Assembly: GCA_040902655.1 (NCBI GenBank)
Contig: JBBDWV010000015.1
Location: forward strand, 1 to 37,978
Length of the DNA stretch: 37,978 nucleotides
Source of the DNA: Mycobacteriales bacterium
GTDB taxonomy: Bacteria > Actinomycetota > Actinomycetes > Mycobacteriales > SCTD01
Direction of reading: 5' to 3'
Shown here: in pieces, positions 1 to 37,978 of the stretch
How the letters are laid out: each line of letters begins with the position of its first letter
How positions within the stretch are numbered: position 1 is the first letter of the stretch
The notes under the pieces: generated by a model
What the model was told of the DNA's origin: nothing
Seen by the model: only the letters and a program-made list of their open reading frames with translations
Database searches by the model: none
Program-made: the position numbers and the translations under genes

Positions 1-50
1 GGGGAAAGGGGAAACAGGCCGCCACGGCGGTACTGCGCCCCGGACTACCA

Positions 51-1286
51 ATGGACACAGCCGGCGGGAAGCCCAGCAGCGGGACGGGCGCCGGCGCGGT
101 CAGCCTGCCGGCCCGGCAGCTGAGCTGGCTCGAGGGCGAGCTGACGCGCTGGCAGGCGCAGGGCCGCATCGACGCGGGGACGGCGGTCGGCATCCGGGCG
201 CAGTACACCGCGAGCCGCCGGTTCTCGCTGGCGCGGCTGCTGCTCGCGCTCGGTGGGGCCTTCGTCGGTGTCGGGCTGATCTGGCTGGTCGCCGCGAATG
301 TCGAGCAGCTGTCGCCTGTGACGAGATTCGCCGGGGTCACGGTGTTCTGGCTCGGTGCGGTCGCGGGCGCCGAGCTGCTCGCCACCCCCGGCCGGCAGCA
401 GGCCCCGAGCTCCGGCGGTGCCACGGTCGGGGCGGTCCGGCTGGTCGCCGCGCTGGCCTTCGGGGCCGTGGTCTTCCAGGCGGCGCAGAGCCTGCAGGTG
501 CCGGCCTACGACTCCGGCCTGCTCGGCGCCTGGGCCGCCGGGGCGCTGCTCTACGCCTATGCCGCCGGTGCGGTCGCTCCGCTGCTGGTCGGCATCCTCA
601 CCGGGGTCGGCTGGTACGTCTGGGCGGTCACCGAACGCACCGCCTCCGTCGGGGGCGCCGTGGTGGCCCTGCTGCTCGCCGCCGTGCTGGCCACGGCCGT
701 GGCGGTCGTCCACACCTCCGGATGGCAACCGGGATTCGCTCCGCCGTGGCGCCTGACCGGCGCGCTGCTGGCGCTCGGCGGGCTCTTCCTGGCGGCGCTC
801 CCACACATCGGCCGCGACGGCGATGCGGTTTCCGGCGTGGTGTGGGCCGGCGCGGCGGCCGTCCTGCTGGCCGCGGCGGTGGCCGCCTTCCGCGCGGACC
901 GGACGGGGCGGCTGGAGCTGGCCGCCGTTCTCGGCGCCGGCGCGCTCGCCCTGCTGCTGCTGCGGTGGCAGCCGCCCGGCGCCGACCGGGTGGCCGAGCT
1001 GTCCGGTGAGGCGCTGCTGCGGGCGGTCGCCGCGATCCTCGTCTACCTCCTGGCGGCGGCGTGGTTCGCCGTGCTGGGGGTGCTGCGCGACGCCGGCGGA
1101 CTGACGCAGCTGGCCACCGGCGGGCTCGTCGTCTTCACCGTGGTGCAGAGCTTTGCAGTGTTCGAGCCGATCCTGTCGGGCGCGGCGTTGTTCCTCGCCC
1201 TCGGCGCGGTGCTCGCCGGGACGGGCTACCTGGTGGACCGCGGCCGGCGCCGGCTGGTCGCCGACGTCGCGGAGGTGACGACATGA
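51..1286 (+). CDS. DUF2157 family multi-pass membrane protein
   Basis: Predicted inner-membrane protein of 411 residues and unknown biochemical role. The first 65 residues are soluble and charged, with the Leu/Trp/Glu-rich stretch typical of the DUF2157 N-terminus (LPARQLSWLEGELTRWQAQG). About ten hydrophobic segments rich in Ala, Leu, Val and Gly follow, separated by short loops. The last bases overlap the start of the next gene (ATGA), and that gene encodes a GDYXXLXY protein. In many bacteria these two families sit side by side, which supports both assignments. The ATG at 51 is the first start in frame, but no clear ribosome-binding site precedes it and the window begins only 50 bases upstream, so the start is tentative. 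Function is not known for the family. Confidence 0.8.
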   Translation: MDTAGGKPSSGTGAGAVSLPARQLSWLEGELTRWQAQGRIDAGTAVGIRAQYTASRRFSLARLLLALGGAFVGVGLIWLVAANVEQLSPVTRFAGVTVFWLGAVAGAELLATPGRQQAPSSGGATVGAVRLVAALAFGAVVFQAAQSLQVPAYDSGLLGAWAAGALLYAYAAGAVAPLLVGILTGVGWYVWAVTERTASVGGAVVALLLAAVLATAVAVVHTSGWQPGFAPPWRLTGALLALGGLFLAALPHIGRDGDAVSGVVWAGAAAVLLAAAVAAFRADRTGRLELAAVLGAGALALLLLRWQPPGADRVAELSGEALLRAVAAILVYLLAAAWFAVLGVLRDAGGLTQLATGGLVVFTVVQSFAVFEPILSGAALFLALGAVLAGTGYLVDRGRRRLVADVAEVTT

Positions 1287-1768
1287 GCTGGAGGTCGCGG
1301 TCGGTGCGGGTCGCGGTCGCCTGCCTGCTGCAGCTGGTGCTGGTCGGCGTCGCGGTGGCGCCGTCGCTGTCCGCGCGGGTCACGGGGGAGGAGTACCGGC
1401 TCGCGGTCGCGCCGGTCGATCCGGTCGACCCGTTCCGGGGCGCGTACGTCACCTTGAGCTATCCGGATCTGACGCAGGCCCGTGGTGACGGGTCGTCCCT
1501 GTCGGGCATCGTCTTCGTCCCGCTCGAACCGGTCGCCGGCAGCGACCTGTGGCGGGGCCGGCCGGCGCAGTCGCAGCGCCCCGCGCGCGGCCCCTACCTG
1601 CGGTGCAACGCGGACAGCTGGCGGCTGCGCTGCGGCATCGAGAGCCTGTTCGCCTCGCAGGACACCGCCAGCCGGCTCGAGCGCGAGCTCCTCGACGGAG
1701 CCGTCGCGACGATCCGGGTCGACCGCCGCGGAAACGCCGCCGTTCTCGGCGTGCAGCCGGACCGCTGA
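1283..1768 (+). CDS. GDYXXLXY domain protein
   Basis: A 161-residue protein with one N-terminal hydrophobic segment (about residues 8-28, a membrane anchor or uncleaved signal) and an extracytoplasmic domain. The family's signature appears as GAYVTLSY near residues 53-60, so the usual Asp of GDYxxLxY is Ala here. The ATG at 1283 overlaps the stop of the DUF2157 gene by four bases, implying translational coupling, and the two products probably act together at the membrane. Longer open-frame versions that start further upstream run through the DUF2157 gene and are not credible. The biochemical role is unknown. Confidence 0.8.
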   Translation: MSWRSRSVRVAVACLLQLVLVGVAVAPSLSARVTGEEYRLAVAPVDPVDPFRGAYVTLSYPDLTQARGDGSSLSGIVFVPLEPVAGSDLWRGRPAQSQRPARGPYLRCNADSWRLRCGIESLFASQDTASRLERELLDGAVATIRVDRRGNAAVLGVQPDR

Positions 1769-1822
1769 CGGCTGCCGGCCGTCCGGGCCACAGCTGTCCG
1801 GGCCACGCTGTAGACAGGCGCG

Positions 1823-4800
1823 GTGAGCTTCGACCTCTACGGCCCGCTGCCGACCGGGACGACCGTGCTCGAAGCCAGCGCCGGCACCGGCAAGACCTGG
1901 ACCATCGCGGCGCTCGCGACCCGTTACGTCGCCGAGGGACACGCCGAGCTGTCCGAGCTGATGCTCGCGACCTTCAGCCGGGCGGCCACCCAGGAGCTGC
2001 GGGAGCGGGTCCGCGAGCGGCTCACCTCGACCGCCCGCGCGCTCGGCCGCGGCGGGAGTGACGACCCGCTGGTACAGCACCTCGCCCACTGCAGCGACCC
2101 GGAGCTGACGCTGCGCCGGCAACGGCTGCGACAGGCGCTGGCGCAGTTCGACGCGGCCACCATCGCCACCACGCACAGCTTCTGCCAGCAGGTCCTGGAC
2201 GGCCTCGGCATGGCCGGCGACCACGAGCCCGGCGTCACGATGGTCGAGTCGGTCGATGACCTGCTGCGCGAGGTGGTCGACGACCTCTACCTGCGCAAGT
2301 TCGCCGCGCACGGCGCCGATCTGCCGCAGTTGACGCCGAAGGATGCGCGGGAGGTCGCCCGCGCGGCCACCAGGGACCGGCAGGCGCGGCTCGAGCCGTC
2401 CGGCGCCGACCGCGCGTCGGCGCCGGGGCAACGGGTGGGGCTGGCCGCGGCCGCCCGGGCCGAGCTCGAGCGGCGCAAGCGGCTGACCGGCGTACGCGAC
2501 TTCGACGACCTGCTGGTGCTGCTGCGCGACGCCCTGGCCCACCCGAGCCGCGGCGCGGCGGCCTGCGAACGGTTGCGCGCCCGCTACAAGGTCGTGCTGG
2601 TCGACGAAGTCCAGGACACCGACCCGGTGCAGTGGGAGATCCTGCGGCGGGCCTTCCACGGCTCGGTCGCGCTGGTGCTGATCGGTGACCCGAAGCAGGC
2701 CATCTACGCCTTCCGCGGCGCCGAGGTCCTGAGCTATCTGGACGCGGTCGGGGCGGCGGACCGGCACGAGACGCTCGCGACGAACTGGCGCAGCGACCAG
2801 GCCCTGCTGCACGGGCTCGAGCAGCTCTACGGCGGCGCCGCGCTGGGCCACCGGCAGATCCTCGTGCGGCCGGTCGAGGCGGCGCACCGGGTCCCGCGGC
2901 TGACCGGCACGCCGCCGGTGCGGCTGCGAGTGCTCGACCGCAGCGGCGCCGGACCGCCCGGCCGCAACGGCTTCCCCGTCCTGCCGCGGATCCGGGAGAA
3001 GGTCGCCGCCGACCTGGCGGCGCAGGTCGTACGCCTGCTGGACGGCCCGGCGCGGCTCGACCTGGACGGCGGGCCGCGCCCGGTGCGGCCCGGTGACATC
3101 GCGGTGCTGGCCCGCAGGCACGTGCACGCGCGGTTCGTGCAGGCGGCGCTGGAGCGGGCCGGGGTGCGGTGCGTCGTCTCCAGCAGCACCAGCGTCTTCG
3201 GCACGCAGAGCGCCCGCGACTGGCTGTGGCTGCTGCAGGCGCTGGAGCAGCCGCACCGCGCCGGGAAGGTCCGGCTCGCGGCCCTCACCCCGCTGCTCGG
3301 CTGGACGCCGGAGCAGCTGGACGCGGCCGGTGAGGAGGGGCTGGACCGCGTGGGCGCCCTCGTGCGGGAGGCGGCCGCGCGGTTCGAGGAGGTCGGGCCG
3401 GCGGCGGTGCTGGAGCGGCTGTCGGCGCAGACCCGGCTGGAGAGCCGGCTGCTCGGGGTCGAGGCGGGGGAGCGGCGGCTGACCGACCTGCGGCACCTCG
3501 CGCAGATCCTGCACCGCACCGCGGTCGAGCAGTCGCTCGGGCTCAGCGCACTCGTCGGCTGGCTCGGCGAGCGGGTCGAGGAGCCGGAGAGCGGGAGCCT
3601 GTCCGAGCGCAGCCGGCGGCTGGAGACCGACGCCGCGGCGGTCCAGATCGTCACCGTGCACGCCAGCAAGGGGCTGGAGTTTCCCGTCGTGTTCGTGCCG
3701 TACGGCTGGGACGGCGCGAAGAACCCGCAGCAGTCGACACTGCTCCTGCACGACCCCGACGGCACCCGGGTGCTCGACGTCGGGGGCAAGGACGGCCCCG
3801 GCTGGGACGAGCGCAGGAAGGCGGCCGAGGTGGAGGACGCGGGGGAGGAGCTGCGGCTGCTCTACGTCGCCCTCACCCGGGCGAGGTGCTCGGTCGTGCT
3901 GTGGTGGGCGCCGTCCGCGGTGACCGCGGCCTCCCCACTGCACCGGCTGCTGTTCGGGCGGGTCGAGGGCGACCCCGAGCCCGCTGCCCGCCCCCACGTT
4001 CCCGAGGACGACCCGGCGCTGGCGCGGCTGACGCAGTGGGCCCGGCCCGGCGGGATCGCGCTCGAGCCGGTCGGCACCGACGTGCCGCCGACGCGCTGGG
4101 AGCCCGCCGCCGATCCGGCGCCGAGCCTGGACGTCGCGCGCTTCACCCGGGTGCTGGACACGACCTGGCGACGCACCTCCTACTCCGCCCTGACGTCGGC
4201 GGTGCACGACGCCCCGCGGGTCGGCAGCGAGCCGGAGCAGCCCGACCTGACCGACGAGCCCGCCGACGGACCGGAAGGGCCGCGGTGGCTCGACAGCACG
4301 GTCGGCGTGCGGGGCGACGTCCCCGGCGACGTCGTCCGCGCCGGCCCGCCCTCGACGATGAACGCCCTCCCGTCCGGGGCCGCGTTCGGCACCCTGGTGC
4401 ACGAGGTGTTGGAGGTGGTCGACACCTCCGCCGGCGACCTGGCAGCCGAGCTGCTGCTGCGCTGCCACCAGACGGTGTCGCGCCGGCTGGCGGCGGTGGA
4501 CCCGGCAGCACTGGCCGAGGCGTTGCTGCCGGTGCTGCGCACCCCCCTTGCCCCTGGCCTGACGCTGGCCGACGTCCCGCCGCGGGACCGGCTGGCCGAG
4601 ATGGACTTCGAGTTGCCGCTGTCCGGCGGCGACGACGTCACGGCTGTGCAAACCCGGCTGCAGGACGTCGCGGACCTGCTGCGCGCGCAGCTGCCGGCGG
4701 ACGACCTGCTGGCGCCGTACGCCGACCTGCTCGAGACGGTGCAGGCGCCGCCGCTGCGCGGCTACCTGTCCGGCAGTCTGGACGCGGTCCTGCGACTGCC

Positions 4801-5128
4801 CGGCCCGTCGTACGTCGTCGTGGACTACAAGACCAACCGGCTCGGGCGCGGCGACCTGACGGCGCTGCACTACACCCGGCAGGCGATGGCGGCCGAGATG
4901 CTCCGCGCGCACTACCCGCTGCAGGCGCTGCTCTACGCCGTCGCGCTGCACCGCTTCCTGCGCTGGCGGCAGCCGGGCTACGACCCGGCGACGCACCTCG
5001 GTGGGGTGCAGTACCTGTTCGTACGCGGGATGGTCGGTCCGGCGACGCCGGCCGGCTGCGGGGTCTTCGCCTGGACACCGCCGAGCCCGCTGGTGACCGG
5101 GCTGTCCGACCTGCTGGCCGGCGTGTGA
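1823..5128 (+). CDS. recB: Exodeoxyribonuclease V beta subunit RecB (UvrD-type helicase and nuclease)
   Basis: RecB unwinds DNA 3'-5' from double-strand ends and carries the nuclease of the RecBCD recombination complex. The 1101-residue product shows the superfamily 1 motifs in order: EASAGTGKT (Walker A, residues 17-25), DEVQDTD (near 261), GDPKQAIYAFRGAE (near 288), TNWRSD (near 320), TVHASKGLEFPVVF (near 611) and LLYVALTRAR (near 676). A RecB-type nuclease follows, with GTLVHEVLE (near 856) and the catalytic VVDYKTN motif (near 1000). The length is slightly below E. coli RecB (about 1180). The GTG start at 1823 gives the standard N-terminus just ahead of Walker A. The stop overlaps the recD start. 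No recC is present upstream inside the window; the two preceding genes are unrelated membrane proteins. Confidence 0.95.
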   Translation: MSFDLYGPLPTGTTVLEASAGTGKTWTIAALATRYVAEGHAELSELMLATFSRAATQELRERVRERLTSTARALGRGGSDDPLVQHLAHCSDPELTLRRQRLRQALAQFDAATIATTHSFCQQVLDGLGMAGDHEPGVTMVESVDDLLREVVDDLYLRKFAAHGADLPQLTPKDAREVARAATRDRQARLEPSGADRASAPGQRVGLAAAARAELERRKRLTGVRDFDDLLVLLRDALAHPSRGAAACERLRARYKVVLVDEVQDTDPVQWEILRRAFHGSVALVLIGDPKQAIYAFRGAEVLSYLDAVGAADRHETLATNWRSDQALLHGLEQLYGGAALGHRQILVRPVEAAHRVPRLTGTPPVRLRVLDRSGAGPPGRNGFPVLPRIREKVAADLAAQVVRLLDGPARLDLDGGPRPVRPGDIAVLARRHVHARFVQAALERAGVRCVVSSSTSVFGTQSARDWLWLLQALEQPHRAGKVRLAALTPLLGWTPEQLDAAGEEGLDRVGALVREAAARFEEVGPAAVLERLSAQTRLESRLLGVEAGERRLTDLRHLAQILHRTAVEQSLGLSALVGWLGERVEEPESGSLSERSRRLETDAAAVQIVTVHASKGLEFPVVFVPYGWDGAKNPQQSTLLLHDPDGTRVLDVGGKDGPGWDERRKAAEVEDAGEELRLLYVALTRARCSVVLWWAPSAVTAASPLHRLLFGRVEGDPEPAARPHVPEDDPALARLTQWARPGGIALEPVGTDVPPTRWEPAADPAPSLDVARFTRVLDTTWRRTSYSALTSAVHDAPRVGSEPEQPDLTDEPADGPEGPRWLDSTVGVRGDVPGDVVRAGPPSTMNALPSGAAFGTLVHEVLEVVDTSAGDLAAELLLRCHQTVSRRLAAVDPAALAEALLPVLRTPLAPGLTLADVPPRDRLAEMDFELPLSGGDDVTAVQTRLQDVADLLRAQLPADDLLAPYADLLETVQAPPLRGYLSGSLDAVLRLPGPSYVVVDYKTNRLGRGDLTALHYTRQAMAAEMLRAHYPLQALLYAVALHRFLRWRQPGYDPATHLGGVQYLFVRGMVGPATPAGCGVFAWTPPSPLVTGLSDLLAGV

Positions 5129-6957
5129 AGGCCCTGCGGGCGGCCGGCCTGCTGGGCGCCTTCAACACCGCAGGGGTGCTCGAGGCGGCGGACGTGCACG
5201 TCGCGCAACGGCTGGGCGCGCTGGCCCGGGAGAGTCGCGACGAGGTGCTGCTCGCCACCGCGCTCGCGGTGCGCGCGGTGCGGTTCGGCTCCACCTGCCT
5301 GGAGCTGGACCGGCTGTGTGAGGTGACGGTGGACGAGGAGTCCGACACCGACGTCGCCGCTCTGCCGTGGCCCTCGCCCGGCGGGCTGGTCGACGCACTG
5401 CGGCACAGCCCGCTGGTCGTCGGCGTCTCCGTCGGCTCGCTGCAGCCCCTGCGGCTGGTGGACACCGACGGTGGCCCGCTGCTCTACCTGGACCGCTACT
5501 GGCGCCAGGAGCAGTCGGTGCGCGAGGCGCTGGAGGACCGGGCGTTGCGGCGACCCGAGCTGGACCCGGCTGCCGTGCAGGTGCGGCTCGCGACGCTGTT
5601 CCCGGACTCCGCCGCGCCCGACCGGCAGCGCGTCGCGGTCGCACTGGCGGCGACCCGGTGGACCACGGTGCTGACCGGTGGACCGGGCACCGGCAAGACG
5701 AGGACCGTCGCGCGGGTGCTGGCGCTGCTCGACCGGCCCGGGTTGCGGATCGCGCTGGCGGCGCCCACGGGGAAGGCGGCCGCGCGGCTGCAGGAGGCGG
5801 TCGCCGAGCAGGCCGGGCCGCTCGGGCTCCCTCCAAACCTGACCGCCACCACCCTGCACCGGCTGCTCGGCTGGCGGCCGGACAGTCGGACCCGCTTCCG
5901 GCACGACGCGTCCGACCGGCTGCCGTACGACGTCGTGGTGGTGGACGAGAGCTCGATGGTCTCGCTGACGATGATGGCGCGGCTGCTGGAGGCGGTCCGG
6001 CCGGACGCCCGGCTCCTGCTGGTCGGTGACCCCCACCAGCTCACCTCGATCGACGCCGGAGCGGTGCTGGCCGACCTGGTGGAGCGTCCGGTCGGCGGAG
6101 CTGACGACCCGCTGCTGGCGCAGCTCGTCGGTCCGGACCTGTCGGCGGCGGACGACCCGCAGGAGGCAGCCCTGTCGACGCGGGAGCGGGAGCGGCTGCG
6201 CAACGGGATCGTCCGGCTCAGCCGTGGCCGCCGCTTCGGCGGGACCATCGCCGAGCTGGCCGTGGCGGTGCGTGATGGCCAGGCCGACCGGGCGCTCGAG
6301 CTGTTGACGGCCGGGGCGGCCGGCGTCTCCTTTCTTCCCCCTGGTGAGGTGGCGGCGGTGCGCGCGGACGTCGTCGCCTGGTCGGCTGCGGTGACCGAGG
6401 CGGCGGAGGCCGGGCGGGTCGAGCAGGCGCTGCTGCGGCTGGAGGCGCACACGCTGCTGTGCGCCCACCGGCGCGGGCCCGACGGCGTGGCGGAGTGGGC
6501 GCGGCTGGCGGCGGGCTGGGTCGGTGCCGTCCGCGGCGAGCCGGTGGATCCGTCGCGCTGGTATCCCGGGCAGCCGTTGCTGGTCACCCGGAACGACCAC
6601 GAGGCCCGGGTCTACAACGGCGACACCGGTGTCGTCGTCCGCCGTGGTGAGGAGCTGCTGGCAGCCTTCGGCCGGGGGAGTGCCCAGGTGGTGCTCCACC
6701 CTGGCCGGCTGGCGGACGTGCAGACGGTGCACGCCATGACGATCCACCGCAGCCAGGGCAGCCAGTACGACACCGTGTCGGTGGTGCTGCCGGACACGGC
6801 GTCGTCGCTGCTGTCGCGCGAGCTGCTCTACACCGCGATCACGCGGGCCAGGAAGCACGTGCGGGTGCTCGGGACGCAGGAGTCGGTGCGGGCGGCCGTG
6901 GACCGACAGGTGCTGCGGGCCAGCGGGTTGCGGCGGATCGTCAGCGACGGCGGTTGA
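5125..6957 (+). CDS. recD: Exodeoxyribonuclease V alpha subunit RecD
   Basis: RecD is the 5'-3' helicase of RecBCD. The 610-residue product has the P-loop GGPGTGKT (near residue 185-192), Walker B VVVDESSM (near 272), GDPHQL (near 300), the late motif TIHRSQGSQYD (near 539) and LYTAITRAR (near 568), in the family order. The GTG at 5125 overlaps the recB stop as GTGA, so the two are translationally coupled. This start gives an ordinary N-terminal domain (KALRAAGLLGAFNTAGVL). The open frame extends much further upstream, but there it is only the shadow of recB. The length is close to E. coli RecD (608). Confidence 0.95.
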   Translation: MKALRAAGLLGAFNTAGVLEAADVHVAQRLGALARESRDEVLLATALAVRAVRFGSTCLELDRLCEVTVDEESDTDVAALPWPSPGGLVDALRHSPLVVGVSVGSLQPLRLVDTDGGPLLYLDRYWRQEQSVREALEDRALRRPELDPAAVQVRLATLFPDSAAPDRQRVAVALAATRWTTVLTGGPGTGKTRTVARVLALLDRPGLRIALAAPTGKAAARLQEAVAEQAGPLGLPPNLTATTLHRLLGWRPDSRTRFRHDASDRLPYDVVVVDESSMVSLTMMARLLEAVRPDARLLLVGDPHQLTSIDAGAVLADLVERPVGGADDPLLAQLVGPDLSAADDPQEAALSTRERERLRNGIVRLSRGRRFGGTIAELAVAVRDGQADRALELLTAGAAGVSFLPPGEVAAVRADVVAWSAAVTEAAEAGRVEQALLRLEAHTLLCAHRRGPDGVAEWARLAAGWVGAVRGEPVDPSRWYPGQPLLVTRNDHEARVYNGDTGVVVRRGEELLAAFGRGSAQVVLHPGRLADVQTVHAMTIHRSQGSQYDTVSVVLPDTASSLLSRELLYTAITRARKHVRVLGTQESVRAAVDRQVLRASGLRRIVSDGG

Positions 6958-7028
6958 ACCAGCACGCCGAACCGACGCTGCGTCAGCAGGCGGCACCTTC
7001 GCCCCCGTCGAGACGCCCGTAACCACCC

Positions 7029-7057
7029 TTGACGGCCAGCGCGACTCGCCCTACGTT
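7029..7057 (+). promoter_or_regulatory. Predicted sigma-70-type promoter of the enolase/TRAP operon
   Basis: TTGACG at 7029-7034 and TACGTT at 7052-7057 are separated by exactly 17 bases and lie 45 bases before the GTG start of the first catabolic gene. They match five of six and three of six bases of the housekeeping consensus, including the key TA...T of the -10 box. Transcription would begin near 7064, inside the operator-like repeat described next. Seen in sequence; activity is inferred. Confidence 0.6.
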
Positions 7058-7059
7058 CT

Positions 7060-7084
7060 GGAATCGATCTCAGGAATCGTTTCC
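7060..7084 (+). promoter_or_regulatory. LacI-type operator, two half-similar copies
   Basis: GGAATCGTTTCC at 7073-7084 is an imperfect inverted repeat (GGAATC against GGAAAC on the other strand) with a central CG, the usual build of LacI-family operators. A weaker copy, GGAATCGATCTC, lies at 7060-7071, so GGAATCG is repeated directly 13 bases apart. Both lie over or just downstream of the expected transcription start, a position where binding would block transcription. The LacI-family gene at 12742 closing the same cluster is the natural candidate repressor. The pairing is inference. Confidence 0.5.
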
Positions 7085-7102
7085 AAGCCTCTGGAGAACT
7101 AC

Positions 7103-8335
7103 GTGCCGGCGCAACTAATCATCGACGAGATCCAGGTGCACGTCCTGCAGGTTCCGCTGCAGAAGACGTTCTGGATGTCCACGGAGGCGTACACGACGGC
7201 GGGGCAGATCTTCGTCGCGATCCGTACGGCTGACGGTTTGACCGGTTATGGACAGGCCCACGGCAACCCGCTGGACGAGATCGCCCAGGTCGTCCGGGAG
7301 GACCTCGCTCCGATCGTGCTCGGGGGAAGCGCCTGGAATGTCAGGGACCTGTGGCAACAGATGTTCGAGATGACCTACCGGCGCACGAAGGCAGTCACGA
7401 CCGGTCAACCGCACTTCGGCAACCGAGGTCGCTACCAGACGATGGCGGCCATAGCGGCCGTGGACATCGCCCTCTGGGACCTTCGCGCGAAGGCTGCCGA
7501 CCTCCCGCTGCACCGTCTGCTGGGCACCGAGCGCAGCACTGTGCCCGCGTACGCCTCGGGTGGCTACTACCCCAGCTCCGAGCGCGATGCCCTCGGCATC
7601 GATGGCCTTTTGGAGGAAATGGGGACCTACGTGGACGGTGGCTTCGACACTGCCAAGATGAAGGTGGGCCGGGACCCCGACAACGACATTCGGCGGGTGG
7701 CCGCCGTGCGGGAGCACTTCCCCGACCTGCGCTTACTGGTCGATGCCAACGGCGCCTGGACCTTCACCGAAGCGGCGCGGGCCGCTGCCGGGTTCGCCGA
7801 CTACGGCGTGGCCTGGCTGGAGGAACCGCTGGCCTGGTTTGCCAACGCCACGGATCTCGGGCGGCTCGCCGAGGTCAGCCCGGTGCCGCTTGCCGGCGGC
7901 GAGCAGGAGCCTCACAAGTGGGCATGCGTGCCGATGCTCGACCAGGGCAACCTGCGTTATCTGCAACTGGACTGCACACGAGCCGGTGGCATCACTGAAT
8001 GGCTCGACGCCGCGGCCTTCGCCGTGCAGCGCAACGTGGGACTCGCCCCTCACCATGACCCGCAAATCCACAGTCACCTGCTGGCGGCCTACGGCGACGA
8101 CGTGATCCAGGAGACCTTCCCCGATCCGGTCCGGGATCCGCTGTGGGACCTGTTCTTCCTGCGGCGACCGACCCTGGAGAACGGCATGGTTCAACTTCCG
8201 GCCGCGCCCGGGCTGGGCTTCGAGCCTGACCCGAAGATGCTCCGGCGTTGGAGCGTCGCCTCGTGGACCTGCACTGGCACCAGGGCCGACGTCAGCGTCC
8301 GCCAAGGATCCGTCAGCACAGCGGCAGCCGGCTGA
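7103..8335 (+). CDS. Mandelate racemase/muconate lactonizing enzyme family protein (enolase superfamily), copy 1
   Basis: Enolase-superfamily enzyme, predicted to abstract the proton next to a substrate carboxylate with Mg2+ help, giving racemisation, epimerisation or dehydration. The 410-residue protein has the capping domain (1-130) and a barrel with the base motif AKMKVG (Lys185, Lys187), metal ligands Asp214 (LLVDAN), Glu240 (WLEEP) and Glu267 (GGEQEP), an Asp290 in LQLDCTRAGG, and His317/His318 in APHHDP. The Lys-x-Lys plus Asp-His layout points to the mandelate racemase subgroup. The GTG start has GGAG at 7093-7096, six bases away. About 30 residues at the C-terminus (Ser/Thr/Ala-rich) extend past the usual end. 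It is the first gene of an operon with a TRAP transporter, so the substrate is probably an imported acid. Specificity cannot be read from sequence. Confidence 0.88.
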   Translation: MPAQLIIDEIQVHVLQVPLQKTFWMSTEAYTTAGQIFVAIRTADGLTGYGQAHGNPLDEIAQVVREDLAPIVLGGSAWNVRDLWQQMFEMTYRRTKAVTTGQPHFGNRGRYQTMAAIAAVDIALWDLRAKAADLPLHRLLGTERSTVPAYASGGYYPSSERDALGIDGLLEEMGTYVDGGFDTAKMKVGRDPDNDIRRVAAVREHFPDLRLLVDANGAWTFTEAARAAAGFADYGVAWLEEPLAWFANATDLGRLAEVSPVPLAGGEQEPHKWACVPMLDQGNLRYLQLDCTRAGGITEWLDAAAFAVQRNVGLAPHHDPQIHSHLLAAYGDDVIQETFPDPVRDPLWDLFFLRRPTLENGMVQLPAAPGLGFEPDPKMLRRWSVASWTCTGTRADVSVRQGSVSTAAAG

Positions 8336-8412
8336 CCCACGACCGCCTGCACATTCTGCGCCAGCCGCCCGTCCATGTACGGGCCGCTCAAACTCGAGAA
8401 GGAGAGCACCTG

Positions 8413-9438
8413 ATGGCTACATCGTTTCTACGGACCCGACACCGCTACACCCGGCTGACACTCCCCCTGCTGATCGTCGTGATGGCTACGGCCTGTGGCG
8501 GCGTCGACGCAGAAAAGGCCACGGCAGGAAAAGGCAGCGGCTCGGCCGGTGGCAAGACACTGACCACAGGTTGGGGCCCGAGTAACGGCCAGTGGTACCT
8601 GTACGGAGCACAGTCGATGGCCATCCTGGAAAAGGCCACCGGACTGGACATCACGGTCCGGGAGAGCGCGGGCAGTGAAGAAAATGCGATCCGCATGGAT
8701 CGGGGTGAACTGGACGTCGGCATGCTGGATGCCAACGGGGCCACAAAGGCTCTAGGCGAGGGCCACAGTCTGACGGCGTTGTTCCCGCTGTCGATCGTCG
8801 TCTGGCAGATGGTCGTGGGTGAAGACACTGATATCCACACGATCGAGGATCTCGCGGGCTCGAAGTTCAACGCGGGTCCGGTCGGTGGGGCCAGCGCCAT
8901 GGTCACGCAGGAGGTCCTCGAAGAAGGCCTCGGGCTCGACATCAACTGGTTCGAGGCGACGGCACCTGACGCGCAGTCCGCCTACCAGGGGCGTCAGATC
9001 GATGGGTTCGCCCTCAGGGGAGCTGGTGTCCAGGCCGACGGCGCGGTCCTTGAGGTGAACTCCGCGCGGCCGGTCCGGCTGCTGTCCTTCACCGACGAGC
9101 AGATGCAGGTCGCACAGAAGGTGAGCCCGGATCTCGCGCCGGCCACCATTCCCGCTTCCACGTACGGCACGGACAAGGACATCCAGGCACTGGGGTACTG
9201 GGGGGTCGTTGTCGGCGCTGCCGCCGATTTCGACGAAGAGCAGGCCTACCTGCTGACGAAGGGTTTCTGGGAAGAGATCGACAAGATCGCGGCACAGCTG
9301 CCGCAGACCAAGGGGATGAAGCCGGAAGACGCCGTGACCGAAGCGCTCATGCCTCTGCATTCAGGAGCCGTGCGGTACTACGAAGAACTGGGCATCGAGG
9401 TTCCTAGCGAAGTGCGGGCACCCGCCGCCCGGAACTGA
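8413..9438 (+). CDS. TAXI family TRAP transporter solute-binding lipoprotein
   Basis: Periplasmic-type binding protein of a TRAP importer, 341 residues. The N-terminus is a lipoprotein signal: basic residues, a hydrophobic stretch and MATACGG with the lipid-modified Cys near residue 28, so it should be anchored outside the membrane. The following domain has the TAXI-family pattern, with WGPSNGQWYLYGAQSMA near the N-terminus and the NAGPVGGASAMVTQEVLE region characteristic of these proteins (compare GPxGSGT in relatives). The ATG at 8413 has AAGGAG at 8399-8404, eight bases upstream. The stop shares one base with the start of the permease gene, so both are made together. The ligand is unknown; characterised TAXI proteins bind dicarboxylates or amino acids. 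Confidence 0.9.
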   Translation: MATSFLRTRHRYTRLTLPLLIVVMATACGGVDAEKATAGKGSGSAGGKTLTTGWGPSNGQWYLYGAQSMAILEKATGLDITVRESAGSEENAIRMDRGELDVGMLDANGATKALGEGHSLTALFPLSIVVWQMVVGEDTDIHTIEDLAGSKFNAGPVGGASAMVTQEVLEEGLGLDINWFEATAPDAQSAYQGRQIDGFALRGAGVQADGAVLEVNSARPVRLLSFTDEQMQVAQKVSPDLAPATIPASTYGTDKDIQALGYWGVVVGAAADFDEEQAYLLTKGFWEEIDKIAAQLPQTKGMKPEDAVTEALMPLHSGAVRYYEELGIEVPSEVRAPAARN

Positions 9439-11507
9439 TGATGGAGGCCACCTCACGGCCTGCGGCCCGCGACGCAGGCAGTGACGCAGACCCCACCGCT
9501 GTTCTTGACCCGATCCAGCACAGGCTGGAGGAGGCTGCCGTTGTCGGTGGCGAGGCGCATCCCGGTGCGGCGGAGGCAGCGGGCCACGTCAAACCGCGTT
9601 GGCGCATCATCGCCCTCGCAGTTGTCGGTGTCGCGACCGTGGTGTTCCACGTTCTGACGGCGTGGACCGGCCCCCTCACGAGTTTTCGGCAGACGTCGAT
9701 ACACGTGCTCGCCGCCACGGCCATGTGTCTGCTCAACAACTGGGACGGCAGTGGCCCGCCGGGTACTCGGCGGGCTCGGGCAGCGGGGGCGCTGGCCGCG
9801 CTCAATCTCACCATCGTCGCGGTCGGTACCGTGTACGTGTTCCTGAACTTCCAGCGCATCGCCTTCGAGTTCGGGTACGCCCGCCCGACGAGCACGGACA
9901 TCGTGCTCGGAGTGGCGATGCTTCTTGCAGTGTTTGCCGCAGCGAGGCGGGCGATCGGCTGGGCCTTCCCGATCATCGCCGGGCTTCTTTTCGCGTACGG
10001 CCTGTGGGGGCACCACGCGCCGGGGGTGCTCTCCCACGCGCAGATGTCCTTCACCGATCTGGTCGCGGACGGGTTCATCAGTCCGCTGGGCATCTTCGGC
10101 GCCATCACGGCGACATCGGCCACGGATATAGCGGTCTTCATCATCCTGGGTGGACTGCTCATGACCACCGGCGGAGGTGATGGTTTCCTGAAGCTCGCGC
10201 TCGTGGTCGCGGGACGTCGGCGGGGTGGCCCGGGCAAGGTCGTGGTCGTCTCCAGCGCGCTGTTCGGCATGATCAACGGCAGTGCGGTGGCCAACACGGC
10301 CAGCACCGGCGCCATCACCATTCCGATGATGATTCGGTACGGCTTCAGGCCGCGATTCGCTGCCGGAATCGAGGCAGCCGCCTCTACCGGCGGCCAGTGG
10401 ACCCCGCCGATCATGGGCGCAGTCGTGTTTCTCATGGCACAGCTGCTGAGCATCCCGTACTACCAGCTGGCGGTCGCCGCGATCATTCCGGCGGTCATCT
10501 TCTATGTCGCGTTCTTCTGCACCATCCACACGGAGGCAAACAAGCACGGACTGGTCGGTATCCCCAAGAGCGACCTGCCCAAGCTGCGCGGCTTCGTGGA
10601 CGAGCTTTGCATCCTGTTCCCGCCCGTGCTGGTCCTTCTGTTCATGATCGTGCAGCGGTATCCGGTCCGCATGGCCGGGTTCGCCGCCGTGGTCACCCTG
10701 CTGGCCGCCGCCACCGTCATCCAGTTACTCTGGCGCCGCACCTCGCTCCGCGACTACGCTCAGATGCTCATCGCCGGCAGCGTGGGTGCAGCGAGCACCA
10801 TCGGCGTCATCGGCGTGCTGGTCGCAGGATCCCAGGTGATCGTGGCAGTCGTCGGCACCACGGCATTGGGGCTGAACCTCGGACAGTTGGTCTTCCAGCT
10901 GGCCACAGCCTCGTTGCTGGGGGCGCTGCTCCTCGCCGGCGTCATCAACATCGTCCTGGGTCTGAGCCTGCCTACGGTTCCGTCCTACCTCATCGCCATC
11001 GCCATTACCGGCGCCGCGCTGGAGGGCCTTGGGCTCGAGCCCATCGCCGTGCACTTCTTCGCGCTCTACTTCGCGACGCTCGGAGGTCTCACGCCCCCCA
11101 TCGGGGCCACCTGTTTCGTGGCCGCGGCTATCGCCAAGACGGGGTGGGTGGGGGTGTCGTTCACTGCGATGCGCTTGTCGGCGATCGCTTTCATCATGCC
11201 ATTCGTCTTTGCCCTGCGGCCTGAACTACTGCTCGTGGGTGACGTCCAGGCAATCGTTGAAGTCGCTGTCAGCACAGCTGTGGGCGCGGTTGCTCTCAGT
11301 GTGGCGATGACCGGGTACGGCACCCGCCGGCTGCGCGTTTGGGAAGTGGGGCTACTGCTTGCCAGCGCCGCGGCTCTGCTGGTTCCCGGTGGAGTCACGA
11401 ACCTCTTCGGCGCGGCGGGCGTCGGCCTTGTCTTCCTGGCGCACTTTGTCGTTCGCGAGGCCGAGTCGGCGCAGACAGTTGACAACTACGGAAGAGAGAG
11501 CAAATGA
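9438..11507 (+). CDS. TRAP transporter permease, fused small and large subunits (DctQM type)
   Basis: A 689-residue membrane protein that moves the substrate captured by the TAXI lipoprotein into the cell, driven by an ion gradient. After about 55 soluble residues there is a first group of roughly four membrane segments, which corresponds to the DctQ-like part. The long DctM-like part begins near residue 190 with features such as GGGDGFLKLALVVAGRRRGG, NGSAVANTASTGAITIPMM and GLTPPIGATCFVAAA. Fusion of the two parts is normal for TAXI-type systems. The start at 9438 overlaps the previous stop (TGATG); a second ATG follows directly at 9441 and would serve equally. The stop overlaps the next enzyme gene (ATGA). 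Membrane segments continue to about residue 670. Confidence 0.92.
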   Translation: MMEATSRPAARDAGSDADPTAVLDPIQHRLEEAAVVGGEAHPGAAEAAGHVKPRWRIIALAVVGVATVVFHVLTAWTGPLTSFRQTSIHVLAATAMCLLNNWDGSGPPGTRRARAAGALAALNLTIVAVGTVYVFLNFQRIAFEFGYARPTSTDIVLGVAMLLAVFAAARRAIGWAFPIIAGLLFAYGLWGHHAPGVLSHAQMSFTDLVADGFISPLGIFGAITATSATDIAVFIILGGLLMTTGGGDGFLKLALVVAGRRRGGPGKVVVVSSALFGMINGSAVANTASTGAITIPMMIRYGFRPRFAAGIEAAASTGGQWTPPIMGAVVFLMAQLLSIPYYQLAVAAIIPAVIFYVAFFCTIHTEANKHGLVGIPKSDLPKLRGFVDELCILFPPVLVLLFMIVQRYPVRMAGFAAVVTLLAAATVIQLLWRRTSLRDYAQMLIAGSVGAASTIGVIGVLVAGSQVIVAVVGTTALGLNLGQLVFQLATASLLGALLLAGVINIVLGLSLPTVPSYLIAIAITGAALEGLGLEPIAVHFFALYFATLGGLTPPIGATCFVAAAIAKTGWVGVSFTAMRLSAIAFIMPFVFALRPELLLVGDVQAIVEVAVSTAVGAVALSVAMTGYGTRRLRVWEVGLLLASAAALLVPGGVTNLFGAAGVGLVFLAHFVVREAESAQTVDNYGRESK

Positions 11508-12610
11508 AACTCGAGACGCTCGAGACCATCCCTGTCGTGGCGAAACTACCGAAGGTGTTCCACGGGTCGTACTACAAGATGGACCGGCGGGCCACGTTGG
11601 TCACGAGAATACGTACGGATGAGGGGGTGGTCGCCGAGGTCTACAACGGCGACGAAGTTGAGACACAGCACGAGATCGCCAAGATCATGCAGCAGGAGTT
11701 GTGGCCGCGGATCGTCGGGATGAACCCGTTGCAGATCCAGGCCGTGCGCGCAGCGATGCTGCCGGTCACGTTCGACATCCTCCGCGACCGGGACCTCGTG
11801 ATCATGGCCATCTCGGCCATCGACACCGCGTTGTGGGACATCGTGGGAAAGGCCGCCGGCCTGCCGTTGGCCACGCTGTGGGGCGGCTACGCGGACAGGT
11901 TGCCCCTGATCGGGATCGGCGGCTACTACAGCGACGACTTCTCGGAACTCGCCACCGAGGTAGAGGACTATCTGGAGCTAGGCATCCAGGGGTCGAAGAT
12001 GAAGGTCGGGTCCGCGTCCCCCGAAGTCGACGCCGAGAGGTTTCGCACGATGCGTCGCGCCGGCGGCTCCGAATTCATCCTGATGGCGGACGCGAATCAG
12101 GGCTATGAGCCGGAAGACGCCGCCGCGTTCGCCAACGCTGTGGCTGAGGACGGCCTGCGTTGGTTCGAGGAGCCCGTTCGCTGGTACAATGATCGTCGGT
12201 GGATGCACGACATCCGGATGAAGACGGGTGTCGCTGTGGCTGCCGGGCAGAGCGAGCACTCCCGTTCGGGTGCCCGAGACCTCATGGTCGAAGGCTCCAT
12301 CGACGTCTGCAATTACGACGCGTCATGGTCCGGCGGCCCGACGGAGTGGCTTGCGGTGGCTGGAACCGCACGTTCCTTCGGGGTCCAGATGGCTCACCAT
12401 GAGGAGCCCCACCTGTCCATTCATCTGCTTGCATCCCAACCGCACGGCACCTATGTCGAATGCTTCCATCCGGACCGGGATCCGATCTTCTGGCAGATGC
12501 TTGCCAACCGGCCGGAGTTGGACGGCAGTGGCTACCCCGTTCCGGAGGGTCCTGGCTTCGGACTGGAGCTGGACTGGGCGTGGATCGAGCGTCACCGCGT
12601 AGATCGCTGA
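11504..12610 (+). CDS. Mandelate racemase/muconate lactonizing enzyme family protein, copy 2
   Basis: Second enolase-superfamily enzyme of the operon, 368 residues, only distantly similar to copy 1. It shows SKMKVG (Lys165, Lys167), metal ligands Asp196 (MADANQ), Glu222 (WFEEP) and Glu251 (GQSEHS), Asp272 in VCNYDASWSGG, and His298/His299 in MAHHEEP. This is the same Lys-x-Lys and Asp-His arrangement as copy 1. The C-terminal pattern YPVPEGPGFGLELD is common in acid-sugar dehydratases, though it does not prove that activity. Its ATG overlaps the permease stop by four bases, with a GA-rich ribosome-binding site inside the permease gene. The two enzymes may act in sequence (epimerase then dehydratase) or on different stereoisomers; this is inference. 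Confidence 0.9.
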   Translation: MKLETLETIPVVAKLPKVFHGSYYKMDRRATLVTRIRTDEGVVAEVYNGDEVETQHEIAKIMQQELWPRIVGMNPLQIQAVRAAMLPVTFDILRDRDLVIMAISAIDTALWDIVGKAAGLPLATLWGGYADRLPLIGIGGYYSDDFSELATEVEDYLELGIQGSKMKVGSASPEVDAERFRTMRRAGGSEFILMADANQGYEPEDAAAFANAVAEDGLRWFEEPVRWYNDRRWMHDIRMKTGVAVAAGQSEHSRSGARDLMVEGSIDVCNYDASWSGGPTEWLAVAGTARSFGVQMAHHEEPHLSIHLLASQPHGTYVECFHPDRDPIFWQMLANRPELDGSGYPVPEGPGFGLELDWAWIERHRVDR

Positions 12611-12628
12611 GGACCCCGTGGCCCGTCG

Positions 12629-12657
12629 GTGACTCGGCTGTGTGGCGTCGGTACCAT
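12629..12657 (+). promoter_or_regulatory. Possible promoter of the LacI-type regulator gene
   Basis: GTGACT at 12629-12634 and TACCAT at 12652-12657 are 17 bases apart, in the 131-base gap between the second enolase-family gene and the regulator gene. The match to consensus is moderate (four of six in each box). No copy of the GGAATCG operator motif is visible here, so autoregulation is not suggested. The regulator could also be read through from the operon. Confidence 0.3.
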
Positions 12658-12741
12658 TCAGCGGCGACGCACGTTGCTTGCAGTCCTCTCGCCTCTCCGG
12701 ACAGGACGGCGGCCTCCGGTGCACGAGGGAGGTGAGGACGC

Positions 12742-13836
12742 TTGGGCAACATCAGGGAGGTCGCTCGACACGCTGGCGTGTCCCCGTCCTCGGTCACCCG
12801 GGTGCTCAACGGTCACCCGAACGTCAGCGGAGACTTGCGGGCCCGGGTGCTGGCCGCTGTCGAAGCGTGCGACTACAAGCCGGATCTGATGGCGGCCGGT
12901 CTACGTCGAGGGATCAGTCGCACGATCGGCGTGGTCGTGAGCGACATCGTCAACCCACTCTTCGCCGAGATCGTGGAGGGCCTCGAGGAACACCTGCGCG
13001 GTCACGGCTACTGGGTGGTGCTGGCCCATTCTCACGGGGACCCTGACCGTGACGTCGAGAGCATCGGCCTGCTGCAGCAGCGGCGAGTGGACGGTCTGGT
13101 TCTCTCGGTGGCGGACGAGACGCAGCCACGACTCGTCGACGCACTACGCCGCCTACCTGTGCCGGTGGTACTGCTCGACCGTGAGATCGAGGGCTGGACC
13201 GATGCCGACGCTGTTCTTTCCGATCACCGTCCCGGTGTATCACGGGTGACCGGGCAACTGCTGGACGCCGGACACCGTCGGGTGGGGTTGATCAGCGGCT
13301 CTCGGGAGACCCGACCTGGTCGGGAGCGTCAAGCCGGCTTTCTGGATGCCTTTCATGAGCGCGGGCTGCCTTCCAGCCCGGAGCTCGTCCGGACCGGTGC
13401 CATGTCGGTCCCGGTGGGGGAGCAGTCGGCCATGGAGATCTTCGCCGACGATCGACCTCCCACGGCGGTGATCACTGGGGCAAATCTGCAGCTGGTCGGC
13501 GTGTTGCACACCCTGCAGAGGCTGGGGCTCCTGGTGGGTCGGGACGTGGCGGTCGCGGCCTGCGACGACGTGCCGATCGCGGCCCTGCACAATCCCCCCA
13601 TCACCGTGGTCGCACGCGACACGCGACAACTGGGGCGGGAGGCTGCCGGCCTCCTGCTGGCGCGTCTGGCTCATCCGCAGAAACCTTTTCAGACTCTGCA
13701 TCTGCCCACTGAGGTGATCGTTCGACGGTCGACAGAACTCTGCACGGACACGGCCGCGCGTGGGCGGCCAGCGGATTGCCAGGCGGACGAGGCGACTGTC
13801 TCCGGGCCCGAGCCTCGGCTCGCCAGGACTGAATGA
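12742..13836 (+). CDS. LacI/GalR family transcriptional regulator
   Basis: DNA-binding regulator of 364 residues. Residues 3-24 form the LacI helix-turn-helix (IREVARHAGVSPSSVTRVLN) with Pro15, Ser16 and Arg20 at the usual base-reading positions. The hinge helix carries the intercalating Leu54 (AAGLRR). A periplasmic-binding-protein-like effector domain starts at TIGVVVSDIVNPLF and includes LDREIEG and CDDVPIAAL. The first codon is taken as TTG at 12742 because GGAGGT at 12728-12733 sits eight bases upstream and the family HTH begins immediately after. About 30 extra residues at the C-terminus are polar and probably disordered. It closes the catabolic cluster and probably represses the operon through the operator at 7060-7084, with the substrate or an intermediate as inducer. 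Confidence 0.92.
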   Translation: MGNIREVARHAGVSPSSVTRVLNGHPNVSGDLRARVLAAVEACDYKPDLMAAGLRRGISRTIGVVVSDIVNPLFAEIVEGLEEHLRGHGYWVVLAHSHGDPDRDVESIGLLQQRRVDGLVLSVADETQPRLVDALRRLPVPVVLLDREIEGWTDADAVLSDHRPGVSRVTGQLLDAGHRRVGLISGSRETRPGRERQAGFLDAFHERGLPSSPELVRTGAMSVPVGEQSAMEIFADDRPPTAVITGANLQLVGVLHTLQRLGLLVGRDVAVAACDDVPIAALHNPPITVVARDTRQLGREAAGLLLARLAHPQKPFQTLHLPTEVIVRRSTELCTDTAARGRPADCQADEATVSGPEPRLARTE

Positions 13837-13995
13837 CGGGTCGTCCAGTCGATGCCATCAGCGGGTCGCTCGTTGGAGCACGATGTCGGGCAGCCTTCGT
13901 TGCCGGCTTGGTGGCGTGTGGGACTCATCGCGCCGGCTGGCGACAGCGCGACCGATCAACTGCTCGTCGGTGAACGGCCGTACCTGTCGGCGGTG

Positions 13996-14517
13996 TCAAG
14001 GGAGGTGCAGCCGAGGCCGAGGGCGGCGACGGCCAGGGCGCCGAGGTCGCGCTGCTGCACGGGAGAACCGCCGGGTCGGGAGCCTGTCCGGCGACGTCCT
14101 GCCCCTCGCCGGACAGTTTGCACCTGGACTCTCCAGCTCGGTCCGGACCGCGGCGACCGCGGCCTGCGGCGGCGGGAGCCGTCCGGAGAAGAGCACCCGT
14201 CCGTCGACGATCAGTGACGACACGACCAGGCCGGAGCGGACCGCCCCGAACAGTGGCATGCCGCGCAAGCCCAGGCGCCGGCCGTCGGCCACCAGCGTCG
14301 GCACCAGCCACAGCCAGTTGGACGGCGAGACCACCTCGAGGCTGACGTCGGCTGGCAGCGCGTCGCGCAGCGCGCGGTAGACCGCCCCCACCGGGTCCTG
14401 GCGCGGCACGTGCCGGTGTGACCCGCCCTCGTCGAAGGGCCGGATGTCGCCGCTGCAGCAACCGGCGCCTGCCGGGCCGGCACGAGGATCACGGACCAGC
14501 ACCACCCGGTGGCTCAC
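13996..14517 (-). CDS. Small protein coupled to cstA, Cys-Cys motif, possible thioredoxin-like fold
   Basis: A 173-residue protein not recognised with certainty. It begins SHRVVLVRDPRAGP followed by a CCSGD motif near residue 20, and contains alternating hydrophobic stretches (LVPTLVADGRRLGL, GLVVSSLIVDGRVLFSG) that suggest a small alpha/beta domain ending near residue 145. The tail is Arg/Pro-rich. The GTG start at 14517 overlaps the cstA stop by four bases (GTGA), so it is translated together with CstA. In enterobacteria the gene coupled to cstA is the small YbdD/YjiX family; this protein is longer and does not look like it. The adjacent cysteines could serve redox chemistry or metal binding; this is inference. 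Confidence 0.6.
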   Translation of the reverse strand: MSHRVVLVRDPRAGPAGAGCCSGDIRPFDEGGSHRHVPRQDPVGAVYRALRDALPADVSLEVVSPSNWLWLVPTLVADGRRLGLRGMPLFGAVRSGLVVSSLIVDGRVLFSGRLPPPQAAVAAVRTELESPGANCPARGRTSPDRLPTRRFSRAAARPRRPGRRRPRPRLHLP

Positions 14518-16322
14518 GGCACGTCGTCCTGCGACGGCTCGCCCACCGGCCGCCCGTCCGCCGGTGACGACGGATTCGCGCGGGACACCACCGAGGCCGG
14601 TGCCCCTTCCGCCTCCCGCGGCAGCGCCGTGTCGTACGGCGGTCGCTCCCGGAAGGCGGTGCGAAGCGCGAGTCCGGCCTCGACGATCAGCCACATCGCG
14701 AGTACGAAGATGATCGCATCCAGCGGGGCGAGCACCCACTGGCCGGCCTCGATGAACCTGCGCAGGTTCACCACCAGCGCCCAGGTCGTCATCGTCAGCA
14801 GGAAGATCAGCGGCACGAGCACGACCGTGGGGTTGCGGCCGCTGCGGGTCACCCACACCGCGATGACCGACAGGGCCAGCCCCGCGGTGAGCTGGTTGGT
14901 CGTGCCGAACAGCTGCCAGAGAACGCCGAAGGTGTAGCCGGCCTCCCCGCCGCCGGGCAGCAGCGCCATCCCGAGCGGGATCAGCACGGCCACGGTGGTC
15001 GCGAGCGTCAGGTTGCGCGCGAGGACGCCTACCTTCGCGATCTCGCCGATCTCCTGGACGACGTAGCGTTGCAGCCGGACCCCGGTGTCCATCGTCGTCG
15101 CCGCGAAGCTGATGACGACGACGGCGGCGAAGATGGTGGCCAGATCGACCGGCACACCGAGGTTGCCGGCGAACTCCGCGACACCGCGGACGAAGTTGCC
15201 CACCGCCCCTCCGGAGGCGGTGGCGAAGTCCGGGTAGAGCGCGTCCCAGTCGGCGCGGCTGGCTGCGACGCCCGCCGTGGTGGCCAGCACCGCCCCGGTC
15301 GCCAGCGACCCCTCGCCGACGGCTCCCATGTAGCCGACATAGCGGGCGTCCGGTTCCTTGTCGAGCTGCTTGGACGACGTGCCGGAGGCAACCAGGGAGT
15401 GGAAGCCGGAGATGGCGCCGCAGGCGATCGTGATGAACAGGAACGGGAAGAAGCTCGGCGAGCCCTCGGGGACGTCGTTGACCACGGGCGCCTGGATGCG
15501 GTTCGCGCCGACGATGACGCCCAGGCCGATGACCCCGAGGGCGATGAACAGTTGGTGGCTGTTGATGTAGTCGCGCGGCTGCAGGAGCACCCACACCGGA
15601 ATCCGCGAGGCGACGAAGGTGTAGGCGAACAGCAGCACCACCCACACGTTGCGGGTCTGCTCGACCCCGAGTGTCTCCGCCAGGGCGTCGAGGGAGATGG
15701 GAAAGGCCTTCCCGACCAGGATCAGCGCGTAGAGCAGGATCACGCCGGCGATGGACGGCAGCAGCGCCGAGGACCGGGTCCGGTAGATGTACTGCCCGAT
15801 CGCCATGGCGAGCGGGATCTCCACCAGGATCGGGATCACGGCGCCCGGGTTGGCGACGAACAGGTTGCCGATCACGACGGCGAACACGGCGTTCACCAGC
15901 GTCAGAAGGAAGAAGATGATGACCAGGAAGAGCATCCGGGCGCGGGCGTTGATGACCGATCCGGCCAGCGTGCCGATGCTCTTGGCCTTGTGGCGCACCG
16001 AAACGACCAGCGAGCCGAAGTCGTGCACCCCCGCGGCGAAGATGGTGCCGAGCACGATCCAGGCCAGCGCCGGACCCCAGCCCCAGAACACGGCGATGGC
16101 CGGGCCGACGATGGGCGCGGCGCCGGCGACCGAGGTGAAGTGGTGACCGAACAGCACGTGCTTGTTGGTCGGGATGTAGTCGACGCCGTCGGCGAACTCG
16201 TGCGCCGGCGTCACGAACGCCGGGTCGAGCCCGTAGACCTTGGCGGCCAGATAGCTGGAGTAGTAACGGTAGCCCAGGAAGAACAGCAGCCCGACGACCG
16301 CGGCGACGACGAAAGCCGGCAT
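14514..16322 (-). CDS. cstA: Carbon starvation protein CstA family transporter
   Basis: Multi-pass membrane transporter of 602 residues; characterised relatives import pyruvate or peptides. Family landmarks are plain: the N-terminal GYRYYSSYLAAKVYGLD, DGVDYIPTNKHVLFGHHFTS with the conserved His-His, GPAIAVFWGWGPALAWI, SVRHKAKSIGTLAG, and GFHSLVASGTSSKQ. Around sixteen hydrophobic segments follow the family pattern, and the last 50 residues are a polar tail. The ATG at 16322 has a GAGGGGA ribosome-binding site close upstream. It is slightly shorter than E. coli CstA (701). The stop overlaps the small Cys-Cys protein gene. It is transcribed away from the gene at 16388, with 65 bases between them that must hold both promoters. 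Confidence 0.93.
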   Translation of the reverse strand: MPAFVVAAVVGLLFFLGYRYYSSYLAAKVYGLDPAFVTPAHEFADGVDYIPTNKHVLFGHHFTSVAGAAPIVGPAIAVFWGWGPALAWIVLGTIFAAGVHDFGSLVVSVRHKAKSIGTLAGSVINARARMLFLVIIFFLLTLVNAVFAVVIGNLFVANPGAVIPILVEIPLAMAIGQYIYRTRSSALLPSIAGVILLYALILVGKAFPISLDALAETLGVEQTRNVWVVLLFAYTFVASRIPVWVLLQPRDYINSHQLFIALGVIGLGVIVGANRIQAPVVNDVPEGSPSFFPFLFITIACGAISGFHSLVASGTSSKQLDKEPDARYVGYMGAVGEGSLATGAVLATTAGVAASRADWDALYPDFATASGGAVGNFVRGVAEFAGNLGVPVDLATIFAAVVVISFAATTMDTGVRLQRYVVQEIGEIAKVGVLARNLTLATTVAVLIPLGMALLPGGGEAGYTFGVLWQLFGTTNQLTAGLALSVIAVWVTRSGRNPTVVLVPLIFLLTMTTWALVVNLRRFIEAGQWVLAPLDAIIFVLAMWLIVEAGLALRTAFRERPPYDTALPREAEGAPASVVSRANPSSPADGRPVGEPSQDDVP

Positions 16323-16387
16323 CTCGCTTCCCCTCGCGAACCGGTGGCCCGGACGGTCACCGTCCCTCGGTATTCGAGCACGGCAGC

Positions 16388-17173
16388 ATGAGGAAAGCCA
16401 CCGGGCTCGCCGCCACCGTCCACAGTGCCGGGCTGGCCGAGCTGGTCTGGCCGTCCGCGGACGGTGCGGCCCCGCAGGCACTCGGCGCCGTTCCGCTGCT
16501 GCTGGGGGAGCAGCCCGCGCTGGCCCTGCCCTGGGGCTACGCCGCGCAGGCCCGTGCGGCGGCGGCCGCCGGCACCGCCGCGCTGGTGCTGTCCGAACCG
16601 CGGCTGAGCGGACCCGGATGGCTGCCGCTCGCTGCGTCGGGGCCGCTGACCCTCCTCGACGACGGCGACGGGAGCCTGTTCACCGCACAACTGCTGGACC
16701 AGGAGCTACGCAAGCACCCGCCGGCCCGCGCGCTCGCCGGCTCGCCGCTGCTGCGGCGTGAGCACTGGTGGTACCTGCCGCGGCTGGTGCTGCTGCTCGA
16801 CCCGCAGCACGTCGCGCCGGTCGCCGCGCGCAGCGGCCCGCTGGACGCCGTCCTGGCCGTCGACGACGAGCGGCTGCACGTCCGCACCGTGCGGGTGGGG
16901 GCCTGGGACGACGACCCGCTGCTGCTGGACGGCGCGCCCCCGGGCGTCTCCGGTCCTGCGGTGCTGGTGGGCCAGGAGGTGTCGGTCCCCGACGCCGAGC
17001 GCTGGACCGTGCACGTCACGACCGGCCGGTACGACGCGGGTCGGCTGGCCGAGGTGCAGCACCCGGCGACGCGGGCGCTGGAGCCCGTTCCGGGTCTGCT
17101 CGCCCGGGTGCGTCGCCAGCGGGCGCTGGAGCGGGGGTGCGTGCGGGCGCTGCGCGCGCACGGCCACGGCTGA
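16388..17173 (+). CDS. Uncharacterised protein, possible FMN-binding split-barrel (pyridoxamine oxidase-like)
   Basis: A 261-residue soluble protein rich in Ala, Leu and Arg, with no signal or membrane segment. Stretches such as ALGAVPLLLGEQPALALPWG and AAAAAGTAALVLSEPRL resemble the strand order of FMN-binding split-barrel proteins of the pyridoxamine 5'-phosphate oxidase clan, but no decisive motif is visible, so this is a weak suggestion. It lies between cstA (divergent) and the cytochrome oxidase genes, on the same strand as the latter. The ATG at 16388 gives the full codon-biased frame; no strong ribosome-binding site is seen. Confidence 0.65.
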   Translation: MRKATGLAATVHSAGLAELVWPSADGAAPQALGAVPLLLGEQPALALPWGYAAQARAAAAAGTAALVLSEPRLSGPGWLPLAASGPLTLLDDGDGSLFTAQLLDQELRKHPPARALAGSPLLRREHWWYLPRLVLLLDPQHVAPVAARSGPLDAVLAVDDERLHVRTVRVGAWDDDPLLLDGAPPGVSGPAVLVGQEVSVPDAERWTVHVTTGRYDAGRLAEVQHPATRALEPVPGLLARVRRQRALERGCVRALRAHGHG

Positions 17174-17241
17174 CCCTGGAGCAGACCGACCATGTCCCGC
17201 GCTTTGTCGGAAAAAGGTGTAGCCGGTCGCCGACGGGACAG

Positions 17242-17265
17242 GGGACCGTTGATCCATCTGGTCCC
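17242..17265 (+). other. Short inverted repeat in the oxidase leader
   Basis: GGGACC (17242-17247) and GGTCCC (17260-17265) are perfectly complementary around a 12-base loop, directly before the GAGGAGGAGG ribosome-binding site of the small lipoprotein gene. In RNA this would be a 6-bp stem. It could influence translation of the first oxidase-operon gene, or be chance in GC-rich DNA. Confidence 0.3.
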
Positions 17266-17282
17266 TGAGGAGGAGGAAGAAG

Positions 17283-17429
17283 ATGCGCAGGAGCAGAAGT
17301 CAGGCCGCGGTCGTGGCGCTCGTCGCGATGCTGAGCCTCGGAGCGTGCAGCGACACGGTCGAGGATGTCGACGTGCCCGACATCGACGTTCCGGAGTCGA
17401 TCGCCCCCGACGGCGAGGGCGGCAGCTGA
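17283..17429 (+). CDS. Very small lipoprotein preceding the cytochrome oxidase genes
   Basis: A 48-residue reading frame too short for routine gene calling. It starts with MRRSRSQ, continues with a hydrophobic run and LSLGAC, a good lipobox with the lipidated Cys near residue 21. The remainder is short and strongly acidic (DTVEDVDVPDIDVPE...). A very strong purine-rich ribosome-binding site (GAGGAGGAGG near 17267-17276) precedes the ATG. The frame ends 38 bases before ctaC on the same strand, so it is probably the first gene of the oxidase operon. The mature part would be about 28 residues at the outer face of the membrane, where subunit II and cytochrome c meet; its acidic nature would suit binding a basic cytochrome or copper, which is speculation. 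Confidence 0.65.
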   Translation: MRRSRSQAAVVALVAMLSLGACSDTVEDVDVPDIDVPESIAPDGEGGS

Positions 17430-17467
17430 TCCACCGGAGGGGCAACGGTCGACCGTAGGGGGGGAAG

Positions 17468-18079
17468 GTGGACCCGCAGGGGCCTGTCGCCGCGGCGATC
17501 GACGAGCTGTGGTGGCTGATGCTCGGCCTCGGCATCGCGGTCTTCGCCGTGTTCCTCGTCCTGCTCGTGATCGGCCTCGTCCGCGAGCCCACGGAGCAGG
17601 CCGACGCGGACCCGCAGCGGCGGATCCGCCGCTGGCTCGTGGGAGGCGGCGTCGTCCTGCCGCTGGTCGTCGTGACCGTCGTGTTCGGCGCGACGGTCCG
17701 GGCGATGCAGGCGGTACCGGGCGTGGCCCCACCCGGCGCCCTCGTCGTCGAGATCATCGGGCACCAGTGGCGGTACGAGGTCGGCTATCCGGAAGAGGGC
17801 GTCACCGCCGTGGACGAGCTGCACCTCCCGGTGGGGCGGCCGGTCGCCCTGCACCTGACGTCCGCGGACGTCATCCACAGCTTCTGGGTGCCTGAGCTGG
17901 GCGGCAAGCTGGACATGTTGCCCGACGGCACGAACGTGCTCGTGCTGCAGGCCGACCGGCCGGGGCAGTACACCGCGCGGTGCGCGGAGTTCTGCGGTCT
18001 CGGGCACGCCTCGATGCAGCTCGACGTCGTGGCCGAGAGCCCTGAGGCGTTCGCCTCGTGGGTGGCGGCGCAGCAGTGA
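17468..18079 (+). CDS. ctaC: Cytochrome c oxidase subunit II
   Basis: Subunit II accepts electrons from cytochrome c at the CuA centre. The 203-residue protein has two membrane segments (about 16-37 and 57-76) and a cupredoxin domain outside. CuA ligands are visible: His in ADVIHSFWVPELGGK and the CAEFCGLGHASM motif with two Cys, Glu, His and Met. IGHQWRYEVGYP supplies the conserved aromatic electron-entry region. There is no C-terminal haem domain and no obvious cleaved signal. The GTG at 17468 follows a G-rich ribosome-binding site only a few bases away. The stop overlaps the ctaD start (GTGA). Confidence 0.93.
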   Translation: MDPQGPVAAAIDELWWLMLGLGIAVFAVFLVLLVIGLVREPTEQADADPQRRIRRWLVGGGVVLPLVVVTVVFGATVRAMQAVPGVAPPGALVVEIIGHQWRYEVGYPEEGVTAVDELHLPVGRPVALHLTSADVIHSFWVPELGGKLDMLPDGTNVLVLQADRPGQYTARCAEFCGLGHASMQLDVVAESPEAFASWVAAQQ

Positions 18080-20628
18080 GCGGGGAGCCGGGCGTGCCGC
18101 CGCGCGATCAGACACCGGTCATGCCCGAGCCGGGGACGCTGGACGAGCTCAACCGGCTGTGGGCGGACCCGCGCGGCCTGTGGGGCCAGCTGACCGGTGT
18201 CCAGAACGGCAAGGTGGGGGCCCGCCTGCTGCTGACCGGCTTCTTCTTCGTGCTGCTCGGCGGCAGCGTCGACTCGCTGGTGATGCGCCTGCAGCTCGCC
18301 GTACCGGAGAACTCCCTGGTGGGCCCGCAGCTCTACAACGAGCTGTTCACCAACCACGGCTCGGTGACGATGTTCCTCGTCATCCTGCCGATCTTCGAGG
18401 GCTTCGCCATCCTGCTGCTGCCGCTGATGCTCGGCACCCGCGAGATGCCGTTCCCGCGGTTGGGCGCCTTCGCGTACTGGACGTTCCTGCTCGGCGGCCT
18501 GCTCTACTACAGCAGCACCTTGTTCCAGCTGGTGCCGGACGCCGGGTGGTTCGCCTACACGCCGCTGAGCGGCAAGGAGTTCTCCCCCGACCTGGCCATC
18601 GACTTCTGGGTCCTCGGGCTCGGCGTCGCCGAGATCGGGGCCATCGCCGCGGCGATCGAGATCATCGTCAGCGTGCTGAAGATGCGCGCTCCCGGGATGA
18701 CGCTCACCAGGATGCCGTTGTTCGCCTGGGCGATGCTGGTGACGGCGTTCATGATCCTGTTCGCCTTCACGCCGCTCATCATCGGCAGCCTGCTGCTCGA
18801 GCTCGACCGGGGCTTCGGCACGCAGTTCTTCGTCCCGGACAGCGGCGGCAGCTCGCTGCTCTGGCAGCACCTTTTCTGGATCTTCGGGCACCCGGAGGTC
18901 TACATCCAGTTCCTGCCGGCCACCGGCGTCGTGGCGATGATCGTGCCGGTCTTCACCCGGCGCCGGCCGGTGGGCTACCTGTGGTTCGTCGCGGCGCTGG
19001 TCGCGATCGGCTTCCTGTCGTTCGCGCTGTGGGCGCACCACATGTTCACGGTGGGACTGCCCCCGCTGGTGCTGAGCTTCTTCAGCGCCGCCAGCATGGT
19101 GATCGCCATTCCCGCAGGGGTGCAGATCTTCTCCTGGCTGGCCACCATCTGGTCCGGCCGGCCGGTGTGGCGGACGCCGTTCCTGTTCGTCGTCGGCTTC
19201 CTCGTCATCTTCGTGATCGGCGGGATCACCGGGGTGATGGTGGCGGCCGTCCCGTTCGATCTGCAGGCGCACGACTCCTACTTCGTGGTCGCCCACCTGC
19301 ACTACGTGCTCATCGGCGGTGTCGTGTTCCCGATCTTCGCCGGGATCTACTACTGGTTCCCGAAGCTGACCGGCCGACTGCTCGACGAGCGACTCGGCCG
19401 GTGGAACTTCTGGCTGCTGTTCATCGGCACGAACGTCGCGTTCTTCCCGATGCACCAGGTCGGGCTGATGGGGATGCCCCGCCGGGTCCACACCTACGAG
19501 GCCGGCCTGGGCTGGGGCATCTACAACCTGATCTCGACGCTCGGCGTGCTCATCATCGTGCCCGGCATCGGGGTGTTCATCTGGAACGTCGTCCGCAGCT
19601 ACCGGCGCGGGCAGGAGGCAGGCCCGAACCCGTGGGGCGCGGACACGCTGGAATGGTCCCTGTCGTCGCCGCCGGCGGAGCATGCGTGGTCGGTGCTGCC
19701 GATCGTCCGCAGCCGGCATCCGCTCTGGGACCAGGAGGAGCTCGACCGGGGCGAGGAGAGCCTGGAGCGCTTCGTGCACGGGATCTCGCAGTGGCCGCTG
19801 CGTTGGCGCGCCGCGGTGATCGTCGGTACGGCGGACGCCCGGCCGCAGGAGGTCTTCCGCGTCGCGGGCCCGTCGATCTGGCCGCTGGTCGCGGGCCTCG
19901 GTGTCGTCCTGATCTTCCTCAGCGAGCTGGTCAAACTCCGTTGGGGCGCTGCTGCGGGTGCCCTCGTGGTCGTGGCTGCGGTGATCCGTTGGAACTGGCC
20001 GCAACCCCCGCCGATGACCGAGGAGGACGAGGACGCCTTCGAGCGCGAGTACGGCGTGCCGGTGAACGCCCACGGCAGCGTCATCGTCGCGAGGGTGGGG
20101 ACCGCGCTGGCGATCCTGTTCGTGGCGATCGCGTTCGCCAGCCTGTTGTTGAGCTACTTCTACCTGCGCCTGGAGAACCCGCAGTGGCCGCCGACCGGCG
20201 TCGGCGACCCGCCGCTCGGCCAGCCGCTGATCGCGGCGGCGCTCGTGGTCGCCAGCGGCGCGGGGATGTGGACCGCGCAGCGGCGCATCGCTGTGGGCGA
20301 CCGGCGTGGCTTCCTCGCCGGCCTGGTCGCAGCTCTGGCTCTGGCTGTCGCCGGGGGGGCCGTCCAGGTGCTCGCCCTGGCCCAGTACGACGCCGTCTGG
20401 CGGGCACACGCCTACGGCTCGATCTTCTACACCCTGGCCGGATTCGTCCTGCTCGTCGCGGCGGGCGCCGCGATCATGCTGGCGATGGTCGTCCACTGGG
20501 CGCTGCGCGGCGTGTACACGCCCCGACGACACGCCCCGATCGCGAACGTCGCGAGCTTCTGGACGGCCATGCTGGTGGTGTGGATCGGCGGCTTCGGAAC
20601 CCTCCACCTCGCCCCGTACCTGACATGA
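18076..20628 (+). CDS. ctaD: Cytochrome c oxidase subunit I fused to subunit III
   Basis: Catalytic subunit of a haem-copper oxidase, 850 residues from the coupled GTG at 18076. Residues about 45-515 are subunit I: His94 (TNHGS) and His409 for the low-spin haem, His407 for the high-spin haem, CuB ligands His272, His321 and His322, and the cross-linked Tyr276 in GHPEVY with Glu274. Residues about 595-850 hold some seven further membrane segments matching subunit III (SYFYLRLENPQWPP, HAYGSIFYTLAGF). Compared by eye with Paracoccus subunit I, the D-channel Asp124 is Glu123 (GTREMPFPR), the channel Asn residues are hydrophobic or Gly/Ala, and the K-channel Lys is Gln350 (IPAGVQIFSW). The stop overlaps the next gene. 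The enzyme resembles fused alternative oxidases more than the standard actinobacterial aa3. Confidence 0.93.
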   Translation: MSGEPGVPPRDQTPVMPEPGTLDELNRLWADPRGLWGQLTGVQNGKVGARLLLTGFFFVLLGGSVDSLVMRLQLAVPENSLVGPQLYNELFTNHGSVTMFLVILPIFEGFAILLLPLMLGTREMPFPRLGAFAYWTFLLGGLLYYSSTLFQLVPDAGWFAYTPLSGKEFSPDLAIDFWVLGLGVAEIGAIAAAIEIIVSVLKMRAPGMTLTRMPLFAWAMLVTAFMILFAFTPLIIGSLLLELDRGFGTQFFVPDSGGSSLLWQHLFWIFGHPEVYIQFLPATGVVAMIVPVFTRRRPVGYLWFVAALVAIGFLSFALWAHHMFTVGLPPLVLSFFSAASMVIAIPAGVQIFSWLATIWSGRPVWRTPFLFVVGFLVIFVIGGITGVMVAAVPFDLQAHDSYFVVAHLHYVLIGGVVFPIFAGIYYWFPKLTGRLLDERLGRWNFWLLFIGTNVAFFPMHQVGLMGMPRRVHTYEAGLGWGIYNLISTLGVLIIVPGIGVFIWNVVRSYRRGQEAGPNPWGADTLEWSLSSPPAEHAWSVLPIVRSRHPLWDQEELDRGEESLERFVHGISQWPLRWRAAVIVGTADARPQEVFRVAGPSIWPLVAGLGVVLIFLSELVKLRWGAAAGALVVVAAVIRWNWPQPPPMTEEDEDAFEREYGVPVNAHGSVIVARVGTALAILFVAIAFASLLLSYFYLRLENPQWPPTGVGDPPLGQPLIAAALVVASGAGMWTAQRRIAVGDRRGFLAGLVAALALAVAGGAVQVLALAQYDAVWRAHAYGSIFYTLAGFVLLVAAGAAIMLAMVVHWALRGVYTPRRHAPIANVASFWTAMLVVWIGGFGTLHLAPYLT

Positions 20629-21077
20629 CCGGTGGAGCCGACGGCACTGCCGGCGAGGCGACAGCGCCGGCCGGCCAGGGCACCCCCGTGCCGGTCGACG
20701 TCTCGCCCGACCCCGGCATCCGGCTCCTGGTCGCCGTACTGCTGGCGGGGCCGGTCCTCAGCTCGATCCACTTCCTCGTCGTCTACCTGGCCGTCGAAGC
20801 CGGCTGCACCGGCGACGGGGCCGGTCTGGACGTCGTGACGCTGGTCGCCACGGCTGTGGCAGCGCTGGCCTGCCTCGTGTCCGCGGGATGGGCCTACCGG
20901 CGGTGGCGGGCCGATTCGGGCGCGGCGGGCAGCCACGCAGGGCCGGTTGCGTCGAGTGGCGGGTTGACCGACCGCAGGCCACTGGCGTTCGTCGGCTTCC
21001 TGCTGTCGCTGCTCGGCGTCACTCTCGTGCTGTTCGTGGGCCTGCCGGCGCTGGTCCTGCCGGCCTGCGGCCCGTGA
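20625..21077 (+). CDS. Small membrane protein of the cytochrome oxidase operon
   Basis: A 150-residue protein with an unstructured Gly/Ala/Thr-rich start, then three membrane segments (about 32-54, 69-88 and 118-145), and a conserved-looking ending LPALVLPACGP. It overlaps the preceding subunit I/III gene (ATGA) and the following ctaG gene (GTGA), so it is made in step with both. By position it corresponds to the small extra subunit found in other fused or four-gene oxidase operons. It may be a structural subunit or an assembly factor; sequence alone does not decide. Confidence 0.75.
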   Translation: MTGGADGTAGEATAPAGQGTPVPVDVSPDPGIRLLVAVLLAGPVLSSIHFLVVYLAVEAGCTGDGAGLDVVTLVATAVAALACLVSAGWAYRRWRADSGAAGSHAGPVASSGGLTDRRPLAFVGFLLSLLGVTLVLFVGLPALVLPACGP

Positions 21078-21970
21078 CGCCGACCCACCCGGGGGAGCCC
21101 CTGGCGCCGCACGAGCTGGCCGTGACGTGGAACCCCGACCCCCTGCTGCTCGGCGCGCTGCTGCTCGCGGCCTGGGCCTACCACCGCGGCTGGACCCACC
21201 GCGGCCAGGCCCGCAGCGACCGGCGACGGAGCGAGGTCTGGCGGGCAGGCTGCTTCGCCGCCGGGTCGGTGGCGGTCGCCCTCGCGCTGCTGTCACCGCT
21301 CGACGCGCTGGCCGGCGTGCTCGCCTCCGCGCACATGGTCCAGCACCTGCTGCTCGTCCTGGTCGCCGCACCGTTGCTGGCCTGGAGCTCCCCCTCGGGT
21401 GTGCTGCTGCGCGGGAGCCCGCCTGTCGTGGCCCGCGCTGTCAGCCGGTGGCGCAGGCGGCTCCGGATGACCGGGCACCATCCGCTGCGCCATCCGGGCA
21501 CGGTCTGGCTGCTGCACGTGACGGCGCTGTGGGGATGGCACGCCGCGGCGGCCTACGACGCGGCGCTCGAACACCGCCTCGTCCATGCCCTCGAGCACGC
21601 GAGCTTCCTCGTCACGGGAGTGCTGTTCTGGCGCCTGCTGGTCGGTCCCCGTGCGGTGCGGGTCTTTCCCGGTGTCGCTGTCCTGTTGATCTTCACGATG
21701 GCACTGCAGAGCGTGCTGCTGTCGGTCCTGCTGACGTTCGCCGGCACGCCCTGGTACTCCGGCTACGCCAGCACGACCCAGCCGTGGGGGCTCGACCCGC
21801 TCGCCGACCAGCAACTCGCCGGCGCGATCATGTGGGTTCCGGCGGGTCTGGTCTACCTGGGGGCGGCTCTCGCCCTGCTCGTCGGCTGGCTCCGTGACAC
21901 CCAGGGCGACGACGTCGCGCCGACGACCGCGGTCAGCCTCGAAGCCAGCGGCGCACCCGGACCCAGGTGA
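21074..21970 (+). CDS. ctaG: Cytochrome c oxidase assembly factor CtaG (caa3 type)
   Basis: Membrane protein of 298 residues of the caa3_CtaG family, needed for oxidase assembly, probably copper delivery. Landmarks are SPLDALAGVLASAHMVQHLLL with two conserved His, PLLAWSSP, LHVTALWGWHAAAAYDAAL, LEHASFLVTGVLFW and DQQLAGAIMWVPAGLVYL. Seven hydrophobic segments are visible. The GTG at 21074 overlaps the previous stop by four bases; the open frame further upstream is a shadow of that gene. The gene ends 38 bases inside the convergent gene at 21933. As the last gene of the oxidase operon it ensures co-production with subunits I to III. Confidence 0.9.
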   Translation: MTPTHPGEPLAPHELAVTWNPDPLLLGALLLAAWAYHRGWTHRGQARSDRRRSEVWRAGCFAAGSVAVALALLSPLDALAGVLASAHMVQHLLLVLVAAPLLAWSSPSGVLLRGSPPVVARAVSRWRRRLRMTGHHPLRHPGTVWLLHVTALWGWHAAAAYDAALEHRLVHALEHASFLVTGVLFWRLLVGPRAVRVFPGVAVLLIFTMALQSVLLSVLLTFAGTPWYSGYASTTQPWGLDPLADQQLAGAIMWVPAGLVYLGAALALLVGWLRDTQGDDVAPTTAVSLEASGAPGPR

Positions 21971-22286
21971 CCTCCTGCAGCTGCTCGCCCGGCTGCAGCG
22001 GCGGCCCGACGACGGTGCCGTCGGCCCGCCGTGCGGCGTCGTGCCCCGGGTGCTCGCCGGGCTTCGCGTGCCGCAGCCGCAGCAACGCCCACAGGGTGAG
22101 GCCGGCCAGCAGGAACCACTCGACCGCGTAGCCGTAGTTCAGCAGCGCGCCGCCCTCCCGGGCACGTCCCCACTGCCAGAGCGACAGCCGGAGCATGAGT
22201 GCGGCGCCCAGGCCGGCGACGGTCACCGCGAGCCCGATCCGGATCCGCTGACGGACCCTGCGCCCCGCCCGGGACGAGCGCTGCAC
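21933..22286 (-). CDS. Small two-segment membrane protein of actinobacterial type
   Basis: A 117-residue protein with two membrane segments (about 16-37 and 51-68). The loop between them, LSLWQWGRAREGGALLNYGYAVEW, has the WQW..R...N.GYA.EW pattern that recurs in small actinobacterial membrane proteins of unknown role. A soluble C-terminus contains RRADGTVVGPPLQPGEQLQEVTW. The GTG at 22286 is chosen because GGAAGGGAG lies about six bases upstream and the membrane pattern starts soon after; the frame stays open further upstream, but that part lacks protein-like character. It overlaps the end of ctaG tail-to-tail by 38 bases, so the two transcripts are antisense there. Confidence 0.65.
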   Translation of the reverse strand: MQRSSRAGRRVRQRIRIGLAVTVAGLGAALMLRLSLWQWGRAREGGALLNYGYAVEWFLLAGLTLWALLRLRHAKPGEHPGHDAARRADGTVVGPPLQPGEQLQEVTWVRVRRWLRG

Positions 22287-22480
22287 GGCCGCTCCCTTCC
22301 GGTGCCTCGGTCGCCGCGGTCGCACCGACTCTGCCACCGCCACCCGCCGGAGGTCGTCTCCGGCATACACCGGATGTCGTGCGGGAACTCGACAGAACGT
22401 CCAACGCGGGCGCAGAATCCGACTCTGTTCGCACGGCCGCCGCGGAGCCACCGCACCGGCTTTCCTTCTGGAGGCGCTGG

Positions 22481-23197
22481 ATGGACAACGACGTCGAGAA
22501 TCCGGTCGATCTGCTGGCGGTGTCCAGCGAGCCGCACGACCGGGCCCTCGCCGCCCTGGAGGACCGTGTCGGTCCGCTCGCCGCGGTCGCCTGGTGCTCC
22601 GCGCACCTCGCCGCCACCGATCGGGTCCTCTACGCCGCGGGGAAGCGGCGGCTGCCCGGCGGGCGCGGGCGGGTGAACGCCCTGCGCGCGGTGGACCGCA
22701 GCCTGCAGCAGGCGCTGTGCCGGCTCGACCGGAGGCTGACGGGAGACGTGCACGTCGCAGATGTCCCGATCGCGACGCTGGCGGACGAGGTGCGGGACCG
22801 CTTGCGGCAGCACGCCGAGGCCGAGCGCGAGCTCGTCGAGGCCCTGTCCACGGCGCTCACCGCGCCCGAGCGGGAGAAGCTGGCGCATCGGCTGGCCCGC
22901 GCCATGGCGACGGCGCCGAGCCGGCCGCATCCGCACAACCGGCACACGCCGCTGTCCACGCTGCTCTGCTGGGCCGATGCCCTCGTGGACCGGGTGCGCG
23001 ACGCCATGGACAACCGGGTCGATCCCACCGGCCGGCCGGCCCGCGTCGTCCGCCCGCCGGGCCGGTGGGGGTGCTACCTGATGGGGACGCCCTACCCCAC
23101 GGATGCCGTGGCCGCGGACCGCCCGGGCGCCTCCCGCGGGGCAGCTGATCGACCGTCGTCAACTCCGGACCGAGAGGGGGGTAGCAGCGCGGCGTGA
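22481..23197 (+). CDS. Hemerythrin-like HHE-type protein
   Basis: A 238-residue, largely helical protein. The arrangement AWCSAHLAATDRVLY, RQHAEAERELVEALSTAL and RPHPHNRHTPLSTLL followed by VDRVRDAMDNR matches the hemerythrin-like proteins common in actinobacteria, where such His and Glu residues bind a di-iron centre used for oxygen or nitric oxide sensing or binding. The set of ligands cannot be confirmed by eye. The ATG at 22481 has GGAGG at 22470-22474 six bases upstream. Frames starting earlier add only low-complexity sequence. The last 25 residues are polar. It is transcribed away from the small membrane protein gene and lies close to an oxidase operon. Confidence 0.65.
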   Translation: MDNDVENPVDLLAVSSEPHDRALAALEDRVGPLAAVAWCSAHLAATDRVLYAAGKRRLPGGRGRVNALRAVDRSLQQALCRLDRRLTGDVHVADVPIATLADEVRDRLRQHAEAERELVEALSTALTAPEREKLAHRLARAMATAPSRPHPHNRHTPLSTLLCWADALVDRVRDAMDNRVDPTGRPARVVRPPGRWGCYLMGTPYPTDAVAADRPGASRGAADRPSSTPDREGGSSAA

Positions 23198-23202
23198 CGG
23201 CC

Positions 23203-25173
23203 TCAGTCCCGGCGGGTCGCCAGGTGCTCCACGAACCAGTGCACCGCCGCCGGGTCGTCGACCGAACCCAGGTTCAGCGCCTTGTCGAGCGGCACCCCCT
23301 GCGCGATCCGCTTCAACGGCACCTCCAGCTTCTTGCCGGTGCTGGTGTGCGGGATCGCCGGCACAGCGACCACCTCGTCGGGGACGTGCCGCGGCGAGGC
23401 CTGCTCCCGGACCGTGCGCGAGATGCGCTCCACCAGCCCCTCGTCCAGCCGGACGCCGTCGGTCAGCCGGACGAACAGCGGCAGCCAGTAGCCGCCGTCC
23501 GGCAGCTCGACGCCCAGCACGAGCGCCTCCGCAACCTCCGGCATCCCTTCGACGGCCGCGTAGATGTCCGCGCTGCCCATCCGCACGCCGTGCCGGTTGA
23601 GGGTCGAGTCCGACCGGCCGTGCACGACGGCGGTGCCGCGGGAGGTGATCGTGAGCCAGTCGCCGTGCCGCCACACGCCCGGGTAGACGTCGAAGTAGGC
23701 GTCGTGCAGCCGCCGGCCGGAGCCGTCGCCCCAGATCCCGGTCGGCATCGACGGAACCGGCGCGCAGACGACGAGCTCGCCGACCTCGTCCACCAGCGGC
23801 CGGCCCTGCTCGTCCCACGCCTCGACGTGCACGCCGAGCCCGCGGCAGGCCATCTCCCCTGCCGTGACCGGCAGCCACGGCGCGTCGAGCAGGATCGCCC
23901 CGGCGAAGTCGGTGCCGCCACTGATGACATGCAGCGCGAGGTCCTCACGCACGGCGTCGTACACCCAGCGAAAGGACGAGGCCGGCAGCGGTGACCCCGT
24001 CGAGCCGACGGCACGCAGCGCGGACAGGTCGTGCTGGTGGCCCGGTCGCAGCCCGGCCTTCTCCGAGGCCAGCAGGTAGCCGGGACTGGTGCCGAGCCGG
24101 GTGATGCGGTGGTCCTCGGCGAGCTGCCACAGCCGGTCCGGCGAGGGCCACAACGGGCTGCCGTCGTAGAGCACCGCGGTCGCGCCGACCGACAAGGCGC
24201 CGATCAGCGTATTCCACATGATCCAGCTGGTCGTGGTGTACCAGAAGTAGCGGTCGTCCGGACCGAGGTCGTACTGCAGCCCGTTTTGCGCCAAACCCAT
24301 GAGCAGCACGCCGGCGTGGTCGTGCACCAGGCCCTTCGGCAGCCCGGTGGTGCCCGAGGAGTAGACGACCCACAGCGGTGCCTCGGCCGGCAGCTGAGCG
24401 AACTCCGGCTCGCGTGGCTGCGCCACCGTCTGCTCCCAGGCCACGACCTGCAGCCCCGGCCGCTGCACGAGCTCGCCGAGCAGCGGCACCGAGACGACGG
24501 CGGTCACCGTCGGCAGCCCGTCGAGCAACTCGTCCACCGCGTCGCGCCGGTCCCGCGGCTTCCCGCCGAAGCGGTAGCCGTCGGCGGTGACCAGGACGCG
24601 CGGCTCGAGTTGGGCGAAGCGGTCGACCGCGCTGGCCGGGCCGATGTCCGGCGCGCAGGCCGACCAGACCGCGCCGACGCTGGCGCAGGCGAGGAAGGCC
24701 ACGATGGCAGCGGGTACGTTCGGCAGGTAGCCGACCACCCGGTCGCCCGGCCCGACGCCGAGCTCGCGCAGCATGGCCTGCAGCGCCCCGACCTGGCCGC
24801 GCAGCTCGTCCCACGACAGCTCCACCGCCGGCCCGTCCTCGCCGGCGGCGACCAGCGCCGGGCGTGGTCCGCGTACCCGCAGGACGTTCTCGGCGAGGTT
24901 CAGCCGGGCTCCGGGAAACCACTGCGCCGCCGGCATCGTGCGGGTGGTCAGCACCTGCTCGTACGGCGTGGAGGCCAGCACCTGGAAGGAGTCCCACACG
25001 AGTGCCCAGAAGTCCTCGAGGTGCTCGACCGACCAGCGCCACAGCGCGTCGTAGTCGGCCACCTCGACGTCGTGCCGCTCACGCACCTGCGCGGCGAACC
25101 GGGCCAGCCGCGACCCCTCGACCCGCTCCGGCGAGGGCCGCCACAGCACCTCGACCGACCGCTGCTCCGCCAT
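23203..25173 (-). CDS. Acetoacetate-CoA ligase (acetoacetyl-CoA synthetase)
   Basis: ATP-dependent ligase making acetoacetyl-CoA, part of ketone-body or polyhydroxybutyrate use; 656 residues, the family length. It begins with the acetoacetyl-CoA synthetase N-terminal region (VLWRPSPERVEGSRLARF, TMPAAQWFPGARLNLAENVL). The AMP-binding signature YSSGTTGLPKGLVH lies in the middle, followed by GTSPGYL, ISGGTDFAGAI, GDWLTITSRGTAVVHGRSD and the C-terminal catalytic Lys in TSTGKKLEVPLKR. The ATG at 25173 has AAGGAGG six bases upstream; the longer frame to 25227 adds nothing typical. It is divergent from the MFS gene, with 77 bases between them. Confidence 0.93.
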   Translation of the reverse strand: MAEQRSVEVLWRPSPERVEGSRLARFAAQVRERHDVEVADYDALWRWSVEHLEDFWALVWDSFQVLASTPYEQVLTTRTMPAAQWFPGARLNLAENVLRVRGPRPALVAAGEDGPAVELSWDELRGQVGALQAMLRELGVGPGDRVVGYLPNVPAAIVAFLACASVGAVWSACAPDIGPASAVDRFAQLEPRVLVTADGYRFGGKPRDRRDAVDELLDGLPTVTAVVSVPLLGELVQRPGLQVVAWEQTVAQPREPEFAQLPAEAPLWVVYSSGTTGLPKGLVHDHAGVLLMGLAQNGLQYDLGPDDRYFWYTTTSWIMWNTLIGALSVGATAVLYDGSPLWPSPDRLWQLAEDHRITRLGTSPGYLLASEKAGLRPGHQHDLSALRAVGSTGSPLPASSFRWVYDAVREDLALHVISGGTDFAGAILLDAPWLPVTAGEMACRGLGVHVEAWDEQGRPLVDEVGELVVCAPVPSMPTGIWGDGSGRRLHDAYFDVYPGVWRHGDWLTITSRGTAVVHGRSDSTLNRHGVRMGSADIYAAVEGMPEVAEALVLGVELPDGGYWLPLFVRLTDGVRLDEGLVERISRTVREQASPRHVPDEVVAVPAIPHTSTGKKLEVPLKRIAQGVPLDKALNLGSVDDPAAVHWFVEHLATRRD

Positions 25174-25250
25174 CCATGCCTCCTTGTCCAGCCGCAGGTC
25201 TACCCCAGGGTGCTGCGCCGGCCGCAACCGCCCTCGGGGAGGATGCGGCG

Positions 25251-26474
25251 GTGCGACTGCCGCCCGGCCTGCGCGGCCTTCCGCGTGAGACGTTCGCGCT
25301 CGCCCTCGTGGCGTTCTGCGTGGCCCTCGGCTTCGGCATCGTGGTGCCGGCCGTACCGCTGTTCGCGCTCCAGTTCGGGGTCGGGCCGACGGCTGCCGGA
25401 GCGGTGGTCTCCGCCTTCGCCCTCATGCGCCTGGTGTCCGGACTGGCGGGGGGACGCCTGGTCGACCGGGTCGGGGAGCGCACCGCCCTGCTGGCCGGTC
25501 TCACGGTGGTGGCAGTCTCCTCGCTGCTCGCCGGGCTCGCGGTGAGCTACCCGCAGCTGCTCGTCCTGCGCGGCGTCGGCGGCGTCGGTTCGGCGGTGTT
25601 CACCATCGCCGCCACCAGCCTGCTGTTGCGGGTGGCGAGCGCCGCTCAACGCGGGCAGACGCAGAGCATCTACCGCGGGGGCTTCCTGCTCGGCGGCGTG
25701 GTGGGGCCCGCCTTCGGCGGCGCCGTGCTGGGCATCTCGCTGCGCGCCCCGTTCTTCCTCTACACCGTGACCCTGGTGGTCGCCGCCGTGGTCGCCGCGA
25801 CGATGCTGCCCCGGCCGCCGGGCGCGCAGCAGCCGCCGCCGCAGGTGGCGCCGGGCGTGGGGGAGGACGACGGGGTGCCGCGCGCGGTGGCGCCCGAGCC
25901 GCCGCGCACCACCCTGTCGACCGCGCTGGCCAGCCCGGCCTACCGGGCCGCGCTCGCCGGCAACTTCGCCGTCGGCTTCAGCGTGCTCGGCGTACGCAGC
26001 ACCGTGGTGCCGCTGCTCGTGGTGCAGGGGCTGGACCTGGCTCCCGGCTGGATCGGCGCCGCCTTCACCCTGGCGGCGCTGGTGCAGACCGTCCTGCTGC
26101 TGCCCGCGGGCCGGGCAGTCGACCAGGTCGGGCGACGGCCGACGCTGGTCGCCGGCGGGCTGATCACCGCCGCTGCACTCGCCGGCCTCGCCGCCACCAG
26201 CGGGCCGCTGACGCTGCTGCTGTCGATGACCGTGTTCGGGGCAGGCGCCGCTCTGCTCGGCGTGGCACCGGCGGCGATCGTCGGCGATGTCGTCGAGGGA
26301 AGGGGCGGCACGGCCGTCGCGGTGTGGCAGATGAGCAGCGACCTCGGCTCGGTCCTCGGCCCGCTGGCTGCCGGGCTGCTCATCGACCAGGCGTCGTTCG
26401 GTGCCGCGCTCGGCTTCAGCTCACTGGTCGTCGCCGGCTGTGCCCTGCTCGGCCTGCGCGTCCCGAGGGGCTAG
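25251..26474 (+). CDS. MFS transporter, drug/proton antiporter-like
   Basis: Major facilitator of 407 residues with twelve predicted membrane segments in two halves joined by a Pro/Gly/Glu-rich loop (about residues 187-222). Family motifs include FALALVAFCVALGFGIVVPAVPLFA in segment 1, GRLVDRVGERTALLAG (motif A), RGVGGVGSAVFTIAATSLL and, in the second half, GRAVDQVGRRPTLVAGG. This resembles the 12-segment DHA1 efflux group, but the substrate is unknown. The GTG at 25251 has GGGGAGG about eight bases upstream. The stop codon is shared with the convergent gene through the palindrome CTAG. Confidence 0.88.
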   Translation: MRLPPGLRGLPRETFALALVAFCVALGFGIVVPAVPLFALQFGVGPTAAGAVVSAFALMRLVSGLAGGRLVDRVGERTALLAGLTVVAVSSLLAGLAVSYPQLLVLRGVGGVGSAVFTIAATSLLLRVASAAQRGQTQSIYRGGFLLGGVVGPAFGGAVLGISLRAPFFLYTVTLVVAAVVAATMLPRPPGAQQPPPQVAPGVGEDDGVPRAVAPEPPRTTLSTALASPAYRAALAGNFAVGFSVLGVRSTVVPLLVVQGLDLAPGWIGAAFTLAALVQTVLLLPAGRAVDQVGRRPTLVAGGLITAAALAGLAATSGPLTLLLSMTVFGAGAALLGVAPAAIVGDVVEGRGGTAVAVWQMSSDLGSVLGPLAAGLLIDQASFGAALGFSSLVVAGCALLGLRVPRG

Positions 26475-27391
26475 TAGCCGGCTGTCCGGTCCACGAGTCC
26501 GAGCAACGGCTCGCCGCTGCCGAACCGGCGCACGTTGTCGGTGACCCGCTGCGCGAGCAGCGGCTGCGCCGTCTGCCACGGGTTGGCGGTGTGCGGGGTG
26601 ATCAGGCAGTTAGGCAGCGTCCAGAGCGGGTGGCCGTCCGGCAGCGGCTCCGGGTCGGTGACGTCGATGGCGGCGCCGCCGATGCTGCGCTCCCGCAGCG
26701 CCGTCACCAGCGCGTCGGTGTCGACGTGCCGGCCACGGGCGATGTTGACCAGCCAGGCCGACGACGACATCGCCGCGAGCTGCCGGGCCCCGATGACGTG
26801 TGTGGTCTCGGGGGTGAGGGCCAGCGCCAGCACGACCAGTCGCGCGTCCGGCAGCACCTCGTCGAGCATCTCCACCGGGACGGTGCGCGCCGCACCCGGC
26901 ACGGGCTCTGCCGACCGCCGCACCACCGTCACCCGGCAGCGGAAGGGCGACAGCAGTGACAGCAGCGACTGGGTGATCCCGCCGCCGCCCAGCACGACGA
27001 CAGGGGCGTCGAACAGCGAGAGGGCATCCTGCTCGCCCCACGATGTGGCGCGGGCGCGGGCCGGCAGCCGCCGCAGGCCGGCGAGGGCGAGCGCGAGCGC
27101 ATGCTCCGCGGTCGGCTCGGCGTACACGCCCTTGGCGCAGGTCCAGGTGCGGGACGGCTCGAGAACGTCCACGAAGTCCTCCACGCCGGCGAACGGCAGC
27201 TGGACCCAGCGGGCCGAGGGAGCTGCCTGGAGTGCCTCGCGCAGGCCGGCGCTGTCCCGCGGGGCCATCCACACCAGCGCGTCCGGTCGGTCGGAGATCC
27301 CGACGACCTTGCCACCGCCCGCCTGCACGGCCGCGGCCATCGGCTCCGATCCGGACGGGAGGATCGCGATTCCGGGCGTCATGGTCTGCAC
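26471..27391 (-). CDS. D-isomer-specific 2-hydroxyacid dehydrogenase
   Basis: NAD(P)-dependent dehydrogenase of 306 residues reducing 2-ketoacids. The nucleotide-binding loop is VVVLGGGGITQSLLSLL (near residue 131), and the catalytic set is visible: Arg in VNIARGRHVDTDAL, Glu in DVTDPEPLPDGHPLW, and His in LITPHTAN. The N-terminal catalytic half is short (WVQLPFAGVEDFVDV, YAEPTAEHALALAL). The frame opens with GTG at 27391; the ATG at 27382 is an equally possible start. The stop overlaps the MFS gene in a shared CTAG. It is divergent from the helicase gene, with 158 bases between. The physiological substrate is unknown. Confidence 0.9.
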   Translation of the reverse strand: MQTMTPGIAILPSGSEPMAAAVQAGGGKVVGISDRPDALVWMAPRDSAGLREALQAAPSARWVQLPFAGVEDFVDVLEPSRTWTCAKGVYAEPTAEHALALALAGLRRLPARARATSWGEQDALSLFDAPVVVLGGGGITQSLLSLLSPFRCRVTVVRRSAEPVPGAARTVPVEMLDEVLPDARLVVLALALTPETTHVIGARQLAAMSSSAWLVNIARGRHVDTDALVTALRERSIGGAAIDVTDPEPLPDGHPLWTLPNCLITPHTANPWQTAQPLLAQRVTDNVRRFGSGEPLLGLVDRTAGY

Positions 27392-27549
27392 GCCGCCGAG
27401 CCTTTCACGGGGGTCGCGGACGGGAGTGTGCGGCCGCTGCGGCGCGCCTGCCGCGGAACAGACCGGCTCCGGAGGACCTTGACCCTGTCGAGCCGCCGCC
27501 GCGGAGTCCCGCAGGCAGGCGCCAGTGCTCCGCCTCCCGCAAGGACCTC

Positions 27550-28926
27550 ATGTCACTCCAGAACTCCGCCGGCGGCTTCACTGCGCTCGGCGTCCCGGCC
27601 GGCCTCGTCGCGGCACTCGCCGCACAGGGCATCGACGCGCCGTTCCCGATCCAGACCGCTACGCTGCCGGACAGCCTGGCCGGCCGCGACGTGCTCGGCC
27701 GGGGCCGTACGGGTAGCGGGAAGACGCTGGCCTTCAGCCTTCCGCTCGTCACCCGGCTGATCGGCGGCCGCCGCAGCCCCAGGCAGCCGCGCGCCCTCGT
27801 GCTCGTCCCGACCCGTGAGCTGGCCAACCAGGTGCTCGCCGTCGTGGCACCGCTCGCGCAGGCCGCCGGCCTCACCTCGACGGTCGTGTTCGGCGGCGTC
27901 GGGCAGAACCCGCAGGTGAAGGCGCTGGCCCCTGGCGTCGACGTCCTCATCGCCTGCCCGGGACGGCTGGAGGATCTCATCGGCCAAGGCTTCTGCGACC
28001 TGTCCGGCGTGGAGATCACCGTGCTCGACGAGGCGGACCACATGGCCGACCTGGGCTTCCTGCCTGTGGTCAGGCGGCTGCTCGACCGCACCCCCGCCCG
28101 CGGCCAGCGGATGCTGTTCTCCGCCACTCTCGACAACGGAGTCGATGTGGTGGTCAAGCGCTACCTGTCCTCGCCGGTCACGCATTCGGTCGATCCGGCC
28201 GTCGCCCCAGTGTCGACGATGACGCACCACGTCTTCAGCGTCAGCGCGGCGGACAAGCCGGCCGTCGTCCGGGAGCTGGCCGCCGGAACCGGCCGCAGTC
28301 TGCTGTTCTTGCGCACCAAGCACACCGCGAAGAAGCTGGCCAAGCAGCTGACCGCCGCCGGGATCCCCGCCGTCGAGCTGCACGGCAACCTCAGCCAGGG
28401 GGCCCGCGAGCGCAACCTGTCGGCCTTCACCGAGGGCAGCACCCGGGTCCTGGTCGCGACCGACATCGCCGCCCGCGGCATCCACGTCGACGACGTGGCA
28501 CTGGTGGTCCACGTCGACCCGCCGACCGAGCACAAGGCCTACCTGCACCGGTCCGGCCGTACCGCCCGCGCGGGCGCCGGCGGCACCGTCGTCACGCTCG
28601 CGCTGCCCGAGCAGGCGGGGGAGGTGCGTGCGCTGGCGAAGCAGGCCGGCATCCGGCCGGCCACGGTCGCCGTCCGTCCCGGTTCGGACCGGATCGCCGA
28701 GCTGGCCGGGCCTGCGGCGCCGTACGTCGAGCCGGCGCCGGTGGTCGAGGAGCCGGTACGGGCCCGAGTAGCCCGTGGTCAGCGGCAGGGTCAGGGCTCG
28801 GCACCGATCAAGCAGGGCGGCTCGGCGTCGCGGAAGATGTCCGGCCGCAGTGCCGGTCCGGCACGCACCCGCGCGGAACTCGCTGCACGGGCCGGTCAGC
28901 CGACGCCGGCCCGCCGTTCCCGCTGA
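27550..28926 (+). CDS. DEAD-box ATP-dependent RNA helicase
   Basis: RNA helicase of 458 residues that remodels RNA secondary structure, probably in ribosome assembly or mRNA turnover. Motifs are in order: FPIQTATLPDSLAGRD (Q motif), GRTGSGKT (52-59), PTRELANQV, ACPGRLEDLI, DEAD (near 160), SATL, FLRTKHTAKKLAKQL, ATDIAARGIHVDDV and HRSGRTARAG. The C-terminal 90 residues are basic and Gln/Gly/Ser-rich, as in many actinobacterial DEAD-box proteins. The ATG at 27550 has AAGGA just upstream; earlier in-frame codons give Arg-rich shadow sequence. The 3' end lies over the C-terminal codons of the convergent pterin dehydratase gene. Confidence 0.93.
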   Translation: MSLQNSAGGFTALGVPAGLVAALAAQGIDAPFPIQTATLPDSLAGRDVLGRGRTGSGKTLAFSLPLVTRLIGGRRSPRQPRALVLVPTRELANQVLAVVAPLAQAAGLTSTVVFGGVGQNPQVKALAPGVDVLIACPGRLEDLIGQGFCDLSGVEITVLDEADHMADLGFLPVVRRLLDRTPARGQRMLFSATLDNGVDVVVKRYLSSPVTHSVDPAVAPVSTMTHHVFSVSAADKPAVVRELAAGTGRSLLFLRTKHTAKKLAKQLTAAGIPAVELHGNLSQGARERNLSAFTEGSTRVLVATDIAARGIHVDDVALVVHVDPPTEHKAYLHRSGRTARAGAGGTVVTLALPEQAGEVRALAKQAGIRPATVAVRPGSDRIAELAGPAAPYVEPAPVVEEPVRARVARGQRQGQGSAPIKQGGSASRKMSGRSAGPARTRAELAARAGQPTPARRSR

Positions 28927-29257
28927 GGGTCGTCCCGGAGGCGGCGCCGGCAAGGCCGAGCTCCTCGGTGATGAGGTCCAGCCTGCGCGCCAACTCCACG
29001 TCCGCCAGCGTGACCGCGTCGCGCACGTGCGTCCACAGCAGAAAGGTCACCGTGCCGGCGTCCAGCGTGACCTCGGTGTGGTGGTCGAGCTCGCCCTCGA
29101 CGGCGCAGACCTGCTCCAGCAGCGCCCACAGATCGTGGGGCACGACCGTCCGGATCAGCCGGGTCCCGTCGCAGCGCCAGCCGGGCAGTTCGCCCAGTGC
29201 GGCCGCGAGGGCCTCCACGTCCAGCGGGGCGTAGCGCTGCACCCTGTCCAGGATCAT
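28808..29257 (-). CDS. 4a-hydroxytetrahydrobiopterin dehydratase (pterin-4a-carbinolamine dehydratase)
   Basis: Small enzyme recycling the pterin cofactor of aromatic amino acid hydroxylases. The first 100 residues fit the family: LGELPGWRCDGTRLIRTVVPHD, then the catalytic EGELDHHTEVTLDAGTV (His59, His60) and LWTHVRDAVTLADVELARRLD (His77). The ATG at 29257 gives the usual start. The frame runs to 149 residues, about 45 beyond the domain, and this tail is encoded antisense to the helicase end (overlap 28808-28926). It has no family resemblance and may simply reflect loss of an earlier stop. No hydroxylase gene is nearby, so the partner pathway is unknown. Confidence 0.85.
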   Translation of the reverse strand: MILDRVQRYAPLDVEALAAALGELPGWRCDGTRLIRTVVPHDLWALLEQVCAVEGELDHHTEVTLDAGTVTFLLWTHVRDAVTLADVELARRLDLITEELGLAGAASGTTLSGNGGPASADRPVQRVPRGCVPDRHCGRTSSATPSRPA

Positions 29258-29295
29258 CGCCCGACCGCCTTTCGCCGCAGGGCACCACAGTGGCA

Positions 29296-29332
29296 CCGAC
29301 CGCTCCGCAAAGCCAGAGCCCGCAGCGGTCGG
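29296..29332 (-). terminator. Stem-loop after the rsb-type operon, probable terminator
   Basis: CCGACCGCT (29296-29304) and AGCGGTCGG (29324-29332) are perfectly complementary over nine pairs around a 19-base loop. On the minus strand this hairpin begins 20 bases after the STAS gene stop and ends before the pterin dehydratase start. It lacks a T-run, which is common for actinobacterial terminators. It would separate the regulatory operon from the dehydratase gene. Confidence 0.5.
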
Positions 29333-29351
29333 ACCCGTCCGGCCCGGTCCG

Positions 29352-29708
29352 TCAGCCGCCCTTCGTGCCCTCGCGCACCTGCGCGACGGCGGCGGGGAGG
29401 TCGTCGCTCGCGAGCGCACCGGCCAGTCCGACCACCTCCAGGACCCGCCGCGCGCGCGAGCCCGGTGGTGCCACCACGCGGAAGTACCCGCCGGACTGCG
29501 CGCACTCGCGGGCCAGCCGGTCCACGAGGCGGACCCCCGCGCTGTCGAGGAAGGTCGCCGCCGAGAGGTCCAGCACCAGCGGTCCACCGCCGGTCAGTGC
29601 GGCCGGGTCCCCGAGCAGGGCGCGCGTCGTGACGACGTCCAGCTCTCCGTGGGCACGCAGCACCCGTACTCCGTGGAGGTCCTCGCCCGACACCTCCTCG
29701 AGGGTCAT
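29352..29708 (-). CDS. STAS-domain anti-sigma factor antagonist
   Basis: RsbV/SpoIIAA-like protein of 118 residues. When unphosphorylated, such proteins bind the anti-sigma kinase and free the sigma factor. The STAS core is complete: VRVLRAHGELDVVTTRAL, PLVLDLSAATFLDSAGVRLV with the phosphorylatable Ser56, and a C-terminal helix region GLAGALASDDLPAAVAQV. The ATG at 29708 overlaps the stop of the phosphatase gene (ATGA), so antagonist and its presumed phosphatase/kinase are made together. It is the last gene of the RsbQ-like hydrolase, phosphatase and antagonist operon. Confidence 0.9.
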   Translation of the reverse strand: MTLEEVSGEDLHGVRVLRAHGELDVVTTRALLGDPAALTGGGPLVLDLSAATFLDSAGVRLVDRLARECAQSGGYFRVVAPPGSRARRVLEVVGLAGALASDDLPAAVAQVREGTKGG

Positions 29709-31597
29709 GACGGCTCCCGGGGCAGAGTTCGTCGCAGGACCACCGTGGTGCCGTCCCCCTCCTGCACGGCGACGTCGACGAGCGCTCGCATGATCATGAG
29801 GCCGCGACCGCGCTCGTGCGAGGCCGGACCGGTGCGCCACCGGCCGCGATCGCGCACCGTTACCACCACCTGGTCCTGGTGGTCCGGCCGCTGTTCGAGC
29901 TCGGCACTGAGCGCGACCGACTCCTCGGAGCGCCGGCCGCTGCCGTGTTCGGCGGCGTTGGCCATGGCTTCCGATGCCGCCAGGACCAGGTCGTCGGCGG
30001 TCTGGCCGTCGAGGCCGCGTTCGGCCAGCCACGCTGCCAGCTCCTGACGGATGGCCGACAGGCCGGTCAGGTCCGCCGGCAGGGTCCGGTGGAAGGGCCG
30101 GCCCGCCCAGGACAGCATCAGCACGCAGACGTCGTCGCGTACCCGCTCGTCGAGCAGCAGGGTCTGCGTGAGCCGGGCCACCGCCTCGGCCAGCGGGACG
30201 CTGTGCAGCTCGGCAGTGACCCGTTCGAGCACGGCAAGCCCGTCGTCCAGGTCCCGGTCCCGCCGCTCGAACAGACCGTCGGTGTAGAGCAGGACCCGGT
30301 CGCCGGGCGTGAGCTGCACCGTCGCCTCCGCCCGGTGCTGGGCGGGGGCGAATGCGCCGAGCGGTGTCGAGCGGCCTTCCCACAGCAGCCGTGGCCGTCC
30401 GGCTACGGGCAGCAGCAACGGCGGGGGGTGCCCGGCGCAGGCGTAACGCAGCCGACCCTCGTCCAGGTCGAGCTCGGCGTACGCCACGGTGGCCATGGCG
30501 GCAGCCTCGACCTGATCGACGAACCGGTCCAGCCGCGACAGCAGGCGGGCCGGCCCCACCTCGGAGGCGGCGACGGCCCGGACGGCGCTGCGGAGCTGCC
30601 CCATGGTGCTGGCGGCGTGCAGCCCGCGGCCGACGACGTCGCCCACCACCACCGAGAGCACGTCCGGCTCGGCTGCGAACACGTCGTACCAGTCGCCGCC
30701 GACCTCGAGCATCTCCACCCCGGGCCGGTACGCGGTGGCGACGGCGAACCGGCCGTCGCGCGGCGGCTCCACCGCGAGCAGGGAGTGCTGGAGCTCGTGC
30801 GCCACCATGGCGCTCTGCTCGTACAGCTGCGCCCGGTCCAGGGCCAGGCCGGCCTGCTGCCCGACGGTCGTGAGCATCTCGAGGTCCGGCGACTCGGCGG
30901 CGGCGGTGTCCGGCGGGAGCAGCGAGAGCACTCCCTGCAGCACCGAGTGTCCGCGCAGCGGCACGACCGCGCGCCCGCCGTCGGTGACGACCGCCGTCCG
31001 CTGGAGCAGCGCCGGCGCGGGCAGCTCACAGGCGCCGGCGGGCTCTCCCCGCGAGCTGTGCCGGATGAGCCCGGTCTCACGATCGGACAGCCACAGGGTG
31101 CCGGCGGCGGCGCCGAGAGGGGCGACCGCCGCGGCCAGCAGTGCCTGTGCGACACCCTCGACCCCCAGGGCTTGCGAGAGCGCCGCCGTCACCTCCTGCA
31201 GCGCGCGCAGTTGGGTGGCCGAGCGGTCCGCAGCCGCCCGCGCCGACAGCAGCTCCCGTTCGTAACGCGAGCGCTCCCGCGCGCTGGACAGGGCGACGTG
31301 CACCCCGTCGCCGGACCGCACCGCAGTGAGCAGCACGGGCAGCCGCCCGCCGGCCGCCCTCAGCTCGACCGCGACCTCGTCCACCCGGCCGTCGACGTGC
31401 AGCAGGGGGGACAGGTGCGTCTCCCAGTAGATCCGACCGCCGACCGAGAGCAGCTCGCTGAGCTGACATCCCAGCACGTCCCGCTCGGTGCGGCCCAGCC
31501 ACTCGAGGACGGTCCCGTTCGCCTCGCCGACGGTGCCGTCCGGGCGCAGCGTGAGAAGGCCGCAGGGAGCATCCTCCCAACGGGCCGGTGGCGTCAC
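29705..31597 (-). CDS. PAS-GAF-SpoIIE phosphatase with C-terminal HATPase kinase domain
   Basis: Sensor enzyme of 630 residues in a partner-switching pathway. Residues 1-105 are a PAS domain (ANGTVLEWLGRTERDVLG, GRIYWETHLSPLLH). Residues about 135-280 are a GAF-like domain. Residues about 295-490 are a PP2C/SpoIIE phosphatase with metal-binding Asp in EVGGDWYDVF, VGDVVGRGLH, YTDGLFERRD and RDDVCVLML. Residues about 500-630 are an RsbW-like HATPase (DLVLAASEAMANAAEHG N-box, VRDRGRWR, ERGRGLMIM). Phosphatase and kinase for the STAS protein are thus joined in one chain. The GTG at 31597 overlaps the RsbQ-like gene stop (GTGA); the longer frame to 31756 runs through that gene. In Bacillus, RsbP has PAS and PP2C only. 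Confidence 0.92.
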   Translation of the reverse strand: MTPPARWEDAPCGLLTLRPDGTVGEANGTVLEWLGRTERDVLGCQLSELLSVGGRIYWETHLSPLLHVDGRVDEVAVELRAAGGRLPVLLTAVRSGDGVHVALSSARERSRYERELLSARAAADRSATQLRALQEVTAALSQALGVEGVAQALLAAAVAPLGAAAGTLWLSDRETGLIRHSSRGEPAGACELPAPALLQRTAVVTDGGRAVVPLRGHSVLQGVLSLLPPDTAAAESPDLEMLTTVGQQAGLALDRAQLYEQSAMVAHELQHSLLAVEPPRDGRFAVATAYRPGVEMLEVGGDWYDVFAAEPDVLSVVVGDVVGRGLHAASTMGQLRSAVRAVAASEVGPARLLSRLDRFVDQVEAAAMATVAYAELDLDEGRLRYACAGHPPPLLLPVAGRPRLLWEGRSTPLGAFAPAQHRAEATVQLTPGDRVLLYTDGLFERRDRDLDDGLAVLERVTAELHSVPLAEAVARLTQTLLLDERVRDDVCVLMLSWAGRPFHRTLPADLTGLSAIRQELAAWLAERGLDGQTADDLVLAASEAMANAAEHGSGRRSEESVALSAELEQRPDHQDQVVVTVRDRGRWRTGPASHERGRGLMIMRALVDVAVQEGDGTTVVLRRTLPREPS

Positions 31598-32403
31598 GCC
31601 GCTAGCAGATAGCGCTGCATCGCGGTGACGAGCGCGTCCGGCGCGCTCAGGTTGGGACAGTGGCCGGTGGCATCGAGCACCACCAGCTCGCTGCCCGCGA
31701 GGTGCTCGTGCACGTAGCGGCCGACCTCCGGAGGGGCGATGACGTCCTCTCGGCACTGCACGACCAAGGCGGGGGTACGGACCCGGGCCAGGTCGGCGCG
31801 GTTGTCCGACAGGAACGTCGTGCGGGCGAACCGTCGGGCGATCGTCGGGTCGGTCCGGCAGAAGCTGCTGGTCAGCTCCTGGCCGAGCTCCGGCCGCGCC
31901 GGGACACCCATGATGACGGGGGCGATGTGGGTCGACCAGCCGAGGTAGTTGTCGTCCATCGTCTCGAGCAGTTCATCGATCTCCTCCTGCCGGAAACCGC
32001 CGCGGTAGTTCTCGTCGTCGATGTAGCGCGGGCTGGGGCAGACCAGCACCAGCCGGTCGAACAGCTCCGGCCGCTCCGCCGCCGCCAGCACCGCGATGAC
32101 GGCGCTGACGGAGTGCCCGACCAGGACGACGGGCGGTAGGTCCAGCCCGGTGAGGACGTCGAGGACGTCACTCGCGTAACCCTCCAGCCCGCTGTGACGC
32201 ACCGGGTCGTACGCGGACAGGTCGGAACCGCCGGCGCCGACGTGGTCGAACAGCACGACGCGGTGGGTCTGCTCGAAGGCGGGAGCGATGTAGCGCCACA
32301 TGCCCTGGTCGCAGCCGAAGCCATGGGCCAGAACCATCGGCGGACCGCTGTCCAGACCACTCACCGTCACGTTGTTCCTTGCCAGCACGTCCACGGCGGT
32401 CAC
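31594..32403 (-). CDS. rsbQ: RsbQ-like alpha/beta hydrolase
   Basis: Close homologue of Bacillus RsbQ, the hydrolase that activates the RsbP phosphatase in energy stress, and of the plant receptors KAI2 and D14. The 269-residue protein contains NNVTVSG, VLAHGFGCDQGMWRYIAPAFE, HRVVLFDHVGAGGSDLSAYD, the nucleophile Ser98 in LVGHSVSAV, FCRTDPTIARRFARTTFLSD, Asp220 in CREDVIAP and His248 in ATGHCPNLSAP, so the catalytic triad is intact. The GTG at 32403 is used; GTG at 32394 with GGTGA upstream is also possible. Its stop overlaps the PAS-containing phosphatase gene, the same pairing as rsbQ-rsbP, strongly suggesting that the hydrolase product or ligand is sensed by the PAS domain. Confidence 0.92.
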   Translation of the reverse strand: MTAVDVLARNNVTVSGLDSGPPMVLAHGFGCDQGMWRYIAPAFEQTHRVVLFDHVGAGGSDLSAYDPVRHSGLEGYASDVLDVLTGLDLPPVVLVGHSVSAVIAVLAAAERPELFDRLVLVCPSPRYIDDENYRGGFRQEEIDELLETMDDNYLGWSTHIAPVIMGVPARPELGQELTSSFCRTDPTIARRFARTTFLSDNRADLARVRTPALVVQCREDVIAPPEVGRYVHEHLAGSELVVLDATGHCPNLSAPDALVTAMQRYLLAA

Positions 32404-32459
32404 CGTAGGCGCCAGGACCGGTTGCCGCACGAGGTGCTCGCCGTCGCGGGCCCGGTCGG

Positions 32460-32885
32460 CTACCCGCCGACCTGTGGTGGAGCCACGTCGGCGTCGGGTC
32501 TGGTGTCGACCGCGGCCCCGACCTCGAACCAGACCGTCTTGCCGGCCCCCGTCGGCTCGGCGCCCCAGGACGAGGCCAGCGCATCGACCAGGGCCAGGCC
32601 ACGGCCGCCCTCGTCCAGAAGTGCGGCGTCCCGAGGATGGGGCAGGGTCGCGCTGCCGTCGATCACCTCGATGCGGACACCCTTCGACTGCGGGACGACC
32701 CGGACCCGGACCTGGCCCACGCCGTGGATCAGCGCGTTGGTCGCCACCTCGCTGACCAGCAGCGACACGGTGTCGCAGTCCGCGTCGGGCGCGCTGAGGC
32801 GACAGGCGTCGGTGGCGAAGCGGCGGATCCGGGCCACACTCGCCGGCACCGTCTCCACCACCATCTCCAGGGGTGGCGAGGTCAC
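32460..32885 (-). CDS. RsbW-like ATP-binding anti-sigma regulatory protein
   Basis: HATPase-domain protein of 141 residues, the size of anti-sigma kinases. ATP-binding boxes are present: VSLLVSEVATNALIHG (N-box with Glu and Asn), EVIDGSATLP (G1 region, where the usual Asp-x-Gly reads Asp-Gly-Ser), and DEGGRGLALVDALASSWG (G2). It lies 56 bases upstream of the RsbQ-like gene on the same strand and may be co-transcribed. The GTG at 32885 is the preferred start because the domain begins about ten residues later, but no strong ribosome-binding site is seen and starts further upstream are possible. No sigma factor gene is in the window, so its target is unknown. Confidence 0.82.
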   Translation of the reverse strand: MTSPPLEMVVETVPASVARIRRFATDACRLSAPDADCDTVSLLVSEVATNALIHGVGQVRVRVVPQSKGVRIEVIDGSATLPHPRDAALLDEGGRGLALVDALASSWGAEPTGAGKTVWFEVGAAVDTRPDADVAPPQVGG

Positions 32886-33014
32886 TGTGGACAGATGCCC
32901 GCGGCGGAGGGGCACCAACCTCCGCACCGGTCGCCGGGCGTCCTCGTGGCAGGGTCCCCATGGCAGGGTCAGGACGCGGCGCCCGGCCCCGGGTGCCGCC
33001 CGACGGAGGTGTGC

Positions 33015-34510
33015 GTGAGCGAGCAGGAGTCGACCGGCGTCGTCTTCCCCTTCGCGGAGGACGGCCGGCGCAGTACGACGACGACGGGCAAGGCGGTCTG
33101 GGCAGATGCCGTGCGGGATGCCGATGCCGCGCTCGCGGGCCGCATCGACGCCGAACGTGTCTGGCGCGCCGGTTACGTTCCGCGGGTCGCGGAGCTGACC
33201 GCAGTCGCCACCCGCAGCCCGGACGTCGCCACGGCGGTGGCCCGGGGCGGTCTGTCGTCGCTCGCGGCGCGGATGCGCTTCGAGCGGGACGGCACCAGCA
33301 CGTCCGTACCGGAGGCCGTGGCCGCCGGCCCGGTCGGTGGGTTCGGCACGCACCGCACCTCGGGCCAGGGTGAACGCGAGGTCGACCTCGTCGTGCCGTA
33401 CCGGGGTGAGCACCTGCGCGGCGACACCCTGCTGCGGCAGCTGGACGCGTGGGCGGAGTCGGGCACGGTCGAGCCGTCCTTCGCGGAGGCGTTGCGGCAG
33501 GTCGTCTCGCACCCGGCCGAGCTGGACCTGCGCGACCGTGGCTTCGCGGTGCTCGGTGCCGGTGCCGAACTCGGGCCGGTCGAGCCGCTGCTGCGCTGGG
33601 GTGCGACCGTCGCCGCGGTCGACCTGCCGGTGCGTGCCGTCCAGGATCGGCTGCTCACCGCCGCCCGCGGATCCGCCGGGACGCTCGAGCTCCCGCTGCC
33701 TGCGGGCGGCTCGCCGGACGGCGACGTCGCGGCCGAGGCGGGCGCGGACCTGCTCGCGCAGACACCCGAGGTGGCGCACTGGCTGGCCGGCGCGGCCGGC
33801 GATCTGCCGGTCACCGTCGGCAGCTACGCCTATGCCGACGGGGCGCGGCACGTGCAGGTGGCCGTCGCCAGCGACGCCGTGGTGCAGCACCTGCTCGGCA
33901 CCCGGCCGGGCACCTCGTACGCCGAACTCGCCACCCCCACCGACGCCTACGTCGTCCCGATGGAGGTGGTCGAGCAGGCCAGGGCGGGCTGGCGTCGCCG
34001 TGGCTGGCGCCGTCCGCTGCAGGCCGCGGCGCGGCTGGTCAGCCGCGGCGACCTCTACCAGCCCGGCTACCCCTCGACGCTCCGGCGCGAGGATGGCACC
34101 GAGGTGGCTGTCGCGGACGTGCTCGTACCGCAGCAGGGGCCGAACTACACCCTTGCCAAGCGGCTGCAGCGCTGGCGGGCCACGGTCGCACAGGCCGACG
34201 GTCTGACGGTCTCCGCCAACGTGGCACCGGCCACGCACACCCGGTCGGTGACCAGGAACCGCCTGCTGGCAGCGGCGTACGCGGGGGCGCACAGCTTCGG
34301 TGTGGAGGTGTTCGCGCCGACGACCAGCCGGGTGCTATGGCGGCGCTGCTCGTGCACGACCTGCGTACCGGGCCGGTCGAGCTCGGGCACCCGGACGACC
34401 TGTTCGTCCGGCAGGCGGCCCACGGTGGGCTGTGGCGGACCCCGTACTCACCACGGTCGGTCCTCGGCCTGGCCGCCGTGCGGGGGCTCCCGGGTACGGT
34501 GCGCCGTTGA
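33015..34510 (+). pseudogene. Uncharacterised protein gene interrupted by a frameshift near 34333
   Basis: Coding character is strong from GTG 33015 (GGAGGT at 33005-33010) in one frame up to about 34330 (ending SFGVEVFAPTTSRV), then switches to the next frame (MAALLVHDLRTGPVELGHPD ... GLPGTVRR, stop at 34508-34510). Removing the shift requires one extra base near 34331-34336, so a single-base deletion or a sequencing error is likely. Restored, the product is about 498 residues. A stretch VLGAGAELGPVEPLLRWGA (about residue 180) resembles a nucleotide-binding strand-loop-helix, but I do not recognise the family. Unrepaired, the first frame stays open through the next gene to 35867, which could mislead gene callers into a fusion. 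Confidence 0.7.
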
Positions 34511-34571
34511 GCAGCGGGACCGAGCAGCCGGGGCCCGGTCCTGCGCAGGCTGCCCGCCGGGCTGCCCCATC

Positions 34572-34622
34572 GATCTCGGTGCCACGCCTGTGCCCGGAGC
34601 GGGCGCTGCCGGCACCGAGAAC
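34572..34622. repeat. 51-bp stem-loop repeat, copy 1
   Basis: Identical over 51 bases to 34647-34697. Outer arms TCTCGGTGCC (34574-34583) and GGCACCGAGA (34611-34620) are perfectly complementary over ten pairs. Inside the loop, GCCCG (34592-34596) and CGGGC (34600-34604) form a second hairpin with a GAG loop. No T-run follows, so it is not a classical terminator. It resembles a REP-like palindromic unit. Confidence 0.85.
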
Positions 34623-34646
34623 GCTGGACACCGGGCCGGGCGAGCT

Positions 34647-34697
34647 GATCTCGGTGCCACGCCTGTGCCCGGAGCGGGCGCTGCCGGCACCGAGAAC
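34647..34697. repeat. 51-bp stem-loop repeat, copy 2
   Basis: Second exact copy, 75 bases after the first with a 24-base unique spacer. The nested hairpin is identical: outer arms 34649-34658 and 34686-34695. Perfect identity indicates a recent duplication or gene-conversion-like upkeep. Confidence 0.85.
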
Positions 34698-34850
34698 CGG
34701 CGTGACGGGTTCCACAAATGGATCCTTACCGGCGGTACCCTGCGGCACCCCCGGATAGCTGGGTGCGCCTCGCTGACGTTTCTGCTCAACGGCGACCCTG
34801 TTCGTTGTCCACAGCTCGGCCTTCGTGGCTGGCCGCAGGGTGGGCGCTGG

Positions 34851-35867
34851 ATGACGGTGGCCGGCATGACCTCTTTGTCGAGCCGTCCGGTCGCCCGGCT
34901 GTCCAGCCCGGGTGACATCGTCGCCACGATCCCCATCCTCTGCGGGTTCCCGCCGCAGGACAGCGTGGTCCTGCTGTCGTTGCGCGGCCGGCGCAGGCGA
35001 CTGGGCCTGACGGTGCGACTCGACCTGCCCCCACCCGAGCTGGAGTCGCAGGGGGCCACCATGCTGATCGAACGGGTGGTGCAGGACGGCGCCTCGGCGG
35101 CGGTCGTCGTCATCTTCGGCGCCTCGCGCCGGCCGGTGCTGGTGGACCTGCTCGGTGCGGCGTGCGTCGCCGGCGGCATCGCCTTGTCCGAGGCGCTGCA
35201 CGTCGATGCCGGCCGGTGGACGTCCTACCTGTGCAGCGGGTCGTGCTGTCCGGCGGGCGGGACGCCGGTGCCGAGGGCCCCTGGGCTGGTCGAGAGCGAG
35301 CAGGTGCTCGACGGCCGGGCGGTGCTGTCCTCCCGCGAGGAGTTGGTCCGCTCCCTCGCGGCGCCGACCCTGCTGCAGGCGGTGGCCGCGGAGCAGGCGC
35401 TGACCGAGGCGGCCCGGCGGAGCAGCACTGCCGGGGGCGCCGGGCAGGCGCGGCGGGCAGCTCTGACGGCGGCGCGAGCTGCGCTGTCGACGGTCGAGGC
35501 CGGCGGTGTCCTGGACCTGGCGGCAGCGGCGCAGGTGGCGGTGGCGGTGGGTGACGTGCGGGTGCGCGACGAGGTGGCGACCTGGGCGCTCGACCGGTCC
35601 GACGCGATGCTGTCGCTCACCGAGCAGGTCGCCCGCCTCGTCGCGGCACCGTTCGATGCTCCTGTCTGCACCCTGCTCGCGTGGGTGGCCTACGCGCGCG
35701 GTGACGGGGCGCGGGCGAACGTCGCGCTCGACCGCGCGCTCGCGAGCGATGGTGGGTACTCACTGGCCCTGCTGCTGCGGAGGGCGCTCGACGGCGCGGT
35801 GCCGCCGCGGGAGGTTCAGCGGATGATGCGTTCCACCCGCCGGCTGCTCCATTGCTCCTCCGGCTGA
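34851..35867 (+). CDS. DUF4192 family protein
   Basis: Actinobacterial protein of unknown function, 338 residues from the ATG at 34851; the ATG at 34866 is an alternative and gives 333. The family opening is clear: VARLSSPGDIVATIPILCGFPPQDSVVLLSLRG, followed by ALHVDAGRWTSYLCSGSCCPAGG with three Cys, and a helical C-terminal half containing VARLVAAPFDAPVCTLLAWVAYARGDGARANVALDRAL. DUF4192 proteins commonly have this N-terminal motif and a C-terminal TPR-like region. The reading frame is the same as that of the frameshifted gene upstream, without an intervening stop, but the 340-base gap sequence does not look like protein. Confidence 0.87.
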   Translation: MTVAGMTSLSSRPVARLSSPGDIVATIPILCGFPPQDSVVLLSLRGRRRRLGLTVRLDLPPPELESQGATMLIERVVQDGASAAVVVIFGASRRPVLVDLLGAACVAGGIALSEALHVDAGRWTSYLCSGSCCPAGGTPVPRAPGLVESEQVLDGRAVLSSREELVRSLAAPTLLQAVAAEQALTEAARRSSTAGGAGQARRAALTAARAALSTVEAGGVLDLAAAAQVAVAVGDVRVRDEVATWALDRSDAMLSLTEQVARLVAAPFDAPVCTLLAWVAYARGDGARANVALDRALASDGGYSLALLLRRALDGAVPPREVQRMMRSTRRLLHCSSG

Positions 35868-35892
35868 CCGGCTGACCGGTTGACCGGCTGAC
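35861..35892. repeat. 8-bp tandem repeat (CGGCTGAC) over the DUF4192 stop codon
   Basis: Four tandem units: CGGCTGAC at 35861, 35869 and 35885, and CGGTTGAC at 35877. The first unit contains the DUF4192 stop TGA (35865-35867). As the unit length is not a multiple of three and each unit holds a TGA, copy-number changes would keep termination in place. Confidence 0.8.
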
Positions 35893-35930
35893 CGCGGCAT
35901 GCGACCGCCCCGCACCGCGTTGTCGCCTGT

Positions 35931-36266
35931 GTGCGTGCCCACCTGGAAGCCGCCCTTGCGGACAACGACGCCCAGCTGCGTGACCTGGAGCGGCAGCATG
36001 CCGAGATCGTCGCCGCCTCCCGGGAGTCCAACGCGGACGACGAGCACGACCCCGAGGGCGCCACCATTGCCTTCGAGCGCCAGCAGGTGCTTGCCCTGCT
36101 CGAGAGCTGCCGCCGGACCCGGACCGACATCCTGCGTGCCCTCGAGGTGCTGGACGGGGACGGGTACGGCAGCTGTGAGCGGTGCGGCGGGCCGATCGGG
36201 GACGCGCGGCTGCAGGCCCGGCCCACCGCACGTACCTGCATCGACTGTGCGAGCCGGCGCCGCTGA
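35931..36266 (+). CDS. DksA/TraR family C4 zinc-finger protein
   Basis: A 111-residue protein with an N-terminal coiled-coil-like helix pair (HLEAALADNDAQLRDLERQH, and AFERQQVLALLESCRRTRTDILRALEVLDGDGYGSC) and a C-terminal four-Cys zinc finger, CERCGGPIGDARLQARPTARTCIDC. This is the layout of DksA/TraR proteins that insert into the RNA polymerase secondary channel. The acidic coiled-coil tip of true DksA is not evident, so an RNA polymerase role is only inferred. The GTG at 35931 starts the frame; no strong ribosome-binding site is visible. Confidence 0.88.
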   Translation: MRAHLEAALADNDAQLRDLERQHAEIVAASRESNADDEHDPEGATIAFERQQVLALLESCRRTRTDILRALEVLDGDGYGSCERCGGPIGDARLQARPTARTCIDCASRRR

Positions 36267-36267
36267 G

Positions 36268-36282
36268 CCCCGGTCTGCGGGG
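36268..36282 (+). terminator. Short GC hairpin after the zinc-finger gene
   Basis: CCCCG (36268-36272) pairs with CGGGG (36278-36282) around a five-base loop, starting one base after the stop of the zinc-finger gene and before the end of the convergent pmbA gene. There is no T-run, and the stem is short, so it is only a possible terminator. Confidence 0.3.
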
Positions 36283-36326
36283 GCCGGGACGCGGGTGTCG
36301 ACGGGACGCGCAGGAGCTGTGCGCCG

Positions 36327-37673
36327 TCAGCTCGCCTGGCTCACCGAGCTCATGTTGAAGTCCGCCACCCGCAGCGTCGGCATCCGGGTCCAGGTGAAGT
36401 CGTCGCTCCACTCGCGCGGCAGTGTCGCCTCGCTGCGGCCCACCTCCGCCAGCCGGCCGAGCAGTCCGACCGGGCTCTCGTTCCACCGGAAATTGTTGAC
36501 CGCCCCGACCACCTCACCGTCCTCGACGAGGTAGACGCCGTCGCGGGTCAGGCCGGTCAGCAGCAGCGTCTGCGGGTCGACCTCCCGGATGTACCAGAGG
36601 CAGGTCAGCAGCAGGCCGCGCTGTGTCGAGGCGACCATCTCGTCGGTCGAGGCGGTGCCGCCGCCGTCCATCTGCAGGTTGTGGACGTACGGCGTGACCG
36701 GTGCGGCGGCCGTCGCGGCCGAGGCGCGCGTCTGCACCAGCGCGGTCAGCGCCCCGTCGCGCAGCCAGTCGGTTGCGTGCAGCGGCAGGCCGTTGTCGAA
36801 GACGCTGGCCATCGCCGACGACGCCGTCGTCACGACGAACGGCACCGTCGCGAGCGCCGGGTCGTCCGGGTCCGAGGACAGCCGCAGGCCGGCCGGGCCG
36901 AGCCGTTCCCCGACCCGGGTGCCGCCCCCGGGGCGGGCGAAGACGGTCCGGCCCTCGTTCGCGCTGCGTCCCGCGGCTGTCCAGTAGGCGTAGGCCATCA
37001 GGTCCGCGACGGCCGACGGCGGCAGCAGCGTCTCGTAGCGGCCGGCCGGCAGGTCCACCCTCCGGGCGCCCCAGCCGAGCCGTCGGCGCAGCTCGGCGTC
37101 CAGCGCCGGCACGGAGACGTCGGACCAGTCGCGGGTGTGCCGGCCGACCCACGACGAGCCGCCGCTGCTCTTGCCGGTCACCTCCACGTACCCGGTGGGC
37201 TGCACGTGCCGCAGCCGCAGCCCGGTGGAGGAGCCGAGCCAGGTGGTCGTGAGATCGTGCGAGGCGTAGCCGTAGAGCGAGAGGCCGTCCGTGCGCGCCG
37301 TTCCGAAGGCCGTACCGAGGTCGGCTGCGACCGCCGCGAAGATGTCCGGCGGCGTCTCTGCGGCCGGGTCGGTGAAGTCGGCAGCGGCCGGCCCCGCCAC
37401 CAGCGGCCCGTAGTCCTCGGCCGGGCCGGCGTCGCCCGCGGCCTGTTCGGACGCGCGCACGAGGTCCTCGAGCCGGTCGGCCACCGTCGCGCTGCGGACG
37501 CCGACGGACTCCCCGATCACGCTGATGACGGACACGGACCGGCCGCGCACCGCGCCGTTGGTGGTGAGGGTGGTGCCGGCCCAGCGCAGGTTGGCGCTGC
37601 TGCTCTCCTCCACGACGACCAGGCAGCCGTCCGCGCGCGACAGCGAGAGTGCCCGCTCCACGATCTCGCTCAT
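36327..37673 (-). CDS. TldD/PmbA family metallopeptidase subunit (PmbA/TldE-like)
   Basis: Subunit of the TldD/TldE proteolytic complex, which degrades or matures small peptides such as modified-peptide precursors. The 448-residue product lacks the HExxxH zinc motif of TldD, as expected for the TldE partner. It begins IVERALSLSRADGCLVVVEESSSANLRWAG and contains the family regions GRSVSVISVIGESVGVRSA, PAGRYETLLPPSAVADLM, VFDNGLPLHATDWLRDGAL, NLQMDGGGTASTDEMVAS, CLWYIREVDPQTLLLTGLTRDGVYLVEDGEVVGAVNNFRWNESP in succession. The ATG at 37673 overlaps the stop of the upstream tldD gene, so the pair is translationally coupled. Confidence 0.93.
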   Translation of the reverse strand: MSEIVERALSLSRADGCLVVVEESSSANLRWAGTTLTTNGAVRGRSVSVISVIGESVGVRSATVADRLEDLVRASEQAAGDAGPAEDYGPLVAGPAAADFTDPAAETPPDIFAAVAADLGTAFGTARTDGLSLYGYASHDLTTTWLGSSTGLRLRHVQPTGYVEVTGKSSGGSSWVGRHTRDWSDVSVPALDAELRRRLGWGARRVDLPAGRYETLLPPSAVADLMAYAYWTAAGRSANEGRTVFARPGGGTRVGERLGPAGLRLSSDPDDPALATVPFVVTTASSAMASVFDNGLPLHATDWLRDGALTALVQTRASAATAAAPVTPYVHNLQMDGGGTASTDEMVASTQRGLLLTCLWYIREVDPQTLLLTGLTRDGVYLVEDGEVVGAVNNFRWNESPVGLLGRLAEVGRSEATLPREWSDDFTWTRMPTLRVADFNMSSVSQAS

Positions 37674-37978
37674 CGCCCGCCCTCCTGCGCGGTGTTGAGG
37701 ACCGAGACGCCGCGGAACAGCGAGGTCGGGCAGCCGTGCGACACCGCGGCGATCTGACTGGGCTGCGCCTTGCCGCAGTTGAACGCGCCCCCCAGGACGT
37801 AGGTCTGCGGTCCGCCGACCGCCTCCAGGGAGCCCCAGAAGTCCGTGGTGGTGGCCTGGTACGCCACGTCGCGCAGCTGCCCGACGACGCGGCCGTTGCG
37901 GATCTCGTAGAAGCGCTGGCCGGTGAACTGGAAGTTGTAGCGCTGCATGTCGATCGACCAGCTCTTGTCGCCGACGAC
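37670..37978 (-). CDS. TldD-like metallopeptidase, C-terminal part (cut by window end)
   Basis: The C-terminal 102 residues of TldD, the catalytic subunit of the TldD/TldE pair. Visible family regions are MQRYNFQFTGQRFYEIRNGR, DVAYQATTTDFWGSLEAVGG and NCGKAQPSQIAAVSHGCPTSLF. The in-frame ATG at 37948 is internal: the frame continues upstream with matching sequence to the window edge. The zinc-binding region is outside the window. The stop overlaps the pmbA start (ATGA). Confidence 0.92.
   Translation of the reverse strand, partial: VVGDKSWSIDMQRYNFQFTGQRFYEIRNGRVVGQLRDVAYQATTTDFWGSLEAVGGPQTYVLGGAFNCGKAQPSQIAAVSHGCPTSLFRGVSVLNTAQEGGR

Follow-up and report, generated by a model that had tools for sequence, protein, structure and literature searches.

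Two described systems resemble the locus reported here. One is the sensory module made of an RsbQ-type hydrolase and a PAS domain with a phosphatase as output, published in 2011 with Streptomyces included (Nadezhdin et al., PMC3183031); the text of that paper treats B. subtilis RsbQ-RsbP together with homologous pairs (45 PAS proteins) and names three output classes, phosphatase, histidine kinase and diguanylate cyclase. Its discussion called the sensed signal mysterious, and no later answer was seen in the passages of the literature that were consulted. The other is Rv1364c of M. tuberculosis, a single polypeptide with the order PAS-PP2C-kinase-STAS, for which passages in two papers (PMC9138534, PMC7693655) report kinase as well as phosphatase activity. 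Its kinase activity is disputed, a 2008 title announcing the loss of kinase activity and later work being cited as showing it.

The window, i.e. the whole stretch of 37,978 nucleotides that was analysed, carries on its reverse strand three genes that span positions 29352–32403 (Table 1). The hydrolase stop and the GTG start of the fusion share GTGA (31597–31594), and the fusion stop and the ATG start of the STAS gene share ATGA (29708–29705), so that the limits and the two four-base overlaps given in the earlier note are borne out by the sequence. As in the RsbQ-PAS module, an RsbQ-type hydrolase gene immediately precedes the gene of a protein that begins with an RsbP-type PAS domain, the output is a phosphatase, the diagnostic PAS residue classes are present and no DIT motif was found by eye at the end of the PAS domain of the fusion. 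Unlike that module, the locus adds a GAF-like unit, a C-terminal RsbW-like HATPase and then a STAS gene; the main text of PMC3183031, figures aside, never mentions HATPase, STAS or GAF, and no paper combining RsbQ with a HATPase was found in the open-licence PMC literature. With Rv1364c the fusion shares a PP2C domain and an RsbW-like kinase in one chain and in the same order, and Rv1364c is its best match both among PDB sequences (E 5.3e-43, over PP2C and HATPase) and in a fold search with the fusion model (rank 1). However, Rv1364c as described has its STAS domain in the same chain, whereas here STAS is a separate gene (29352–29708), and the fusion has the GAF-like unit in addition, its partner being an RsbQ-type hydrolase. 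Other actinobacterial loci (e.g. L156–L161) also encode a PP2C-HATPase chain and, on that strand, a STAS frame whose end lies shortly beyond it, but they lack an RsbP-type PAS in the chain and an RsbQ-type hydrolase in the stretch examined.

Table 1. Features of the locus and of the neighbouring HATPase gene in the window
Feature	Coordinates	Strand	Remarks
RsbQ-type alpha/beta hydrolase, 269 aa	31594..32403	-	triad Ser98, Asp220, His248; GTG start 32403 (alternative GTG 32394)
PAS-GAF-PP2C-HATPase fusion, 630 aa	29705..31597	-	GTG start; GAF weak
RsbP-type PAS domain, aa 7–105	31283..31579	-	C12, L15, L50, R55, Y57, W58, H61, P64, E74, P87; residue classes from the text of PMC3183031
First linker helix, aa 108–142	31172..31276	-	AlphaFold2 model; confidence <50 at 107–124
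GAF-like unit, aa 145–227	30917..31165	-	under Pfam cut-off; AlphaFold2 model
Second linker helix into PP2C, aa 239–273	30779..30883	-	AlphaFold2 model; confidence <50 from 262
PP2C/SpoIIE phosphatase domain, aa 284–497	30107..30748	-	acidic motifs GGDWYD, VVGDVVGRGL, YTDGLFE, RDDVC
HATPase_c_2 (RsbW-like) domain, aa 502–624	29726..30094	-	N-box SEAMANAAEHG, G1 DRGRW, G2 ERGRGL
STAS protein, RsbV-like, 118 aa	29352..29708	-	Ser56, codon 29543–29541
Separate HATPase_c_2 protein	32460..32885	-	56 bp upstream of hydrolase; module membership doubtful

Conservation was surveyed over 81 actinobacterial loci, namely 76 of the 77 places that one hydrolase search gave outside the window (the partial hit G134 was left out), four other loci and the window, with partners detected by profiles built from the window's own PAS and PP2C domains. 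A gene with an RsbP-type PAS or PP2C directly follows the hydrolase in 78 loci, which is more than chance; with these profiles no partner was detected at L108, L118 and L119, whose hydrolases share 63%, 40% and 36% identity with that of the window. Hydrolase and partner overlap by 4 nt in 62 of the 78 loci, a count biased towards small overlaps because the script took whichever start codon lay closest to the expected position. Less common is the form with a fused kinase and a following STAS gene, found in six of the 78 (the window and L041–L045), plus Symbioplanes lichenis (L151), where the hydrolase precedes a PAS-GAFs-PP2C-HATPase protein and a STAS protein with DSAG. STAS follows the fusion in all six, each time with a 4-nt overlap and with DSAG or DSSG (the L045 STAS is cut by the contig end). 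The three-gene order whose conservation the earlier note had proposed as a test thus recurs in L041–L045 and in Symbioplanes. Kinase fusion is absent from 72 of the 78 partner loci and a STAS call beside the partner from 51, some loci of both sets being cut by contig ends; of the 27 STAS calls, 25 have DSxG and the other two (L081, L115) seem to be spurious.

In a hydrolase tree of 74 rows, seven of them fused, the kinase fusion needs three changes. The fused rows near the window fall in a 10-row group (100/99) that also holds the unfused Georgenia (L148), Promicromonospora (L150) and L053 and the truncated L040, and Symbioplanes lies outside it, among branches where some forks are open. On the same rows, 26 of which have STAS, the presence of STAS after the partner needs 10 changes, hence, away from the fused loci, STAS is a labile neighbour. 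Over 69 loci, hydrolase distances correlate better with those of PAS (r 0.84) than with those of PP2C (r 0.75), with partial correlations of 0.63 and 0.36, respectively. L081, whose hydrolase is split by a stop, was left out of the tree and of the distance test.

The best PDB match of the hydrolase is RsbQ (1wom, E 1.2e-89, 304 bits by phmmer); the two are identical at 135 of 260 aligned residues. The RsbQ triad (S96, D219 and H247) is matched by Ser98, Asp220 and His248 of the window's protein. Across the 81 loci Ser and Asp are kept in all, whereas His is present in 80 and the remaining one has a gap there, in agreement with the intact RsbQ triad claimed earlier. The karrikin and strigolactone receptors KAI2/D14 belong to the same hydrolase family, but their best chain (E 1.8e-61) is clearly farther than RsbQ, and this order of scores rules out membership of the KAI2/D14 group; a ligand akin to theirs, as suggested in the earlier note, is conjectural. 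The plant F-box signalling partners of those receptors are another matter. That the protein is instead a metabolic enzyme, e.g. an enol-lactonase, merely co-transcribed with its neighbours, is suggested by the presence of the NCBIfam models PcaDC, PcaD and BioH among its best matches; however, the cut-offs of these models are 390, 256 and 207 bits and the hydrolase reaches 103, 92 and 84, fewer than the 304 bits of RsbQ, on a phmmer scale that differs from theirs. A bystander enzyme also accords poorly with the partner gene adjoining the hydrolase in 78 of 81 loci and with the 16 PP2C-HATPase loci without an RsbP-type PAS in the chain (L152–L162, L189, L191, L199, L203 and L206, of which L158 and L206 have little or no upstream DNA), where no hydrolase match occurs save one of 58 bits on the other strand in L157. 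With scores so far under the NCBIfam cut-offs, we dropped this identity as extremely improbable. A separate search of plasmids returned 74 records with a relative of the hydrolase, including Streptomyces, rhizobia and Deinococcus.

In the fusion, Pfam matches to PAS families fall within residues 7–96 and are all under cut-off (PAS_4, 20.6 bits vs 23.1), as is GAF_2 (25.8 vs 28.6), and the PAS domain found nothing useful among PDB sequences (best E 1.1). The AlphaFold2 model (mean pLDDT 75.7, pTM 0.51) contains alpha/beta units that we read as PAS (residues 13–105) and GAF, and helices at 108–142 and 239–273, in parts with pLDDT <50, in the region between PAS and output, where the RsbQ-PAS module is described with a coiled-coil linker. 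C12, L15, L50, R55, Y57, W58, H61, E74 and P87 fit the nine consensus classes of RsbQ partners given in the text of PMC3183031, provided that our inferred pairing of classes with residues is right; this comparison rests on the numbering in that paper, with a near-constant offset (+2; +1 at the last) in place of an RsbP alignment. The nine positions are kept to varying degree in relatives, position 74 being E in 34 of 78 loci and G in 38. The PAS-GAF-PP2C-HATPase chain announced in the earlier note stands for an RsbP-type PAS, PP2C and HATPase, and its GAF is weak.

The SpoIIE/PP2C (E 2.8e-45) and HATPase_c_2 (E 1.7e-21) domains are both clear in Pfam. The PP2C motifs and the HATPase boxes (N-box, G1 and G2) are intact in all six fused members, including the N-box Glu and Asn, the G1 Asp and Gly and the G2 box. 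The STAS protein scores above the Pfam cut-off (40.6 bits), and its nearest solved chain is RsfB, an anti-sigma-F factor antagonist (E 3e-7). Its Ser56 lies in LDSAG, at the place of the RsbV/SpoIIAA phosphoserine, which bears out at the level of sequence the predicted phosphorylatable Ser. No sigma factor gene was seen in the locus, and the self-contained switch put forward in the earlier note is conjectural. Elsewhere in the genome there is a SigB/F/G sigma factor (C52:190291, 316.6 bits), with a HATPase match immediately upstream of it that is weak and under the cut-off (C52:191331, 24 bits). Genome-wide there are 15 HATPase_c_2 matches above cut-off, of which two lie in the window and one adjoins a STAS gene on C22, and five STAS matches, so the STAS protein could belong to another kinase.

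This abundance of HATPase_c_2 matches bears on the role of the fused HATPase, which may bind without phosphorylating. It might be an anti-sigma or STAS-binding domain with kinase activity lost or never used, so that another RsbW phosphorylates STAS and the fusion only dephosphorylates it. The absence of the fused kinase from 72 of 78 hydrolase partners and the dispute over the kinase activity of Rv1364c, the nearest solved relative, in the passages cited above (PMC9138534, PMC7693655), point the same way. Nonetheless, the conserved N-box, G1 and G2 residues are ones for which a domain that only binds STAS has no obvious need, and we consider this alternative unlikely, if a serious one.

The separate HATPase gene at 32460–32885 does not appear in the earlier note. 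As it shares the strand of the hydrolase gene and lies 56 bp upstream of it, it might be the real kinase of a four-gene system, but it was not found beside the hydrolase in L041–L045 (L045 has only about 0.8 kb of upstream DNA), profile matches in a few other loci (e.g. L057, L102) lie several kb off, and none of its PDB matches at E <= 1 is an RsbW. Such a role is quite improbable, and the gene was dropped from the module as not kept across relatives. The downstream pterin dehydratase, also present in L041, was dropped for the same lack of conservation.

We favour, as the likely reading, a sensory module of the RsbQ-PAS kind whose output is a joint phosphatase-kinase with a STAS substrate of its own. 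The direct basis of this three-gene reading is gene order, overlaps, homology, active-site residues and conservation, and contact, activation, kinase and phosphatase action and target would follow B. subtilis RsbQP and Rv1364c. By this analogy, the hydrolase would contact PAS at the Falpha face of the latter, and this contact would change with a small molecule bound in the hydrolase pocket, or with its product. The change in PAS would pass through the linker helices to give a dimerised and active PP2C, which would take the phosphate off STAS Ser56, while without signal the C-terminal HATPase would rephosphorylate it. Unphosphorylated STAS would then bind an anti-sigma kinase, either the fused HATPase or another cellular RsbW, and a SigB/F-type sigma factor would be freed. 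A more speculative extension, to which we give rather little weight, is that one ligand-reading hydrolase sets both activities of one polypeptide, PAS binding switching the phosphatase on and the kinase off; the level of STAS phosphorylation would then be set solely by the ligand rather than by how much of each separate enzyme is present, and the GAF-like unit would be a second input.

Since the RsbQ-PAS module, as described in the text of PMC3183031, and phosphatase and kinase in one chain, as in Rv1364c, were already known, the locus is a union of two known modules and not a new mechanism; the union itself appears to be a new variant. It amounts to an output type in addition to the three named in that text. 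As a compact cassette of hydrolase, phosphatase-kinase and substrate in strict order, the circuit could be rebuilt in a test tube, and ligands could therefore be screened by STAS phosphorylation.

The RsbQ-type hydrolase, the 630-aa fusion and the RsbV-like STAS protein of the window form a three-gene module that is real and conserved. The earlier note had described the three genes as overlapping by four bases each, and reading of the minus strand bears this out, with GTGA between hydrolase and fusion and ATGA between fusion and STAS. The hydrolase (Pfam Abhydrolase_6, 2.1e-23) has RsbQ as its closest solved relative (1wom, E 1.2e-89; 135 of 260 aligned residues identical), followed by Olei00960 and then by plant KAI2/D14-type proteins from E 1.8e-61. 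The intact RsbQ triad previously claimed for it is in place on comparison with RsbQ, and across the 81 surveyed loci Ser and Asp are present in all and His in 80, with one gap. The third protein matches Pfam STAS (2.3e-10). A plasmid search found hydrolase relatives in 74 records, from Streptomyces, rhizobia, Hymenobacter and others; in one of them (H32) there is overlap between the match and a feature annotated as PAS sensor histidine kinase.

Features of the locus (domain limits of the fusion are our reading of its AlphaFold2 model)
Feature	Position	Strand	Remarks
Hydrolase gene	32403-31594	-	TGA stop inside GTGA (sequence reading)
Fusion gene (630 aa)	31597-29705	-	GTG start of GTGA; TGA stop inside ATGA
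PAS unit	aa 13-105
Helix	aa 108-142
GAF unit	aa 145-227
Helix	aa 239-273
PP2C unit	aa 284-497
HATPase unit	aa 502-624
STAS gene (118 aa)	29708-29352	-	ATG start of ATGA
Separate HATPase_c_2 protein	32460-32885	-	56 bp before hydrolase
Pterin-4a-carbinolamine dehydratase-like gene	28865-29257	-	after STAS; Pfam Pterin_4a 9.5e-13 on slightly shorter 28865-29233
Stretch of long open frame	33018-34502	+	between HATPase gene and DUF4192; no Pfam match at E <= 0.01
Repeats	34572-34697		two identical 51-nt copies, 75 nt apart; inverted repeat spans first copy

The proposed PAS-GAF-PP2C-HATPase order of the fusion holds by Pfam for PP2C (SpoIIE, 2.8e-45) and HATPase (HATPase_c_2, 1.7e-21); the PAS and GAF matches fall below the curated cut-offs, and these units are read as such in the model (mean pLDDT 75.7, pTM 0.51, six sequences only in the alignment). 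Foldseek with the whole model ranks Rv1364c of M. tuberculosis first (E 4.5e-24), PP2C structures next, and also lists B. subtilis RsbW and phytochromes, which are PAS-GAF proteins. Rv1364c is likewise the nearest solved kinase domain to the fused HATPase (E 4.9e-11), ahead of RsbW (0.0065) and the anti-sigma F factor SpoIIAB (0.097). The N-box SEA-ANA-EHG, G1 D-G-W and G2 ERGRGL are kept in 6/6 fused members; such active-site residues are compatible with kinase action, and are no demonstration of it. In PMC9138534 and PMC7693655, Rv1364c is described as acting on its own STAS domain both as kinase and as phosphatase; both also refer to a 2008 paper whose title speaks of a loss of kinase activity. 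The fusion is a putative Rv1364c-like phosphatase-kinase, and its STAS is a separate gene.

The gene-order comparison proposed in the earlier note covered 393 class genomes, of which 75 (counting the window's own) gave a hydrolase match at E <= 1e-45, and 24 family genomes (again counting its own), of which five did so at E <= 1e-30. The 81 loci compared are the window itself, four from the family and 76 of the 77 other places in the class survey. Domain profiles were built by repeated search starting from the window's own domains. A same-strand frame with this PAS or PP2C directly follows the hydrolase in 78/81 loci, and the overlap is exactly 4 nt in 62 of these 78, the script's choice of the start codon nearest that spot biasing towards small overlaps. 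Partners were labelled PAS-PP2C (55), PAS-GAF-PP2C-HATPase (6), PAS-GAF-PP2C (6), PAS only (5), PAS-GAF-GAF-PP2C (2), PAS-GAF (2), PAS-GAF-GAF (1) and PP2C only (1), some short ones, e.g. L040, ending at contig edges. A STAS gene was called after the partner in 27/78 loci (4-nt overlap in 22), 25 of them with DSxG and two apparently spurious; it follows with a 4-nt overlap in all six fused members, the contig of L045 stopping within it.

PMC3183031 lists nine residues as characteristic of PAS domains that are linked to RsbQ; placed by its numbering, those of the window (C12, L15, L50, R55, Y57, W58, H61, E74, P87) fit the consensus classes as we paired them, and the conserved P64 is also present. 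The number of partners, out of 78, that conserve each residue is 65 for C, 67 for L15, 74 for R or K, 69 for Y/F/H, 70 for H61, 74 for P64, 68 for P87 and only 34 for E74. Pairwise distances of the hydrolase correlate with those of PAS (0.84; partial 0.63) more than with those of PP2C (0.75; partial 0.36; 69 loci); shared ancestry accounts for much of this, and only the PAS-over-PP2C difference is suggestive.

A named-genome scan with the fusion alignment listed at least 80 loci, each then searched for the hydrolase. Among those listed, Georgenia ruanii (L148), Promicromonospora citrea (L150) and Blastococcus (L208) carry the hydrolase followed by PAS-GAF-PP2C without HATPase, and in Symbioplanes lichenis (L151) the hydrolase is accompanied by PAS-GAFs-PP2C-HATPase and STAS, with GAF and PAS exceeding the Pfam cut-off there. 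A MAG (L149) encodes PAS-GAF-PP2C-HATPase and STAS on a contig that begins inside the gene, so that the hydrolase cannot be judged; in L192 the hydrolase adjoins a different PAS-PP2C gene on the opposite strand. L204, PAS-PAS-GAF-PP2C without hydrolase, counts against a strict hydrolase-PAS rule. At 16 listed PP2C-HATPase loci whose chain lacks this PAS (L152-L162, L189, L191, L199, L203, L206; L158 and L206 with little upstream DNA to search), the only hydrolase match scored 58 bits and lay on the opposite strand of L157. The hydrolase thus travels with the PAS.

By analogy with RsbQP (PMC3183031) and the linker model of PMC12143880, the signal likely runs from ligand to hydrolase, PAS, linker, PP2C and STAS. 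With ligand in place the hydrolase would contact the PAS, and a resulting linker change would activate PP2C, which would dephosphorylate Ser56 of STAS, a step that the fused HATPase would reverse. As for a possible target, the genome encodes a SigB/F/G homologue on a different contig, with a weak HATPase match directly upstream of it.

L041, of the same genus, has the dehydratase-like gene after STAS too; upstream it has, by eye, a DUF4192-like gene and no separate HATPase gene, and the one in the window may therefore be a local addition.

A narrow literature search found no paper combining RsbQ and HATPase. The module joins the published RsbQ-PAS input to an Rv1364c-like phosphatase-kinase, with STAS separate; both halves are already known. 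Because the PP2C-HATPase-STAS part also occurs without hydrolase, the window represents a junction of two modules.
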